Assembly: GCA_946402735.1 (NCBI GenBank)
Contig: CAMIXH010000001.1
Coordinates: forward strand, 1 to 64,000
DNA length: 64,000 nucleotides
DNA from: an uncultured Mycoplasmatota bacterium
GTDB lineage: Bacteria > Bacillota_I > Bacilli_A > RF39 > UBA660
Direction: 5' to 3'
Under the pieces are notes generated by a model. It was not told where the DNA came from. It searched no databases and saw only the letters and a program-made list of their open reading frames with translations. The translations under genes and the position numbers were made by a program. Positions 1 to 64,000 of this stretch are shown one piece after another (within the stretch, counting starts at the first letter, position 1; the number at the start of each line of letters is the position of its first letter).

Positions 1-600
1 CAACTGCAGCAGCAAATTGTTATATACCAAAGGCAAATTTAAGTGGAAAATATGTAGCAGAAGCAAAGAAAAATGCAGTTCAATGTGCAGCAGGAGGATA
101 TTGTCCAGGCGACACAGATATATATTATGGAAACACAGGTGGAAGAGTAGCATGTAGTGCTGGAACAGCAAATGCAAGTGCAGGAAGTAGCGCAGCGACT
201 GCTTGTGTAGCATGTGTAGCAGGAACATATAACTCAGGAACAGGAAATACAACATGTACTAATTGTGAAGTCGGATACTATTGTACCGGAGGAACAAATC
301 ATTCTCAGTGTTCAGCATTAGCAAGTCATTATACATCAAGTGCTGCAAAATCAACTGCAGCAGCAAATTGTTATATACCAAAGGCAAATTTAAGTGGAAA
401 ATATGTTGCAACAAAGAATTCAAATGCAGTTCAATGTGCAGCAGGAGGATATTGTCCAGGAAATACTGATATATATTATGGAAGCACAGGTGGAAGAGTA
501 GAATGCAGTGCTGGAACATATAATGGAAGTACGGGAAGTACTGCAGCAACAGCGTGTCAGGCATGTGCTTCAGGAACTTATTCAAATGCAGGAGCAACGC
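1..600 (+). repeat. 351-bp (117-codon) tandem repeat inside the Cys-rich gene
   Basis: The sequence starting CAACTGCAGCAGCAAATTG at position 1 recurs in register at 352, giving a period of 351 bp. Similarity runs for about 250 bp into the second copy and then decays. The first ~50 bases of the two copies are identical, which suggests recent duplication or gene conversion. Further copies probably lie upstream of the window. Confidence 0.85.
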
Positions 601-1631
601 AATGTGCTGATAAGTGTTCAAGTACAGGTGGATGGATTTGCGGTAATTATGGAGCATTTGGAACTTGTTCAAATATATGTGGAGGAACTCAAACACAATA
701 TAGAACATGTAAAAAGTACTCATCATTTGATTCAAACTATGAGTGTGACTCAAAAACAGAATCTAATTCTCAATCATGTGGAGGAAAAACATGTAACTAT
801 GGTTCATGGAGTTATAGTCCAAGTTGTACAGATTCTGGTGGACGAACGACTGCAACTAGAACAAGAACAGGTACTTGTGTAGCAAACTCAAATAGCAATT
901 ATTCTTGTGGTAGTGATACTCAAACAGAAACAAAATATTTTAATATACCTAGATGTTGCTCTAATACTTCAGACTGGGTATGTGGTAGTTATTATGGCTG
1001 CACTACATGCACAAAAACATGTGGTGGAGGAACTCAATCTTGCAAAAAGGATTGTACTCAAACATCAATATATGATCTAAGAGTTTGCGCGACAAAAACA
1101 TTTACAGATACAGGTATATCTTGTAACACTCAATCATGTCCAACAGGAAGTGGATGTTTCTTAAAAGGAACAAAAGTTAAAACAATATTTGGTTATAAGG
1201 ATATAGATAAAATAAAAGTTGGAGATTACGTTCTAACATTAAATGAATTTGGAAAAATTAATCAATATAAACCAGTTATTAAAACATGGATATTTGACAA
1301 TTTAAATGAAGAGTTATATACATTAACTTTTGAAGATAATAGTGTAATGCAATTAACACAAATGCATGGTGTTTATACTATAGTAAATGGTAGAGAAAAA
1401 GCAATTCATGCTAAAGACTTAAAAGTTGGAGATGTAGTATTTGATTCAAATCGTAAAATACATACAATAAAGAATATAACTCATAATCCAATAGATGAAC
1501 CAGTTTACAACTTATCAATTAAAGACAATCATAATTTCTATGTTGGTGAAAATGAAATACTTGTTCATAACATAAATGGAAACTGTGGTGCTACTGGTGC
1601 AGTAGGACATGATGAGTGTAAACTTAATTAA
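3..1631 (+). CDS. Cys-rich repeat surface protein with C-terminal Hint domain (5' partial)
   Basis: Frame 3 is open from the window edge to the TAA at 1629-1631, about 542 codons. The ORF track lists only its last 94 codons because no earlier ATG lies in frame. The first ~380 residues are Cys/Gly/Thr-rich modules (CAAGGYCPG, CSAGTYNGSTG) like those of GCC2/GCC3 or TNFR-type extracellular repeats, followed by TSP1-like stretches (WSYSPSC...TRTRTGTC). From Cys at 1155 to HN at 1566-1571 (139 codons) the protein reads as a Hint fold: N-terminal GCFLKGTKV, a block-B TQMH (TxxH), two KVGD turns and C-terminal ILVHN. The tail after HN is only 19 residues and starts with Ile, so protein splicing is unlikely but autocleavage is possible. 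Probably secreted. The Hint call is firm; the biological role is unknown. Confidence 0.85.
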   Translation, partial: TAAANCYIPKANLSGKYVAEAKKNAVQCAAGGYCPGDTDIYYGNTGGRVACSAGTANASAGSSAATACVACVAGTYNSGTGNTTCTNCEVGYYCTGGTNHSQCSALASHYTSSAAKSTAAANCYIPKANLSGKYVATKNSNAVQCAAGGYCPGNTDIYYGSTGGRVECSAGTYNGSTGSTAATACQACASGTYSNAGATQCADKCSSTGGWICGNYGAFGTCSNICGGTQTQYRTCKKYSSFDSNYECDSKTESNSQSCGGKTCNYGSWSYSPSCTDSGGRTTATRTRTGTCVANSNSNYSCGSDTQTETKYFNIPRCCSNTSDWVCGSYYGCTTCTKTCGGGTQSCKKDCTQTSIYDLRVCATKTFTDTGISCNTQSCPTGSGCFLKGTKVKTIFGYKDIDKIKVGDYVLTLNEFGKINQYKPVIKTWIFDNLNEELYTLTFEDNSVMQLTQMHGVYTIVNGREKAIHAKDLKVGDVVFDSNRKIHTIKNITHNPIDEPVYNLSIKDNHNFYVGENEILVHNINGNCGATGAVGHDECKLN

Positions 1632-1646
1632 TTATTAGGAGGAAAT

Positions 1647-2243
1647 ATGAAGAATAAAAGAATAATAATTATTATTGTAATGTGTATATTAATTTTATTT
1701 GTTGGATTCCTTGTAATTAATAGATTTGTTTTTAATGGAAATCAAAACAATACAGATAATGGTACAACTATTAAAGATTTTACATTTCATTTTCCTAATG
1801 ATATGAAATTCAAAATGGTAGATGAACATACATTTGAGTTAAAAACGAATAGTTGGACTGCAAATCTTGACATTATGTATGATGAAAGAGATTTAATACT
1901 AAGCTATCCAGGATGTACTAAAATAAGATTAACTAGTGATAATTATAAAACTGGTGAATTAAAGAAAAATGAAGGTTATGATAGAAACTATATTAGTTTT
2001 ACTTTAGTTGATGAAACAAATAATGAAAATAATGTAATTTCATATTATAGAATTGATAAACAATATATAGTTTATATAGATCTTATCAATAAAGATAATT
2101 CATTTAATGAAGAACCTTTAAAAGATATTTATAAAGCATTAGACACTGCAAAATTTAGTGGCGAAAAGAAATTTAAATATCACTCATATTTGATAAGTTT
2201 TTATCATCAATGTCATGATATTGAAAAGCTAGATAAAGAATAA
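1647..2243 (+). CDS. Membrane-anchored exported protein, unknown function
   Basis: A 198-aa protein with an ideal AGGAGG site 5-6 bases before ATG, starting 15 bases after the Hint gene, so probably co-transcribed with it. Residues ~5-28 form a single hydrophobic segment (IIIIIVMCILILFVGFLVI) preceded by KNKR, i.e. a signal anchor with an extracytoplasmic C-terminal domain. The rest is a mixed beta-rich domain (FTFHFPNDMKFKMVDEHTFELK) with no motif I recognise. The position suggests a partner of the Cys-rich/Hint protein, for example an immunity or anchoring factor, but that is inference only. Confidence 0.75.
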   Translation: MKNKRIIIIIVMCILILFVGFLVINRFVFNGNQNNTDNGTTIKDFTFHFPNDMKFKMVDEHTFELKTNSWTANLDIMYDERDLILSYPGCTKIRLTSDNYKTGELKKNEGYDRNYISFTLVDETNNENNVISYYRIDKQYIVYIDLINKDNSFNEEPLKDIYKALDTAKFSGEKKFKYHSYLISFYHQCHDIEKLDKE

Positions 2244-2270
2244 AAGTACATAGAAATATGTACTTTTTAT
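2242..2270 (+). terminator. Intrinsic terminator after the Hint operon
   Basis: An 11-bp perfect stem AAAAGTACATA/TATGTACTTTT with a GAAA loop is followed by a short T run. It starts at the stop codon of the 198-aa gene. Confidence 0.85.
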
Positions 2271-2327
2271 TGTTTAAAAATTAATGATAATGTGATAGAA
2301 TTATTATAGAAGAATAGGTGGTTAGAA

Positions 2328-3605
2328 GTGAGAGCAATTGATATTACAAATAAAAAGAATAATAATGAAAAGTTGACTTATGAAGAAATAGAATACATGG
2401 TTAATTCATATGTTAAAGATAAGATTAATGATGAAACGATGTCTGATTTTGTATGGAGTATTTATTATAATGGTTTATCTTTAGATGAAACATATTATTT
2501 AACTGATGTAATGATTAAAAGTGGAGAAACAATAGATTTAAGTAAAATTAATAAACCAGTTTGTGATAAACATTCAACTGGTGGAGTAGGAGATAAAATT
2601 ACTTTAATTGTTTCACCAATAGCAGCCTCTGCCGGAGTGTGTGTTCCTAAGATGAGTGGAAGAGGTCTAGGATTAACTGGAGGAACAGCTGATAAATTAG
2701 AAAGTATTCCTGGATATAAACTAAAAATGTCAAAGGATGCATTTATCAATGAACTTCAAACAGTAGGATGTGCTGTAATAAGTCAAAGTGAGAAGATTGC
2801 TGTAGCTGATAAAAAGATATATGCATTAAGAAATGAAATTGGAGCAGTTGATTCAATACCACTAATTGCTAGTTCTATAATGTCAAAGAAAATAGCAAGT
2901 GGTAGTGATGTAATAATCATTGATTTAAAAGTAGGTAAAGGTGCATTTATGAAGAATATTAAAGATGCTACTAAACTTGCTAAAACAATGGTTAAAATAG
3001 GTAATTACTATGGTAAAAAAGTTATTTGTACACTAAGTGATATGAATGCTCCTTTAGGAAGAAATATTGGTAATGCTTTAGAAGTAAAAGAAGCAATAGA
3101 TTTCTTTAAGGGAAAATATGATAAAAGATTATATGATTTATCAGTATATATTTCAGCATTAATGATTAGTAGTTCAAAGAAAATATCATTTAAGAGTGCT
3201 AAGGAATTAGTTATTAATTTACTTGAAAGTGGGCATGCTAGAAATAAATTCAATACTTGGATTAAATTCCAAGGTGGTAATTTGGGAAAATTAAGAGATA
3301 AAGCTAAAACAGTTAAAGTAACTGCTGATATTAATGGATATGTAAATAAAATTGATTCATTAAAATTATCTAAGATTGTGTTTGATCTAGGTGCTGGAAG
3401 AAAGAAAAAGAAAGATAAAATTGATTATGCAGTAGGTGTTGTATTAAATAAGACACTAGGAGACAAAGTACAAAAAGGAGACGTCTTAGCAACTATCTAT
3501 TACAATAAAAAAGTAGATAACATGGAAGATGATTTAAGAAATTGTTATTTAATTGAAAGAAAGAAAAAGAAAATTAAAAAGATTGTTATTAAAACAATTA
3601 AATAA
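2328..3605 (+). CDS. pdp: Pyrimidine-nucleoside (thymidine) phosphorylase
   Basis: A 425-aa protein of typical family length. It carries the family signature KHSTGGVGDK (~residues 81-90) that binds phosphate, then MSGRGLGLTGGTADKLES, and the central SSIMSKKIASG/DLKVGKGAFMK segment. It would cleave pyrimidine (deoxy)nucleosides with phosphate to base plus (deoxy)ribose-1-phosphate in the cytoplasm. The start is GTG, placed by AGGTGG upstream. Whether it is the broad Pdp or the thymidine-specific DeoA type cannot be told from sequence alone. tdk lies 29 kb away in this window, so thymidine can be either salvaged or broken down. The C-terminal Lys-rich tail (KKKKIKK) is unusual but looks genuine. 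Confidence 0.93.
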   Translation: MRAIDITNKKNNNEKLTYEEIEYMVNSYVKDKINDETMSDFVWSIYYNGLSLDETYYLTDVMIKSGETIDLSKINKPVCDKHSTGGVGDKITLIVSPIAASAGVCVPKMSGRGLGLTGGTADKLESIPGYKLKMSKDAFINELQTVGCAVISQSEKIAVADKKIYALRNEIGAVDSIPLIASSIMSKKIASGSDVIIIDLKVGKGAFMKNIKDATKLAKTMVKIGNYYGKKVICTLSDMNAPLGRNIGNALEVKEAIDFFKGKYDKRLYDLSVYISALMISSSKKISFKSAKELVINLLESGHARNKFNTWIKFQGGNLGKLRDKAKTVKVTADINGYVNKIDSLKLSKIVFDLGAGRKKKKDKIDYAVGVVLNKTLGDKVQKGDVLATIYYNKKVDNMEDDLRNCYLIERKKKKIKKIVIKTIK

Positions 3606-3634
3606 AAAAGAAATAGTTAATACTATTTCTTTTA
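3606..3634. terminator. Bidirectional terminator between convergent pdp and vanY-like genes
   Basis: A 12-bp stem AAAAGAAATAGT/ACTATTTCTTTT with a 4-base loop. The arms end in A and T runs on opposite sides, so it can serve both convergent genes. It overlaps the stop of the minus-strand gene. Confidence 0.85.
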
Positions 3635-4603
3635 TTTTTGATATTTAACTAAATATTCTTCAAATGTTATATTTTCAATATAAATCTTTGTTGCTATATC
3701 TACACCTAAATATCTATAATGCCATGGTTCATATGCAAAACCTGTTATGAATTCTTTTTTATCTGGATATCTTTCTATAAATCCATATTTATATGCATTA
3801 TCTTTTAACCATTTATATTCTTTACTTTTTTTAAATGTTGGTTGTGTTGTATTAAAGTCAATTGCAAGTCCTAATTCATGTTCTGAATGTCTTGGCTTAG
3901 CAGAATATTTTAATGCATAATCAAGCCCATTATTCTTTGTATATTTGTTAAACAAATTTGTTTGTACAGTTTTATCTCTATATGAAGAAATAACTACTAG
4001 TTTAATTCCTTCTTTTTTAGCATCATCTATCATTTGTTTTAATGGTTCATACATTTCTGATCTTACATGTTTTTTACCATTATTACTATAAGGTTTAGGT
4101 AAAGTTAACAAATTATTAAATGTAGCATCATCTGGAATTTGATTATATTTATTAACAAGAGCTGTAATAGAAGTATAATCTTCAACTACATTAATATTAG
4201 TATAGAAATCATAATCAAGCCCAATCTCAACATATAGAGTTACTTGATCAATGGTATATTCTGGATGTTTTAAATAGTATTCTTCATATCTTTCTATATT
4301 TTGAATATTAAAGTATTCGGAATTAGCAAATTCTTCAAAATGATCATATTTCCTAGAAAGTAGATAATTTTTAACATCAAGATTAGCTATTTTTTCTTCA
4401 ATCATCTCTATTACTTTTACATTGTATCCTAAACTTAATAGATCTTCTTTATATATATATTCATCATTAGTAATATTTTGATTTTGACCTTCAATATCAC
4501 TTTCTGTTTTTATTTTAGAATCAGTAACAGAAATATAAATAATCAAACTGAAAAATGCTATAAAATTAATAATAATAATTGTTAATAATACTTTTTTTAT
4601 CAT
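3632..4603 (-). CDS. D-alanyl-D-alanine carboxypeptidase, VanY/DdcB family
   Basis: A 323-aa protein with an N-terminal membrane segment (residues ~5-25) and an extracytoplasmic C-terminal peptidase domain (~170-315). Zinc-ligand motifs of the M15B family are clear: HSEHELGLAIDF (SxHxxGxAxD) and EPWHYRY (ExWH). It should trim the terminal D-Ala from peptidoglycan stem peptides, implying that the organism makes a cell wall. The region between anchor and catalytic domain (~40-165) is a family-typical linker domain. The ATG is preceded by AGGAGG on the minus strand. Confidence 0.92.
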   Translation of the reverse strand: MIKKVLLTIIIINFIAFFSLIIYISVTDSKIKTESDIEGQNQNITNDEYIYKEDLLSLGYNVKVIEMIEEKIANLDVKNYLLSRKYDHFEEFANSEYFNIQNIERYEEYYLKHPEYTIDQVTLYVEIGLDYDFYTNINVVEDYTSITALVNKYNQIPDDATFNNLLTLPKPYSNNGKKHVRSEMYEPLKQMIDDAKKEGIKLVVISSYRDKTVQTNLFNKYTKNNGLDYALKYSAKPRHSEHELGLAIDFNTTQPTFKKSKEYKWLKDNAYKYGFIERYPDKKEFITGFAYEPWHYRYLGVDIATKIYIENITFEEYLVKYQK

Positions 4604-4658
4604 TTATCCTCCTGTTTCTCTCTATATTATAATTATAGCATAGGTAAAAAAAGAATTA

Positions 4659-5306
4659 CTATAGTTTAAGTAATTCTTGCATTTTCTTTACTAATTTTTT
4701 ATTATTCATGAACATAACATATACTATTAACGCCAGTACATCGCCAGTTACTAAATCTATAAATACATGTTGTTTTGTAAATAATGTACTAAACATTATT
4801 AGAACAGACATTATAAATATGAATATTTTAAACTTATTATCTGCTTTTTTAGTTGTACAAACTATTAATATAAATAACATACTTATAGCACAGTGTAAAC
4901 TTGGTAAACAATTAATAGCAGGAGTATCTATCCAATAAATAAAATTTGTTACAAATGTAAGTAATCCAGTTGTTTCAAATTCTGGTCTTATTACTTGTGA
5001 TGGATATATTAGGAATACTACATTAGAAAATAATGTTATAAAGAAGTAATCTATAATATATTTATAGAATTTATTCTTATCTTTTAAATATACATAGTAT
5101 GGTACTGCAAATATAAATATATACCATGAGAAATATGGAATAATGAACCAAACATTAAATGGAATAGCATCATCTATAAAACTACTAAGTATATGTGGCT
5201 CTCCTTGTATTAATTTACTTATAAAAAACATAGCACATTGAATCATAATAAGTACTAATGTTGTTATAAGTGGTTTAAATTCAATTTTTTTAATTAACTT
5301 TTTCAT
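4659..5306 (-). CDS. PAP2-family membrane phosphatase / phosphotransferase
   Basis: An integral membrane protein with about six hydrophobic segments. PAP2 motifs are visible: PSLHC (C2, P-S-x-H) and KQHVFIDLVTG (C3-type with His and Asp). The first motif is weak (SQVIRPE), as in the inositolphosphotransferase-like PAP2_3 branch. Such proteins dephosphorylate lipid phosphates, for example undecaprenyl pyrophosphate, or transfer head groups. The ORF track starts at TTG 5342, but a good promoter overlaps that start, so the ATG at 5306 (MKKLIKK) is preferred, giving 215 aa. It is transcribed divergently from der. Confidence 0.82.
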   Translation of the reverse strand: MKKLIKKIEFKPLITTLVLIMIQCAMFFISKLIQGEPHILSSFIDDAIPFNVWFIIPYFSWYIFIFAVPYYVYLKDKNKFYKYIIDYFFITLFSNVVFLIYPSQVIRPEFETTGLLTFVTNFIYWIDTPAINCLPSLHCAISMLFILIVCTTKKADNKFKIFIFIMSVLIMFSTLFTKQHVFIDLVTGDVLALIVYVMFMNNKKLVKKMQELLKL

Positions 5307-5322
5307 AAAAATCACGAAGAAT

Positions 5323-5350
5323 ATTATACTATAAGATTTCAAATAGTCAA
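5323..5350 (-). promoter_or_regulatory. Sigma-A-type promoter for the PAP2 gene
   Basis: On the minus strand, TTGACT, 16 bases, TATAAT. The predicted transcript starts ~10 bases before the ATG at 5306, which argues against the TTG start at 5342. Confidence 0.7.
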
Positions 5351-5406
5351 ATAGTACTAGAAAAAAATAGCATTTTAATATATAATGTTAGCGAGGTGAA
5401 GGGAGC

Positions 5407-6720
5407 ATGAAAAGAACTATTTGCTTAGTAGGTAGACCAAATACTGGTAAATCTACATTATTTAATAGAATTGTTGGTAAGAGAGTAGCTATTATAGAAG
5501 ATGCTCCAGGAATAACTAGAGATAGAATATATAGTGAAGCTAGTTACAATAATATTCCTTTTTATTTAATTGATACAGGTGGTATTGATTTAAGTGATGG
5601 AGACTTCAATGAAGAAATTCGTATGCAAGTTGAAATCGGTATTGAAGAAAGCGATATTATTGTTTTTGTTGTTGATGGTAAAGATGGTATTACTAATAGT
5701 GATGAATTAATAAGAGATATGTTAAAACGTCAAAATAAGAAAGTAATCGTAGCTATTAACAAGATTGATAATAGTGCTGCTTCAAATAATATGTATGAAT
5801 TCTATTCATTAGGTTTTGATGAATATGTTGGAATATCTGCTGAACATGGAACAGGTGTAAATGAGTTATTAAAACTTATGACAGATGGTTGCGATGAAGG
5901 ATATGAAGATGAAGATGAAAATATTAAAATTGCTGTTATTGGAAGACCTAATGTAGGAAAGAGCAGTCTAGTTAATGCACTTCTAAACGAAGAAAGAGTA
6001 ATTGTTAGTGATGTAGCTGGTACTACAAGAGATGCTATAGATACTAAATTTGTTTATAATAAAGAAGAATATACATTAATAGATACAGCTGGTCTTCGTA
6101 AAAAAGGTAAGATTTTTGAAGCGGTTGAAAAATATAGTTTACTTAGAAGTATGAAAGCTATTGATAGAAGTGATGTATGTTTACTTGTACTTGATGCTAC
6201 TACTGGTATTGTAGAACATGATAAGCATATAGCAGGTTATGCACTTGAAGCAGGTAAACCTACTGTGATAGTTGTAAATAAATGGGATACTATTGAAGAT
6301 AAAGATGAAGATATGAAGAAGTGGAAAAAAGATATAGCGAATAATTTCCAATTCATGGACTTTGCTAAAGTAGTATTCTTAAGTGCACAAACTAAGAAAA
6401 GAATTCATACTTTAATGCCTGAAGTATTAGAGTCATATAATAATTCAATCAAAGAAGTTAAAACAAGTGTTATAAATGATATCATTAGAGATGCATTTAT
6501 GGAAACACCACCAGCTTCATATAAAGGAAAGAAATTAAAAGTATACTTTGCTCATCAAGCTGGTATTAAACCACCAAGATTTGATATAGAAGTTAACTCT
6601 AAAGGATTAGTTCATTTCTCATATTATAGATATTTAGAAAATAAGATAAGAGAAAACATTGATCTTAGTGGTACACCAATAGTAATTCAATTTAAAAATA
6701 AAGGTGAAAAAGAATTATAA
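5407..6720 (+). CDS. der: Ribosome-assembly GTPase Der (EngA)
   Basis: 437 aa, the usual length. Two tandem G domains: G1 motifs GRPNTGKST (~8-16) and GRPNVGKSS (~179-187), each with DTGG or DTAG (G3) and NKID/NKWD (G4). A C-terminal KH-like domain ends in the family-typical GTPIVIQFKNK. It acts in 50S subunit maturation in the cytoplasm. A ribosome-binding site GAGGTGAAGGG precedes the ATG and a TATAAT lies at 5381-5386. The next gene starts 13 bases downstream and is probably co-transcribed. Confidence 0.97.
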   Translation: MKRTICLVGRPNTGKSTLFNRIVGKRVAIIEDAPGITRDRIYSEASYNNIPFYLIDTGGIDLSDGDFNEEIRMQVEIGIEESDIIVFVVDGKDGITNSDELIRDMLKRQNKKVIVAINKIDNSAASNNMYEFYSLGFDEYVGISAEHGTGVNELLKLMTDGCDEGYEDEDENIKIAVIGRPNVGKSSLVNALLNEERVIVSDVAGTTRDAIDTKFVYNKEEYTLIDTAGLRKKGKIFEAVEKYSLLRSMKAIDRSDVCLLVLDATTGIVEHDKHIAGYALEAGKPTVIVVNKWDTIEDKDEDMKKWKKDIANNFQFMDFAKVVFLSAQTKKRIHTLMPEVLESYNNSIKEVKTSVINDIIRDAFMETPPASYKGKKLKVYFAHQAGIKPPRFDIEVNSKGLVHFSYYRYLENKIRENIDLSGTPIVIQFKNKGEKEL

Positions 6721-6733
6721 AAGGAGAATAAAA

Positions 6734-7123
6734 ATGGATTATAATCAATATAATAATAATGACTATAATAATTTATATGATGGAAACAATAATCAACAAA
6801 GAAGAATAAAAGAAGGAAGTCTTATTTGGGGAGTACTTGGTTTCATGTTTCCAATGCTAGGATTAATACTATATTTAGTTTGGAAAGATAGTAAACCAGG
6901 AGATGCTAAAATAGCAGGTAAGGGTGCGCTTATATGCGTATTTGTAGAAATGGGTATTTCTTTAATAGCAGTATTATTCTTTGGAGCATCATGGGGCCAA
7001 GCACAAGATAGTATTGTTAATAACACTTGTAAAACATATGGTGAAACATATGAATCAGTTAAAAAAGATGGAAAATGGTATTGCCAAGATACAGTTAGTG
7101 GAGAAACAATTATGTTAGAATAA
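6734..7123 (+). CDS. Small two-TM membrane protein with Asn/Tyr-rich N terminus
   Basis: 129 aa when started at ATG 6734 behind AAGGAG. The ORF-track start at 6704 lies inside der and has no ribosome-binding site. Residues 2-25 are Asn/Tyr/Asp-rich (NQYNNNDYNNLYD), followed by two hydrophobic segments (~30-52 and ~65-88) and a soluble tail with two Cys. The layout resembles DUF4190-like small membrane proteins with low-complexity N termini. Function unknown. It follows der closely and ends at a terminator. Confidence 0.7.
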   Translation: MDYNQYNNNDYNNLYDGNNNQQRRIKEGSLIWGVLGFMFPMLGLILYLVWKDSKPGDAKIAGKGALICVFVEMGISLIAVLFFGASWGQAQDSIVNNTCKTYGETYESVKKDGKWYCQDTVSGETIMLE

Positions 7124-7146
7124 TCAAGCGGTTGCTTGATTTTTTA
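7122..7146 (+). terminator. Intrinsic terminator after der operon
   Basis: An 8-bp stem AATCAAGC/GCTTGATT with a GGTT loop, followed by TTTTT. It starts in the stop codon. Confidence 0.85.
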
Positions 7147-7183
7147 TTGTCCTTTAGTATATACTTTTATTAGAGGAACCAAT

Positions 7184-7741
7184 ATGAAAAAAAGTATTAA
7201 ATATTTAATAATAAGTATACTTGTATTATTAGTTATAACTTTTACAGTTAGTTATGCTTACTTTGCTCCAAACTTTATAAATAATACAAAGGATACTAAA
7301 GTAAGTACTGGAGACTTAGATTTAAGTATTGATGATGAAAGCATTGATGCTGTTGAAATATCTCCAATATATGATGCAGATTATGAATTATTAGGAATTC
7401 ATAAAAGTTTCACAGTAATATCTAATAGTTCACTTAATTCATGTGTTAATTTATATATTAATGTTAGTGAAATATCTGATGAATTAAAAAGTGAATACTT
7501 TAAATACAAATTATTATATGATGGAAAAGAAATAGATGGTAATTTCTTAACAGCTAATAGTAATGAAAAGATGTTAATAGAGAAGGGACTATTCTTGGAA
7601 AGCAAAAATGAAAAGAGTTTTGATTTATATATCTGGGTAAGTTACCAAGATGATGTAGATCAATTAAGTATGTTAAATGGAAAAATCAAATCAAATATAT
7701 ATGTTGAAGGATTTGATTCTAAGAATAATACATGTCAGTAA
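7184..7741 (+). CDS. TasA/camelysin-like exported protein
   Basis: 185 aa from ATG 7184 (RBS AGAGGA). The ORF-track start at 7136 lies within the upstream terminator and is rejected. The N terminus is a hydrophobic segment ending in SYAYFAPNF, followed by STGDLDLSIDD. This matches the TasA/CalY pattern (AYF..., then an aromatic/Gly-rich (T)GxLxL strand) of secreted fibre-forming or surface proteins usually processed by a SipW-type signal peptidase. No signal peptidase gene is seen nearby. The remainder is beta-rich with no catalytic motif. The family assignment is by pattern only. Confidence 0.6.
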   Translation: MKKSIKYLIISILVLLVITFTVSYAYFAPNFINNTKDTKVSTGDLDLSIDDESIDAVEISPIYDADYELLGIHKSFTVISNSSLNSCVNLYINVSEISDELKSEYFKYKLLYDGKEIDGNFLTANSNEKMLIEKGLFLESKNEKSFDLYIWVSYQDDVDQLSMLNGKIKSNIYVEGFDSKNNTCQ

Positions 7742-7778
7742 AAAAGCATATTTTATATAAAAATTAATATGTTTTTTT
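7741..7778 (+). terminator. Intrinsic terminator after TasA-like gene
   Basis: AAAAAGCATATT pairs with AATATGTTTTTT through one G-U wobble, with a 13-base loop and a T7 run. It starts at the stop codon. Confidence 0.65.
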
Positions 7779-7818
7779 ATTGAAAAAATAATATTGTAAA
7801 TAATAAAATAAAAATGTA

Positions 7819-7847
7819 TTGACATTCATAATAATTAATGATAAAAT
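7819..7847 (+). promoter_or_regulatory. Strong promoter of the str (rpsL-rpsG-fusA) operon
   Basis: Consensus TTGACA (7819-7824), a 17-base spacer, TAAAAT (7842-7847). Transcription would start near 7854, leaving a ~90-base leader. Confidence 0.85.
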
Positions 7848-7860
7848 CAAGTAGATTTCG

Positions 7861-7921
7861 GGTTTTCACACGTGTGAAAACCTTAAAAAATGAGGGTTAC
7901 GATACACCTGGAAATGTGTAT
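7861..7921 (+). promoter_or_regulatory. Structured leader of rpsL: perfect 22-base palindrome plus a second hairpin
   Basis: GGTTTTCACAC/GTGTGAAAACC is a perfect 22-base palindrome at 7861-7882 near the predicted transcript 5' end. A second small hairpin ATACAC/GTGTAT (7902-7921) lies just before the rpsL ribosome-binding site. The first could be a dimeric-regulator site or an RNA hairpin. The second sits where S7- or S12-type autoregulation might act. Function inferred from position only. Confidence 0.55.
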
Positions 7922-7943
7922 TAAGAAAGGAGAAAATAATTGT

Positions 7944-8357
7944 ATGGCTACAGTTAATCAAAAAGTAAGAAAAGGTAGAAAAGAAAAAGTAAAGAAATCT
8001 AAGAGCCCAGCATTAAATGTTGGTTACAATTCAAAAGATAAAGTGAGAACAAATAACTCATCACCACAAAAACGTGGAGTTTGTACTCGTGTATCTACTA
8101 AGACTCCTAAAAAACCAAACTCAGCTTTAAGAAAAATCGCTAGAGTTAAGTTAAGTAACGGAATGGAAGTTACTTGCTATATTGGTGGAGAAGGACATAA
8201 CTTACAAGAACACAGCGTTGTATTAATTCGTGGTGGACGTGTTAAAGATTTAATCGGTGTTCGTTATCATATTGTACGTGGTACTTTAGATACTGCTGGT
8301 ATTGATAAGAGAAGACAAGGTAGAAGTAAATACGGAACTAAAAAACCTAAGAAATAA
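7944..8357 (+). CDS. rpsL: 30S ribosomal protein S12
   Basis: 137 aa from ATG 7944 (RBS AAAGGAG). The longer ORF from 7890 is rejected because it runs through the leader hairpin. Conserved decoding-centre segments are present: [11 protein letters not shown] and [19 protein letters not shown]. It includes the Firmicutes-type N-terminal insertion ([11 protein letters not shown]). Odd: the almost invariant Pro of the DLPGVRYH loop is Ile here ([10 protein letters not shown], codon ATC, residue 104), the site equivalent to E. coli Pro90 where changes alter streptomycin response. First gene of the str operon. Confidence 0.97.
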
Positions 8358-8388
8358 TAAATAAACTTTAGAAAGGAGAATAATAAAC

Positions 8389-8856
8389 ATGCGTAAGAGA
8401 CAAGCAATAAAGAGAGATGTATTAGCAGATCCAATATATAATTCAAAAATGATTACTAAGTTAATCAATGGTATCATGCAAGATGGTAAAAAAGGAACTG
8501 CACAAAAGATATTATATGGTGCACTTGATATAGTAAAAGAAAAGACTGGAAAAGATCCTATTGAAGTTCTAAACCAAGCATTTGAAAATATTAGACCAGC
8601 TTTAGAAATAAAAAGTAGAAGAATAGGTGGAAGCAACTATTCAGTACCAATGGAAGTTAGAGAGGATAGAGCAAACGCTTTAACTTTAAGATGGTTAATA
8701 CAATATGCTAAAAGTAGAAATGGAAAAGGAATGGCTGAAAATTTAGCCGCTGAAATCATCGATGCTTCTAATGGCGTTGGTGGAGCAGTTAAGAAACGTG
8801 AAGATACTCATAAGATGGCAGAAGCAAATAAAGCATATGCTCATTATAGATGGTAA
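8389..8856 (+). CDS. rpsG: 30S ribosomal protein S7
   Basis: 155 aa, the normal length. Start [11 protein letters not shown] behind GAAAGGAG. It has the S7 hallmarks [19 protein letters not shown] and [12 protein letters not shown] and ends in the typical AHYRW. It binds the 3' major domain of 16S rRNA and nucleates head assembly. It lies 31 bases after rpsL in the str operon. Confidence 0.97.
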
Positions 8857-8871
8857 GAAGGGAGAGATATT

Positions 8872-10947
8872 ATGGCGCGTGATGTGTCTATCGATAAAAC
8901 ACGTAATATAGGTATTATGGCTCACATTGATGCTGGTAAAACAACAACAACTGAGAGAATCTTATACCTAGGTGGAAATATCCATAAGATTGGTGAAACT
9001 CACGATGGTGAATCACAAATGGATTGGATGGACCAAGAAAAAGAAAGAGGTATAACAATTACTAGTGCTGCAACTACTGTACACTGGAAAGGTTATAGAC
9101 TTAATATTATAGATACTCCAGGACACGTAGACTTCACAATTGAAGTTGCTCGTAGTTTAAGAGTTTTAGATGGTGCTATTGCATTAATCGATGCTCAAGC
9201 TGGAGTAGAAACTCAAACTGAACAAGTTTGGAGACAAGCAAATGATTATAAAGTTCCAAGAATGATTTGCGCTAACAAGATGGAAAAAATAGGAGCAGAT
9301 TTCTATTATTCAATGGATTCTATTCATAATAGACTTGCTAATAATGCTGAACCTATCATTTTACCAATCGGAGCAGAAGATCATTATACTGGATATGTTG
9401 ATTTAGTTACAATGAAAGCATATGAGTATGATGGAACTGAAGCACAAGAATTAAAAGAAATTGAAATTCCTGCTGATATGAAAGCAAAAGCAGAAGAATA
9501 TAGAGGAAAATTAATCGAAGCTGTTGCTGATTATAGTGATGAATTAATGGAAAAATACCTAGAAGGTGAAGAAATTAGTGAAGAACTATTAAAGAAAGCA
9601 ATTAGAACAGCTACTATCGATGTTAAATTCTTCCCAGTATTATGTGCTGATGCACTAGGAGATAAAGGAACTAGAACTTTACTAGATGCTGTTTTAGATT
9701 ATTTACCAGCTCCAACAGACATTGCTGCTGTTAAAGGTGTTGATATGAATGACAAAGAAGTTGAAAGAAAAGCTAGTGACAATGAACCATTCGCAGCTTT
9801 AGCATTTAAAGTTATGAATGACCCATTTGTTGGAAACTTAACATTCTTCCGTGTATATTCTGGTGTATTAAAAAGTGGTAGTTACGTAATGAACTCAACT
9901 AACGGTGAAAAAGAAAGAATCGGACGTATTCTTCAAATGCATGCTAATCAAAGAAAAGAAATTCAAGAAGTATACGCTGGTGAAATTGCTGCTGCTGTAG
10001 GTCTTAAAGATACTACAACAGGAGATACTCTTTGTGATGAAAAAGCACAAGTTATTTTAGAAAAGATGGTATTCCCAGAACCAGTTATTGAACTTGCTAT
10101 TGAACCTGCAAGTAAAGCTGATCAAGAAAAGATGAGTATCGCTCTTCAAAAACTTGCTAAAGAAGACCCATCATTTAGAGCAAAAACTGATCATGAAACT
10201 GGTCAAACTATTATCGCTGGTATGGGTGAACTTCACTTAGACGTTCTAGTAGATAGAATGAAAAGAGAATTCGGCGTTGAAGCTAATGTTGGTAAACCAC
10301 AAGTTGCTTATAGAGAAACATTAAAACAAACTGCTGAATGTGAAGGTAAATACATTAAACAATCAGGTGGACGTGGACAATACGGACATGTATGGGTTAA
10401 ATTTGAACCTAATAAAGATAAAGGATATGAATTCGTTGATGAAGTTGTTGGTGGAGTTGTTCCTCGTGAATATATTCCAGTTGTAGACAAAGGACTTCAA
10501 GAAGCACTTGCTGGTGGTGTACTAGCAGGATATCCTATGATTGATGTTAAGTGTACATTATTTGATGGTTCATACCATGATGTAGACTCAAACGAAATGG
10601 CATTCAAGATTGCTGCTTCTATGGCTTTAAAAGAAGCTAAGAATAAATGTAATCCATGTATTCTAGAACCAATTATGAATGTTGAAGTAAGAGTTCCAGA
10701 AGAATTCATGGGAACTGTTATGGGAGACTTAACAGGAAGAAGAGGTAGACCTCTTGGAAATGAAAGTATCGGTAAAGATATTGCTATTAGAGCAATGGTA
10801 CCACTTTCAGAAATGTTTGGTTATATGACTGTTCTTAGAAGTAACACTCAAGGACGTGGAACTTATCAAATGATCTTTGATCATTATGAAGAAGTACCAA
10901 AGAGTATAGCTGAAGAAATTATTAAGAAAAATGGTGTACAACAATAA
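8872..10947 (+). CDS. fusA: Elongation factor G
   Basis: 691 aa. G domain motifs: AHIDAGKTT (G1), [11 protein letters not shown] (G2), DTPGHVDF (G3), NKME (G4, where NKMD is usual). Domains II to V follow and end normally ([28 protein letters not shown]). It catalyses GTP-dependent ribosomal translocation. It starts 15 bases after rpsG behind AAGGGAG. Standard position in the str operon. Confidence 0.98.
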
Positions 10948-10983
10948 AAGTATACTAGTGTTGCCAAGTTAATTATCAACTAC

Positions 10984-11012
10984 TTGATTTCTTATCAAGT
11001 ATTAGATAAAAT
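10984..11012 (+). promoter_or_regulatory. Separate promoter for tuf
   Basis: TTGATT (10984-10989), a 17-base spacer, TAAAAT (11007-11012). A small hairpin TACTTGA/TCAAGTA overlaps the -35 region. With the 97-base gap this lets tuf be expressed independently of the str operon. Confidence 0.65.
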
Positions 11013-11044
11013 ATATTTATATTGAAAAAAAGGAGGAAAATAAA

Positions 11045-12214
11045 ATGGCAAAACAAAAATTCGATCGTTCTAAAGAACATGTTAATATTGGTACTATTGG
11101 ACACGTTGACCATGGTAAAACAACATTAACAGCTGCAATTACTAAATATTTTGGAGAATTCATGGCTTATGATCAAATCGATAAAGCTCCAGAAGAAAGA
11201 GAAAGAGGTATTACTATTAATACTGCTCATGTTGAGTATACTACTGACAAACGTCACTATGCTCACGTTGACTGTCCAGGACACGCTGACTATGTTAAAA
11301 ACATGATCACTGGTGCTGCTCAAATGGATGGTGCTATTCTTGTAGTTAGTGCTACAGATGGACCAATGCCTCAAACTCGTGAACACATCTTATTATCACG
11401 TCAAGTTGGTGTACCAAAAATGGTTGTATTTATCAATAAGTGTGATATGGTTGATGATGCTGAACTTCTAGACTTAGTTGAAATGGAAGTTAGAGAATTA
11501 TTAAATGAATACGGTTTTGATGGAGATAACACTCCAATTATTCGTGGATCAGCTCTTAAAGCTCTTGAGGGTGATGAAAAATGGGTACAACCAATTAAAG
11601 ACCTTATGGCTGCTGTTGATACATGGATTGATACTCCTAAGAGAGATAATGATAAACCATTCTTAATGAGTATCGAAGATGTATTTACTATCACAGGACG
11701 TGGAACTGTTGTTACAGGTCGTGTTGAAAGAGGTAAATTAAATCTTAATGATGAAGTTGAAATCGTTGGTATTAGACCTACAAGAAAGACTGTAGTTACA
11801 GGAATTGAAATGTTCAGAAAATCATTAGATTATGCTGAAGCTGGAGATAATGCTGGAGTTTTACTTCGTGGTATTAACAGAGAAGATGTTGAAAGAGGAC
11901 AAATCTTATGTAAACCAGGAAGTGTTACACCACATAAGAAATTTAAAGCTAGCGTTTACGTTCTTTCTAAAGAAGAAGGTGGACGTCATACTCCATTCTT
12001 TAGTAACTATAGACCTCAATTCTACTTTAGAACAACTGATGTTACTGGTGTAATTACATTACCAGAAGGTACTGAAATGGTTATGCCTGGTGACAACGTT
12101 GATATGACTGTTGAATTAATCACTCCAATCGCAATTGAAAACGGAACTAAGTTCTCAATTCGTGAAGGTGGTAGAACAGTTGGTGCTGGAGTAGTTTCAG
12201 AGATTATTGAATAA
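11045..12214 (+). CDS. tuf: Elongation factor Tu
   Basis: 389 aa, slightly shorter than the usual ~393-397. [21 protein letters not shown] and [11 protein letters not shown]-binding motifs, full domains II and III, C terminus [17 protein letters not shown]. It delivers aminoacyl-tRNA to the ribosome. The ribosome-binding site AAAGGAGG is very strong. Only one copy is in this window. Confidence 0.98.
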
Positions 12215-12229
12215 TTAAAGAATAATGAG

Positions 12230-12254
12230 AGACTTTAGAAATAAAGTCTTTTAT
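12230..12254 (+). terminator. Intrinsic terminator of tuf
   Basis: An 8-bp stem AGACTTTA/TAAAGTCT with a GAAA tetraloop and a T-rich tail, 15 bases after the stop codon. Confidence 0.85.
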
Positions 12255-12294
12255 TTTGCCCAAAAATTTATTATAATTATTATGATGGTAAGGT

Positions 12295-13338
12295 ATGAAA
12301 AGTAGATATATTAAATTTTTCAAAAAAGAATTGGTATTTTTACTATTACTACTTATAGTAGTATTTATTTCGTTTGGAATAACATATGCTAATTTCATAT
12401 ATAATTCAGATAATAAAAGAGCAGTTGAAATGTTTGCTAGTTCTTTAAGTTATAATATGAAAATAAATGATATTTATACAAGTAATATAAATGTTGCAAA
12501 AGGAAGTAGTATTATTGATTTAGAAATTGAATCAACTAATGAAGTAAGTTCATACTATAAATTATTAACTAATAGTAATGTAACTGTTTATGCAATTGAA
12601 GGATTTGTTTCAGGAACTATTAGTTCTGGTGAGAAAACAAATATTAAACTATACATTGTTAATACTAGTGAAGAAGATAAGAATGTTTCTTTTGTTGTGT
12701 CAATGGGATATATCACAAATACTTTAGATGATGTAATTATTAAAGATGGATATCATATGGTACAAAATATTAAGAATGAAATAACATATGATAATAAAAA
12801 ATGGGTTATTACTAAAATAAATGAAGATACAAGTATTGATCTAATTAGTAAAGATGTATTCAATGCTAAGATAAGTGGTTATAATGCATATAATAATCTT
12901 AATGATTTATTAAATAGTAAATGTACTACAGGTAATTCTAAGAGTCTTACAGTAGGAGATGTTAAGGGAATTAATATATTAACAGAAGGTGAATATACTA
13001 GTGTTAATAGATTAGCTTATTATCCAAGTAGTCTTATGGATGATGAAAATGTAGTTATATCAGATGGTACTATGTATAATGGATATGGCTATACAAATAA
13101 AATGCTAGTAAGAAATAAATCACTTCTTGTTAATGTTAATGATGAATTATTAAATCAAAACAAATATTTATTAAATACACCATATTATGAAGTTAAAAAT
13201 GGTGAAATATTTTACTATGTAATTGAAATGGACAATGGAAAAGTAAACTTAAGAAAACTATATGATTCAAATAATACTAATTATGAGATATCATCATCAG
13301 TTAGATGTAAAGTAACTATAAAAGATGTTGCTTTTTAG
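12295..13338 (+). CDS. Exported TasA-like/anchored surface protein, unknown
   Basis: 347 aa. The N-terminal Lys-rich stretch and hydrophobic segment end in GITYANFIYNSDNK, a similar cleavage-region pattern to the protein at 7184. The rest is beta-rich with many Asn/Ser/Thr. A weak AAGG site precedes the ATG and a TATAAT lies at 12272-12277. It is followed after 11 bases by the triple-fusion hydrolase, so the two are probably co-expressed and may act together at the surface. No catalytic motif recognised. Confidence 0.65.
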   Translation: MKSRYIKFFKKELVFLLLLLIVVFISFGITYANFIYNSDNKRAVEMFASSLSYNMKINDIYTSNINVAKGSSIIDLEIESTNEVSSYYKLLTNSNVTVYAIEGFVSGTISSGEKTNIKLYIVNTSEEDKNVSFVVSMGYITNTLDDVIIKDGYHMVQNIKNEITYDNKKWVITKINEDTSIDLISKDVFNAKISGYNAYNNLNDLLNSKCTTGNSKSLTVGDVKGINILTEGEYTSVNRLAYYPSSLMDDENVVISDGTMYNGYGYTNKMLVRNKSLLVNVNDELLNQNKYLLNTPYYEVKNGEIFYYVIEMDNGKVNLRKLYDSNNTNYEISSSVRCKVTIKDVAF

Positions 13339-13349
13339 GAAGTGATTAT

Positions 13350-15320
13350 ATGATAATTGATATTTGTGATAGTCCAAATGTATTAGAAGTAATGTATATA
13401 ATTAATATAGTAATCACTATCATTAAAATAGCAGTACCAATACTTTTGATAGTGTCTTTAATGATTACTTTTGTAAAAGCTGTTTCAAGTAATGATAGTG
13501 ATGCATTAGAAAAAGCTAAAAAGTCTTCTGTTGCGAAAGTAATAGCAGCTATATTAGTTTTTTTTATACCGACTTTTGTTAATACAATTGTAACTGTAGT
13601 ATCTCCAGAAAGCAATTATTCAAAATGTATAGCAGATATTTCAAAAGAAACTATAGCGCAAGCTTATAATAATGTTATGGATTCATTGGTAACTAATTCT
13701 GAAGATAGTAAAACTTATAGTGATTATTCTTTAGCTTTAAGTTATCTTATTAATATAAAAGGCAAAGATAAAAAGGAAGAATATCAAAAAAGATTAGATG
13801 CTGTAAAAGAAGAAATAGAAGCATCAAGAAAACCACAAAATTTTAGTAGTGAATATTCAAAAGTAAATTATAAATCATTTAAATGGACATATTATAAAGC
13901 AAATACTGGTCCATTAAAAGACTATGAAAGTAAATTTAATCCTTATGCAATATATGCTCCAGATAATGAGAGCGATTTAAATGGAGTTAGTCTTCCACTT
14001 ATTATATGGCTTCATGGATCTGGAGAAAAGAATGTAGGGGAAAAGGCATTTTTAAATAGTGGTTTATTAAAAGTTGTAAGTGATTGGGATAATTATAAAT
14101 TAGATCCAATACCTGCTATAATAGTGGCTCCTCAAGCAACACCAGGATGGTGGGGAGGATATGAATCAAATCATAAAACTATTTATGCACTAGTAAAATA
14201 TGTAAAAGAAAAATACAATATTGATTCAAGTAAAGTGGTTTTAATGGGTCACTCAATGGGTGCTCATGGTGTACTTGAATTAACTTTAGAAATGAAGAGT
14301 TTAAATCTTTTTGCTGCTGTAACTATGAGTACTAGAAGAGAAGATTATGGTGGAAAAGATGGACAAGCATTTTATTCAAAACTAAAAATGAGAGGTTATG
14401 GTGAAATAGCTAGTCATCAAAAATTCTATGATTGGATAGGTCAAAGTAAAAATTATACTTATTATAAAGGAGCATCTCATGGTGCTGTTCCAAAGATGGC
14501 TTTAACAGAAGATTTAAATAAAGATGGTGTTTCTGATTTAATGTATTTCTTGTTTGGTGATAATGCTTCGACAACACCAGTTAGTGAGCCAGAACAACAA
14601 TCAACTCCAAGTACGCCATCTTCTCCAGGAGGTAATACACCAACAAATACTAAACCAACACCATTTGTTATTACTGATCATGTTAATATTGACGCTGTTA
14701 ATAGAAAAATAGCTTCCGTTGTAAAATCTAATGGATTATATACAAGAGGAGCAGTAGTTGGAGTAGCTACTACATTAGTTAATGAATTAAATGCTTCAAA
14801 TTATTATATTCCTTATCAATTGGGAGGAATGTATCATAGAGGAAAAGCTTGGGGATTAAATCCTGAATGGGGAACTGTAATTGTTCATAATGACAAATAT
14901 GTTTTATCTGGTCTAGATTGTAGAAACTTTGTTATTTGGGTATTTAAACAAGCGGGTTTATCACTTAAAAGAGGATTAATGTGGTGTGATGAAGGTATTA
15001 TAAGTACAAGTGGAGATAATAGATATAGTGATATTAGTATGGGAAGACCAGGAGATACTATAGATGCTGCAGCTCATTTAATGCTTATTATTAAAAATAA
15101 TGGTTCATCATATACAGTTGCAGAATCTAATGGAGTAGGAAAGGTTAGAATATTTGATTGGACCTACGCTAAATTAAAGGCTGATGGATATCATGTATAT
15201 AATATGGATGGTATTTATAATAATACTGCTAAATTATGCCCAATGAATGCATCTGATAGACCATATTCTGGATCATGCCATATTCCAAAAAGTGAATTTC
15301 CTTCATATTATGGATTTTAA
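13350..15320 (+). CDS. Fusion: TrbC-like membrane module, alpha/beta-hydrolase, NlpC/P60-like peptidase
   Basis: 656 aa. Residues ~12-40 and ~58-85 are two membrane helices in the arrangement of TrbC/VirB2-type pilin-like proteins, with a short helical spacer after them. Residues ~175-395 form an alpha/beta-hydrolase of the feruloyl-esterase/PHB-depolymerase type: oxyanion WLHGSGEKN, nucleophile GHSMGAHG (Ser ~300) and ASHGAVP (His). A Ser/Thr/Pro linker (STPSTPSSPGGNTPTNTKPTP) follows. The C-terminal domain (~445-656) has LDCRNFVIWVFKQAG and AAHLMLII, the Cys and His of an NlpC/P60-like fold. Expected at the cell surface, cutting ester bonds and peptidoglycan or another amide substrate. The peptidase family call is by motif only. 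Confidence 0.75.
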   Translation: MIIDICDSPNVLEVMYIINIVITIIKIAVPILLIVSLMITFVKAVSSNDSDALEKAKKSSVAKVIAAILVFFIPTFVNTIVTVVSPESNYSKCIADISKETIAQAYNNVMDSLVTNSEDSKTYSDYSLALSYLINIKGKDKKEEYQKRLDAVKEEIEASRKPQNFSSEYSKVNYKSFKWTYYKANTGPLKDYESKFNPYAIYAPDNESDLNGVSLPLIIWLHGSGEKNVGEKAFLNSGLLKVVSDWDNYKLDPIPAIIVAPQATPGWWGGYESNHKTIYALVKYVKEKYNIDSSKVVLMGHSMGAHGVLELTLEMKSLNLFAAVTMSTRREDYGGKDGQAFYSKLKMRGYGEIASHQKFYDWIGQSKNYTYYKGASHGAVPKMALTEDLNKDGVSDLMYFLFGDNASTTPVSEPEQQSTPSTPSSPGGNTPTNTKPTPFVITDHVNIDAVNRKIASVVKSNGLYTRGAVVGVATTLVNELNASNYYIPYQLGGMYHRGKAWGLNPEWGTVIVHNDKYVLSGLDCRNFVIWVFKQAGLSLKRGLMWCDEGIISTSGDNRYSDISMGRPGDTIDAAAHLMLIIKNNGSSYTVAESNGVGKVRIFDWTYAKLKADGYHVYNMDGIYNNTAKLCPMNASDRPYSGSCHIPKSEFPSYYGF

Positions 15321-15347
15321 AAAAGACAACTATATAAGTTGTCTTTT
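15321..15347. terminator. Bidirectional terminator between fusion hydrolase and helD
   Basis: An 11-bp perfect stem AAAAGACAACT/AGTTGTCTTTT with a 5-base loop, placed between convergent genes. Confidence 0.85.
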
Positions 15348-17382
15348 ATTTATTGTTATAAATTATTAAGTGATGTTGACTTCTTGTACATGATACATAG
15401 TATAAGTATCTTTCATCATATGTATAACTATTATTCTTTTTTGTATAAATAATAGTTGCATCAAACTCTAATCCTTTTGCCATATAAGATGGTAGAGTAA
15501 CAAGAGTTCTTGAAAAACTTTTTGAATTATTTTTTATTAGTACTAAGTCATCCAAATCTTTATGAAGAAGTTTATATATTTTCTCACTTTCTGTATCTGT
15601 CTTAGTTATAATAGCAATACTTTTGTTATCTTTTTGAAGCCTTTTTATATCATTTAGCAATTGTTCTTTTAGATTATCTTCTTCTTTAAATTCTACTGGA
15701 ATATGTGTATCTCTTCTAATTGCTGATACTAAGCTTAATCCAAGTATCTTATTTGCGTGTTCTATTATTTCTGGACTAGATCTATATGTTTTATTTAGTT
15801 CTATATAATTAACACTTTCATTAAATACACTTTTTAATTCTTCAAGTGATTTATATTGATAATAAGGATTAATTGTTTGATTAACATCACCTAGTATTGT
15901 GAATTTAGATTTTTTAAGTATCTTTTTAAGTAATATATACTGAAGTATATTGTAGTCTTGTGCTTCATCTATAATTGTTTGTTCTATTTGATAATCATTT
16001 CCTAAAAATTTAAGTAAGCTTTTCATATATACAAATAAACATGCATCTTCATATGAAATCTTTTTATCATCAAGTCTACTTATATAACTTTCAGGAATAT
16101 CTTTTTGATAATGTTTTTTAAATGTTTTGCTTCTATAAAAGTTTTTATATATTTCTTTTAAATCAAGTGGAATATTTATTACTTCTCTTAACCATTTCTT
16201 TATTTGTCTTGTTCTTGATTTATTTGATTTAAATTCTTGTTCTGATATCTTAGCAGCTATTTCATCAATTCTTTCAAATAATGGAATAGAGGAGTATCTT
16301 TCTTTTAAATAATAGTTTAGTTTTTCTTTTTCTACATATAAGTCATGATTGAATATATCATCTGTAAATTTAGCTTTACTTGTATATTCTTTAATATAAT
16401 CATCTATTACTTTAATTATTTCATTTGATTGTTTAAACCTTATTAAATCTGTATCTAATCCTTCATATTTATAATATCTTTCTATGAATGATGTAAATGA
16501 CTCTATTGAATTATATTCTGTTATATATGTCTCTAAGAAATCACTAAATGTTGTTTCTTTAGTATTTTCTTCACCAAGTTCAGGAAGTACATTTGATATG
16601 TATTCACTAAATACTTTATTTGGTGCAAATATTAATACTTTATCACTTGTTAAGTTTTTAATCTTATAGAGTAGGAATGCTATTCTATGAAGTGCTACAC
16701 TTGTTTTTCCTGAACCAGCAATTCCTTGTACTATTAAGTTTTTATCTTTTATATTTCTTATTATTGCATTTTGTTCTGTTTGAATTGTATTAACAATGTT
16801 CTTCATGTATTCATCTGTTTTATTAGCAAGTACTTCTTGTAATAATTCATCTTGAACATTCAGTTTTGAATCAAAGACTCGTTTTATTTTTGCATCTTCT
16901 ATTGTGAACTGTCGTTTATTATGAAGGTATCCTTTGATTATTCCCATAGGAGCTTCATATTGTGCGTCTCCTTGTTCATAATCATAGAATACACTAGCAA
17001 TAGGACTTCGCCAGTCATATATGACATTATCATTATTTTTAGTTAAATAGGTAAGTCCAATATAAATGTCATTTTTTCCTTCATCACTTTCAAAAACTAT
17101 TTTTGCAAAATATGGAGAGTTCTGTATCTTGTAGAGCTTCCTATAATATTTTGCTTTCATTTCTAAGTTGTCAATTTCTTGATCATTGTTTGACATTATA
17201 GTTTTCATTTCTGTCGGATCAAGTTCGGCATGGGAATCCCAAACGAATTTTTTGAATTCCTTTTGTTTTTCTTCGTTGTCATATAAGTCTTGAGCAAGTT
17301 CTGATATCTGATTACGTAAAAGTATGATTGTATTATCTAGATGAGTTTTCTCTTTGAAAAGTTCTTCTTCACTTAAATTCAT
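15346..17382 (-). CDS. helD: HelD-type superfamily 1 helicase-like ATPase
   Basis: 678 aa. An N-terminal coiled-coil arm (~1-85), then the HelD-characteristic VIYDWRSPIASVFYDYE block, Walker A GIAGSGKTSVALHR (~220), Walker B IDEAQDY and the C-terminal motifs SYMAKGLEFDATI and YVSCTRSQHHL. HelD binds RNA polymerase and releases stalled or post-termination complexes. The family is common in Firmicutes. GGAGGA precedes the ATG. Monocistronic on the minus strand. Confidence 0.9.
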   Translation of the reverse strand: MNLSEEELFKEKTHLDNTIILLRNQISELAQDLYDNEEKQKEFKKFVWDSHAELDPTEMKTIMSNNDQEIDNLEMKAKYYRKLYKIQNSPYFAKIVFESDEGKNDIYIGLTYLTKNNDNVIYDWRSPIASVFYDYEQGDAQYEAPMGIIKGYLHNKRQFTIEDAKIKRVFDSKLNVQDELLQEVLANKTDEYMKNIVNTIQTEQNAIIRNIKDKNLIVQGIAGSGKTSVALHRIAFLLYKIKNLTSDKVLIFAPNKVFSEYISNVLPELGEENTKETTFSDFLETYITEYNSIESFTSFIERYYKYEGLDTDLIRFKQSNEIIKVIDDYIKEYTSKAKFTDDIFNHDLYVEKEKLNYYLKERYSSIPLFERIDEIAAKISEQEFKSNKSRTRQIKKWLREVINIPLDLKEIYKNFYRSKTFKKHYQKDIPESYISRLDDKKISYEDACLFVYMKSLLKFLGNDYQIEQTIIDEAQDYNILQYILLKKILKKSKFTILGDVNQTINPYYQYKSLEELKSVFNESVNYIELNKTYRSSPEIIEHANKILGLSLVSAIRRDTHIPVEFKEEDNLKEQLLNDIKRLQKDNKSIAIITKTDTESEKIYKLLHKDLDDLVLIKNNSKSFSRTLVTLPSYMAKGLEFDATIIYTKKNNSYTYDERYLYYVSCTRSQHHLIIYNNK

Positions 17383-17511
17383 TATTCCTCCTATAAATAT
17401 AAGTGTATCTTCATCTAAAAAATATGCAGCATAAACAAGATATTAGCAAATAAAATAATAAATGTCAATAAATAAAAAATAATTTTTAAAAAATATTAAA
17501 TATTCTTTCAT

Positions 17512-17540
17512 TTGAACTAAATTTTCTATTGTGATAAAAT
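17512..17540 (+). promoter_or_regulatory. Promoter of the Big_2 surface hydrolase gene
   Basis: TTGAAC (17512-17517), 17 bases, TAAAAT (17535-17540), with an overlapping TATAAT. The remaining bases between helD and this point are nearly pure A/T with no other signal. Confidence 0.65.
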
Positions 17541-17576
17541 ATAATCGAAATAATAAACAAGAATAGAGGCATTATT

Positions 17577-20500
17577 ATGGAACATGAAAATGATAAAACA
17601 CCCAAAAGTATTTCTATTATGCTAATAATATTTTATGTTTTTATAGTATTTTTTATCATTGGTTTCACATACTATTTTTATACTGATTTTTACGATATTT
17701 ATTTAATAGAAAAAGATGTTACTATTGATACTGGAAATTCTTATCAAATTGAATTGTTACCTAAAAATAGCAAATATTTTGATTATAACAATTATGTCTT
17801 TGAAGTAGATGATCCAAGCATAGTTAGTGTTAATAATGAAGGCGAAATAACATCTTTAAATGAAGGAAATACTAAAGTAAGTGTTAGATTCAAAAAGGGA
17901 ATTGAGAAAAAAACATTAAATGTTAATGTTAAAGGTGTTAATGTAAAAGATATTGATTTAGAAAAGAATTTTGAAGTCTATGTTAATGATAGTAGAAAAA
18001 TAAAAATAAAAATTAATAATATAGATAATGTAAGTACAAATGTTGTTTATACAAGTTCAGATGAAAGTATTGTTAAAGTTGATAAATTTGGAAATGTAAC
18101 TGGTATTAAAGAAGGAAAAGCAACAATTACTGTAACAAGTGCAAATGGTGTTAAAAAGACAGCAACAGTTACAGTTAAATCTAGTTTAGAAAAAATACAA
18201 GAAATAAATATAAAAGAGCAAGATATAATACTTTCAAAAAACGAAAAAAAGCAATTATCAGTTTATACTGTTCCTAGTAATGCAAGTATGAAAGGTTTAA
18301 AGTGGAATAGTAGTAATGAAGAGGTTGCAGAAGTTGATTCAGATGGTTTAGTAACAGCAGTGTCTAATGGATATGCAACAATAAGTGTAACAACAAAAGA
18401 AGGATTAAATGCACAAACTACAATTCAAGTTAAAGAAAATACAGAACTAGTATTAAATAAATATAATATTGAATTAGAAGTTGGAAGTAGTGATGTAATT
18501 ACTAGTAGTATAAAAGCAAAATTTATAAGTAGTAATACTTCTATAGCTACTGTAGATAATAATGGTAAAGTAACAGGAATTAAAGAGGGAAAAACTACTA
18601 TTAAAGTAATAAGTGATAATGGAAAAACTAATACTTGTGAAGTAGTTGTAAGAGGAAAAGTAATTTCTATTGAAAAAATACAATTTAATAAAAATAACAT
18701 TACTTTATCAATAGGTGAAAAGCAAAAACTTTCATATACAATTTCACCTAGTAATGCTACAAACCGTAATGTTTCATGGTCTACTAGTGATAGTAGTGTT
18801 TTATCAGTTTCTAAAGATGGAACAATTCATGCTTTAAAAGAAGGAACATCTACTATAACTATAAGAACAAGCAATGGTATGCAAGATACATGTTTTGTAG
18901 AAGTAAAACCAGTAATAGCTACAAAAATAGAAATAGATAGGAGTAATGTAGATTTAGAAGTTGGTTCTAGCATTACTCTTAATGTTAAATTTACTCCATC
19001 AAATACAACTAATAAGAAAATAATATGGTCTAGTAGTAATACTTCTATAGCAGAAATAAATGAAAAAGGGCAAGTAACTGCAAAAAAAGTGGGAAGTGTA
19101 ACAATAACTGCTAAATCAACTAATGGAAAAGAAGCAAAAGTAATAGTTAATGTAAAAAAAGGTAGTACTTCCATAACGTCTATAAAACTTAATAAAGTAT
19201 ATGTTTCTTTAGTTTCTGGTTCTAGCATTACATTAAAGGCAACTATCACACCAACAACAGCGCAAAATAAAACAATTGAATGGAGTAGTAGTAATAAAAG
19301 TATTGCAACAGTAAATTCAAAAGGATTAGTTAAAGCATTAAAAGCAGGAAAAACTATTATTACTGCTAAAACAAGTAATGGTAAGACAGCAAAATGTACT
19401 ATTGAAGTTAATCCTGTTTTACCAACTGGAATAAAGCTTAATATGACAACTGCTACTATTAATGCTGGTTCTAGTGTGACACTAAAAGCAACAGTATTAC
19501 CAAATAATACTACAAATAAAACAGTTACTTGGAAAAGTAAAAATGAATCAATTGCAACTGTTTCTTCTAAAGGAGAAGTACTTGGTATAAAAGAAGGAAC
19601 AACAACTATAGTAGCAAGAACAACTAATGATAAAACAGTTGAATGTAAAGTTACAGTTAAAAAAGTTGAAGTTAAATCAATTGTATTAAGTAAAAATGAG
19701 TTTAATTTAACTGAAGGAGATAGTAGTACACTTAGTTATACAATAGATCCAACTAACGCAACAAATAAGAGTGTTAGTTTTACTAGTAGTAATACTTCTA
19801 TTGTTACAGTAGATTCAAAGGGAAAAATAATTGCTAAGAAAGCAGGAACTGCAAAAATAATTGTTACAAGTAATTCAAATAAATCAGTAAAGTCAGAAGC
19901 ACTTATAACTGTAAAAGAAAAAATAATTAATGTAACAAGTGTTTCTTTAAATACAACAAACACTTCAGTTTATATTGGAGATAAAATTGAATTAAAAGCT
20001 ACTATAATGCCAAGTGAAGCAACAAATAAAAAAGTAACATGGAAGAGTAGTAATAATTCTATAGCTACTGTTGATCAAAATGGAAAAGTAACTGGTGTTA
20101 AAGAAGGAAAAGTTCAAATAACCGCAACTTCAAATAATAATAAAAGTGCTAGTGCTACTATTAATGTTAAAGAGAAAACAATAGATGTAACTTCTATAAG
20201 TATTAATAGTAATGTTAGTTCTATGGAAGTTGGAGATACAATTACATTAAGTGCAACAATAACCCCAAGCAATGCTACAAATAAAAAAGTAACATGGAGT
20301 AGTAATAATACTGCAATTGCAACTGTAGATTCAAATGGAGTAGTGAGTGCTAAAAAAGCAGGATCTGTTAAAATAACAGTTGTATCAAATAGTAATAATA
20401 ATGTTTCAAGTAGTAAAACAATAGTTGTAAAAGAAAAGACTATTCCAGTAACAAGAATATATACAAAAGTATCAAAATATACATTGAAATATAAAGAATC

Positions 20501-21377
20501 TATTTCTTGGGCTGTATATTTTGAACCAGAAAATGCTACAAATAAGCAACTAATTTATACAAGTTCTGATACTACAATTGCAATAGTTGATTCAACTGGA
20601 AAAATAACTGCAAAAGAGAAAAAAGGAGTTGCTACAATTACTGCTAAGTCAAAAGAAAATAATAGTTTAACAACAAGTATTGCTATTACAGTTGGTGGTG
20701 AACCATTAAATATTACTACTGGTCTTACAACACAAAAATCATATAGTGGTGTATCATATTATGAAGTTATTCCACCACATCCTACAACTGATATGCCTTT
20801 AATTGTTTATATTTGTCCAAGTAGTATTTCAACAACTAATGCTAGTGCTCCACTACAATTTATTGCAAATAAAAAGGCATATGGAAAAGAGGAATTCTTC
20901 TTTGTTCATACATATTCTTCACAGGGATTAAGTCATTCTAATGTTAAACAATTAATTGATAAATTAGTTAGTGATTATAAAATTGATAAGAGTAGAATAT
21001 CAATTGCTGGTTTCTCAATGGGATCATTTAATACTTGGGGAATGGTAAATGCATATCCTAAATTCTTCTCAGCAGCAGTACCAATTAGTAATGGTCCATA
21101 CCTTGCACAAGAATATAATCAAAATAATGTTCAACCTACAAACTTTTTAACAACAAAAATATGGGGACATGCAGGAGATAAAGATGGACAAGCTAATGGT
21201 TGGGAAGCATATTCATATAGTCAAATAAAGAAATTTGTTGACAAAATTAATGCAGCAGGTGGATCTGCAAAAGCTACACAACATTCAAATTGTAATCATT
21301 ATAGTATGATGTATGCATTTTCAAATACAGAGATTATTAATTGGATGCTTAGTCAAGAGAATCCAAATGTTAAATAA
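17577..21377 (+). CDS. Giant surface protein: 12 Big_2 Ig-like repeats plus C-terminal alpha/beta-hydrolase
   Basis: 1266 aa. A single signal-anchor helix (~16-42) is followed by about twelve ~80-residue bacterial Ig-like (Big_2) repeats (~45-1040), each with the core W(S/T)SSNxSIATVDxxGxVTGxKEGxxxIT. Residues ~1045-1266 are a hydrolase related to the one in the 13350-15320 fusion: nucleophile GFSMGSFN (Ser ~1145), GHAGDKDGQ (acid) and NHYSMM (His). No LPxTG signal is present, so the repeats probably act as a stalk projecting the enzyme from the membrane. The substrate is unknown; an esterase on host or dietary polymers is a reasonable guess. Confidence 0.88.
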   Translation: MEHENDKTPKSISIMLIIFYVFIVFFIIGFTYYFYTDFYDIYLIEKDVTIDTGNSYQIELLPKNSKYFDYNNYVFEVDDPSIVSVNNEGEITSLNEGNTKVSVRFKKGIEKKTLNVNVKGVNVKDIDLEKNFEVYVNDSRKIKIKINNIDNVSTNVVYTSSDESIVKVDKFGNVTGIKEGKATITVTSANGVKKTATVTVKSSLEKIQEINIKEQDIILSKNEKKQLSVYTVPSNASMKGLKWNSSNEEVAEVDSDGLVTAVSNGYATISVTTKEGLNAQTTIQVKENTELVLNKYNIELEVGSSDVITSSIKAKFISSNTSIATVDNNGKVTGIKEGKTTIKVISDNGKTNTCEVVVRGKVISIEKIQFNKNNITLSIGEKQKLSYTISPSNATNRNVSWSTSDSSVLSVSKDGTIHALKEGTSTITIRTSNGMQDTCFVEVKPVIATKIEIDRSNVDLEVGSSITLNVKFTPSNTTNKKIIWSSSNTSIAEINEKGQVTAKKVGSVTITAKSTNGKEAKVIVNVKKGSTSITSIKLNKVYVSLVSGSSITLKATITPTTAQNKTIEWSSSNKSIATVNSKGLVKALKAGKTIITAKTSNGKTAKCTIEVNPVLPTGIKLNMTTATINAGSSVTLKATVLPNNTTNKTVTWKSKNESIATVSSKGEVLGIKEGTTTIVARTTNDKTVECKVTVKKVEVKSIVLSKNEFNLTEGDSSTLSYTIDPTNATNKSVSFTSSNTSIVTVDSKGKIIAKKAGTAKIIVTSNSNKSVKSEALITVKEKIINVTSVSLNTTNTSVYIGDKIELKATIMPSEATNKKVTWKSSNNSIATVDQNGKVTGVKEGKVQITATSNNNKSASATINVKEKTIDVTSISINSNVSSMEVGDTITLSATITPSNATNKKVTWSSNNTAIATVDSNGVVSAKKAGSVKITVVSNSNNNVSSSKTIVVKEKTIPVTRIYTKVSKYTLKYKESISWAVYFEPENATNKQLIYTSSDTTIAIVDSTGKITAKEKKGVATITAKSKENNSLTTSIAITVGGEPLNITTGLTTQKSYSGVSYYEVIPPHPTTDMPLIVYICPSSISTTNASAPLQFIANKKAYGKEEFFFVHTYSSQGLSHSNVKQLIDKLVSDYKIDKSRISIAGFSMGSFNTWGMVNAYPKFFSAAVPISNGPYLAQEYNQNNVQPTNFLTTKIWGHAGDKDGQANGWEAYSYSQIKKFVDKINAAGGSAKATQHSNCNHYSMMYAFSNTEIINWMLSQENPNVK

Positions 21378-21380
21378 TTG

Positions 21381-21409
21381 TTGATTTTTTAATAAAAATA
21401 TAGTATCAT
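21381..21409 (+). promoter_or_regulatory. Promoter and leader of rpsO-pnp
   Basis: TTGATT, 17 bases, TATCAT, followed by an ~80-base leader before rpsO whose ends can pair (TTATTT/AAATAA). The length and position fit S15 autoregulatory leaders, but I could not match a known fold. Confidence 0.5.
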
Positions 21410-21498
21410 TAGTTAGAAGTTATTTCTTAGTTTGAATGACCTTTCGCTTTCTTACTCAGATTTAACGGATAAATAATTTAAGGAAGGAGATTTTTGTA

Positions 21499-21768
21499 AT
21501 GGCTTTAACAAAAGAAAAGAAAAGCGCAATTGTTTCTGAATTTGCAAGAAGCAAAGGAGATACAGGAAGCGTTGAAGTGCAAGTTGCTTTATTAACTGAA
21601 AGAATTAATACTCTTACAGAACATATGAAGGAACATAAGCATGATTACCATACTAATAGAGGATTACTAATGTTAGTTGGTAAAAGAAAAAGTTTACTAG
21701 ATTATCTAAAACGTGAAGATGTTCAAAGATATCGTGAACTTATTGAAAAATTAAATTTAAGAAAGTAG
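21499..21768 (+). CDS. rpsO: 30S ribosomal protein S15
   Basis: 89 aa, full length. [39 protein letters not shown] is the S15 core. It binds the central domain of 16S rRNA. The ribosome-binding site AAGGAAGGAG is strong. Standard rpsO-pnp order. Confidence 0.97.
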
Positions 21769-21791
21769 GCACTTGTTTTAAGTGTCTTTTA
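21766..21791 (+). terminator. Attenuating hairpin between rpsO and pnp
   Basis: GGCACTT/AAGTGTC with a 5-base loop, one G-U pair and a short TTTT. It overlaps the rpsO stop region. It probably reduces rather than blocks read-through into pnp, or serves as a processing site as in other rpsO-pnp operons. Confidence 0.6.
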
Positions 21792-21811
21792 ATTTTCGGA
21801 AGGAGTATGAG

Positions 21812-23992
21812 ATGAAAAGAGTTTTTGAATACGATTTTAACGGTAGAAAAATTGTAGTAGAACATGGAGAACTTGCTAAACAAGCAGCTGGTGCTGTACT
21901 TGTTAGATATGATGATACAGTTATCTTATCTACATCTGTTATGAGTAATAATGTTTCAACTGCAGACTTTTTCCCATTAACAATTTTATATCAAGAAAAA
22001 CTATATTCTGTTGGTAAAATCCCAGGAGGATTTATTAAAAGAGAAGGTCGTCCAACAGATGCTGCTACATTAACTGCAAGAGTTATTGATAGACCAATTA
22101 GACCTATGTTTGATGAAAATTTTAGAAATGAGGTACAAGTTGTTAATACAGTACTTAGTGTTGACCCAGATAAGACACCAGAAATGACTGCATTATTTGG
22201 TTCATCATTAGCACTTTGTATTTCTAAAATACCATTTGAAGGACCAGTTGCTGGTGTTAAAGTTGGTAAAATTGATGGAGAATTAAAGATCAATCCAACT
22301 TGTGAAGAAATGGAAAGAAGTACAATTGATTTAACAGTTGCTGGAACTAAAGATGCTATTAATATGGTTGAAAGTGGTTCTAAACAAGTAAGCGAAGATG
22401 AAATGTTAGAAGCTTTAATGTTTGGACATGAAGCTGTTAAAGAATTATGTGCAATTCAAGAAGATATCACTAGTGAAATAGGAGAAGAAAAGATTGAAGT
22501 TGAACTTGCTTCTATACCAGATGAGTTAAGACAAGAAGTAAACGATGATATCAAAGAAGATATGATTGCTGCTATTCAAATCAAAGATAAACTTGAAAAG
22601 TATGCAAGAATTGATGAAGTAAAAGAAGAAGCTGTAACCAAATATACAGAAAAACATGAAGGAGAAGAAACTTTAGAGGAAGACTTAAAGCTTGTTAAGA
22701 AAGTTGCTGATGAGATTGAAGGTGCTGAAGTTAGACGTTTAATCACTAATGAACATATTAGACCAGATGGACGTAAGATGGATGAAATAAGAGAACTTTC
22801 TTGTGATGTTGATTTACTTCCAAGAACACATGGTAGTGCGTTATTTACAAGAGGACAAACTCAAGCATTAGCAATTACTACTTTAGGTGCTCAAAATGAA
22901 GAACAAATTTTAGATGGACTTGGACTTGAAGAATCTAAGAAGTTTATTTTCCATTATAACTTCCCAGCATTTAGTGTTGGTGAAACTGGAAGATATGGTA
23001 GCCCTGGTAGAAGAGAAATTGGACACGGAGCTTTAGCTGAAAGAAGTCTTTTACAAGTTATGCCAAGCCAAGAAGAATTCCCATATACTGTACGTGTAGT
23101 ATCTGAAGTATTAGAAAGTAATGGATCATCTAGTCAAGCAAGTATTTGTGCTGGATGTATGTCACTTATGTCAGCTGGTGTACCAATTAAAGCACCTGTA
23201 GCTGGTATAGCAATGGGACTTATTACTGAAAATGGTACATGTGATGGAAAATATACAATTTTAACTGATATTCAAGGTTTAGAAGATCATATGGGAGATA
23301 TGGACTTCAAAGTATCTGGTACTAGAAAAGGTATTACTGCTTTACAAATGGATATCAAGATTAAAGGTGTTACAAAAGATGTATTAAAAGAAGCACTTGC
23401 TCAAGCACATAAAGCAAGAATGCAAATCTTAGATGTTATGGAAGCTACAATACCTGAACCAAGAAAAGAACTTTCTGAATATGCACCAAAGATTAGAACA
23501 ATGAAGATTGATCCTGAAAAGATTAAAGATGTTATTGGTAAGGGTGGAGAAACAATTACTAAGATTATTCTTGAAGCAAGTAATGTTAAATCTGTAAATG
23601 ATAAACAAGCTGTTAAGATTGATATTGATGATGATGGAAATGTTATTTGTTATCATATGAATAAAGAAGTTCTTGATAGAGCTATTCAAATGATTGAAGA
23701 TATTACAAAAGAAGTTGAAATTGGAAAAGTTTACACTGTTAAAGTTGTAAAGATTGAAGATTTTGGTGCTTTTGTTGAATTATGGCCTGGTTGTGAAGGA
23801 CTTGTTCATGTATCTCAACTTGATAATAAGAGAGTAGATCATCCAAGTGACATTCTTAAAGTTGGTGATGAAATCGTTGTTAAAGCAACTGGTTATGATA
23901 GAAAAGGTAAATTAAATCTTTCTAGAAAAGAATTATTACCAAAACCAGAAAAAAAAGATAAAAAAGAAGAAAGTAAAAATACTGAAGAATAA
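21812..23992 (+). CDS. pnp: Polyribonucleotide nucleotidyltransferase (PNPase)
   Basis: 726 aa from ATG 21812 ([12 protein letters not shown]) behind AAGGAG. The ORF-track start at 21782 lies in the upstream hairpin. Two RNase PH domains, with [29 protein letters not shown] in the first and [16 protein letters not shown] and [24 protein letters not shown] in the second, then KH ([15 protein letters not shown]) and S1 ([19 protein letters not shown]). A 3'-5' phosphorolytic exoribonuclease. The C terminus is Lys/Glu-rich. Confidence 0.97.
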
Positions 23993-23994
23993 TT

Positions 23995-24032
23995 GAATTT
24001 TTAGACCTAAAAGTGTCTAAAAATTCTTTTTT
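23995..24032 (+). terminator. Strong intrinsic terminator of pnp
   Basis: A perfect 12-bp stem GAATTTTTAGAC/GTCTAAAAATTC with an 8-base loop and a T6 run. Confidence 0.92.
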
Positions 24033-24035
24033 ATA

Positions 24036-24064
24036 TTGTAAATACGTAAAAAAAATGCTAGAAT
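24036..24064 (+). promoter_or_regulatory. Promoter of thioester-domain adhesin gene
   Basis: TTGTAA, 17 bases, TAGAAT, directly after the pnp terminator and 30 bases before the ATG at 24094. Confidence 0.55.
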
Positions 24065-24093
24065 TATCTTATAAGGTAAAGGAGTGTAAAAAA

Positions 24094-25749
24094 ATGAAGA
24101 AAAAAATATTAGCTAGCTTATTAATGGTATTTGTATTTTCTTTCTTAGCTGTAAACGTTAATGCTGCAGTAACAAAAGTAAGTATGCCAAATACTATAAA
24201 AGCTAAAGCACCAGAAAAAGTACCATCTACAAATGATGTATTTTATGGCGCAGTAACAGATACTTTTGATTTTAGTAAAGTAAAATTTGCCCCAGAAAGT
24301 GGTTCAACTAGTATAAATGGTGTTGATCATTTAAGAAAAATTATTTTAGGAGAATTAAATGATATTACAAGTACATCAGGTTTAACTTTTGAAACTACTT
24401 TTAAGAAGTGGTTCACTGCATATTGTTTAGACAATGCAAAGAAGTATCCTGAATATGGACTATTAATTAGTGATGCATATACTTCTGCTACAGATGATTA
24501 TGGTAGAATTGATGCTGCTATTATTGCTGCAATCGGACAAGATGCAAATGTTCAAACTGCTATAAAGAATAAAGGATTACATAATAAGAAAATAGTATCA
24601 ATCTATGTTTCTGAAACTGTTAATGGTAGTACAGAACATTTCTATACTGTAGATAATGCTGCAGAAACAGTAGCTGCTATCGAAGGCTTAACAAGTAATG
24701 TTACAATCAATTTAAATAAAATTGGTTTCATGACTACAACTGGAGAAGTAGTTATTAATGCAACAGATATTCCAAATCATGGAGATACTACTTATCCATT
24801 AACATTTACAGGAAAATCAATACTATTTGAAAAATATACTACAACAAGTCCAAATAGTGATACAGTTAAGAATTATAATCATGCATTATGGATTATAGAA
24901 CATACTTATCCAACATTACCACTTAAGACTGCTGTTGAAGAGGCAGGAGCAGATTATGAAGAATTAAGAAAAGAAATCTGTGTTTTAGAAGGACATACAT
25001 ATGATGAAACTACATTAGCATGTACTGGACTTGATGCTTTAGATGATTATGTTGAAAATTATGTTTATGCAACAATTCAATATGCAATTTGGAAAACAAC
25101 TGATCACGCAGTTGAAGGTGAAAGATTAGGAAATTCTATTCAAAATGTAACTCAATTAAATAAATTATATAAATATTTAATTAGTGAAGATAGAAACTAT
25201 ACTAATTATAGTACTAAGACATTCAAAAATAAGATTACAGTTGATGGACCAGGAGAAAAAGCAAAACCAGTTACAAAAAATGGTGTAGATATTTATGGAC
25301 CATATAAAGTTTCATATGATGCATTAGCTGGTGGAGAAATGACATTAACAATAACTAATGCTGATAAGACAGGTATTAGATTAATTAATAAAAATGATGG
25401 AACTGGTACTGAAATTAGTACAATCAACAAGGGCGGAGTATTCTACATTGAATGTAATAAAAAACAAAAAATCAGTAGTGTAACAGTAAGTGTTAAATTA
25501 GAAAATGCTTCTGTATTTGATCCACTAACTGATAGAGGTAGATTATATCAACCAGTATACAGATTACAACAAAATGTTATGTCTGGTGGAAAGATTGTTA
25601 ATAAGAATTTAGAAACTACAGTTGAATTAGTAACAAACCCAGAAACTGGTGTTGAAAATGTAGCATTATTATTAATGGTAACATTAGTAGCATTTACAAT
25701 GGCTTACTTAATATTAAGTTACAAACAAAAATCAGTTCAATTAGACTAA
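24094..25749 (+). CDS. Wall-anchored thioester-domain (TED) adhesin with NPETG sorting signal
   Basis: 551 aa from ATG 24094 (AAAGGAG upstream); the ORF-track start at 24013 lies inside the pnp terminator. A signal peptide MKKKILASLLMVFVFSFLAVNVNA leads. The Cys of FTAYCLDN (~111) and Gln of YATIQYAIWKTTD (~328) match the YC(L/V)...QxxIW pattern of TIE/TED proteins, whose internal Cys-Gln thioester bonds covalently to host amines. The C terminus is a sortase signal: NPETG, a hydrophobic stretch (VALLLMVTLVAFTMAYLIL) and a weakly charged tail. NPETG is closer to the SrtB-type NPxTx motif than to LPxTG. No sortase gene is adjacent; the only one in the window is in the conjugative element. Confidence 0.8.
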   Translation: MKKKILASLLMVFVFSFLAVNVNAAVTKVSMPNTIKAKAPEKVPSTNDVFYGAVTDTFDFSKVKFAPESGSTSINGVDHLRKIILGELNDITSTSGLTFETTFKKWFTAYCLDNAKKYPEYGLLISDAYTSATDDYGRIDAAIIAAIGQDANVQTAIKNKGLHNKKIVSIYVSETVNGSTEHFYTVDNAAETVAAIEGLTSNVTINLNKIGFMTTTGEVVINATDIPNHGDTTYPLTFTGKSILFEKYTTTSPNSDTVKNYNHALWIIEHTYPTLPLKTAVEEAGADYEELRKEICVLEGHTYDETTLACTGLDALDDYVENYVYATIQYAIWKTTDHAVEGERLGNSIQNVTQLNKLYKYLISEDRNYTNYSTKTFKNKITVDGPGEKAKPVTKNGVDIYGPYKVSYDALAGGEMTLTITNADKTGIRLINKNDGTGTEISTINKGGVFYIECNKKQKISSVTVSVKLENASVFDPLTDRGRLYQPVYRLQQNVMSGGKIVNKNLETTVELVTNPETGVENVALLLMVTLVAFTMAYLILSYKQKSVQLD

Positions 25750-25762
25750 TTAATTAAAAAAT

Positions 25763-25790
25763 AAGAAAACATGAAAGTGTTTTCTTTTTT
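25763..25790 (+). terminator. Terminator after the TED adhesin
   Basis: AAGAAAACA/TGTTTTCTT with a 6-base loop and a T6 run. The first codons of the ORF-track version of comEA fall inside it. Confidence 0.85.
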
Positions 25791-25824
25791 TATGGCTAAT
25801 AATAATATCGAAGGGAGGAGAATT

Positions 25825-26493
25825 ATGGAAGATATAATTGAATATTTAACTGAAAAACTAAATGAATTTGATTATAAAAAACTAATTATACCAACGATAT
25901 TCTTATTAGTATATGTAGGAGGTTTTGCTTTTTTATATTTCAAAATTGATAATAAAAAAGAAGAATCTAAAGAACCATTAATAACAGAAGAAATAACAGA
26001 AGAATCTAATGAAATATATGTAGATATTAAAGGATATGTAAATAAACCTGGTGTATATAAGATTAGTAGTTCTTCTAGAGTAATTGATGCAATTAAAGAA
26101 GCTGGTGGACTAAAGAAAGATGCTAATACCAGATTTATTAATTTATCAAAAGTATTAAATGATGGTGATGTAATAGTAATATATTCAAATAGTGAAATTA
26201 AAAAAGCAGAAAAACAGGATGTTATTTATGTTGAGACACCATGTGTATGTGAAGAAGTTAAAAATGATGCTTGTTATAAGGAAGAAGATACTAAGGTAAC
26301 TGGTAAAATTAACATAAATACAGCAATCTTAGACCAATTAAAAACATTAAATGGAATAGGTGATGCTAAAGCAAAAGCTATAATTGAATATAGAACAAAA
26401 AATGGAAACTTTAAATCTATTGAAGATATATTAAAAGTAAATGGTATAAGTCAAACAATATATGCTAAGATTAAGGAAAATATTACTGTGTGA
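25825..26493 (+). CDS. comEA: Competence DNA-binding protein ComEA
   Basis: 222 aa from ATG 25825 with AGGGAGGAG before it. An N-terminal anchor (~20-38), an SLBB-type domain (VDIKGYVNKPGVYKISSSSRVIDAIKEAGGL, ~65-125) and a C-terminal double helix-hairpin-helix (KININTAILDQLKTLNGIGDAKAKAIIEYR, ~160-222). It binds incoming double-stranded DNA on the outer face of the membrane. Overlaps comEC, so translation is likely coupled. Confidence 0.93.
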   Translation: MEDIIEYLTEKLNEFDYKKLIIPTIFLLVYVGGFAFLYFKIDNKKEESKEPLITEEITEESNEIYVDIKGYVNKPGVYKISSSSRVIDAIKEAGGLKKDANTRFINLSKVLNDGDVIVIYSNSEIKKAEKQDVIYVETPCVCEEVKNDACYKEEDTKVTGKININTAILDQLKTLNGIGDAKAKAIIEYRTKNGNFKSIEDILKVNGISQTIYAKIKENITV

Positions 26494-28510
26494 TTTTCTA
26501 TATTATTTAATACTATTTTTGACAATAATAACATTATTTTTAATCAATAAAGATATTAATAGTAAATATAATGAAACAGATAGCTTTTTTGAATTATATA
26601 TAAGAAAATATAAAATTGATGGTGATAAATTAACTATTGAATTTGATGATTTAATTGGTAATTACTATTTTAAAACTTTAGAAGAGAAAAACTTCTTTTT
26701 GAATAATTATTCTTTAAATGATTATATTTATGTAAAAGGATCAATATCTAAACCAAAGAATAATACAATACCTAATACTTTTAACTATAAAAAGTATTTA
26801 GAACATAGAAATATAAAATACATAATTAGTATAGAAGAATATAGCTTAATAAAAAAGAATAGTAATATATTTTATAAGATTAAAAACTATGTTTATAAAA
26901 GAATTAATACATTAAACAATCCTTATCTTTATGCCTTTATTTTAGGTGAAACATCTTATATAGATAATGATGTATATAGTAATTATAAAATAAATGGAAT
27001 AACCCATTTATTTGCATTATCTGGTCTCCACATTAGTATATTTTCATTAGTTGTACTATTCATTTTAAAAAGGTTGAAATGTAGTGAGATACTATCTTTC
27101 TTAATAACAAGTTTATTTCTTATAATATTCTCATTTATTGCATCGTTTACACCATCTATTTTAAGAGCTACTATCTTTTTTATATTAAGTCAAATTAATA
27201 AGATATGGTATTTTTTTGTTAAGCCAAAATACTTATTATTTTTAACATTTACTATCATAGTTTTAATAAATTATAATTATGTATTTTATACTGGATTTAT
27301 CTTATCATTTACTATTTCATATTTTATATTGCTATTTAATGAAAATAATAAAAATACATCTATAATAAAGATAAGTTTAATATCATTTTTATCTAGTTTA
27401 CCAATCATTGTTAATATGATATATGAAATTAATATAATAGGATTTATTAATAATATATTTTTTATTCCATATGTATCTAGTATTGTTTTTCCATTATCAT
27501 TATTAACATTTATATTTAGTATATTAACACCAATTTTAAACATATTTTTAACTATTATGGAGAGAGTTTCATTTATTAGTAGTCAAATACTAAATATTTG
27601 TGTATTCTTCTCTAAAATATCATTATTTGAATTAGTTTTGTATTATATATTATTAATACTAATTATAAAGAAGAAAAGAGTAAAAATACTATTTGTAATG
27701 TTATTATTAATAATGTATTTTAAACCATATTTTAATGATGACACTAATATTTATTTTACTGATGTATCTCAAGGAGATAGCGCTTTAATAGTGACAAATA
27801 ATAATAGAAGTATATTAATTGATACAGGTGGAAGTATTAGCAATGAAAGTGAATCATGGAAGAAAAGAAATAAAACATTTAATTTGATGAAATCTAGTAT
27901 AATACCTTTTTATAAAAGTATTGGTCTTAAAAAAATAGATTATGCCTTTTTTAGTCATGGGGATTCTGATCATATAGGATATGCTAAAGATTTAATAGAT
28001 AATTTTAAGGTAGTTAACAAGTATATTAATAATGATAGTATAAATAATTATGAAATAGAATTAAATGCTTTAAAATATGATAAAAATCACTTTAAAATTG
28101 ATAATGTTGAAATAATTAATCTAAATAATAAAATGTATGATAATGAAAATGATAATAGTTTGGTATTATTAATAAAAATAGATAATTATAAAATACTATT
28201 TATGGGAGATGCATCTATTAAAGTAGAAAATGATTTAATTGATGAGTATGACTTAAAAAATATAGATATTTTAAAAGTAGGACATCATGGTAGTGATACT
28301 TCTACTAGTAAAGAATTTGTAAATAAGATAAATCCTAAATATTGTATTATATCAGTAGGAGAAAATAATAAATATAATCATCCTAGTAAAGAAGTATTAT
28401 ATAGATTAAATGATTGCAAAATATATAGAACTGATAAAGATGGAAGTATTATTTTTAAAATTAAAAATAACAAATTAACAATAGAAATGTTAGCTCCATA
28501 TAGAGATTAG
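26462..28510 (+). CDS. comEC: DNA uptake channel ComEC/Rec2
   Basis: 682 aa, near normal length. A predicted OB-like N-terminal part is followed by the competence membrane domain with ITHLFALSGLHISIF (~178-192) and many helices. The C-terminal metallo-beta-lactamase domain has FTDVSQGDSALIV, FFSHGDSDHIGYA (~497) and VGHHGSDTST. It moves single-stranded DNA across the membrane. The start is uncertain: ATG 26462 has no clear ribosome-binding site and lies inside comEA, while AAGGA at 26474 would suit a non-ATG start a few codons later. Confidence 0.92.
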   Translation: MLRLRKILLCDFLYYLILFLTIITLFLINKDINSKYNETDSFFELYIRKYKIDGDKLTIEFDDLIGNYYFKTLEEKNFFLNNYSLNDYIYVKGSISKPKNNTIPNTFNYKKYLEHRNIKYIISIEEYSLIKKNSNIFYKIKNYVYKRINTLNNPYLYAFILGETSYIDNDVYSNYKINGITHLFALSGLHISIFSLVVLFILKRLKCSEILSFLITSLFLIIFSFIASFTPSILRATIFFILSQINKIWYFFVKPKYLLFLTFTIIVLINYNYVFYTGFILSFTISYFILLFNENNKNTSIIKISLISFLSSLPIIVNMIYEINIIGFINNIFFIPYVSSIVFPLSLLTFIFSILTPILNIFLTIMERVSFISSQILNICVFFSKISLFELVLYYILLILIIKKKRVKILFVMLLLIMYFKPYFNDDTNIYFTDVSQGDSALIVTNNNRSILIDTGGSISNESESWKKRNKTFNLMKSSIIPFYKSIGLKKIDYAFFSHGDSDHIGYAKDLIDNFKVVNKYINNDSINNYEIELNALKYDKNHFKIDNVEIINLNNKMYDNENDNSLVLLIKIDNYKILFMGDASIKVENDLIDEYDLKNIDILKVGHHGSDTSTSKEFVNKINPKYCIISVGENNKYNHPSKEVLYRLNDCKIYRTDKDGSIIFKIKNNKLTIEMLAPYRD

Positions 28511-28547
28511 TAATTAATGTGATATAATTATAATAGGAGTTGATAAT

Positions 28548-29297
28548 ATGGAAGAATTTTATAGAATACTTAGTTTAGATGAAAATGATATTGATTCTTA
28601 TATTAATTCTTGTTTCATTCTTTTATATGGAATGTATTATCCGGAAATATCTTTATCTAACGATGGTGGAGAAATATATCAAAATTGGATTAATCCAGAT
28701 ACTCCATATTTACCTTCTGGTTCAAGATCTAAAGGATTTAAAATTGATAAGCAATTTATAAAAGATTTTATAATAGATACTAAAGATAAATTTGGTAAAA
28801 TACCAATAGAAAAATTAAAAGTAAAGCTAACTGAGGATACAATAATAAAATGGTTTAATATGTATGTACAGATGTATTTTGGTCCATTATATGATGAAAG
28901 TAAAAGGAAAGAAATATATGGCTATGGTTTATTAAATTCAGTTGGTGAAACATTAAATATTTCTGAGTTAAAAGGATTAAATGTTGCAAGATGTATTGAA
29001 AAGTCTGCTGCATTAAATGCAATTTTAAATTTCTTATATATTAAATCATCTTTAGTATTATCAGATGCTAATGGCGTTGGACATGCATATTGTTTAGTTA
29101 ATACAAATGATAAATACTATATAGTAGATCCTAATTTTTATGGAAAAGATTCTAATGGTAAAGGAATCCATTATATGTTTGAAATAAATCCACATGAGAA
29201 ATATTGTTCATTTGATCCATCATTATATGGAGACAATGAATCATTAAAAGTATATTATGAGTTTCCATGTGAAAAAATGACAGGTATGAGGCAATAA
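28548..29297 (+). CDS. Predicted transglutaminase-like cysteine protein
   Basis: 249 aa. GAACA-free N-terminal half of unknown type. The C-terminal half has a Cys-His-Asp order typical of transglutaminase-like folds: NVARCIEKSAALNAIL (Cys), GVGHAYCLV (His), YYIVDPNFYG (Asp). No signal peptide, so cytoplasmic. A TATAAT at 28523-28528 and AGGAG precede it. It forms a pair with the next gene (19 bases apart). The fold call rests on the triad spacing only; substrate unknown. Confidence 0.5.
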   Translation: MEEFYRILSLDENDIDSYINSCFILLYGMYYPEISLSNDGGEIYQNWINPDTPYLPSGSRSKGFKIDKQFIKDFIIDTKDKFGKIPIEKLKVKLTEDTIIKWFNMYVQMYFGPLYDESKRKEIYGYGLLNSVGETLNISELKGLNVARCIEKSAALNAILNFLYIKSSLVLSDANGVGHAYCLVNTNDKYYIVDPNFYGKDSNGKGIHYMFEINPHEKYCSFDPSLYGDNESLKVYYEFPCEKMTGMRQ

Positions 29298-29316
29298 AAA
29301 AAGGAAGGTAATTGTT

Positions 29317-29946
29317 ATGTTTGTAGATGAAGATCTTATTCAAAGAAATCAAGATACTATTAATTTTTTTAATGCTGATGCTATGTTTGAAGAATTAAGT
29401 AATTTCGTTGATAAATATGGTTATAAGTATATTTTCAATAGAGATTTTGCTACTGAAGAAGAATGTATTATAAACTATTGTGTTAGATCACACGCTGTTA
29501 AATTGGCAATGGATGCTTGTGAACATTATAGTAAAGCAATTTTAATTAAAAATGGTTATCAATGGGATGATATGAAAAATGTTGGGCATAATCTTTTAAG
29601 GGCATATGAATTATTCATTGATGATGATAAAGATATAATCAAGAATACTGTTTTTTTTAAAGATAGTCCGTTGATAGATTATTCAGCATATAAATCAAAT
29701 TCTACTGTTAAATTACTTATAAGTGATGATTTAAGAACTCCAAAATCAGAAAGCGTTAGTTTTGAAGAAAGATTATCATCTCTTTCTTCTGAGAGGATAT
29801 TACCTAATATAAAATCTAGATATCCCGGTCAGACATTAGTTGACTATGATGAAAAGTTTATAATAGCATATGCAACTATTTTACATGAACTATGTTATAA
29901 ATATAAAACAATAAGAGAGTTTTATGGTGATGAAATAGCTTTATAA
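29317..29946 (+). CDS. HEPN-like hypothetical protein
   Basis: 209 aa, soluble. The central segment SHAVKLAMDACEHYSKAILIKNGYQWDDMKNVGHNLLRAYELF resembles HEPN-fold helices (…KALLI..G…GH.L..L..), but the Rx4-6H ribonuclease motif is not apparent, so it may be a non-catalytic HEPN. RBS AAGGAAGG. It follows the transglutaminase-like gene closely and ends at a terminator, so the two probably form a bicistronic unit. Function unknown. Confidence 0.5.
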   Translation: MFVDEDLIQRNQDTINFFNADAMFEELSNFVDKYGYKYIFNRDFATEEECIINYCVRSHAVKLAMDACEHYSKAILIKNGYQWDDMKNVGHNLLRAYELFIDDDKDIIKNTVFFKDSPLIDYSAYKSNSTVKLLISDDLRTPKSESVSFEERLSSLSSERILPNIKSRYPGQTLVDYDEKFIIAYATILHELCYKYKTIREFYGDEIAL

Positions 29947-29949
29947 GAC

Positions 29950-29982
29950 AAAGAACTAGTTTTAATAATTAGTTCTTTTTAT
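29950..29982 (+). terminator. Intrinsic terminator after HEPN-like gene
   Basis: AAAGAACTA/TAGTTCTTT, an 11-base loop, T run. Confidence 0.8.
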
Positions 29983-30105
29983 GTTATACTTTATTTAGGA
30001 GATACAAGTTATGTCATATGAAGAAATATAAAGGATTAAGAATAAAAATGTGTTAAAATAAAGGCAGTGAGGAAAAGATTTTATTAAATCAATAAAGGAG
30101 GTTTT

Positions 30106-30642
30106 ATGAAAATAATTAAAGGAGACAAAGTTTGGGTTCAAAAGTATAATATTGCAGCCTTATTAGATGCATTATCTGATTTGAAAATACCTATTGGCAA
30201 TGAGGTATGTAATGCTATATGGGGCGATGCTTTTACAGCAACTTCAGAAGATATGTTTGAGTTTGTAGAATTGTCAGGACCAGAAGTAGTTAAATTTTTT
30301 GAAAGCTTAGATTTTGTAGTTAATTATGATGATTTAAAAGATAAAGGAGAAGCAGAAGTTTTATCATTTGGTCAAAGTGTTCAAGAAGATGTAATTGATA
30401 AAACATCTAAAACAAAGAGTTCAAAAGTTCAACAACAATTAAGTCATGCAGCATTTTTAAAAATGTATGATATTAGAAACTATTTATGGTATTTACAAGG
30501 AAGTATTACATTTAAAATTCCAACTGTTTGTGAAGAAGAAGTAATCGAAGTGACATCAGTAGAAACACCACAAAGAGAAAGTGGATTTAGAAGACTTCTT
30601 AGAAGTATTAGAAGAGGTAATAAAAGAGGAGGCTTACAATAA
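30106..30642 (+). CDS. Hypothetical protein
   Basis: 178 aa behind AAAGGAGG. Acidic N-terminal domain (~1-115, predicted helical), a Lys/Ser-rich patch (DKTSKTKSSKVQQQ), and a strongly basic C-terminal tail (FRRLLRSIRRGNKRGG) that could bind nucleic acid or membrane. No motif recognised. The preceding 120 bases carry only very short ORFs (for example MSYEEI at about 30011) that I do not call. Confidence 0.6.
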   Translation: MKIIKGDKVWVQKYNIAALLDALSDLKIPIGNEVCNAIWGDAFTATSEDMFEFVELSGPEVVKFFESLDFVVNYDDLKDKGEAEVLSFGQSVQEDVIDKTSKTKSSKVQQQLSHAAFLKMYDIRNYLWYLQGSITFKIPTVCEEEVIEVTSVETPQRESGFRRLLRSIRRGNKRGGLQ

Positions 30643-30655
30643 GTCTCTTTTTATT
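30629..30655 (+). terminator. Terminator overlapping the 3' end of the 178-aa gene
   Basis: GAGGCTTA/TAAGTCTC with a CAA loop and one G-U pair, then T5. Confidence 0.7.
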
Positions 30656-30682
30656 TTATATAAAATGATTTATAATTAAATT

Positions 30683-31576
30683 ATGGAAAAAGATGAATTT
30701 GTTAAACTAAATGTTATAAAAGATTTTAGTAATTATATAATGGCTAAAAATTATTCTATTAATACATATACATCATATATTAGCGATTTATATTACTTTT
30801 ATTTGTTTGTAAAAAAAGATTTAACTAAAGTAACAGATTCAGATATAAGAAGTTATATAGAAAAGTTAAATAAACAAGAAGAAAAACCAACAAGTATTAG
30901 AAGAAGAATTAGTACTTTAAAATCATTTTATAAATATTTATATAAAAATGGTTATATGGATAAAAAAGATTATCCATTAAATAAAACAGTATATCCTAAA
31001 GTAGAAAAAAGACTTCCTAAGTTTATTTATTATAATGATTTACTTGAAATAATAGATGAATCAACAAGAGATACAGATGGCATAAGAGATAGATTAATAA
31101 TTGAAATGTTATATGCTACTGGAACTCGTGTTAGTGAACTAGTAAATATAAAATATAGTGATATAGATTTTAATAATAAAAGAATTAGAGTATGTGGAAA
31201 AGGTAATAAAGAAAGAATAGTATATTTTGGTGATTATGCTAATGATGCTTTAAAAGAATATATGGCTTCTCATAAAAAGAATGAACAAGGTTATGTGTTT
31301 ACTAATAGTAATGGTGGACAATTAACTGATAGAGGAGTTAGGTATATTATTGATAAAATAATGAATAAATTATCAGTTAAAGTTCATGTGACACCACATG
31401 TTTTAAGACATACTTTTGCAACAGATATGTTAAATAATGGTTGTGATATAAAAGTAGTTCAAGAACTATTAGGTCATGCTAGTTTACAAACTACAGAAGT
31501 ATATACACATGTTACAAATGAAAGATTAAAAGAAGTTTATTATAGCTGTTTTCCAAGGAGGGATAGAGATGAGTAA
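30683..31576 (+). CDS. xerD: Tyrosine recombinase of the Xer family
   Basis: 297 aa with SAM-like N-terminal core-binding domain and C-terminal catalytic domain. Catalytic residues: R in ATGTRVSEL (~150), H-x-x-R in TPHVLRHTFAT, H in GHASLQTTEVYTH and the Tyr of VYTH. Length and sequence fit chromosomal XerC/XerD dimer resolution; it sits among housekeeping genes, not in the mobile element. No ribosome-binding site precedes the ATG, and a TATAAT lies only 7 bases upstream, so the mRNA may be leaderless. Overlaps tdk by 8 bases. The XerC/XerD distinction is not certain. Confidence 0.9.
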   Translation: MEKDEFVKLNVIKDFSNYIMAKNYSINTYTSYISDLYYFYLFVKKDLTKVTDSDIRSYIEKLNKQEEKPTSIRRRISTLKSFYKYLYKNGYMDKKDYPLNKTVYPKVEKRLPKFIYYNDLLEIIDESTRDTDGIRDRLIIEMLYATGTRVSELVNIKYSDIDFNNKRIRVCGKGNKERIVYFGDYANDALKEYMASHKKNEQGYVFTNSNGGQLTDRGVRYIIDKIMNKLSVKVHVTPHVLRHTFATDMLNNGCDIKVVQELLGHASLQTTEVYTHVTNERLKEVYYSCFPRRDRDE

Positions 31577-32168
31577 ATTATATTATAGATATGGTGCAAT
31601 GAATTGTGGAAAAACTACGGCTCTTTTGCAAGTGGCTCACAATTATGAAGAAAGAGGAATGAAAGTTAAAATATTAAAACCGGGTGTTGATACTAAAGGA
31701 AATGATAAGATAGTAACTAGAATAGGTCTTAAAAGAAAAGTAGATCATCTAATTAAAAGTGATGAAAAATTAAGTAATTATCTAAATAAACTAGATAAAG
31801 ATATTGAATGCATTTTAGTAGATGAATCACAATTCTTAACAAGAGATCAAGTTGATGAATTATTTATGTATACTAAATTAAAAGATAGACCAGTTATATG
31901 TTATGGACTTAGAACTGATTTTAAAACAATTGCTTTTCCTGGTAGTTTGAGATTATTTGAAGTGGCTGATGTTTTAGAAGAATTATATACAATATGCAGA
32001 TGTGGAAAAAGAGCAAAATTTAATGCTAGAATAGTTAATGGAGAGTTTACTTCTTCTGGAGAACAAGTAGCTATAGATGGTGAAAATGAAGTAACATATG
32101 AATCTTTATGTGGTAAATGTTATTTAGAAAAAGTACTAGGAATAACAGAAGAAAAATTTAGTGAATAA
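31569..32168 (+). CDS. tdk: Thymidine kinase
   Basis: 199 aa, type II thymidine kinase. P-loop YGAMNCGKTTALL (~8-20), DESQFL Walker B-like, lasso zinc sites CRCGKRA and LCGKCYLEK. It phosphorylates salvaged thymidine. Its start overlaps xerD, with AAGGAGGG inside the upstream gene as ribosome-binding site, so translation is coupled. Confidence 0.95.
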   Translation: MSKLYYRYGAMNCGKTTALLQVAHNYEERGMKVKILKPGVDTKGNDKIVTRIGLKRKVDHLIKSDEKLSNYLNKLDKDIECILVDESQFLTRDQVDELFMYTKLKDRPVICYGLRTDFKTIAFPGSLRLFEVADVLEELYTICRCGKRAKFNARIVNGEFTSSGEQVAIDGENEVTYESLCGKCYLEKVLGITEEKFSE

Positions 32169-32196
32169 AAGGAGTAAAATACTTCTTTTTTTTGTT
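32167..32196 (+). terminator. Terminator after tdk
   Basis: AAAAGGAGTA/TACTTCTTTT with a 3-base loop, one G-U pair and a long T run. Confidence 0.8.
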
Positions 32197-32223
32197 GTTT
32201 AATAATTTTATAAATGATATAAT
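32195..32223 (+). promoter_or_regulatory. Promoter of ppdK
   Basis: TTGTTT, 17 bases, TATAAT, 22 bases before the ATG at 32246. Confidence 0.65.
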
Positions 32224-32245
32224 ATTAGAGTTGTTAGGAGGAAAA

Positions 32246-34888
32246 ATGGAAAAGAAAAAATATGTTTATCTTTTTAGTGAAGGTAACGCAAACATGAGAG
32301 AACTTCTTGGTGGTAAAGGTGCTAACTTAGCAGAAATGACTAATATCGGTTTACCAGTTCCACAAGGATTCACTGTTACAACAGAAGCTTGTACTCAATA
32401 CTATGAAGATGGTCGTGAAATTAACGATGAAATCAAAGTTCAAGTAACTGAGTATATTGCTAAACTTGAAGAAATAACAGGAAAGAAATTTGGTGATAAA
32501 GAAAATCCATTATTAGTTTCTGTTAGATCTGGAGCAAGAGCTTCTATGCCAGGTATGATGGATACAATTCTTAATCTTGGTTTAAATGAAGATGTTGTAG
32601 AAGTATTAAGTGAAAAATCAGGAAATCCTAGATGGGCATGGGACTGCTACAGAAGATTTATTCAAATGTATTCTGATGTAGTTATGGAAGTAGGTAAAAA
32701 ATACTTTGAACAACTAATCGACAAAATGAAAGAACAAAAAGGAGTTACTCAAGATGTTGATCTAACTGCTGAAGATTTAAAAGAATTAGCAGGACAATTT
32801 AAGAAAGAATATAAGAGTAAGATAGGATCAGAATTTCCAAGTGATCCAATTGAACAATTATGGGGAGCAATTAAGGCTGTATTTAGAAGTTGGGATAACC
32901 CAAGAGCTAATGTATATAGAAGAGATAATGATATTCCTTATTCATGGGGAACTGCTGTAAATGTACAAAGTATGGCATTCGGTAACATGGGAGATGACTG
33001 TGGAACTGGTGTTGCATTTACAAGAGATCCAGCAACAGGAGAAAAAGGATTATTCGGAGAATTCTTAACAAATGCACAAGGAGAAGATGTAGTTGCTGGT
33101 GTTAGAACACCAATGCATATTACAGAAATGGAACAAAAATTCCCAGAAGCATTTGAACAATTTAAAAATGTATGTAAAACTTTAGAAGATCATTATCGTG
33201 ATATGCAAGATATGGAGTTTACTGTTGAACATGGAAAACTTTATATGTTACAAACTCGTAATGGTAAAAGAACTGCTCAAGCTTCAATTAAGATTGCTTG
33301 TGATTTAGTTGATGAAGGAATGAGAACAGAAGAAGAGGCTGTTGAAATGATAGATCCTCGTAACTTGGATACATTACTTCACCCAACATTTGATCCAAAA
33401 GCATTAAAAGAAGCAGAACCTATTGGAAAAGCTTTAGGAGCTTCACCTGGTGCTGCTTGTGGTAAAGTTGTATTTACTGCAGAAGATGCTGAAGAATGGG
33501 CAAAAAGAAAAGAAAAAGTAATTTTAGTTCGTTTAGAAACATCACCAGAAGACATTGTTGGTATGAAGGCTAGCCAAGGTATACTAACAGTTAGAGGTGG
33601 AAGAACATCTCACGCTGCAGTTGTTGCTCGTGGAATGGGTAAATGTTGTGTTTCAGGATGTACTGAAATCAATATGGATGAAGAAAATAAGAAATTCACT
33701 TTAGCTGGAAAAACATATCATGAAGGAGATGTAATTTCAATTGATGGAACTACAGGTAATATTTATGATGGTGCTATTCCAACTGTAGAGGCAACTGTTT
33801 CAGGTGATTTCGGAAGAATTATGGCATGGGCTGATAAGTATCGTGTATTAAAAGTTAGAACTAATGCTGATACTCCAACAGATGCTGCACGTGCTCGTGA
33901 ATTAGGAGCAGAAGGAATTGGTCTTTGTAGAACAGAGCATATGTTCTTCGAACCAGATAGAATTGCTGCTATTCGTGAAATGATTTGTTCAGATACTGTA
34001 GAACAAAGAGAAGCTGCTCTTGCAAAATTAGAACCTATGCAACAAGGAGACTTCGAAAAATTATATGAAGCTATGGATGGATATGGAGTAACAATTCGTT
34101 ATTTAGACCCACCACTTCATGAATTTGTTCCAACAGAAGAAAAAGATATAGAAGCATTAGCTAAGACTCAAGGTAAGACAGTAGAAGATATTAAGAATAT
34201 TATTGCTTCACTTCATGAATTTAACCCAATGATGGGTCATAGAGGTTGCCGTCTTGCTGTTACTTATCCAGAAATAGCTAAGATGCAAACAAGAGCCGTT
34301 ATTAAAGCTGCTATTGCTGTATCTAAGAAGACTGGTCATGCAATTGAACCAGAAATTATGATTCCACTAGTTGGAGAAGTAAAAGAATTAAAATATGTTA
34401 AAGATATAGTTTGTGAAACTGCAGATGAGGTAATTAAAGAAGCTAAAGCTGATATAAAATATCATGTTGGTACTATGATTGAAATACCAAGAGCTGCTTT
34501 AACTGCTGATGAAATTGCTAAAGAAGCTGAATTCTTCTCATTTGGTACAAATGACTTAACTCAAATGACATTTGGATTCTCAAGAGATGATGCTGGTAAA
34601 TTCTTAGGAGCTTATTATGACAAGAAGATCTATGAAAACGATCCATTCCAAAAAATAGATCAAGTTGGAGTAGGAAAACTTGTTAAAATGGCTGTAGAAT
34701 TAGGAAAACAAACTCGTCCAGATATCCATTTAGGAATCTGTGGTGAACATGGTGGAGATCCATCAACTATTGAATTCTGTCATAATGTTGGACTTACATA
34801 TGTATCTTGTTCTCCATACAGAGTACCAGTTGCTAGACTTGCTGCTGCACAAGCTGCTATTAAGGCTGGAATTGAAAAGAAAAACTAA
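32246..34888 (+). CDS. ppdK: Pyruvate, phosphate dikinase
   Basis: 880 aa from ATG 32246 (TAGGAGG). The ORF-track start at 32192 lies in promoter DNA. An ATP-grasp N-terminal domain (GGKGANLAEMTN, VSVRSGARASMPGMMDT), a swivelling phosphohistidine domain with GGRTSHAAVVARGMGK (His ~455), and a PEP/pyruvate TIM barrel with LCRTEHMFFE and GICGEHGGDP (~832). It interconverts PEP+AMP+PPi and pyruvate+ATP+Pi, typical of fermentative gut Firmicutes using PPi-linked glycolysis. Confidence 0.97.
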   Translation: MEKKKYVYLFSEGNANMRELLGGKGANLAEMTNIGLPVPQGFTVTTEACTQYYEDGREINDEIKVQVTEYIAKLEEITGKKFGDKENPLLVSVRSGARASMPGMMDTILNLGLNEDVVEVLSEKSGNPRWAWDCYRRFIQMYSDVVMEVGKKYFEQLIDKMKEQKGVTQDVDLTAEDLKELAGQFKKEYKSKIGSEFPSDPIEQLWGAIKAVFRSWDNPRANVYRRDNDIPYSWGTAVNVQSMAFGNMGDDCGTGVAFTRDPATGEKGLFGEFLTNAQGEDVVAGVRTPMHITEMEQKFPEAFEQFKNVCKTLEDHYRDMQDMEFTVEHGKLYMLQTRNGKRTAQASIKIACDLVDEGMRTEEEAVEMIDPRNLDTLLHPTFDPKALKEAEPIGKALGASPGAACGKVVFTAEDAEEWAKRKEKVILVRLETSPEDIVGMKASQGILTVRGGRTSHAAVVARGMGKCCVSGCTEINMDEENKKFTLAGKTYHEGDVISIDGTTGNIYDGAIPTVEATVSGDFGRIMAWADKYRVLKVRTNADTPTDAARARELGAEGIGLCRTEHMFFEPDRIAAIREMICSDTVEQREAALAKLEPMQQGDFEKLYEAMDGYGVTIRYLDPPLHEFVPTEEKDIEALAKTQGKTVEDIKNIIASLHEFNPMMGHRGCRLAVTYPEIAKMQTRAVIKAAIAVSKKTGHAIEPEIMIPLVGEVKELKYVKDIVCETADEVIKEAKADIKYHVGTMIEIPRAALTADEIAKEAEFFSFGTNDLTQMTFGFSRDDAGKFLGAYYDKKIYENDPFQKIDQVGVGKLVKMAVELGKQTRPDIHLGICGEHGGDPSTIEFCHNVGLTYVSCSPYRVPVARLAAAQAAIKAGIEKKN

Positions 34889-34977
34889 TAATTCCTTAAA
34901 ATAGCGTTATTTATTGAAATAAGTCATTATTTCCATTAGATAACATAAAGGCAAAAAATTAATATTTTAAGAAAAAT

Positions 34978-35036
34978 AAAGACTAAGATGACAAATATTG
35001 TCGCAAATCTTAGTCTTTTTTTGCTTTTATGCGACA
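34978..35036 (+). promoter_or_regulatory. Terminator / candidate antiterminator switch at the left end of the conjugative element
   Basis: A strong terminator hairpin: AAAGACTAAGAT (34978-34989) pairs with ATCTTAGTCTTT (35007-35018), followed by T run, with an inner GAC/GTC. The loop side contains TGTCGCA (34999-35005), which is exactly complementary to TGCGACA (35030-35036) just before the ribosome-binding site of the XRE gene. The two pairings exclude one another. The hairpin may simply terminate ppdK, or switch the element's first operon. Between 34889 and 34977 I see only a small GAAATA/TATTTC hairpin. Confidence 0.55.
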
Positions 35037-35056
35037 GAAAATGGAGGTAATGAAAA

Positions 35057-35530
35057 ATGCGAATTTTATATACAAAGCCTGAATTAGTAGATCTATCACA
35101 AGGATCAAGAATTGCTTTTGCAAGACAATTTAGATTTATGACTCAGGATGATGTTTCAGATAAATTAGGGTTAACTGGAGAATGTAAAAGAAGGACGATG
35201 ACTAGATATGAAAAAGGCAATCGAAATCCTAAGGATGATAGGACATCAGAAATAGCAAAAATATTAGATATAAATATTAATGCAATAAAAAAATATGATT
35301 ATAAAGAACCTATAGATTTATTATATACATTAATGTGGCTAGAGGAATTAATTCCAAAATATCAAATTGATATATCTAAAGTACCAAATATTAATGATGA
35401 AAATATTGTAATGTTCAAACAATTTATTAATGAGTGGAATGTAATGAGAGAAAAGAGAAATAAGAGGGAAATTACTTATGAGGAATATATTGAATGGAAA
35501 CTAACTTATGAGGTGAAATCTTATGACTAA
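35057..35530 (+). CDS. XRE-family transcriptional regulator
   Basis: 157 aa. An HTH_3 domain at ~15-80: GSRIAFARQFRFMTQDDVSDKLGLTGECKRRTMTRYEKGNRNPKDDRTSEIAKILD. The C-terminal ~75 residues are helical, perhaps for dimerisation. RBS ATGGAGG. Stop overlaps the ParB-like gene by 8 bases, so the two are co-translated. Probably controls the element's early operon. Confidence 0.82.
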   Translation: MRILYTKPELVDLSQGSRIAFARQFRFMTQDDVSDKLGLTGECKRRTMTRYEKGNRNPKDDRTSEIAKILDININAIKKYDYKEPIDLLYTLMWLEELIPKYQIDISKVPNINDENIVMFKQFINEWNVMREKRNKREITYEEYIEWKLTYEVKSYD

Positions 35531-36383
35531 AAAACAAAAGATATTATTATCTAAAATAGATAGTTTTAAAGACCATCCATTCCATGTTAATAATGATGAA
35601 TCATTAAAAGAATTAGCTAATAGCATAAAAGAAAATGGTTTATATACGCCATTAACAGTAAGATTAAAAGAAGATGGAAGATATGAATTAATATCTGGGC
35701 ATAGAAGAAAAGCAGCAATGGAGTTGCTTGGTATAACTGAGACAGAAGCTTATGTGAAAGAACTTGCTGATGAAGAGGCAACAATTGAAATGGTAGATTC
35801 TAATATGTATAGAGAAAAAATACTTCCATCTGAAAAAGCTTTTGCTTATAAAATGAAATATGATGCTATAAAACATCAAGGAAAGAAAACTTCTGGACAT
35901 GATGTCCAAAAGTTAGATGATAACTCAGATAGAAATATTAGAAGATATATTAGATTAACTAATTTAATTCCTGAATTATTACAATTGGTTGATGATACTG
36001 TCTTAAAGGATAAAAGAACAGCACTAACAATGGGATTATTACCAGCTGTAGAATTATCTTATTTAAATAAAGAAGAACAAAAACTTGTCTATATGGGAAT
36101 AACTTATGAAGATTTAACTCCTAGTCATGGACAAGCCAAGCAATTAAGAAAGTTAAGTAATGAAGGTAACATAACATTCGATTCAGTAGAAGAAATATTA
36201 TGTAAGAGCAAAGGTAATCAGCAAGAACAAATATCTTTTAATAAGGAACGAATTGAAAAAGTTCTTCCAACAGAATTACTTAAAAGAGATAAAAGATATA
36301 TTGAACAGTATATCATCAAAGCAATTGAGAATTATAAACAGCAAGAAATTGAAAGGGGTGATGTATATGATTTAGATATGTAG
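35523..36383 (+). CDS. ParB/Spo0J-like nuclease-fold partition or regulatory protein
   Basis: 286 aa. ParB N-terminal CTPase-type domain with SLKELANSIKENGLYTPLTVR and ELISGHRRKAAMELLG (GHRR box, ~50-75), then a helical DNA-binding part (RNIRRYIRLTNLIPELLQLVDD). No ParA partner is adjacent, so it may be a stand-alone ICE ParB that regulates or maintains the excised circle. Coupled to the XRE gene. Confidence 0.85.
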   Translation: MTKKQKILLSKIDSFKDHPFHVNNDESLKELANSIKENGLYTPLTVRLKEDGRYELISGHRRKAAMELLGITETEAYVKELADEEATIEMVDSNMYREKILPSEKAFAYKMKYDAIKHQGKKTSGHDVQKLDDNSDRNIRRYIRLTNLIPELLQLVDDTVLKDKRTALTMGLLPAVELSYLNKEEQKLVYMGITYEDLTPSHGQAKQLRKLSNEGNITFDSVEEILCKSKGNQQEQISFNKERIEKVLPTELLKRDKRYIEQYIIKAIENYKQQEIERGDVYDLDM

Positions 36384-36439
36384 CACCCTAGATATCTTAC
36401 TTTACATATTATAAAATATAATTGAAGAGGTGGAAAGGA

Positions 36440-37108
36440 ATGAAAAAAAGTATTTTATTTATATCCATTATATCTCTTATTTCTGTAAGTATTGTAGCAT
36501 TGATCTTATTCATTAATAGAAATAAGAATGAGTTAACAATAAATGATGGAAGTAATAATGAAATCATAGAATCTAATAGTTCTATAGAAGAGGAGGAGAT
36601 ATTAGATGAAAATATTACAGAAAGTATTGAAGATGATGCTAGTGGTGTTCAAGACAATGATTCTAGCATTCATAACTCTAATAAGAATGATTTGGAGAGC
36701 AATAGTGCTAGTAACTCTAATGTCATAAAAGAAAGTAAAACAAAAGAAAAGAAGACTTCTACACAACCTGTGTCGAAGTCAGAACCAGAGAGTAAACAAG
36801 AGGTTAAAGAAACCAATAACGAAGATAATACATCAGTAAATAAAGAAGAACCAAAAAAGCAAACTCCATGGGAAGCTTTAGGAGTATCAGAATATCATTA
36901 TTATAATGAGCCAATGTATAGTTGGGAAAGAGTTGATTTTCCTGTAAGCAAATATGGTAGTGAAGCTAATTGTAGAAAAGCTTGTGCAGAATATGGAGAT
37001 AATTATGAACCATATAAAAATGGTGAAGTATTATATAGTTGTTCTATAGTAACAAGTTTATCTGGAAAGTATTTAGGCGAATATTTTTCAACTGAAAAAT
37101 TAAATTAA
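36440..37108 (+). CDS. Membrane-anchored low-complexity protein with Cys-containing C-terminal domain
   Basis: 222 aa from ATG 36440 (GGAAAGGA); TTG 36422 of the track is rejected. One N-terminal helix (~4-28), a long Asn/Ser/Glu/Lys-rich linker (~35-140), then a compact domain (PWEALGVSEYHYYNEPMYSWERVDFP...NCRKACAEYGD...YSCSIV) with three Cys. Probably an exported surface or wall-spanning protein of the element. No family recognised. Confidence 0.65.
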   Translation: MKKSILFISIISLISVSIVALILFINRNKNELTINDGSNNEIIESNSSIEEEEILDENITESIEDDASGVQDNDSSIHNSNKNDLESNSASNSNVIKESKTKEKKTSTQPVSKSEPESKQEVKETNNEDNTSVNKEEPKKQTPWEALGVSEYHYYNEPMYSWERVDFPVSKYGSEANCRKACAEYGDNYEPYKNGEVLYSCSIVTSLSGKYLGEYFSTEKLN

Positions 37109-37117
37109 TTATTAAAT

Positions 37118-37145
37118 ATAAGCATTCATAGTAATGCTTTTTATT
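37118..37145 (+). terminator. Terminator after the low-complexity membrane protein
   Basis: AAGCATT/AATGCTT with a short loop and T run. Confidence 0.75.
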
Positions 37146-37184
37146 TTGGAAAAATTTATTTATTGATAAAAGAAGGAGGAAAAA

Positions 37185-39920
37185 ATGAAAAATAAGTTAT
37201 TGAAGTTATTCTTGTTTTTAATAATAGGAATTAGTTCTTTTGCAAGAATAACAAATGTATCAGCTGCCGCAACTAGTGGCGATATAATTACTGGTAAAAC
37301 AGTAGCAGGTGGACCTTTTTATGTAGTACATAATAAAGGAAATGGTCATCGTATGTGGTTAACAGAAAAGTTTATAGTTAGATCATCAGATGGAGCTTTT
37401 GTATATTGTGTTCAACCTTATGTATCAATAAAACAAGATAATACATATAATGTTACTACAGAAGATTATGCTAGTGTACTTAATATTTCGCAAGAGACAT
37501 GGAGTACTATTAGCAAAATTGCTTATTATGGATATCAATATAAAGACTCAACGCATGATCATAGTGCTGAAAAATGGTATGCAGCAGCTCAAATGTTAAT
37601 TTGGAATAAAGTAAATCCAAGTATTGATAGTTATTTTACTAATACATTAGATGGAACTAGAAATGATAATATTTTAAAAGCAGAACAAAATGAAATAATG
37701 GACTTAGTAAATAACCATAATAAAAAACCTAGTTTTAGTAATATGCCAAGTGAAATGGTAATTGGTTCATCAATAACACTTACAGATAACAATGGAGTTT
37801 TAGAAAACTATGAAGTATCTGATGTAAAAGGAGCAACAATTACTAAGAATGGCAATAATTTAACTATTACTGCAACAGAAGTTGGTAATATGTCATTTAA
37901 ATTAGTTAAATTAGGTAATAGATATGGAGAACCAGTTAGATTATATTATGCATCTGATTCTCAAAATGTTATTAGAAGAGGTAACATAGATCCTATTATG
38001 ATAAATAATAGTATTAAAGTATATGGTGGTAAAGTATCAATTCAAAAAACAGATGCTGACACATATGAATTTACACCACAAGGCGAAGCTACACTTGGTG
38101 GAGCTAAATATGGAATATATAAAGAAGATGGTACAAGAGTAGGAGAAATTACAACAAATGAAGAAGGTAAAGCAACAAGTGATTATCTTCCAAATTTAGG
38201 AACATTTTATTTATTAGAAGAAAAAGCTTCTACAGGTTATCAATTAGATAAAAATAAATATTATTTCTATATAACTGAAAACGATTTAAATCCTAATGTT
38301 CAAGTATTTGAGAAAGTAATAGAAAGAAAATTTGATTTTACTAAAGTATATGCTACAGATAAAACTGCAATTATGACTCCAGAAGTTGGGGTTAAATTTG
38401 GGGTTTATAATAATAAGAATGAATTAGTTGGTGAATATACAACTGATGAACAAGGAAACTTTGAAGTTAAATTACCATATGGAACTTATACAGTTAAACA
38501 GTTAACTGCAACAAGTGGTCATGAAAAGATGGATGATTTTACTATTCAAGTAAAAGAAGTAGGAAATCCAATTAAGAAAACTATTTCAAATGCAGAGATA
38601 ACTGCAAAATTAAGAGTAGTGAAAATCGACTCTGAAACTAAGCAAGTTATTAAAAGAGCAGGAATCAAGTTTAAAATAATTGATACAAAAACAAATAAAG
38701 AAGTTTGCCAAACAACATCTTATCCAAAACAAACAATTTGTACTTTTGAAACAGATGAAAATGGTGAATTTATAACAGCTTATCCATTAAATACAGGAAC
38801 ATATAAATTACAAGAAGTTGATCAAGTAATTGATGGATATTTATGGAATAAAGAATCTTTAGAATTTACTATAGATGAAAATTCAAAATTAAGAGAAGAT
38901 TCAGAATATGGAATTATATTTGATATAAACTTTGAAAACACTCCAGTTAAAGGTGAAGTTAAAATTAATAAAGTAGGAGAAATAGCAAAGTTAACAGATA
39001 ATGGTTATGTCTTCACTAAAGAATCACTTGAAGGTATTGTTTTTGGATTATATCAAAATGATAAAGAAATAACTACTGGTGTTACAAATAAAGAAGGTAT
39101 TTTAACATTTAGTAATTTAAAATTAGGTAGTTATTGTATTAAGGAATTAAAAACATTAGATGGATATATTTTAAATGATAAAGCTATATGCTTTGAACTT
39201 AAATATAAAGATCAATATACTCCAGTTATTACTTATGAAACATTAGTAGAAAATAAACTTCAAACATCAAAATTAGAAATAACTAAAAAAGATGTTTCTA
39301 CAGATGAAACTTTACCAAATACAACTATTGAAGTATATACTGAAAATGATGAATTAATATACTCTGGTAAAACTGATAATGAAGGTAAGATAACAATTGA
39401 TAGATTACCAATTGGAAAATATTATTTTATTGAAAAAGAAGCACCAGAAGGATATTTAATTAATGAAGAAAAAATGTACTTTGAAGTTAAAGGCGAAGAA
39501 ATAGTTAAATCAACAATGAAAGATGAAAAGATAACTGGTAAATTAGAATTTACAAAAACAGATTTTAGTGAATCAGTTACATTACCAGATACAACAATTG
39601 AAATCTATAATGACAAAGATGAATTAATCTTCACTGGTAAGACAGATGAAAATGGAATGATTGTAATTGAAAAATTAGAGTATGGTAAATACTATATTTT
39701 AGAAAAAGAAGCACCTAAGGGATATTCATTGAATACTGAAAAAATGTATTTTGAAATAAAAGAAAATGGTGAAGTAGTTAAATGTAGTATGAAAGATGAA
39801 GAAATAATTGAAGTACCTAATACCGAAGCAAATGAATTTCCATTTTTAGAGTTAGGTTCATTAGTATTATGTATTGCTGGTTTTGGAGTGATGATATATG
39901 CAACCAAAAAGAAAAAATAA
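37185..39920 (+). CDS. Thioester-domain, CnaB-repeat adhesin / pilin-like protein with sortase signal
   Basis: 911 aa. Signal peptide (~1-28). Thioester domain with Cys in FVYCVQPY (~73) and Gln in AAAQMLIW (~136). A short Ig-like spacer (~185-275). Six CnaB/SpaA-type repeats starting near residues 283, 381, 474, 589, 694 and 785, each with K(I/V)xK near its start and a (E/K)EKAxxGY-type end, as in isopeptide-forming domains. C terminus VPNTEANEF, hydrophobic stretch, KKKK. It would be anchored to wall or polymerised by the adjacent sortase and attach covalently to surfaces or partner cells, plausibly helping mating contact. RBS AAGGAGG. Confidence 0.87.
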   Translation: MKNKLLKLFLFLIIGISSFARITNVSAAATSGDIITGKTVAGGPFYVVHNKGNGHRMWLTEKFIVRSSDGAFVYCVQPYVSIKQDNTYNVTTEDYASVLNISQETWSTISKIAYYGYQYKDSTHDHSAEKWYAAAQMLIWNKVNPSIDSYFTNTLDGTRNDNILKAEQNEIMDLVNNHNKKPSFSNMPSEMVIGSSITLTDNNGVLENYEVSDVKGATITKNGNNLTITATEVGNMSFKLVKLGNRYGEPVRLYYASDSQNVIRRGNIDPIMINNSIKVYGGKVSIQKTDADTYEFTPQGEATLGGAKYGIYKEDGTRVGEITTNEEGKATSDYLPNLGTFYLLEEKASTGYQLDKNKYYFYITENDLNPNVQVFEKVIERKFDFTKVYATDKTAIMTPEVGVKFGVYNNKNELVGEYTTDEQGNFEVKLPYGTYTVKQLTATSGHEKMDDFTIQVKEVGNPIKKTISNAEITAKLRVVKIDSETKQVIKRAGIKFKIIDTKTNKEVCQTTSYPKQTICTFETDENGEFITAYPLNTGTYKLQEVDQVIDGYLWNKESLEFTIDENSKLREDSEYGIIFDINFENTPVKGEVKINKVGEIAKLTDNGYVFTKESLEGIVFGLYQNDKEITTGVTNKEGILTFSNLKLGSYCIKELKTLDGYILNDKAICFELKYKDQYTPVITYETLVENKLQTSKLEITKKDVSTDETLPNTTIEVYTENDELIYSGKTDNEGKITIDRLPIGKYYFIEKEAPEGYLINEEKMYFEVKGEEIVKSTMKDEKITGKLEFTKTDFSESVTLPDTTIEIYNDKDELIFTGKTDENGMIVIEKLEYGKYYILEKEAPKGYSLNTEKMYFEIKENGEVVKCSMKDEEIIEVPNTEANEFPFLELGSLVLCIAGFGVMIYATKKKK

Positions 39921-40518
39921 AAAGAGCTTAATAATATTAGGCTCTTTCCTTGTTTTAGCAGGATTAACTATATTTGGTTATAAATATTATGAATATGTTA
40001 GTGAATTAGAGAGTGAGGATATTGCAATAGAGGAATTCTACAAAGAAGAAAGTGAACTCGTCGAAGAGGAGAGTGATATCTCCCAACAAGCGAGTGATGA
40101 ATCATCAAAAGTAGAATCACCAAAATATGATTATATTGCAATGTTAACTATACCAAAAATAAATTTGCAAAAAGGTTTAGTTGATAAAAATTCTAAATAT
40201 AACAATATTAGATATAATGTTATGATTCATGAATTATCAAACATGCCAGATGAAGCGAAAGGTAATGTTATATTAATTGCTCACTCTGGTTCTGCTAGTT
40301 ATTCATTTTTTAGGAATTTATATAAACTTAAATTATCAGATCTAATTACAATTGATTATAAAGGAAAAACTTATAAATATAAGATTGTAGATATTTATGA
40401 TATAGAAAAAACTGGTAAAGCAAGTATTAAAAGGAATCACAATAAATCTGTTGTCACATTAATAACATGCAGACATAATACAAATAAACAAATAGTTGTA
40501 ATCGCAGAGTTAATTTAA
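39898..40518 (+). CDS. Sortase
   Basis: 206 aa. N-terminal membrane anchor (~10-28), acidic linker (ELESEDIAIEEFYKEESELVEEE), and sortase domain (~75-206). Catalytic His in VILIAHSGS and Cys in VTLITCRHNTNKQIVVIAEL. The Arg expected about 8 residues after Cys is Lys/Gln here (TNKQIVV), with an Arg directly after the Cys. Starts inside the adhesin gene (23-base overlap) behind GGAG, so it is coupled to, and dedicated to, that VPNTE-bearing substrate. It may also process the NPETG protein at 24094. Confidence 0.88.
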   Translation: MQPKRKNKKSLIILGSFLVLAGLTIFGYKYYEYVSELESEDIAIEEFYKEESELVEEESDISQQASDESSKVESPKYDYIAMLTIPKINLQKGLVDKNSKYNNIRYNVMIHELSNMPDEAKGNVILIAHSGSASYSFFRNLYKLKLSDLITIDYKGKTYKYKIVDIYDIEKTGKASIKRNHNKSVVTLITCRHNTNKQIVVIAELI

Positions 40519-40557
40519 AAGATTTTAGGTATATAATTGTTTTAAGGAGTGAAATAT

Positions 40558-41064
40558 ATGCCTAAATACGATTATACAAATGCAACTATAGATAAATCAG
40601 ATAAAAAGCGAATACATTTTTATGAGGAATTATTAACAATATTAGAATTATATGAGAGTGTTAATGATGATGTAAACGAACTTATAGGATGGTTAGGAGT
40701 AATTCTAGGAAAATATACAAGATTACCAAAATCAATTAGTGATAAGCATTTAAATAATCAATTAGAAGATGATAAGAAACTAGATGAATATACATATAGA
40801 AGAAATGTTTCAGTATCTGATATTAGATTATATAGTCTTATTGCTTCAATAATTGAGTGTTCAGGATATCAATCATCTGATTCACTTTCAGAAATTACTG
40901 AAAAAATGTATCGTTTATTAGACAAAGTAGTACATCCATATCACAAAAAGGATTTAGATCTTGAGGAAGTAAGATATTATGTAGAAATACAATATATTAC
41001 TAAAGAAGAACAAAAAGAATTAGAAGAGAAACATCATATTGTTTTTGATGATACGGAAATTTAA
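40558..41064 (+). CDS. Hypothetical protein of the conjugative element
   Basis: 168 aa from ATG 40558 (AAGGAG); GTG 40549 is the track start. Soluble, charged, helical (IHFYEELLTILELYESVNDDVNELIGWLG...). No recognised domain. Lies between the sortase and the replication initiator and ends at a terminator. Confidence 0.6.
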   Translation: MPKYDYTNATIDKSDKKRIHFYEELLTILELYESVNDDVNELIGWLGVILGKYTRLPKSISDKHLNNQLEDDKKLDEYTYRRNVSVSDIRLYSLIASIIECSGYQSSDSLSEITEKMYRLLDKVVHPYHKKDLDLEEVRYYVEIQYITKEEQKELEEKHHIVFDDTEI

Positions 41065-41085
41065 AGAGCTGTTTGCTCTTTTTAT
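41063..41085 (+). terminator. Terminator between hypothetical and replication initiator genes
   Basis: AAAGAGC/GCTCTTT with a 5-base loop and T5, at the stop codon. Confidence 0.8.
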
Positions 41086-41110
41086 TTTGTCTAAAGATTG
41101 GAGGGATAAA

Positions 41111-41881
41111 ATGCCTATATTAAGAAAACAAAAAGTGAGAAAATATACTACAGTAGATAATTATTTTATAGATGATATTAATTTGCCTCCAGAGGGTAAA
41201 GGATATTTATTATATATGTTAAGAAAACCAGATAACTGGAATTTTACTTTTAAAAATATCCAAGAAGGTTTAAATGTTGGAGAAAGGAATGTTAGAACTA
41301 ATATTCAAAGATTAGAAGACCTTAAATACATCAAAAGAGAGCGAATAAGGAACGATAAAGGTTATTATCAGTGGATTTACTATATTTATGAGATTCCTTA
41401 TGATATAGACCTTAAAAACGATATTTATCCATATGTACGGAATGAACATGTGGATGGTGAAGATATTCAAACCGACCAGATAAATATAAATACTATAAAT
41501 AATAAAGATAAAGAAGATAAACACTATACATCTTCTTTTTTTAATCCTGAAGAACATAATAGATTAACCTTAGAATTAATAAATACTGGGTATTTAGATA
41601 AGGAAGATTTACAACTTTATTATTATGATGACTTTTTTGAAGAATTGATTAATAAAGGTAATTCTTATCGAGATTTAATTACAGTTTTAAATTATGTAGT
41701 TACAAGAGTTGTTAAAAGAGATTTTATTGATGGAGAAGGATACGAAATAAAAAACAAATTAGGATATTTAAAAAATTCAATTAACTCTAATTTAAACAAA
41801 ATAAATAATATGCCAGATGAATTATATCCAGATGATGAATATGATTGGCTAAATGATAACGAGGAGGATTATGAGCTATGA
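41111..41881 (+). CDS. Winged-helix replication initiator / DnaD-like replisome organiser
   Basis: 256 aa from ATG 41111 (TTGGAGGG); the earlier track start lies within a terminator. The N-terminal winged helix (~5-95): TTVDNYFIDDINLPPEGKGYLLYMLRKPDNWNFTFKNIQEGLNVGERNVRTNIQRLEDLKYIKRER resembles RepA-N and phage replisome-organiser N-terminal domains. The C-terminal part (~160-240) resembles a DnaD-type helical region. Likely initiates replication of the excised circle. ATGA overlap with the next gene. Confidence 0.72.
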   Translation: MPILRKQKVRKYTTVDNYFIDDINLPPEGKGYLLYMLRKPDNWNFTFKNIQEGLNVGERNVRTNIQRLEDLKYIKRERIRNDKGYYQWIYYIYEIPYDIDLKNDIYPYVRNEHVDGEDIQTDQININTINNKDKEDKHYTSSFFNPEEHNRLTLELINTGYLDKEDLQLYYYDDFFEELINKGNSYRDLITVLNYVVTRVVKRDFIDGEGYEIKNKLGYLKNSINSNLNKINNMPDELYPDDEYDWLNDNEEDYEL

Positions 41882-42105
41882 AAAATAGTAAATTTGAAGA
41901 TTTAAAAATTGCAGAAGTAGAAGCATTAAGTGATTTTAGTGATCAAATTGGTGAACTTATGAAAAGTATGGATGAATATAGAGTTTTTGTAGATAAGGAA
42001 GATTTAAGAAGATTTGATAAAACCTATAAAAATCTTAGTTACTTTTGGGATAAGATTCAAAATCAATTAATTTACTTATGGGATGCTGATGAAAGAAATA
42101 AGTAA
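41878..42105 (+). CDS. Small helical hypothetical protein
   Basis: 75 aa, ATGA-overlapped with the initiator gene, so co-translated. Acidic, predicted coiled coil (FSDQIGELMKSMDEYRVFVDKEDLRRFDKTYKNLSYFWDKIQNQL). Possibly an accessory to replication. No family recognised. Confidence 0.6.
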   Translation: MKNSKFEDLKIAEVEALSDFSDQIGELMKSMDEYRVFVDKEDLRRFDKTYKNLSYFWDKIQNQLIYLWDADERNK

Positions 42106-42144
42106 AAAAAATTACTAAAGGAGGTGGTGCTTATAAGATAAAAA

Positions 42145-42169
42145 AATTCAGTTATAGGTAACCTGAATT
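42145..42169 (+). promoter_or_regulatory. Hairpin in the ssb leader
   Basis: AATTCA-GTTAT/GTAAC-(c)-TGAATT forms an 11-bp hairpin with one bulged C, between a ribosome-binding-site-like AAAGGAGGTGG at 42118 (no ORF follows it) and ssb. It may be an operator or a translational control element. Confidence 0.4.
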
Positions 42170-42203
42170 AAAACAAAACTAAATATTTAGAAGGAGGTAA
42201 TTT

Positions 42204-42575
42204 ATGTTGAATCAATTTGTAGGTGTAGGAAGATTAGTTGCAGAACCATCTGTAAAAGAAACTGAAGATGGAAAGCAAGTATCTAATATTACTATTGCAG
42301 TACCAAGAAGCTACAAAAATGAAAATGGTGAATATGATACTGATTTTGTAGATGTAGTTCTTTGGAACGGCATAGCTGAAAATACAGCTGAATACTGTCA
42401 TAAAGGTGACATAATTGGTGTTAAAGGAAGAATTCAAACATCTAATTATGAAACTGAAGATGGCGAAAAAAGAAAATCTACACAAATTGTCGCTGAAAAG
42501 ATAACATTTCTATCATCATCTAAAGATAAAAAAGATGACTTAGAAACTACTAAAGATGACGACATGGATATGTAG
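42204..42575 (+). CDS. ssb: Single-stranded DNA-binding protein
   Basis: 123 aa. OB fold: MLNQFVGVGRLVAEPSVKETEDGKQVSNITIAVPRSYKN, VVLWNGIAENTAEYCHKGDIIGVKGRIQTSNYETEDGEKR. Acidic tail ends in DDDMDM instead of the usual DDDIPF, so interaction with host replication partners may be changed. RBS AAGGAGG. Protects transferred single strands of the element. Confidence 0.92.
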   Translation: MLNQFVGVGRLVAEPSVKETEDGKQVSNITIAVPRSYKNENGEYDTDFVDVVLWNGIAENTAEYCHKGDIIGVKGRIQTSNYETEDGEKRKSTQIVAEKITFLSSSKDKKDDLETTKDDDMDM

Positions 42576-42587
42576 TTAATTATGAAT

Positions 42588-42664
42588 AAAAAGCAAAGAA
42601 AAAAGAGTTAAATCGCCCGACAGCAAAATAACTCTAGTGATATTATATCACTTCTTTGCTTTTT
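42588..42664 (+). ncRNA. Three-way-junction structure ending in a T run (terminator or small RNA)
   Basis: Outer 13-bp stem AAAAAGCAAAGAA/TTCTTTGCTTTTT (42588-42600 with 42652-42664) encloses two hairpins: AGAGTTA/TAACTCT (42604-42610 with 42629-42635) with an 18-base loop holding TCGCCCGACAG, and GTGATA/TATCAC (42637-42642 with 42646-42651). The arms abut perfectly, so a Y-shaped fold is clear. It separates ssb from the transfer genes. Confidence 0.65.
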
Positions 42665-42688
42665 AATATTATTTTAAGGAGGATGAAT

Positions 42689-42970
42689 ATGGTTAAAAAT
42701 TATTTACAATTATTAAAAATTGAACACCTAGAAGGTGGAGGATATAATGTTGATTCAATTATTAAAGCAATACAAACTTTTTCAACTTGGGCATTAAGAG
42801 TTGGAATAGCTGCAGCAGGTGTTTCACTTATTGTTGGATTTATATTGTATGCTGTTGTTGATGTTGATCAAAAACCTAGAGTAAAACAACGAATAATTCA
42901 AACAATGTTTGGTATAGTAGGTATCATTTTAGCTATTTCAATTGTTAATCTAATTATAGATTTATTCTAG
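42689..42970 (+). CDS. Pilin-like (TrbC/VirB2, Mbov_0395-type) conjugal transfer protein
   Basis: 93 aa from ATG 42689 (AAGGAGG). Two hydrophobic helices: WALRVGIAAAGVSLIVGFILYAVV and IIQTMFGIVGIILAISIVNLIIDLF, joined by a short basic loop (DQKPRVKQR). The size, two-helix layout and position directly before a VirB6-like gene fit the small pilin-like components of Firmicutes and mollicute ICEs. Starts the transfer operon. Confidence 0.75.
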   Translation: MVKNYLQLLKIEHLEGGGYNVDSIIKAIQTFSTWALRVGIAAAGVSLIVGFILYAVVDVDQKPRVKQRIIQTMFGIVGIILAISIVNLIIDLF

Positions 42971-42981
42971 GAGGTGGTTAA

Positions 42982-44394
42982 ATGTTATTAAAAGCATTGG
43001 ATTTGTTAAGAACTTTAGGTTGGGGAATAATACATTTTATTTATTCTTTAATTGATAGCTTATTTGATATTTTAAAAGGATTAAATGCTTTTGATATTAT
43101 TAATTCAGTATCCGGAGATAGTAATTTCGTTACATTTCAAAAAAGTGTAATTGCTATTGCTGTTACTCTTTTAGGATTATTTGCAATTACAAGATTTGCA
43201 AAAAAGATAATAGATCCAGATGAAAGTATGAGTTCAGAAGGAATTGTAAAAGAAATTATTAAATGTGGAATACTTATTATTATGAGTACTTTTTTATTTG
43301 TACAAGCAAGTACATTTTCAATTAAGTTAGCTGGTTTTACATCTAACATTTTTTCAAGTGGAGGAACAACTTTATCAGCTTCAATGGAAACAATGTTTAT
43401 AGATTATTCGGATGGGTATAAAGATTCTGATGAATTTAAAGGTGAAGATATAGCTAAAAACGTAAAAAATGGACATTTTGATGGAAAGAAAATGTACAAT
43501 GACAAATATGTAACATCATCTCGTTGGATATTACCAGATGAAAAAGATTATAAATATTCCATTAATTGGATTATGGCGATTATAGTTGGAGGATTCTTCT
43601 TATATTCATTATTCTTCTGTGGAATGATGTTAGCAAGAAGACAAATAGAATTTTTATTCTTATTTGTAATAAGTCCAATTGTATTTGCTACTTCAATTGG
43701 AAATAAAGAAAGAAGAAATGCTGTAGTTCAACAGTTAGTTTCATTAATGCTTCAAGGTGCTGTAATAATGTTAATAATATCATTAACGGCAATTGTAATG
43801 GGGCAAATAAATGAAACAACATTTTTTTCAAATGCATTTAAGGATATTGTAATTAAATCTATTATGTACATTGGTTGTGGTTCATTCTTATTAACTGGAT
43901 CACAAGTTGTTAATAGATTTATTGGAGGAAATGTCTCAGCAAACTCTGGAAGAGAGCAATTAATGGCAATGATGGGGTTTGGTCAAGCAATGGGAGGAAT
44001 TGCAACAACTGGAGGACTTGCTGCAGCAGGAGCTGGATTAATGGGTGCTGGTGCAATTGTTAAAGGCACATCAAAAGTAGGTGGAGTTGGTAACTCTGCA
44101 TTAGGAAAAGTTGGTCAAGCTGTATCAAATTTTGGATCTAAGATAGGTGGAGATGGATCATCCTATGGTGGAATTGGAAGCAATTTAAAAATGGTAGGTG
44201 ATTACATGCAGGCTTCTTCTAATCTTAGAAGAAATAATGTTGATTCTAAAGGACAAGCTCACTCTCAAAGTAGATTGTCAAGATTTGGTTCAGGAATGAT
44301 GAATGCAGGAAGCAATGCTATGGCTTCAGCAATGCAAAGTATAGCTCCAACAAGAACTATGTATCGAAGAAGATATAGAGGAAGGGATGAGTAA
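42982..44394 (+). CDS. VirB6/TrbL-like membrane channel protein
   Basis: 470 aa with about six to seven membrane helices in residues 1-320 and a Gly/Ala/Ser-rich C-terminal tail (GQAMGGIATTGGLAAAGAGLMGAGAIVKG). The topology matches TrbL/VirB6-type proteins (Mbov_0396-like in ICEs) that line the inner-membrane part of the type IV secretion system. AGGAGG precedes the ATG, and it overlaps the next gene. Confidence 0.8.
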   Translation: MLLKALDLLRTLGWGIIHFIYSLIDSLFDILKGLNAFDIINSVSGDSNFVTFQKSVIAIAVTLLGLFAITRFAKKIIDPDESMSSEGIVKEIIKCGILIIMSTFLFVQASTFSIKLAGFTSNIFSSGGTTLSASMETMFIDYSDGYKDSDEFKGEDIAKNVKNGHFDGKKMYNDKYVTSSRWILPDEKDYKYSINWIMAIIVGGFFLYSLFFCGMMLARRQIEFLFLFVISPIVFATSIGNKERRNAVVQQLVSLMLQGAVIMLIISLTAIVMGQINETTFFSNAFKDIVIKSIMYIGCGSFLLTGSQVVNRFIGGNVSANSGREQLMAMMGFGQAMGGIATTGGLAAAGAGLMGAGAIVKGTSKVGGVGNSALGKVGQAVSNFGSKIGGDGSSYGGIGSNLKMVGDYMQASSNLRRNNVDSKGQAHSQSRLSRFGSGMMNAGSNAMASAMQSIAPTRTMYRRRYRGRDE

Positions 44395-44395
44395 T

Positions 44396-44707
44396 ATGTA
44401 TATAACAGTACCAAGTATTAAAAGAACTTTAGGAAAATATATTGAAATGAAAGATTTATATATTGGTTTACCTATGTTATTTGTATTCTTGTTTTTATTT
44501 TCATTTACAAGTCATAAGTTAATATCAATAATTTATCTTACAGTTTGTATATTTTTATTACTACCAGTAAAAGTATCTAAAAAAAATAGAATGTATAAAG
44601 TAGTTATTTTATTGGTTAAATATATATTTAAATGTAAAAATTATTATTACATTAGAAATGGAGAGGATATAGATTGGAAAGAAAAACTAAAGATGAAAAA
44701 AATCTAA
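44396..44707 (+). CDS. PrgI/VirB3-like transfer protein
   Basis: 103 aa from ATG 44396, which places GGAAGGG at good spacing; ATG 44387 is the alternative. Two membrane helices (LPMLFVFLFLFSF and IIYLTVCIFLLLPV) after a short N-terminal YITVPSIKRTLGKYIEMKDLYIGLP, the PrgI-type start. VirB3-like proteins pair with VirB4, whose gene overlaps it by 34 bases. Confidence 0.75.
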   Translation: MYITVPSIKRTLGKYIEMKDLYIGLPMLFVFLFLFSFTSHKLISIIYLTVCIFLLLPVKVSKKNRMYKVVILLVKYIFKCKNYYYIRNGEDIDWKEKLKMKKI

Positions 44708-47136
44708 CTAAAATAAAAAAGTTAGATAATAAAAATAATAGAAAATATTCTTCTCGTGGTTGTATGAGAAAGAGAATTAAGAATTCTAAAGTTATTTCAA
44801 ATGTAAAAGAAATAGGTGAAGATGGATTAATATATTTGAAATCTGGAGAAGTTGCTACATTAATTGAAGTAAAAGCTATTGATTTATCTTTAACAAGTAA
44901 TCAAGAAAAAAATTTATTCTTTTCAATGTTAAAAGCACTTTATCAGATTCAAAATCTAAATATGAAATGTTATAAGCTAGATGAAAAATTAAATCTAAAT
45001 GCAAACAAAGTTAATTTAGATAAAAAAATAGAACATTTTGAAAATGATGAAAATAAGAAAGTACTTCTTGAAGAGTCTAGAAAATTAATAGATGATTTAG
45101 AAGAAAAGAATTTTACAGTATCTAGTAAATATTATTGGATATTAATTGCAAAAGATACAGCAGTACTTAATAAACAAATAGATGAACTTGAGGATATAAC
45201 TTTAAATATAACTCCAAGAATATATATCGAAAGTATTGTTAATAAACTTGAAATATATAAATTTTTATCAAATCTTTATCTAACATCTAATTCACTTGAT
45301 GAATTAGTATGGAGTGATTTACCTAGTTTAGTAAGTCCTATGAATTTTTCAGAGAGATCTGATAAATTAAAATTTGATGATAAGGAATTTCAAATGGTAA
45401 CAATTAAAAATGTTCCACCATTTGTTTCAGAATTGTTTTTTGAAGATATATTTAATTATCCAGATGTAAGAGCAAGTATTGGAATAAAAGAATGTATTAC
45501 ACAAGAAGAATTAATCAGATGGGTTAATTCTCAATATCAATTTTTATTAACTGATAGAAATACAACAAAAAAATTAAGTGATGCAACAGAATTAGATACT
45601 CAAAAGGAAAACTTTCAAGCTTTAATGAATGATATAAAAAACGGTGATGAAAAGATTAAAGAAGTATCTTTAGTTTTAGTCATAGAAGGAGATAAAAAAC
45701 ATAGAGAAGAGGTATTAAGAGATTTAAAAAGAATTGCAGATTCTTATCAAATTAAATTAGATATACCTAGACTCAGACAAATGGAAGCATGGCAATCATA
45801 TGATATTTCAACAAAATCATTTGAAGACTATGCTTTTTATTTACCAACATTAACACTAAGCTGTGGTTTTCCTTTTACAAAAACATATTTTAACGATTCA
45901 AATGGATATATGTTTGGAGTTGATATTCATACATCATTACCAATATATTTTGATCCATTTGTTTTAACAAACTCTAGAACATCACATAATATGGCTATTA
46001 TTTCTTCTACTGGTGGAGGTAAATCTTTTACTATGAAGAAAATGATAGTAAATGAATATGCTAGAGGCACAAAAATATTTATATTTGATTGTGAGCATGA
46101 ATATGACAAAATTGTAAAAGCAAATCATGGAGAATATATTGATTTATATTCAAAGACTGGTGGAATAATAAATCCATTACAAATTAGATATATTCCATCG
46201 GATGATGAAGAACATGATACAAAGGAAACAGATTGTCCATTAGCAAAACATTTAGGATTCTTAGAAGCTTTCTTTAAGACAGCTTTTGAAAGCATTAGTG
46301 AAAAAGAATTAGTAATGCTATTAGCGATAGTTGAAAAATTATATAACAAAAAAGGTATATTTAAAAATACTTCAATTAATACATTGCAGAATATGAGTCC
46401 AGAAGATTATCCAATTTTTTCTGAATTATATAATTTCTTACCTGAATATAAAAAAGAAATAAAAAGTTCTGAAAAGATTAAAATAATTGAACAATTAGAT
46501 ATTTTATTATCTAGATTTTTAACTGGAACAGATTCTTATTTATTTGATGGTTATACCAATATTGATTTATCAAATGATTTAATAGCATTTAATTTACAAG
46601 AATTATTATATAGTGGAAATCAAAGATTGATTAATACTCAAACTTTAAATCTTTTAACTTATCTAAATAATAGTATTGTTTCAAACAAGATTATGAATGA
46701 TAAAGTTAAAATAGAAGATAGAAAACATGTGATGATAATTGCAGATGAATTTCATTTATTTATAGATGAAGATAATTTTGAAGTATTAAGAAACTTCGGA
46801 CAATTAGCAAGAAGAATTAGAAAGTATTCTGGATCACTTGTAGTAGCTACACAATCTGTAAAAGATTTTGTTGGAAGTAATGCGATTTTAAGACATTCAA
46901 CAGCTATTTTCAACAACTGCCAATATCAAATGATAGGAATGTTAAAAGAAGATGATTTATTAGCATATCTTGAATTGTTTAAACAGAATCCATTAACTGA
47001 TACACAAAAGAACTTTTTAATGGCTGCTAGAAGAGGAGAGTTTTTGCTAAATATTGATTCTAAAAATAGATTAAGAATTTGGATAAGAGCTACTGAATTA
47101 GAGCGAGAAATGATGGGAGAAGGTGAAACAAGATGA
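44674..47136 (+). CDS. VirB4/TraE-type conjugation ATPase
   Basis: 820 aa from TTG 44674, supported by GAGAGGA 7 bases upstream and by overlap with the PrgI-like gene. N-terminal VirB4 domain, then Walker A ISSTGGGKSFTMKKM (~445), FIFDCEHEYDKI, Walker B VMIIADEFHLFID (~688) and VATQSVKDF. It powers assembly and transfer through the type IV system (Mbov_0397-like). ATGA-type overlap with the next gene. Confidence 0.93.
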   Translation: MERKTKDEKNLTKIKKLDNKNNRKYSSRGCMRKRIKNSKVISNVKEIGEDGLIYLKSGEVATLIEVKAIDLSLTSNQEKNLFFSMLKALYQIQNLNMKCYKLDEKLNLNANKVNLDKKIEHFENDENKKVLLEESRKLIDDLEEKNFTVSSKYYWILIAKDTAVLNKQIDELEDITLNITPRIYIESIVNKLEIYKFLSNLYLTSNSLDELVWSDLPSLVSPMNFSERSDKLKFDDKEFQMVTIKNVPPFVSELFFEDIFNYPDVRASIGIKECITQEELIRWVNSQYQFLLTDRNTTKKLSDATELDTQKENFQALMNDIKNGDEKIKEVSLVLVIEGDKKHREEVLRDLKRIADSYQIKLDIPRLRQMEAWQSYDISTKSFEDYAFYLPTLTLSCGFPFTKTYFNDSNGYMFGVDIHTSLPIYFDPFVLTNSRTSHNMAIISSTGGGKSFTMKKMIVNEYARGTKIFIFDCEHEYDKIVKANHGEYIDLYSKTGGIINPLQIRYIPSDDEEHDTKETDCPLAKHLGFLEAFFKTAFESISEKELVMLLAIVEKLYNKKGIFKNTSINTLQNMSPEDYPIFSELYNFLPEYKKEIKSSEKIKIIEQLDILLSRFLTGTDSYLFDGYTNIDLSNDLIAFNLQELLYSGNQRLINTQTLNLLTYLNNSIVSNKIMNDKVKIEDRKHVMIIADEFHLFIDEDNFEVLRNFGQLARRIRKYSGSLVVATQSVKDFVGSNAILRHSTAIFNNCQYQMIGMLKEDDLLAYLELFKQNPLTDTQKNFLMAARRGEFLLNIDSKNRLRIWIRATELEREMMGEGETR

Positions 47137-47858
47137 GTACAAGAAGCAAAATAGGAATTTTAAGAAAAGATGGTACAGTAGATCATGTCTATTCACATTG
47201 GGATGGATATCCTGAACATAATGGAGTTATATTACTTAGTGAGTATAGTAATATAAATAAAATGAATCATTTAATTAAAAATGGTGATATGTCTATTCTT
47301 AGTGAAAAAATATATCCTGAACCAGATAAACCTCATAATTTTGATGTAAGAGAAGACAGACAAGAAAATGTCTGTCTTTTCTATAATCGTGATAGAGGAG
47401 AAGATTGGAAACATACAAATCCAAGAACTTCAAAAGACTTAGAAAGATTTAAGCAAGAGTGCAAAATGTCAGATTGTGAATTTGCATATCTTTATAGTGA
47501 AAAAGGAAATGAATGGCTTTTTTCACCAATTCCATATGGAAGAGAATCAGATATGGATTTTATTTATTTAAAAGATGAATTCATTCAAGATAATATAGAA
47601 TATGATGATTCTTTTAAAGAAGACTATTTAATATATGATGGAATCGAATTAATGAAAGATCTGGATTATTATGAATATGTAGATAATTATAGAGATGATT
47701 CTGAAGCATATTTTAATATTAAAGATATGTTAGAAAATCATTTAGATGATTATATTAAAAGTATTGAAGATTATAAAAATGATGTTTTTGAAGACTCCAT
47801 TAATAATTATTTAAAAGAAGTAAAAGATTATTATTCTTTAGATGACTTAGAAGTATGA
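47133..47858 (+). CDS. Phage/ICE-type conserved protein (TRSxIGI...HWDGYPEHNG)
   Basis: 241 aa. The N-terminal segment MSTRSKIGILRKDGTVDHVYSHWDGYPEHNGVILLSEY is a signature I recognise from proteins scattered in phages and mobile elements, function undefined. The C-terminal half is very acidic (Asp/Glu/Tyr-rich), like DNA-mimic anti-restriction proteins, which is a possibility but unproven. Overlaps VirB4 by 4 bases, so it is expressed with the transfer genes. Confidence 0.65.
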   Translation: MSTRSKIGILRKDGTVDHVYSHWDGYPEHNGVILLSEYSNINKMNHLIKNGDMSILSEKIYPEPDKPHNFDVREDRQENVCLFYNRDRGEDWKHTNPRTSKDLERFKQECKMSDCEFAYLYSEKGNEWLFSPIPYGRESDMDFIYLKDEFIQDNIEYDDSFKEDYLIYDGIELMKDLDYYEYVDNYRDDSEAYFNIKDMLENHLDDYIKSIEDYKNDVFEDSINNYLKEVKDYYSLDDLEV

Positions 47859-47865
47859 GGCAATT

Positions 47866-48798
47866 ATGGCAAAGCAAAAAAGTGGAGTCAAAGGAAAACT
47901 TCTAAAAAAAGTAGTCTTTGGAAGTAGCATTGGAATGGTAACAGCTGCATTAGTGATTATTATTCCATGCTTAATGATTTTAGATTTTTTTGGTGCTAAT
48001 ATTACAGATAATTATGTAGAAAATAATATGGATTATGCAGATATGTATAAAGAGACAGTTAATAAAGCATTAAAAAATGGCTATGGATATGTTCCGTTAA
48101 ATAGGATTTTATATTTTTATTTAGAAGATGATAAGTTATCATTTTATGATATTTATGTAGATAATATTGAAAGAGAATCTAATAAAATGAAAACAATTAG
48201 TGATGTTTGTACATTACCTAAATATAAAATCTATGATGGTTGTAAAGATTTGGATTCTGGAGATCAAATAGATGAAGAGGTTAATAAACCATTTGTTCCA
48301 CCAATTGATTTTGAAAAAATAACTGTTACATCTTTTTTTATGGAAGAAAGAATAGTTTTTGGAAAGTCAGATGTTCATGGTGGATGGGATTTAGCTTGTG
48401 GTAATAAGACACCAGTTAAATCAACTTGTGATGGAACAGTAACACAAGTAAGTTTCACACAAAAAGAAAATGTAACAAATAAAAATGCAGGTGGTGGAAA
48501 TCATATTAAGATTAAATGTGAAGTAGATGAGGATGTTACTTATGAAGTTTGGTATGCACATTTATATCCAAATTCAGCTAAAGTAAAAGTTGGAGATTCA
48601 GTAACAGCAGGACAAGAAATTGCAGGAGTTGGTACTACTGGTTATTCAACTGGGCCTCATTTACATTATCAAGTAATGTTTAATGGAGAAAATGTTGATG
48701 GCATGAGTTTAATTGATTTTTCTGATAAACTACCAAAGCCATCATTTGGACCAACAACTCCAAGTTATCCAGGATTGAATCCACAATTCAGACCATAA
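47866..48798 (+). CDS. Membrane-anchored M23 peptidoglycan hydrolase of the transfer system
   Basis: 310 aa. Basic N terminus, membrane helix (~20-42), spacer with Cys pairs, and an M23 metallopeptidase domain (~165-285): HGGWDLACG (HxxxD zinc ligands, ~170) and GPHLHYQ (HxH, ~264). It opens the wall for the conjugation channel, the VirB1 role in Gram-positive systems. No lysozyme domain is fused, unlike many Tn916-type homologues. Confidence 0.88.
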   Translation: MAKQKSGVKGKLLKKVVFGSSIGMVTAALVIIIPCLMILDFFGANITDNYVENNMDYADMYKETVNKALKNGYGYVPLNRILYFYLEDDKLSFYDIYVDNIERESNKMKTISDVCTLPKYKIYDGCKDLDSGDQIDEEVNKPFVPPIDFEKITVTSFFMEERIVFGKSDVHGGWDLACGNKTPVKSTCDGTVTQVSFTQKENVTNKNAGGGNHIKIKCEVDEDVTYEVWYAHLYPNSAKVKVGDSVTAGQEIAGVGTTGYSTGPHLHYQVMFNGENVDGMSLIDFSDKLPKPSFGPTTPSYPGLNPQFRP

Positions 48799-48840
48799 TT
48801 TTTATTTGAAAAATAAAGAAAAAAATAATTTTAAGGAAAT

Positions 48841-48995
48841 ATTCAGACCACTAAAGTGGATCAATTTTGCAAGTGCAAAATAAGTTTGTACCCATTAAAA
48901 ATCCAGTTAATACTGGAATTTTTTAATGAAGTGGGTACATTCTCTTATGCTCTTAAAATTTTTGATACAAAAATATTAAAAATGGTGGTCTGAAT
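48841..48995 (+). other. Nested inverted repeats upstream of the relaxase genes: candidate oriT or structured RNA
   Basis: Outer 11-bp repeat ATTCAGACCAC (48841-48851) / GTGGTCTGAAT (48985-48995). Inside are CCACT/AGTGG, ATTTTGC/GCAAAAT (48864-48881), and a long interrupted hairpin GTACCCATTAAAAATCCAGT...ACTGGAATTTTTTAATGAAGTGGGTAC (48888-48938). ATTCAGACCA also occurs as a direct repeat at 48786-48795 at the end of the M23 gene. Together with the RHH and relaxase genes that follow, this is the best oriT candidate in the window. Confidence 0.6.
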
Positions 48996-49033
48996 TAATC
49001 CACTAAGAACCACAGAAAGAGGTGAATATAATA

Positions 49034-49216
49034 GTGTATGAAGGCAAATTAAGGATACCTATAAGATTAAAAAATAGAATTGAAATGTTGGCTAAAGAAC
49101 GAAGAATCAGTTTTAATAAAATGGTTAATATTATTTTAGAATTAGGAATTTATGAACTATTAGAAGAGGAGGCAGAATATGGAAAAATTAAGCATAAGCA
49201 AGTTAATAGCAAATGA
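49034..49216 (+). CDS. Small ribbon-helix-helix-like DNA-binding protein
   Basis: 60 aa from GTG 49034, chosen because GAAAGAGG lies ~10 bases upstream; GTG 49022 overlaps that site. LRIPIRLKNRIEMLAKERRISFNKMVNIILELGIYELLEEE reads as an Arc/MetJ-type strand-helix-helix. It lies immediately after the inverted-repeat region, as relaxosome accessory proteins do. The next gene starts inside it. Confidence 0.65.
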   Translation: MYEGKLRIPIRLKNRIEMLAKERRISFNKMVNIILELGIYELLEEEAEYGKIKHKQVNSK

Positions 49217-49595
49217 TGTAGTTAATTATGGAATGGATAAAACAACTAGTTTTAATTACATAGTTAGCTTAAACGATTTTCTAGATGATTATGATGAAGA
49301 TACATGCAGTTATATAAAATCTCATATTAATGACATAATTGAAGCAGTTCATCAAAATGAAAATGTAGCTCAATTAGATTATGATGAAAAAAGGCAAGAA
49401 TTTGATATGGTGTTCTTTTTTGATAATTTAATGAGTCCACTTGAAAAAAGAATAATGGACACAGGAAAGAATATGGGAATTGACTATGAATTAGATGATG
49501 TTAGATCTATTTCATATGATATTGAAAATTCTGATGAATATGATGATTTAATAACTAGCTCAATTAAGAATCATGATCTTGGAAGAGAAATGTAG
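49179..49595 (+). CDS. Acidic hypothetical protein of the relaxation module
   Basis: 138 aa, behind GAGGAGG within the preceding RHH gene. Very acidic (NDFLDDYDEDTC, ENSDEYDDLI). No recognised domain. Coupled to the RHH genes on both sides, so probably a relaxosome or regulatory partner. Confidence 0.6.
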   Translation: MEKLSISKLIANDVVNYGMDKTTSFNYIVSLNDFLDDYDEDTCSYIKSHINDIIEAVHQNENVAQLDYDEKRQEFDMVFFFDNLMSPLEKRIMDTGKNMGIDYELDDVRSISYDIENSDEYDDLITSSIKNHDLGREM

Positions 49596-49603
49596 GTGAT
49601 GTT

Positions 49604-49921
49604 ATGGTAAAACCTCATATTTCTATTTCAGAAGATTTAAAAAGTAGATTAGATGTTTATTGTAAAGAGAATAACTTTCAATGTTTTTCTCATGGAGTTA
49701 TTGATTTATTAGAAAAGGCATTAAGTCAAAATAAATTAGATAGAGTATTGGATAATATATTAAATTCAGTTGATAGATTAAATTCAAGATCTAGTTATAC
49801 TAGAGATTTACTAGAACAGTTATATTCAAATCTTGAAATTGAAACAGAGACTAATCCTAAAAATAATAAGTCATTACAAAAATTTAAGAATAAATATATA
49901 AAGGATAAATTCAATGACTAG
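49604..49921 (+). CDS. MobC-like accessory DNA-binding protein
   Basis: 105 aa. HISISEDLKSRLDVYCKENNFQCFSHGVIDLLEKALSQ resembles a ribbon-helix-helix, followed by a coiled-coil-like stretch. It overlaps the relaxase gene by 8 bases, the usual place for mobilisation accessory proteins. Family call by position and pattern. Confidence 0.6.
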   Translation: MVKPHISISEDLKSRLDVYCKENNFQCFSHGVIDLLEKALSQNKLDRVLDNILNSVDRLNSRSSYTRDLLEQLYSNLEIETETNPKNNKSLQKFKNKYIKDKFND

Positions 49922-51209
49922 TGAAGTAAATGTTATGCATGAATTTACTCCTAGCTTTAAAAACTTAAATTTCAAATATCCAACAAAAGAATATGTTCAT
50001 AATTCAACTATGAATATGTTTGATTATTATGCAGATAAAAAGAAAAAGGCATTTTTTATGTTAGATTATTTTAGTGGTAAAATTGGTAAAGATGAAGAAA
50101 TGAACATTATGTTTGAAAATGGAGAATATGCAACACAATCTCAAATAGAAGAAAGAAAAAAACAATATGCTAAGTATATTGAAGATTCAAACATATATAA
50201 AATGGTAATATCATTTCCAGAAGGATATTTAGAAGAAAATGTAGATATAAAAGAATTTGAAAAGGCTCTTGCAAAAGATATAATTCCAATGTTTTTAAAA
50301 AAATGTGGTTTTCAAGATATGAATAAAATGAGTTATCAGTTTTCATTACATACAAATACGGATAACTTGCATTTTCATTTATCTTTTGCTGAAAAAGAAC
50401 CTAATTATAAAAGATTTAGTAAAGATAAAGAATTACAATATAGATTTGCTGGAGAATTATCTCAAGAAGAATTAACTTTTCTTAAAAATGAAATACAACA
50501 TTACATTAAGAAAGAAAAAATATATACACCTTTATTAATTGAAACGAATAAAGAACTTGATAATTTAAAAAAGTATTTTAATCCCAAAGATAGAAACTTT
50601 TTATTAAATAATAAAGAAGATATTTTGTTAGAAGATAAAATTGTATCTTTAGGAAAATTATTAGATGAAAAGAATCTAATCAAAAATAATAAGATAAAGT
50701 TTAATTCTATAAGAGATAAAGAAATAAAGCAGTTAACTAAAGAAATCAAGAATTATTTGTTTAAAAGTAATAATGAAGAATTTAAACTTGATTATAAAGA
50801 GTTTAAAGAATCACTTGAAAAGATAAATCAATATTTTATTGATATTTCTAAAAATAATCATACTGAAATTGTTGATACATCATTAATTGATAGAAAAGAA
50901 AAATATTTTGATAATTATGTATTAAATGCGATTGTTAATCATGCAAGTTATAGATATAAGAATCCAAAAATATCTGAAGAAGAAATGATTCAAAACATTG
51001 TATATCAGAATTATAGAAGAAATAAAAATCAAAGTAGAAGCACAATTCTTATGAATTGTTTATCATCTTTATCAAATAAAAATAGATTTAAAAATCATTA
51101 TAGAATAAACCAAGCAGTTAAAAATATAAATGATGAGCTAGAGGATGCAGAAAAGGAATTTGATAAGTTATTTCAAGTTGATAAGGATTATTCGCAATTT
51201 ATGATATAA
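49914..51209 (+). CDS. Relaxase, MobP/MobL type
   Basis: 431 aa. The metal-binding three-His motif is clear: LHTNTDNLHFHLSFAEKEP (~143-161), preceded by KMVISFPEGY. N-terminal NMFDYYADKKK may carry the catalytic Tyr. The C-terminal half is helical and charged. It would nick oriT and pilot the strand through the VirD4/VirB4 system. Start ATG 49914 has AAGGA upstream; ATG 49935 is possible. Confidence 0.85.
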   Translation: MTSEVNVMHEFTPSFKNLNFKYPTKEYVHNSTMNMFDYYADKKKKAFFMLDYFSGKIGKDEEMNIMFENGEYATQSQIEERKKQYAKYIEDSNIYKMVISFPEGYLEENVDIKEFEKALAKDIIPMFLKKCGFQDMNKMSYQFSLHTNTDNLHFHLSFAEKEPNYKRFSKDKELQYRFAGELSQEELTFLKNEIQHYIKKEKIYTPLLIETNKELDNLKKYFNPKDRNFLLNNKEDILLEDKIVSLGKLLDEKNLIKNNKIKFNSIRDKEIKQLTKEIKNYLFKSNNEEFKLDYKEFKESLEKINQYFIDISKNNHTEIVDTSLIDRKEKYFDNYVLNAIVNHASYRYKNPKISEEEMIQNIVYQNYRRNKNQSRSTILMNCLSSLSNKNRFKNHYRINQAVKNINDELEDAEKEFDKLFQVDKDYSQFMI

Positions 51210-51226
51210 TATAATTGGTGATTAAT

Positions 51227-52597
51227 ATGATGATTTCTCCAGAAGGATATATTGAAGAAAAGAAAAATAAGTCTTATAAAGAATTAATCAAGGAAAAAGA
51301 AATATTACTTGATGAAATATCAAAATTTGAAAAAGATATGGCTAACAATAATTATAAATTAAAAGAAGATTCAGAAATAATATGTCCATCTCCAGATGTT
51401 GTATATCAATGTAATTTGTTATATTTATCTAAATTAACCGAATTATTAGCTGATAAATTTAATAAAGAATACGAGTGGCCAGATGAAAAACAAAACGATA
51501 ATTCTAGTGCTAAAAAATATAAATATGTTTCTGTTACATATGATGATGATTATTCTGAAAGAAAATACTCATATAAAACAACTTTAGAAAATATTAAAGT
51601 AGGTGATACAGTATTGGTGGATAGAAATGGTAATGAAGCATATGGTACAGTCGAAGCTATTAATGAATATACAGAGGAGACAGCACCATATCCTGTAGAT
51701 AAAACTAAAGATATAATTGAGATAGTTGAAGAATTTGATGATGACGATTATGATGACTATTTTGATGAGGATGACATGATAAAAGAATATGAAAACATAT
51801 TACTTAACAATATGTTTGGTAGAATATCTATCAAAAGATTAATGAAATTAAATAGTCCACAAAACGGTCAAGATGAATATATATTATTATATTATCCAAA
51901 ATTTAATACTTTCTTTTATAAAAAAGCAGAAGATAAATATGAAATGGCTGAATATAATACTAAAGTTATATCAGATCAGATGTTTCGTATAATGGAAAAG
52001 GAATCGCTAGAAGTTCCTCAAAAAAGATATGCTTTAACAAATGATAGTGATTCATATATAAGAGCTGTTAAATATTGTCAGGACAACAATTTAAAATATC
52101 ATGATGATACTGATGTGTTAGATTTTTGTAATGAGAAAAGAGAGCTTTATAAAGATAAGCCTAAATATGAAGAACCAAAAGAATTTGAAAGTATAGAAGA
52201 AGTAATAGATTATTTAAAAAATGATTATAAAGAGGCACAATGGAAGACTCCAGAACCTAGTTACTATATCGAAAATAACCAAATAATTCATTATATGGGA
52301 TGGCTTGATTATGATATGAGAATATTTAAAGTATGGGATTATATGGTTAAAAATAATTATGTAGATGAACAATATTATAATAGAGAGAAATATCCTGAAT
52401 TCTTTGATGAAGATTTTCATAAATATGACTTTGATAATTTGGATATAAAAAGATTGTCTTATTTGTTTCTTAGAACATTTAATATAGAAAGAATCAGTGA
52501 AGGTGCTATCAATAGTTTAGTTACATCAGGAATAATGTTAAAACTTATTGAGAGAGCTAAAATATTAAAAAATGAAAAGGAAAATAGAAATGAATAA
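51227..52597 (+). CDS. Hypothetical protein with central SH3/KOW-like segment
   Basis: 456 aa from ATG 51227 (GGTGAT); the track start is an upstream TTG. N-terminal helical part, then LENIKVGDTVLVDRNGNEAYGTVEAINEYTEETAPYPVDKTKDIIEIVEE, a small-barrel motif seen in other mobile-element proteins, an Asp/Glu/Tyr-rich stretch (EFDDDDYDDYFDEDD), and an acidic C-terminal domain. Expressed between relaxase and coupling protein; role unknown. Confidence 0.6.
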   Translation: MMISPEGYIEEKKNKSYKELIKEKEILLDEISKFEKDMANNNYKLKEDSEIICPSPDVVYQCNLLYLSKLTELLADKFNKEYEWPDEKQNDNSSAKKYKYVSVTYDDDYSERKYSYKTTLENIKVGDTVLVDRNGNEAYGTVEAINEYTEETAPYPVDKTKDIIEIVEEFDDDDYDDYFDEDDMIKEYENILLNNMFGRISIKRLMKLNSPQNGQDEYILLYYPKFNTFFYKKAEDKYEMAEYNTKVISDQMFRIMEKESLEVPQKRYALTNDSDSYIRAVKYCQDNNLKYHDDTDVLDFCNEKRELYKDKPKYEEPKEFESIEEVIDYLKNDYKEAQWKTPEPSYYIENNQIIHYMGWLDYDMRIFKVWDYMVKNNYVDEQYYNREKYPEFFDEDFHKYDFDNLDIKRLSYLFLRTFNIERISEGAINSLVTSGIMLKLIERAKILKNEKENRNE

Positions 52598-52874
52598 TCA
52601 AAAGAAATTATCACCAGAACAAGAACAAATTACAAAAAAAGTTGTAGATGGATTAACAAATGATTCATCTGAAGAATTAATTAATCTAATGAAAGAGTGT
52701 AATATTAGTGATGGAGTTATAATGCTTACAATGTTAGGAATTGGAACACATACTGAATATTATAAAGTTCTTTATAATCGAATAAACAATAATAAGGATA
52801 AAATGAATGATGATTTATTAAAAAAAGAAGTTGTTGATATATTACATGAAATAGATAGAAATGAAGATGAATAA
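52590..52874 (+). CDS. Small helical hypothetical protein
   Basis: 94 aa from ATG 52590, overlapping the previous gene. Soluble, acidic, helical (EQITKKVVDGLTNDSSEELINLMKECNISDGVIMLTMLGIG). No family recognised. Ends in a terminator hairpin just before the coupling-protein gene. Confidence 0.55.
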   Translation: MNNQKKLSPEQEQITKKVVDGLTNDSSEELINLMKECNISDGVIMLTMLGIGTHTEYYKVLYNRINNNKDKMNDDLLKKEVVDILHEIDRNEDE

Positions 52875-52888
52875 CATCTTCTTTTTTT
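52863..52888 (+). terminator. Terminator before the coupling-protein gene
   Basis: GAAGATG/CATCTTC with a 5-base loop and T7. Transcription of virD4 across it may be attenuated. Confidence 0.75.
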
Positions 52889-52903
52889 GTGAAAGGAGGA
52901 TAT

Positions 52904-54886
52904 ATGAATTTAAGTATAATTTTTTTATTAGTTATATTATCTTTGTTTTTGTTCGGTTTTATATATATAGAACCAATTTTAATGAAACACAAAGTTAAAA
53001 ATGATAATGAGTATGGCTCAGCAAGGTTTAGTACAGATAATGAGATAAAAAAGAATTTTAAAAAAGAAAAAGTAAGTAATATTAAAGAGGCAGGATTTCC
53101 TGTCTCTTTTAGTAAAGATTTGAAGACAATCTATTTTGATAGAGAAACACCTCATTATGTGTATTTAGGTTCAACTGGTTCAGGTAAATCAGTAACTGCT
53201 GTTATACCAACATGTACATTTATTTCAAGTGCAAAGAAAAAAAGGAGTGTTTTTATCACAGATCCAAAAGGTGAAATATATAATGCAACTTCAAAAATGT
53301 TTCAAGATAGAGGATATAAGATTCTCACTATTGATTTTAGACATCCAGAACTATCAAATAAGATTAATATATTAGAGCCAATTATTACTGAATATAAAGA
53401 ATATATGGAATATGAAAGACTAGCTGCTGAATCAAAAGAAGAAAAAGAAAAATTAGAATATAATAATTTATCTATGTCAGCTCTAGCTGAAACAAACAGA
53501 TTAATATCTTCACTAGCTACTATGGTAATGCAAGAAAAACATGAACAGAAAGATCCATTTTGGAATGAATCAGCTAAGAATTTGTTAGAAGGTCTTATTG
53601 GATTTTTTTTAGAAGAATTAAAATTAGGTAATATCAAAGAAGAACAAATTACAATGACTTCAATCAGAAAGTTTCAAAATAGTACAATGGAAACTGCTAA
53701 TAGTAAAAAATTTAAAGATTATATTAATAAGAGAGCATACGGAAGTAAATCTAAAGATGCTTTAGTTAGTATATTAAGTGCAAGTGATAATACTTATAAA
53801 TCTATAACAGCAGTATTTGGTCAAAAGATGAATATATTTGATGATATAAATGTAGCTAATGTTACATGTACTTCTGATTTCAAATTTAATGTTTTAGGAA
53901 GTGAACCTGTTGCATTATATGTTATTGTTCCAGATGAAGATAAGACTTATTTTACATTAGTAACAATTATAGTAGGATTACTATATAGAGATTTGGTAAA
54001 ATTAGCAAATAGTAATGATAACAAAAAATTACCATATGAGATAGATTTTATTTTAGATGAATTTGCAAACTGTCCACCTCTAGCTGATATTGAAGCAATT
54101 GTTTCTGTAGCTAGAAGTAGAGGAATGCATTTTCATTTTTTTATACAATCATTTTCTCAATTAGATAATGTTTATGGAAAAGAAGTTGCTCAAATTATAC
54201 TTGATAATTGTGGCTTAGTTTATTTAAAAACAAATACTCAAGAAACGGCTGAAGCAATATCTAAAAGGTTAGGTAAAAAAACTATTGAATCTAATAGTGT
54301 AAGACAATCGGTTTCTTTATTAAATTATAATGGTGATAGATCTACTAATTTAATTGGTAGAGATTTAATGACTCCAGAAGAAGTGAAACAACTTCATTAC
54401 AAAACAATTATATTTCCAATAATTGGATTTCCTATTTTTAGAGATACTATTTTATATAATAAGTTTTCTTGTTATAAATCTGGAGTAGTTGAAAGAACTA
54501 AGAACCCATTAAAAGATTTATCTAATACTTATTTTGTAGTTGAAAATATTAATCATAAAGTAGTTGAAAAAGGTAAATCTGATCCAAAAGAAATAAAGGA
54601 ATTTTATGAACAAATGGAATTAGATGATAAAGAAAAATTAAAACCAATTGAATTAGTTATTGAAAAAACATTTAAGAAAGATTTTGATATTAAATATAAC
54701 AAAGAAGCTAATCATAGAACACATATGACCGTTACACTTAATAGAAGATTAAAACAAGTAGAAAGATCAATATTACCTAATAAAATAAAAGCCGAACAAT
54801 ATCATATAGAAATAATTGAGAAAGAAGAAAAAACAATAATAAATATTTATAATGAAAAAAATGATTTAGAATTAAATATGAGATGA
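52904..54886 (+). CDS. VirD4/TraG type IV coupling protein
   Basis: 660 aa from ATG 52904 (AAAGGAGG). One N-terminal helix (~4-24), Walker A YLGSTGSGKSVTAVIPT (~87), ITDPKGEIYN, Walker B DFILDEFANCPP (~383) and FFIQSFSQLD. It recruits the relaxase-DNA complex to the channel. The C-terminal ~130 residues are charged and family-variable. Last recognisable transfer gene. Confidence 0.95.
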   Translation: MNLSIIFLLVILSLFLFGFIYIEPILMKHKVKNDNEYGSARFSTDNEIKKNFKKEKVSNIKEAGFPVSFSKDLKTIYFDRETPHYVYLGSTGSGKSVTAVIPTCTFISSAKKKRSVFITDPKGEIYNATSKMFQDRGYKILTIDFRHPELSNKINILEPIITEYKEYMEYERLAAESKEEKEKLEYNNLSMSALAETNRLISSLATMVMQEKHEQKDPFWNESAKNLLEGLIGFFLEELKLGNIKEEQITMTSIRKFQNSTMETANSKKFKDYINKRAYGSKSKDALVSILSASDNTYKSITAVFGQKMNIFDDINVANVTCTSDFKFNVLGSEPVALYVIVPDEDKTYFTLVTIIVGLLYRDLVKLANSNDNKKLPYEIDFILDEFANCPPLADIEAIVSVARSRGMHFHFFIQSFSQLDNVYGKEVAQIILDNCGLVYLKTNTQETAEAISKRLGKKTIESNSVRQSVSLLNYNGDRSTNLIGRDLMTPEEVKQLHYKTIIFPIIGFPIFRDTILYNKFSCYKSGVVERTKNPLKDLSNTYFVVENINHKVVEKGKSDPKEIKEFYEQMELDDKEKLKPIELVIEKTFKKDFDIKYNKEANHRTHMTVTLNRRLKQVERSILPNKIKAEQYHIEIIEKEEKTIINIYNEKNDLELNMR

Positions 54887-54917
54887 GGATAGTCGATGAG
54901 ATTATCCTCTTTTTTTA
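54885..54917 (+). terminator. Terminator closing the transfer region
   Basis: GAGGATA/TATCCTC with an 11-base loop and T8, starting in the stop codon of the coupling-protein gene. Confidence 0.8.
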
Positions 54918-54949
54918 TGTTATAATATATTATGAGAGTAGGTGTTATT

Positions 54950-56416
54950 ATGGCTAAAGGTCCACGATTAAATAATATATCTAGAAATTTTACTACGAGA
55001 GATAGTTTGGGAATAGAAGGCGTAGCTACATCGATATCTGCTGAAATATGTCCAATAGTAAATACAGTTACACCTAGACCATTTTATTGGGCTTTTATTA
55101 CTTGGTGTTATTATGACTTCTATAATAATTGTGAGCCTAAAGATAGAAGCTCTGATAATGTATATAAATATGTTAAAATGCAGAATTATTTTTTAGCATT
55201 AGCCAGTGATATTAATAACACTGATGTTTCAAATGGATTCACAGGTGCAGACACTATTCGTTCGAGAGTAGATTTAAATCAAGATTTATTTTCATATGAT
55301 GATAAGTACTTGGTTACTGTATTAAGTAATATGGGATATTATCCAGCTGGATTATATACAATGGGATTTATTACGGATGTAGATCCTGAAACAATGGATA
55401 AGTTTAAATATCCACATTTAACTCCTGAAGGTAAGAAACTAGCCGAAGCGTTCGATAATATAATTAGTACCACAAGATATTATAAAGAATATAGAAGAAA
55501 AGTTACTGATATACCAAGAGATGTATTAATAGAACTAAATAACCAAATTAATATAAATTTAGATGGTTTTGATGATGTTAAAAAAATTCTTATAGAACAT
55601 TTATTTAATAAAGAGAGTCAAAAAAAATTGATTGAGTCTCATAACTATTTAAAGTTTATTTTTAAAGAATATAAACCTGAGAATATGAATACTGCTAAAT
55701 GTAGAGAATTATTTTACGACTATTTTTCTCCATATTCAGATAATAAGTATAGATATCCTGAAGAGTTAAAAGAAATTATTGATAGTTGGGAAATTGTCGT
55801 AGGAAGACAATATTTTACTTCTGGATTAGAAATGATATGGAAATATATGTTAGAAAACTTAAATAGTCCTAAGCTATATAAAGAATGGTTTAATGATTGT
55901 TTAAATAATTCTAAAATTGATTTTGAATTAACAGATAAACTTAGTTCAATTATTTCTTCATGCAATTATTCGTTTTCCGAAAGGGAAAACATGATAGCAG
56001 ATGCTAGAAGTAGAAGTAGTAATCACGAATTAAATATTGCAAATGGTATTAAGATAATTTTATCTGTATATAATAGATTTTATAATAGAAACGATTTCTC
56101 TAAAGATTGTAAAAATTATTATAATTATGGAATGGATAACAATTCTATTTCACTAAATGAATATTTTAAACTCGTAGAAGAATATAAAGATAAACCAATA
56201 GAAGAATTTATTAAGTATATAATGTATCACTATTTATTAAATCAACATTTGAATACTGCATTTGAAAAAATGTTACAAGGTAGAGATGGATACTATATAG
56301 AAAAAATAGAAAATGAATATTCAAGAAAAGAATATTTTGATTTAGACTTTCAAGGGATTAGAATGGTTCAATTAGCTATGGTAATGCAAGATTTAAATGT
56401 ATTGGAGGTTGAGTAA
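54950..56416 (+). CDS. Unknown protein, first gene of a PLD-associated two-gene module
   Basis: 488 aa from ATG 54950 (AGGTG), with TATAAT at 54921-54926. Soluble. The start region PIVNTVTPRPFYWAFITWCYYDFYNN, with clustered aromatics, and the winged-helix-like HLTPEGKKLAEAFDNII suggest a structured helical protein, but I know no family. Its end overlaps the ribosome-binding site of the PLD gene, so the two are made together. Isolated from the transfer genes by a terminator. Confidence 0.7.
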   Translation: MAKGPRLNNISRNFTTRDSLGIEGVATSISAEICPIVNTVTPRPFYWAFITWCYYDFYNNCEPKDRSSDNVYKYVKMQNYFLALASDINNTDVSNGFTGADTIRSRVDLNQDLFSYDDKYLVTVLSNMGYYPAGLYTMGFITDVDPETMDKFKYPHLTPEGKKLAEAFDNIISTTRYYKEYRRKVTDIPRDVLIELNNQININLDGFDDVKKILIEHLFNKESQKKLIESHNYLKFIFKEYKPENMNTAKCRELFYDYFSPYSDNKYRYPEELKEIIDSWEIVVGRQYFTSGLEMIWKYMLENLNSPKLYKEWFNDCLNNSKIDFELTDKLSSIISSCNYSFSERENMIADARSRSSNHELNIANGIKIILSVYNRFYNRNDFSKDCKNYYNYGMDNNSISLNEYFKLVEEYKDKPIEEFIKYIMYHYLLNQHLNTAFEKMLQGRDGYYIEKIENEYSRKEYFDLDFQGIRMVQLAMVMQDLNVLEVE

Positions 56417-56417
56417 T

Positions 56418-58955
56418 ATGTTTGATAGAAGAATAGTGGAAGAAATATCAAATAGTAAAGGTTATTCAATTGCTCTATTAACAACATTTAATTTTGAAAT
56501 TAGCTATTTTGAAAGAGCAGTTTTAAATGCGTTATATGATAAAAATATTAAGAATATTGAATTATTTGTAGATGCAGATGAACTTGAAAAAGCAGTATCA
56601 GAAAGTATAGATAATAATTTAAATAAAAAATATATTGCTAATCCAATTAGAATTAATTCAGCATTTCATCCTAAAGTTGTTTTATTATTTGGAGAAGAAA
56701 AAGCTAAATTAATTGTGGCTAGTGCAAATATTAAAACATCTGGATATACACTTAATAATGAAGTTTATAATGTATTTGAATATAATAAAGATTATCAAGA
56801 TAATTTAAATTTAATTAATGATGCAATTAGTTTCTTTGAAAGATTAAATAGTATGTCTTATTATCAAGATGAAAAGATATTTAATAGAATTAATGATTTG
56901 ATTTATAGACACAGAAGAATAGATAATAATGATGTTAAATTAATTCAAAACTTAGATAAATCAGTTTTAGAGCAATTAAAAGAAATTATTACAGATAAAG
57001 TAGAATCAATTGATATTGCTGTTCCATACTATGACAATGAATTATTAGGATATAAAGATTTATCAGAAACATTTGATTGCAAAAATATTAACTTATATTT
57101 GCAAAACGGATTAAGTACATTCCCAGTAGATTATAATATTAATAATGGGATTGTGAATGCAGATAATATATATACATATTTGAAACTTAAAAGTAATGGT
57201 AAGAAAAACTTTTATCATGGAAAAGTGTTTAGAATTAATACAAATAATAAATCATTCATTCTATATGGTAGTTCTAACTGTACTATGAGTGCTTTATCAA
57301 AAACATATCATAATGGTGGTAATATTGAATGTAATATTCTAGAGGAAGGAATTAAGTCTGATTTTGATTATTTCTTTGATAACTTTGAGATTGAATCATT
57401 TGATGAACTAACTTGCAATATTATTGAATATGAGCCACAGGAAAAGAAAAATTTCAGTTTTAAATATGGGATAAAGAAAGATGAAGTAAAACTATATCTA
57501 TCATACAAAGATAAGAAAGATAATATTAAGATTCAAATAGGAGAAAAAGAATTATCGTATGAATATTATGAAAATGAACTAGTAATATTATTAGATAAAC
57601 TAACATCTGACGAAATTAATAATATTTTTGATTTAAAAATAACAGTTGGAGATAATCAAGAGTTTATTAGGTGTTGGTATTTTGATATTGATACTATAGA
57701 AAATTATAGAAATGCTGAGAGAACATCATCTTTTGAAGATATTAATGTTGATGAAGATATGGAAAAATATCGTGAACATATGGAATTAATTGTAAGAACA
57801 TTAGCTTTAACTAAAGATGAATATTCAGAACAAATGAAGTTACAAAAAATGCTAAATAAAAAATCTAATTTAGAGAATCAAGAAGATTTAGATGAAGATG
57901 AGATAGATGATAACTTTATTATTGATAAAGATATACCAGATGAATATATAAGAAAAAATAAAGATTTTACAAATGCATATATTAAATCTAGATTATTCTC
58001 AGATCGTTTCTTTAAAGGTTTAAAACTAAAAGGAAGTAGTAGTGGTTCTTCTTCAATTCATACAGATAATAAACCAAGTGAAAGTGAAAAAAAGAAAAGA
58101 CCAGCTACACCTGCAGAAAAAAGATTTGAAAGATTTATTAAGAGTAGAGTAAAAGGAATACTTAGAGATGAGTATATAGAACTTGTAGATTATGAACATT
58201 ATAAAAATAGTATTGGAGTTATTCTTGATGTAATTAATGAATACAAATATAAAGAACAAGTTGAAGATATATTTGAAGATAAGTATGTAATAGAAATATC
58301 ATTAGATTTAATTAATAGACTTCTAGAAAAGGAATCAATGAATCATGAACAAGATGAAAAAGATACAACGATTATTCTTACATTTATAGCAGTTATAGAA
58401 AATCATATGTTAAATAATTCTGAAGAAAATAAAGATTATAAAGTTGAGTTGCTAAATAAGGAAATTATAAAACAACTTAATCAATTATTTAATATTAGAG
58501 AGAGTTTTGAAGAATTATTAGAATATGCAGTTAATAATATAAATCAAAAAATTGGAAATATAGATTATGATACTGCTAAAAACTATATTGAATCTTTATT
58601 TGGATATAGAACTAATGAACAATTACTAGATGTTATTAAACATGAATATGGAGAAGATTCTAAAATTGAGATTAACGATAATAATGTTAAAATAGAAACA
58701 TCAACTGATAATATCACTAAATATTTAAAATTAAATGATCTCCCAATTATAGAAATAAGAAAATACTATAAAAACAATAATGCCAGATTAGATAATATAA
58801 ATATAATAATTAAAAATCTAAAAAATGATTATCCAAGTACTGCTGATCCAATAAATATTCTAGAATATATTCTTAATGAAGAAACTAGAAAATATTATCA
58901 AAAAATTACAAGAAAATCCGGAATAGAAGACAAAATAAAAGAAATCAAGATTTAA
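56418..58955 (+). CDS. Large phospholipase-D-superfamily protein, predicted nuclease
   Basis: 845 aa from ATG 56418 (TTGGAGG). Two PLD-type half-sites: FHPKVVLLFGEEKAKLIVASAN (~83-103) and FYHGKVFRI...ILYGSSN (~264-285), i.e. HxK with following (S/G)xN as in NgoFVII-like and other DNA-cutting PLDs. The Asp of the classical HKD is not obvious. Residues ~345-440 look beta-rich; ~440-845 are helical and highly charged with a Ser/Gly/Lys linker (GSSSGSSSIHTDNKPSESEKKKR). No helicase or methylase is fused. Likely the effector of a defence module with the upstream gene. Confidence 0.75.
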   Translation: MFDRRIVEEISNSKGYSIALLTTFNFEISYFERAVLNALYDKNIKNIELFVDADELEKAVSESIDNNLNKKYIANPIRINSAFHPKVVLLFGEEKAKLIVASANIKTSGYTLNNEVYNVFEYNKDYQDNLNLINDAISFFERLNSMSYYQDEKIFNRINDLIYRHRRIDNNDVKLIQNLDKSVLEQLKEIITDKVESIDIAVPYYDNELLGYKDLSETFDCKNINLYLQNGLSTFPVDYNINNGIVNADNIYTYLKLKSNGKKNFYHGKVFRINTNNKSFILYGSSNCTMSALSKTYHNGGNIECNILEEGIKSDFDYFFDNFEIESFDELTCNIIEYEPQEKKNFSFKYGIKKDEVKLYLSYKDKKDNIKIQIGEKELSYEYYENELVILLDKLTSDEINNIFDLKITVGDNQEFIRCWYFDIDTIENYRNAERTSSFEDINVDEDMEKYREHMELIVRTLALTKDEYSEQMKLQKMLNKKSNLENQEDLDEDEIDDNFIIDKDIPDEYIRKNKDFTNAYIKSRLFSDRFFKGLKLKGSSSGSSSIHTDNKPSESEKKKRPATPAEKRFERFIKSRVKGILRDEYIELVDYEHYKNSIGVILDVINEYKYKEQVEDIFEDKYVIEISLDLINRLLEKESMNHEQDEKDTTIILTFIAVIENHMLNNSEENKDYKVELLNKEIIKQLNQLFNIRESFEELLEYAVNNINQKIGNIDYDTAKNYIESLFGYRTNEQLLDVIKHEYGEDSKIEINDNNVKIETSTDNITKYLKLNDLPIIEIRKYYKNNNARLDNINIIIKNLKNDYPSTADPINILEYILNEETRKYYQKITRKSGIEDKIKEIKI

Positions 58956-58956
58956 T

Positions 58957-58988
58957 AGAAGATAAATAAAATTATCTTCTTTTTTTTG
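58957..58988 (+). terminator. Terminator of the PLD module
   Basis: AGAAGATA/TATCTTCT with an 8-base loop and T8. Confidence 0.85.
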
Positions 58989-59022
58989 TTTATAACAAAC
59001 ACGAAAGATTTTATGGTATAAT
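58989..59022 (+). promoter_or_regulatory. Operator-like word and promoter at the start of the R-M cluster
   Basis: TTTATAACAAACACGAAAG (58989-59007) is identical over 19 bases to 63363-63381 near the controller gene, and TATAAT follows at 59017-59022. The word lies in the -35/spacer region, as expected for a regulated promoter. Confidence 0.7.
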
Positions 59023-59039
59023 ATTTCAGGAGGGATACT

Positions 59040-59258
59040 ATGATTTCTAAATTAATATATTTATATCACAAGAAAAATAGATATCTTCAATCTTATATAC
59101 AAGATTTAATTGCTGACAAAACTGACTTTGAACCTCATAAAATAAAACTTGAAATATCATCAAAAGAAAATAATTCTCAAGAGTTTAACCACTTTATTTT
59201 TAGCTATAATGGATTGAGATATGATTTACTTGATGATGAATTAAAAATAATAGGATAA
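59040..59258 (+). CDS. Small hypothetical protein heading the R-M cluster
   Basis: 72 aa behind CAGGAGGG. ISKLIYLYHKKNRYLQSYIQDLIADKTDFEPHKIKLEI. Basic N-terminal half. No family recognised. Its promoter carries the same operator word as the HTH controller gene, so it is probably controlled with the R-M genes. Confidence 0.6.
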   Translation: MISKLIYLYHKKNRYLQSYIQDLIADKTDFEPHKIKLEISSKENNSQEFNHFIFSYNGLRYDLLDDELKIIG

Positions 59259-59304
59259 AGAACAATTAAATTTGTTCTTTTTTCTTTCGTAATTGTACAA
59301 AAAA

Positions 59305-59331
59305 TTGACATTTTTATGTTATAATTATAAA
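59305..59331 (+). promoter_or_regulatory. Promoter region of the methylase-nuclease operon
   Basis: TTGACA, 15 bases, TATAAA. CTTTCGT (59284-59290), the reverse complement of the core of the operator word, lies upstream. A small hairpin (AGGTA...TACCT, 59345-59370) occupies the leader before the ATG at 59402. Confidence 0.5.
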
Positions 59332-59401
59332 TGAGTGAAAATATGAGGTAGTTATAAATTATAGTTTACCTTTTAATTCATTTAATGGGGAGGAAAAATT
59401 A

Positions 59402-60199
59402 ATGGGTAGCAATATTTATAGTAGTAAAAATAAGTTGAACGATTTAACTGGTTCTGAATGGAAGTTTTCAACTAAATCAGTTATTAATAAAGCATATCCA
59501 ATAAATATGCAACATAAATTAAGATCTCAACATGGAGGACAAAAACCACCACAATTATGTGAAGATATTATAAAAATCTTTACTAAAAAAGGTATGATAG
59601 TTTTAGATCCATTCATGGGTGTCGGTGGTTCCTTATTAGGAGCTTCATTATGTGATAGAAAGGCTATAGGAATTGATATCACTGAAAAATGGATAGATAT
59701 TTATAAACAAGTATCGGAACTAGAGAAACTAGAAATTCAGCAAACATATTGTGGCGATTCATTTAAAGTTTTGAATAAAATCGAAGATGAAAGTGTTGAT
59801 TTCATTTTAACCGATGTTCCTTATTGGAATATGGATGCATTAGAAAAAACAAGAAACAAAACAGTAAAACAATCTAAACTGAACAATTTTGAAAATAACT
59901 CTGAAGGTCAATCAAAAAAAGATTGGCTAAATAATATGAAAAAGATATTAGGAAAAGCATCTAAAAAACTTAAAAAAGGCAAATATATGGCAGTTTTTAT
60001 AGGAGATATGTATAGAGATAGTGAATATCATTGTTTATCAGGAGAACTTGCATTGAAATTGTCAGAAATTGATGGATTAACAATGAAGGCAAATTTAATT
60101 TGGGAGGATAATAGCAAGTCATTACATGTCTTTGGGTATCCAGCTGCATATGTTCCATCAATGATTCATCAAAATATTTTAATATTTAGGAGGGATTAA
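59402..60199 (+). CDS. DNA methyltransferase with DVPY motif IV
   Basis: 265 aa. AdoMet-binding VLDPFMGVGGSLLGA (FxGxG, ~68-82) preceded by a motif-X-like KPPQLCEDII and followed by ILTDVPYWNM (~135), where motif IV reads DVPY instead of DPPY. Motif order X-I-IV. N6-adenine or N4-cytosine specificity cannot be told. RBS GGGGAGG; the nuclease gene begins 2 bases after its stop. Likely one of two modification enzymes protecting a non-palindromic site. Confidence 0.82.
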   Translation: MGSNIYSSKNKLNDLTGSEWKFSTKSVINKAYPINMQHKLRSQHGGQKPPQLCEDIIKIFTKKGMIVLDPFMGVGGSLLGASLCDRKAIGIDITEKWIDIYKQVSELEKLEIQQTYCGDSFKVLNKIEDESVDFILTDVPYWNMDALEKTRNKTVKQSKLNNFENNSEGQSKKDWLNNMKKILGKASKKLKKGKYMAVFIGDMYRDSEYHCLSGELALKLSEIDGLTMKANLIWEDNSKSLHVFGYPAAYVPSMIHQNILIFRRD

Positions 60200-60200
60200 T

Positions 60201-62000
60201 ATGAGATTAAAAAGCAAATACAATTTCAAAAAATTTGATTTAAATGTTAAAAATAAATTTATTGTATATGGAGATAATCTTGAAGAGTCTACTCAAATTA
60301 TTAAATGGCTTTATGATTTCAATTCCGATAGAATGAAATTTATTGGAATGGAATATGCATCTTTATCTGAATATATATACAAATATTCAATAAATAATGA
60401 AATGTATTATTTTGTAGCAAAAGCATATTATAGAAATGGAAAATTACCTTATGATGTAAGACATGTTATTAAGGAATTAGATAAACCAGATGCAGTTATA
60501 TATTCAGAAGATGATGAAAAAGTTTTAATGGGATTCGAAACTACATCTACTACTATGGCAGGTAATGCAACATGGCAGAGAACAGGAAGAATTATCAATT
60601 TCTTAGAAATGGGAATTCCTTTTGGATTTTTAGCTTATTTTAGCAAAAATGACAAGTCTGATACTAATGTAAATAAAAAGCCGAGAATTCCAGGTGCATT
60701 ATTTGTGCTATTATTTAATTTACTTTCTTTAAAATATCACACACCTGCATTAGTTGGATTCTTTGAACACCCAGATAAAGCACAAAATAGAGATGCACTA
60801 AATCCAAATGATGATTGGAGAGAAGCAATCTTCAAATATTTATTATCATTAATATTAAAAGAAAATGGAGAAGAACACTTAGAAAAATGTTATTCAAATA
60901 TGAAGAATTATTATTTTAGTTCTGACAAAATAAAATCAACATTAAGTGAATTTGGTTCAACAACACTTGATTACATGAAAGATAGTAATTTTTCAAAAAA
61001 TATTATTGATGACATGAAGAATAAGAATAATGTTCCATTTTATGATAAAAGTAAATTATTATTTGATTGGACACCAAAAAAGATTACTGAAAAAGTTCAC
61101 GAACTATTTCCCAATATTAAGTTTTATCAAATATCAAAAAATTGCAAAGCAGGAATAACATTTCAAACAGAAGAATTAATAGATATATTAAATAAAAATA
61201 AAAAGGTATATGTAGAAGATAACTTTAAAAATATACATGCACCTACTGTTGTAATACCAATAAAATTAACAAAACTTGATAATAAGACAGGAAATATTGT
61301 TCCGACAGATGATCCATACAATGGTGAAATTCCAGCTTTTGCAAATCTATATTTACAATCATTTCCTAATGCAAATGTAATGTTATTGTTGTGTGATCAT
61401 ACTAATAAAAATGAATATAATGTTGAAGGAGCTAAAGGAAGAAAAGTATATAAATCAATTGATAAATATGCTGACGTTGTTGCAGATATGGATCTTAATT
61501 TATTTAGTAGAGAATCCGAAGGCTCAAGAATTGAAAACAAGAGTAAATATGAAAATCAATTTACAACAGAAGATGATGTTACTTCTTTCTTTGGAACTGT
61601 TTTATTGAATGAAGGAATTGTTCCATCATTTATTAATCCACCTTGTGGAAGTTGGTCTGATATTCATTTATATCCTACAGATAAATACTATTATTATAAT
61701 AGAAATGATGATAGGGGAGATATTGCATTCTTTGATCCAGATGATGAAACATATTACTTTGGTGAAAGTAAAAAAGACTATAGAACATTAGCATTAACAA
61801 TGGAAGAAGAGTATAGAAAGACAATGAATTTATCGCAAATTGTTTTAAACGAATTGGATAATAAGTATCAAACAAGATTATTTGCAATTTTTAAAGGGAA
61901 TAAAGATGAAGCTAAAAAAGTATTAGATAATTCTAAGTTTGATTTTGTTGTAACAGTAGATGATACTGATGAAGTTACTCTAGAGGTCGTAGAAAGATAA
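60201..62000 (+). CDS. Putative restriction endonuclease
   Basis: 599 aa, flanked by two methylase genes with 1-2-base junctions. Two PD-(D/E)xK-like stretches are visible: PDAVIYSEDDEKVLMGFETT (~96-115, lacking the usual Lys) and RGDIAFFDPDDETYYFGESKK (~506-526, D...ExK order). The C-terminal one is the better nuclease candidate; the N-terminal one may be a degenerate second domain. No helicase motifs, so a Type II-like (perhaps IIS) enzyme is more likely than Type I/III. Specificity unknown. Confidence 0.65.
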   Translation: MRLKSKYNFKKFDLNVKNKFIVYGDNLEESTQIIKWLYDFNSDRMKFIGMEYASLSEYIYKYSINNEMYYFVAKAYYRNGKLPYDVRHVIKELDKPDAVIYSEDDEKVLMGFETTSTTMAGNATWQRTGRIINFLEMGIPFGFLAYFSKNDKSDTNVNKKPRIPGALFVLLFNLLSLKYHTPALVGFFEHPDKAQNRDALNPNDDWREAIFKYLLSLILKENGEEHLEKCYSNMKNYYFSSDKIKSTLSEFGSTTLDYMKDSNFSKNIIDDMKNKNNVPFYDKSKLLFDWTPKKITEKVHELFPNIKFYQISKNCKAGITFQTEELIDILNKNKKVYVEDNFKNIHAPTVVIPIKLTKLDNKTGNIVPTDDPYNGEIPAFANLYLQSFPNANVMLLLCDHTNKNEYNVEGAKGRKVYKSIDKYADVVADMDLNLFSRESEGSRIENKSKYENQFTTEDDVTSFFGTVLLNEGIVPSFINPPCGSWSDIHLYPTDKYYYYNRNDDRGDIAFFDPDDETYYFGESKKDYRTLALTMEEEYRKTMNLSQIVLNELDNKYQTRLFAIFKGNKDEAKKVLDNSKFDFVVTVDDTDEVTLEVVER

Positions 62001-63022
62001 TGAAATATATAGGGAATAAAACCAGAGTTATTGATTTCATAGAGCAATCATTAAAAGATGCTAATATAGACTACTCAAATAAGACAGTTATAGATTTATT
62101 TGCTGGAACAGGAAGTGTTAGTTCATTCTTTTTAGAAAACAAATCAACAGTTTATTCTTGTGATAATATGTTTTACAGTATTTGCGAGCAATATAGAACT
62201 AATTATTATACAGAAGAGCCAACTTTCGAAGAGTTAAAAGAACTTATAGATGATATATCTTTAGATGGAGTCTTAGAATATTTAAATAATGTTAAACCCA
62301 AAAAAGGTTATTTCTTTAATAATTATGCACCAGATGGAAGTGAACATAGACAATATTTTTCAAATGAGAATGCAATGAAATTAGATGCAATTCGAGAAAA
62401 AATTAGCAAATGGGAAAAATTTTTGCCTTATGAAAAAAAATGTTTCTTGCTTGGCATACTAATGTGTGCAGCTGATAGAGTTTCAAACACATCTGGAACA
62501 TACGGAGCATATTTAAAAATATGGAGATCAATGGCTCTTAAGGATTTAATACTAGAAAAGCCAAAGTTTTATAAGCATCAATTTAACTATATCGAATTGG
62601 ATGATGTATTGAATTGTGTTTCCAAACACAAAAATGTAGATATCATATATATGGATCCACCATATAACAAAAGACAATATGCAAGTAATTTTCATGTTTT
62701 AGAAAATATTGTTGTATATGATAAGCAAGAATTGAAAGGCAAAACTGGATTAAGAGAATATACTAATCAAAAATCTGATTATTGCATCAAAAATAAAGTA
62801 AAAAAATCATTTGAAGAATTGGTTAATAACATGGATGCAAATGTTCTTGTAATGAGTTATAGCACCGAAGGGTTGTTATCTGAAAAAGAAATACTAGAAG
62901 TCTTAGAAAAAAAAGGAAAGACAACGGTATATAGATATGATTATAGGCGTTTTAAAACAAATGCTTGGACAGAAGGAAATACGAGTTTACAAGAGTTGTT
63001 ATTTATATGCAAAATAAAATAG
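62000..63022 (+). CDS. D12-class N6-adenine DNA methyltransferase
   Basis: 340 aa. Motif order of the alpha (Dam/D12) class: MKYIGNKTRVIDFI (motif X), VIDLFAGTGSVSSFF (motif I, ~29-43) and IYMDPPYNKRQYASNFHVLENI (motif IV DPPY, ~217). The RQYASNFHVLENI extension is typical of the FokI-type D12 branch. Overlaps the nuclease stop by 1 base. Ends against a bidirectional terminator. Confidence 0.9.
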   Translation: MKYIGNKTRVIDFIEQSLKDANIDYSNKTVIDLFAGTGSVSSFFLENKSTVYSCDNMFYSICEQYRTNYYTEEPTFEELKELIDDISLDGVLEYLNNVKPKKGYFFNNYAPDGSEHRQYFSNENAMKLDAIREKISKWEKFLPYEKKCFLLGILMCAADRVSNTSGTYGAYLKIWRSMALKDLILEKPKFYKHQFNYIELDDVLNCVSKHKNVDIIYMDPPYNKRQYASNFHVLENIVVYDKQELKGKTGLREYTNQKSDYCIKNKVKKSFEELVNNMDANVLVMSYSTEGLLSEKEILEVLEKKGKTTVYRYDYRRFKTNAWTEGNTSLQELLFICKIK

Positions 63023-63041
63023 GATTTAATCCTATTTTTTT
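63015..63041. terminator. Bidirectional terminator between methylase and controller
   Basis: AAAATAGGATT/AATCCTATTTT with T8, between convergent genes. It overlaps both 3' ends. Confidence 0.8.
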
Positions 63042-63304
63042 TCATCTATCCTAGAATAATTTGTAATATGTTCTTTATTATATGTAAGTAAAAGTGTTGC
63101 TGTAACTTTAGAATTGTGATCAAATTTATTAATATTACTTGCAAATTTATCTACGGTTGCTAAACGAACATTTACCTTTAAATTTTCAATTTGATTTAAA
63201 TACGAAAGTGATGTACCTAGTATCTCTGCAAATTTTTCTTGAGATAAGTTATGCTTCATTCTATAATATCTCAAATTAATAGCTAAAATCTCAATCAATT
63301 TCAT
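63032..63304 (-). CDS. XRE/C-protein-like HTH controller of the R-M cluster
   Basis: 90 aa. An HTH_3 domain fills most of it: LRYYRMKHNLSQEKFAEILGTSLSYLNQIENLKVNVRLATVDKFA, close to the short C (controller) proteins of Type II R-M systems. A Lys/Asp-rich tail follows. AGGAGG precedes the ATG. Two copies of AACACGAAAG lie in its upstream DNA and one at the promoter at 59 kb, making autoregulation plus R-M control likely. Confidence 0.8.
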   Translation of the reverse strand: MKLIEILAINLRYYRMKHNLSQEKFAEILGTSLSYLNQIENLKVNVRLATVDKFASNINKFDHNSKVTATLLLTYNKEHITNYSRIDEKK

Positions 63305-63345
63305 AATCTTACCTCCTTATTTGTTATACAAATTTATTTTATAGA

Positions 63346-63381
63346 AACACGAAAGGAATGTCTTTATAACAAACACGAAAG
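63346..63381. promoter_or_regulatory. Paired operator words upstream of the controller gene
   Basis: AACACGAAAG at 63346-63355 and again at 63372-63381, 26 bases apart (about 2.5 helical turns). The second is part of the 19-base TTTATAACAAACACGAAAG shared with 58989-59007. A plus-strand TATAAT follows at 63390-63395, and TATAAA on the minus strand borders the first copy. Confidence 0.75.
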
Positions 63382-63501
63382 GAAATGAGTATAATACTAT
63401 TTACAAATTAGATTAAATAGTCTATTATATGTATGTAATAAAAGTTCAACTTCATACTTATATTTTTTTACAAATAATGTTGAATCATTAGAGGTGGAAT
63501 T

Positions 63502-63813
63502 ATGGATATAGATACATTGATTGATATGCTTAAAGATTATTGTAGGGATTCCAACAAAAGTGATGATAAAGAAATATTTAATTCATATCAACAACAATAT
63601 TTAAATGGTTATGCAGGTGTCATCATTAATAGTATTGATGATAAATTTGAAATATATACATATATAAAAAATAAAGATAAGATTGCAAGTCCATTATTAT
63701 TATGGAAGACTGATTCAGAAGAAAAGGCAAATAATTATTATAATAGATTAGTTGAGATAATAAAGTCTCAAGATTATAATGTTTTAATTGGTTTTTGTAA
63801 ATCAGGTCTTTAA
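63502..63813 (+). CDS. Small hypothetical protein downstream of controller operators
   Basis: 103 aa behind AGAGGTGG. MDIDTLIDMLKDYCRDSNKSDDKEIFNSYQQQYLNGYAGVIINSIDDKFEIYTYIKNKDK. Soluble alpha/beta. No family recognised. Divergent from the controller gene across the operator region. Confidence 0.6.
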   Translation: MDIDTLIDMLKDYCRDSNKSDDKEIFNSYQQQYLNGYAGVIINSIDDKFEIYTYIKNKDKIASPLLLWKTDSEEKANNYYNRLVEIIKSQDYNVLIGFCKSGL

Positions 63814-63818
63814 TTAGG

Positions 63819-63873
63819 GTACGGAAAAAGTACGGAAAAGGTACGGTAAAGGTACGGAAAAAGTACGGAAAAG
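63819..63873 (+). repeat. Five tandem 11-bp iterons (GTACGGAAAAR)
   Basis: Five head-to-tail units of exactly 11 bases: GTACGGAAAAA, GTACGGAAAAG, GTACGGTAAAG, GTACGGAAAAA, GTACGGAAAAG. Only one internal substitution. The period of about one helical turn puts every unit on the same DNA face, as in initiator or partition-protein binding arrays. Confidence 0.85.
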
Positions 63874-63877
63874 GAAT

Positions 63878-63973
63878 ATTGCTTTTTCATTTCAATATGG
63901 TAGAATGTAGTAAAGTGAATAATTATGAATTAAATAATTATTCATTTTTTGTTGCTTTATTATTGCTTTTTCA
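63878..63973 (+). repeat. 12-bp direct repeat ATTGCTTTTTCA flanking a hairpin
   Basis: ATTGCTTTTTCA at 63878-63889 and 63962-63973. The first copy is also inside an ATATTG/CAATAT inverted repeat (63877-63898). Confidence 0.5.
63916..63950 (+). terminator. Strong hairpin near the window end
   Basis: An 11-bp perfect stem TGAATAATTAT/ATAATTATTCA with a 7-base loop and T6. It lies 100 bases after the nearest stop codon, downstream of the iterons. Confidence 0.75.
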
Positions 63974-64000
63974 AAAAAAAGTGATATTATAGATAACAAT

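What the first reader, a model, noticed from the sequence alone, without database searches (positions are those of the whole stretch)
3..1631. Cys-rich repeat protein ending in a Hint domain, with no toxin behind it
Seen: 139 codons from GCFLKGTKV to VHN with a TxxH block, fused to extracellular Cys-rich modules. Known: bacterial Hint domains autocleave and usually release a C-terminal toxin. Here only 19 residues follow HN and the +1 residue is Ile, so splicing is unlikely. Inference: the Hint could cleave off the tail or attach the repeat region to another molecule, hedgehog-style, giving a self-processing surface protein. The partner gene at 1647 may be functionally linked.
Basis: partly seen in the sequence, partly recalled or inferred. 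Interest (0 to 1): 0.6.

Follow-up and report, generated by a model that had tools for sequence, protein, structure and literature searches.

The report
Surface protein with toxin-free self-cutting end
A large cysteine-rich surface protein of an uncultured Bacilli bacterium ends in an intact self-cleaving (intein-like) domain that has no toxin behind it, and many relatives carry the same toxin-free ending on pilin-like and other surface proteins, so the domain probably trims or attaches surface proteins rather than releasing a weapon.

Summary
Window 3-1631 is the 3' end of a gene cut by the contig edge. It encodes 384 residues of Cys-rich modules, a complete A-type bacterial intein-like (BIL) Hint domain (Cys385-Asn523, all catalytic blocks present) and a 19-residue tail with Ile at +1. 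The closest solved relative is C. thermocellum BIL (2lwy).

The missing toxin is not a quirk of this gene. Among 103 related Hint domains, tails after His-Asn are bimodal: 1-34 or 88-170 residues, with two exceptions. Twenty short-tail Hints come from 15 genomes of uncultured Bacilli, on prepilins, a Tad-pilus operon protein, TasA-like and Cys-rich proteins. Catalytic residues are nearly invariant and Hint dN/dS is low (0.06-0.47), so activity appears selected without any toxin.

The partner gene at 1647 is operonic, a membrane-anchored PsbP/DcrB-fold protein, and sits next to a Hint gene in three genomes.

Best explanation: an autoprocessing domain that removes itself and the tail from the exported surface protein, leaving a C-terminal Gly384. 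Whether the thioester is hydrolysed, ligated to the tail or passed to another molecule (hedgehog-style) is open. "Splicing unlikely because +1 is Ile" is too strong: A-type BILs can splice without a +1 nucleophile. New variant of a known kind.

The parts
3..620 (+). Cys-rich repeat modules (two copies of a ~117-aa unit, 'CYIPKANLSGKYVA..QCAAGGYCPG.TDIYYG.TGGR'), 5' truncated by the contig start
   Evidence: Direct repeat 1-230 / 352-581, 85%; related repeats elsewhere in the genome; Pfam only weak NCD3G/Ephrin_rec_like matches
603..1151 (+). second Cys-rich part resembling thrombospondin type 1 repeats
   Evidence: sub-threshold PF19030 TSP1_ADAMTS E 0.027; CSxxCGGTQ..C pattern read directly
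1155..1571 (+). A-type BIL Hint domain, Cys385-Asn523
   Evidence: PF07591 E 1.5e-17; profile of ten relatives vs 2lwy E 3.3e-33 over the full length; catalytic residues
1155..1157 (+). Cys385, Hint residue 1 (predicted N-S acyl shift at Gly384-Cys385)
   Evidence: invariant in 101/101 aligned Hints
1356..1367 (+). block B TQMH (Thr452, His455)
   Evidence: Thr 26/27, His 27/27 in short-tail Hints
1566..1571 (+). His522-Asn523, predicted C-terminal cleavage site
   Evidence: His 27/27, Asn 25/27 in short-tail Hints
1572..1628 (+). 19-residue C-terminal tail INGNCGATGAVGHDECKLN
   Evidence: tail-length survey
1637..1642 (+). AGGAGG ribosome-binding site of the partner gene, in a 15-bp intergenic gap
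   Evidence: sequence read directly
1647..2243 (+). partner gene: N-terminal transmembrane helix + PsbP/DcrB-like domain, 198 aa
   Evidence: AlphaFold model pLDDT 81.5, Foldseek best hits PsbP E 1.5e-4 to 9e-4; homologues next to Hint genes in G017 and G425
2242..2267 (+). 10-bp perfect hairpin followed by a T-rich run, terminator-like end of the two-gene unit
   Evidence: sequence read directly; fold z-score -4.8; not listed by the GC-based scan

Best explanation
The gene encodes a large exported Cys-rich surface protein whose C-terminus is a functional, toxin-free A-type BIL (Hint) autoprocessing domain. After folding, Cys385 attacks the Gly384 carbonyl (N-S acyl shift) and Asn523 cyclises. 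This cuts the Hint away from both sides, so the mature surface protein ends at Gly384 and the 19-residue tail is lost or, in a minority, ligated to Gly384 by its free amino group. The job is maturation of the surface protein itself, not toxin release. The operonic membrane-anchored PsbP-fold partner probably assists or receives the same protein. Shown: domain, catalytic residues, lack of a toxin across the clade, purifying selection, operon-like arrangement. Inferred: that cleavage happens, where it happens, export of this protein, and the partner's role.
For: PT-HINT and Intein_splicing over cut-off; full-length profile match to the solved A-type BIL 2lwy, E 3.3e-33. Tail lengths of 103 related Hints are bimodal, 1-34 versus 88-170 aa, apart from one contig-cut 53 and one internal Hint at 628. 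Short-tail Hints keep Cys1 and block-B His (27/27), penultimate His (27/27) and Asn (25/27). dN/dS of the Hint is 0.06-0.47 in six pairs; tails about 0.65-0.71 in the two pairs where it can be measured. The window Hint lies in a supported clade (100/97) of ten short-tail Hints from the same bacterial family. Carriers are surface or pilus proteins: prepilin N_methyl PF07963 and a gene in front of RcpC/CpaB and T2SSE. Biochemistry of A-type BILs: cleavage dominates, some splicing (PMC4031507; PMC7664689). Partner conserved in three loci.
Against: No processing has been demonstrated for any protein of this clade. The 5' end of the window gene, hence its export signal, is missing from the assembly; export is inferred from relatives (Sec signal in G017, prepilin or TM N-termini in others) and from the Cys-rich modules. 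The partner is found in only 3 of about 17 genomes with such Hint loci, and its family is common without Hint genes.
Confidence: 0.66

Rival explanations
1. Hedgehog-style attachment: the thioester at Gly384 is captured by a nucleophile on another molecule (cell-wall amine, teichoic-acid hydroxyl, a lipid, or the partner protein), anchoring the surface protein covalently.
For: The window protein and all relatives surveyed lack an LPXTG motif, although sortases are common in the lineage (five in the own genome), so another anchor is possible. A sulfatase-fold (LtaS-type) gene is directly next to the Hint gene in G349, G348, G014 and L100, with only 2-4 such genes per genome. Tiny variable tails leave the thioester free once the tail is gone. 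A divergent HN-less Hint-like domain sits on a prepilin of the same genome.
Against: His-Asn is retained, which a pure hedgehog mechanism does not need. No adduct-recognition region follows the Hint. The sulfatase neighbour is confined to one subgroup and is not seen next to the window gene. Many members already have an N-terminal membrane helix or prepilin leader.
Confidence: 0.2
2. cis-splicing: the Hint excises itself and joins the 19-residue tail to the Cys-rich body, so the tail is the real C-terminus of the mature protein.
For: A-type BILs can splice without a +1 nucleophile (PMC4031507). The window tail and the G175/G294 tails carry 2-4 Cys and sit behind Cys-rich bodies; one tail is nearly identical between two species.
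Against: Tails are as short as 1-2 residues in other members, are not conserved between genera, and have dN/dS about 0.7. Two equally Cys-rich relatives (G017, G413) have Cys-free tails.
Confidence: 0.15
3. Decayed polymorphic toxin: a PT-HINT toxin protein that lost its C-terminal toxin, with the partner gene as leftover immunity gene.
For: PT-HINT is usually followed by a toxin: 74 of 101 aligned relatives have tails over 30 aa, nearly all 88-170. The partner's fold is shared with T6SS immunity proteins Tsi3 and TplEi and with Eag-type chaperones of Rhs effectors.
Against: Short tails are the rule in a clade from many genomes, with intact catalytic residues and low dN/dS. N-parts are pilin-like or other surface proteins rather than RHS/FHA scaffolds. 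Only 15 bp lie between the Hint gene and the partner gene. The best fold hits of the partner are PsbP, at modest TM-scores.
Confidence: 0.1
4. Inactive structural cap: the Hint no longer cleaves and serves as a binding or capping domain.
For: No enzymatic data exist for the clade.
Against: Cys1, TxxH and His-Asn are invariant or nearly so although members are only 32-53% identical to the window Hint.
Confidence: 0.08

Closest known systems
A-type bacterial intein-like (BIL) domains, e.g. Clostridium thermocellum BIL (PDB 2lwy; Amitai 2003, Dassa 2004, Aranko 2013 as cited in PMC4031507 and PMC7664689)
   Same: Full-length sequence match, Cys1, TxxH, block F, terminal His-Asn, no +1 nucleophile; sits in variable, probably extracellular proteins
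   Different: Here the domain is at the very C-terminus with a tail of a few to 27 residues, and the carriers in the same clade include prepilins and a Tad-operon protein
Pretoxin-HINT (PF07591) in polymorphic toxins / RHS / CDI / MafB proteins
   Same: Same Pfam family over cut-off; G016 and the Bacteroidota short-tail relatives are RHS-type
   Different: No C-terminal toxin; carriers of the Bacilli clade are pilin-like, TasA-like, Ig-like or Cys-rich; separate supported clade in the tree
Hedgehog Hog domain (PF01079; PDB 1at0)
   Same: C-terminal Hint on a secreted N-part; weak profile match
   Different: Hog lacks the Asn end and carries a sterol-recognition region; neither holds here
Secreted bacterial proteins with a divergent C-terminal Hint (Buerglin 2008, PMC2362128; Dassa and Pietrokovski)
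   Same: Precedent for a Hint at the C-terminus of exported bacterial proteins with conserved upstream Cys
   Different: That subgroup is described as divergent from BIL and Hog; the window Hint is a plain A-type BIL
BIL-containing scaffoldin ScaO of Clostridium clariflavum (PMC4582956)
   Same: BIL in a modular protein with adhesion-related domains
   Different: Cohesin/dockerin protein without a signal peptide; what follows the BIL is not described in the passages read

Membership tests
A-type BIL | Hint fold/profile | tested here: met
   PF07591 E 1.5e-17; 2lwy profile match E 3.3e-33 full length
A-type BIL | N-terminal Cys/Ser nucleophile and block-B TxxH | tested here: met
   Cys385, T452QMH455
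A-type BIL | C-terminal His-Asn | tested here: met
   His522-Asn523
A-type BIL | no Cys/Ser/Thr at +1 | tested here: met
   Ile524
A-type BIL | self-cleavage / partial splicing | not testable with these tools
   needs expression and mass spectrometry
PT-HINT polymorphic toxin | toxin domain C-terminal to the Hint | tested here: not met
   19-aa tail; toxin-type relatives have 88-170 aa
PT-HINT polymorphic toxin | RHS/FHA/LXG-type scaffold | tested here: inconclusive
   none in the 384 residues present; 5' part of the gene missing
PT-HINT polymorphic toxin | immunity gene directly downstream | tested here: inconclusive
   partner present; PsbP-like fold with weaker hits to Tsi3 and Eag; family also occurs away from Hint genes
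Hedgehog Hog domain | no terminal Asn; sterol/adduct-recognition region after the Hint | tested here: not met
   His-Asn present, only 19 aa follow
Hedgehog Hog domain | ester transfer of the N-part to an alcohol | not testable with these tools
   needs biochemistry
Canonical intein | +1 Cys/Ser/Thr and insertion in a conserved enzyme | tested here: not met
   Ile +1; variable Cys-rich repeat protein

The most novel reading that the evidence does not exclude
A lineage of small-genome uncultured Bacilli uses toxin-free Hint domains as a C-terminal maturation or anchoring device for pilins and other surface proteins: an autocatalytic counterpart of sortase or hedgehog processing, in which the Gly thioester is passed to an envelope nucleophile (possibly made or presented by the neighbouring LtaS-fold enzyme or the PsbP-fold partner).
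Probability: 0.17. Interest if true: 0.8.

Novelty: new variant of a known kind. Interest (0 to 1): 0.5.

Why it matters
Bacterial Hint domains are mostly discussed as toxin-release devices. Here is a well-delimited clade with intact catalytic residues and nothing to release, on pilins and surface proteins, so it gives a clean set of natural substrates for asking what BIL domains do other than free a toxin. If the thioester is transferred, it would be a bacterial analogue of hedgehog processing; if only hydrolysed, it would be an autocatalytic type of surface-protein maturation.

Tried and rejected
Single-sequence scan of genome contigs gave nothing; the alignment scan was needed. Joining the window gene to the contig-C3 prepilin ORF was considered and dropped: C3 ends in a different repeat subtype and shares its last 13 bases with the start of C11, whereas its longest exact match to C1 is 44 bp and not at the ends, so C3-C11 is the likelier pair and the window's 5' end stays unknown. 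'The Hint replaces a missing sortase system' was rejected: sortase is in 72 of 100 genomes searched, five copies in the own genome. phmmer between the window partner and the G017 partner found nothing; blastp and alignment did, weakly. Paper searches for prepilin plus intein, pretoxin HINT, and Hint covalent attachment gave no report of this architecture; only open-access papers were covered.

Full report
CHECK OF THE OBSERVATION. The open frame 3-1631 is real (542 codons) and far longer than chance allows. Its last third is a Hint domain: PF07591 PT-HINT E 1.5e-17 and PF14890, both over their cut-offs; phmmer finds the solved C. thermocellum BIL 2lwy at 1.7e-11, and a ten-member profile matches 2lwy end to end at 3.3e-33. 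Catalytic elements: Cys385 (Gly at -1), T452QMH455, block F, His522-Asn523, then 19 residues starting with Ile. The window begins at base 1 of contig C1 of a 1.28-Mb, 15-contig, 85%-complete genome, inside a 230-bp direct repeat of this gene, so the 5' part is missing, probably through an assembly break.

THE CYS-RICH PART. Residues 1-206 are two ~117-residue repeats with many Cys; related repeats (43-71% identity) occur on C3, C11 and C2 of the same genome, on C3 behind a prepilin-type leader (GFTLIEL). Residues 201-383 resemble thrombospondin type 1 repeats but stay below threshold. There are 39 Cys in the N-part and one in the Hint.

NO TOXIN, AND NOT ONLY HERE. Hint homologues were gathered from the genus, family and class and from GTDB genomes, and the length of protein after the Hint was measured. 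Of 103 domains, tails are 1-34 residues or 88-170, with one contig-cut 53 and one internal Hint (628). The long class is Paenibacillus, Brevibacillus, Bacteroidota and others; in the class search further toxin-type tails of 82-111 aa appear. Twenty of the 27 domains with tails of 30 or less come from 15 genomes of uncultured Bacilli (counting the window); the rest are three Bacteroidota RHS proteins ending LVHNK, two Planctomycetota, one other Bacillota and one Cohnella copy nested among long-tail relatives, probably a truncated one. In the tree the window falls in a supported ten-member clade (100/97) of short-tail Hints from its own family; short-tail Hints as a whole are strongly clustered but are not shown to be one clade. 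The sample is biased toward relatives of the query.

CARRIERS. N-termini of the Bacilli carriers are diverse: prepilin leaders (G014, G349, G175, G294, the last two with tandem paralogues); a DUF5411 protein in front of RcpC/CpaB and a T2SSE ATPase, a Tad-pilus-like operon (G439); TasA/camelysin-like leaders, by eye (G284, L100, L106, L112); Sec signal plus Listeria-Bacteroides repeats (G017); a 1.8-kaa Cys-rich protein (G413). None has LPXTG. In the window's subclade the Hint is preceded by a Gly/Ser/Pro linker, ending GG|C in four of five and GSG|C in the window.

SELECTION. In 27 short-tail Hints Cys1 and block-B His are 27/27, Thr 26/27, penultimate His 27/27, Asn 25/27 (the two planctomycete members end in HD). 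Hint dN/dS in six pairs is 0.06-0.47, tails about 0.65-0.71 in two measurable pairs. In the G175 paralogues the Hint is homogenised (dS 0.11) while the flanks are not (0.67 and 1.19), and in L100 the Hint is the more divergent part (0.74 against 0.14), so Hint cassettes seem to recombine. Catalysis is kept although tails vary freely.

PARTNER GENE. 1647-2243 starts 15 bp after the stop with AGGAGG and ends in a terminator-like hairpin (2242-2267, fold z -4.8; the GC-based scan did not list it). It is homologous to genes directly downstream of the Hint genes of G425 (blastp 4e-13) and G017 (about 1e-5) in a comparison against five sequences. Model: one TM helix and a PsbP-like domain (pLDDT 81.5); Foldseek: PsbP first, then Tsi3, Eag-type chaperones and DcrB, at target-normalised TM 0.4-0.6. 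The broader family is common without Hints, so linkage is suggestive, not proven.

OTHER LINKED GENE. A sulfatase-fold (LtaS-type, PF00884) gene abuts or closely neighbours the Hint gene in G349, G348, G014 and L100; these genomes hold 2-4 copies. These Hints fall in one weakly supported subgroup, so the count is not independent. It is not beside the window gene (upstream side unknown).

MECHANISM. Step 1, N-S acyl shift at Gly384-Cys385, and step 2, Asn523 cyclisation, follow from established A-type BIL chemistry (PMC4031507; PMC7664689). The outcome of the thioester is open: hydrolysis (most likely), ligation to the tail, or transfer. Hedgehog-style transfer is possible but not favoured, given the kept His-Asn and the lack of a recognition region.

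NOVELTY. The domain class is known, and C-terminal Hints in secreted bacterial proteins have precedent (PMC2362128). The toxin-free A-type BIL on pilins and surface proteins as a recurrent theme of one lineage was not found in the papers searched, which cover open-access texts only.

Noticed in passing
L029 (G000:C5:30000-45169) 7188-8591, own genome: A second self-processing candidate in the same genome: a prepilin (PF07963 N_methyl) fused to a divergent Hint-like domain that keeps Cys1 and block-B His but lacks the His-Asn end and continues ~70 residues.
   Followed up: partly
L032 (G025:C9) 7162-9570; also G004, G006, G007 and about ten genomes of family f7: HN-less, hedgehog-like Hint on ~800-1150-aa surface proteins followed by a ~100-150-aa C-terminal part; the AlphaFold model of the G025 Hint part matches BIL, inteins and hedgehog 1at0 (E 6e-8 to 2e-7). 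In G025 it sits in an operon with a TasA-like protein, an S26-type signal peptidase and DUF5305. May be an undescribed Hog-like bacterial family.
   Followed up: partly
L113, L142, L163 (Bacteroidota): RHS-type proteins that end one residue after the Hint (LVHNK*), two of them (L113, L142) followed by homologous 120-125-aa membrane proteins (48% identity), the third by a similar-sized one.
   Followed up: partly
L058, L059 (G175, G294): Five tandem prepilin-Hint paralogues have NPxTG immediately before Cys1, a sortase-like motif exactly at the predicted Hint cleavage site.
   Followed up: no
L050 (G221:C112): A 592-aa frame whose ends look, by eye, like a radical SAM QueE-type enzyme is interrupted by a Hint/intein-like insert (CFHENTKIQ...WVHN|C), probably an ordinary intein.
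   Followed up: no
window 3632-4603; G000:C1:40144-40512: VanY-like D,D-carboxypeptidase (by eye) and one of five sortase matches of the genome; consistent with a walled cell.
   Followed up: no
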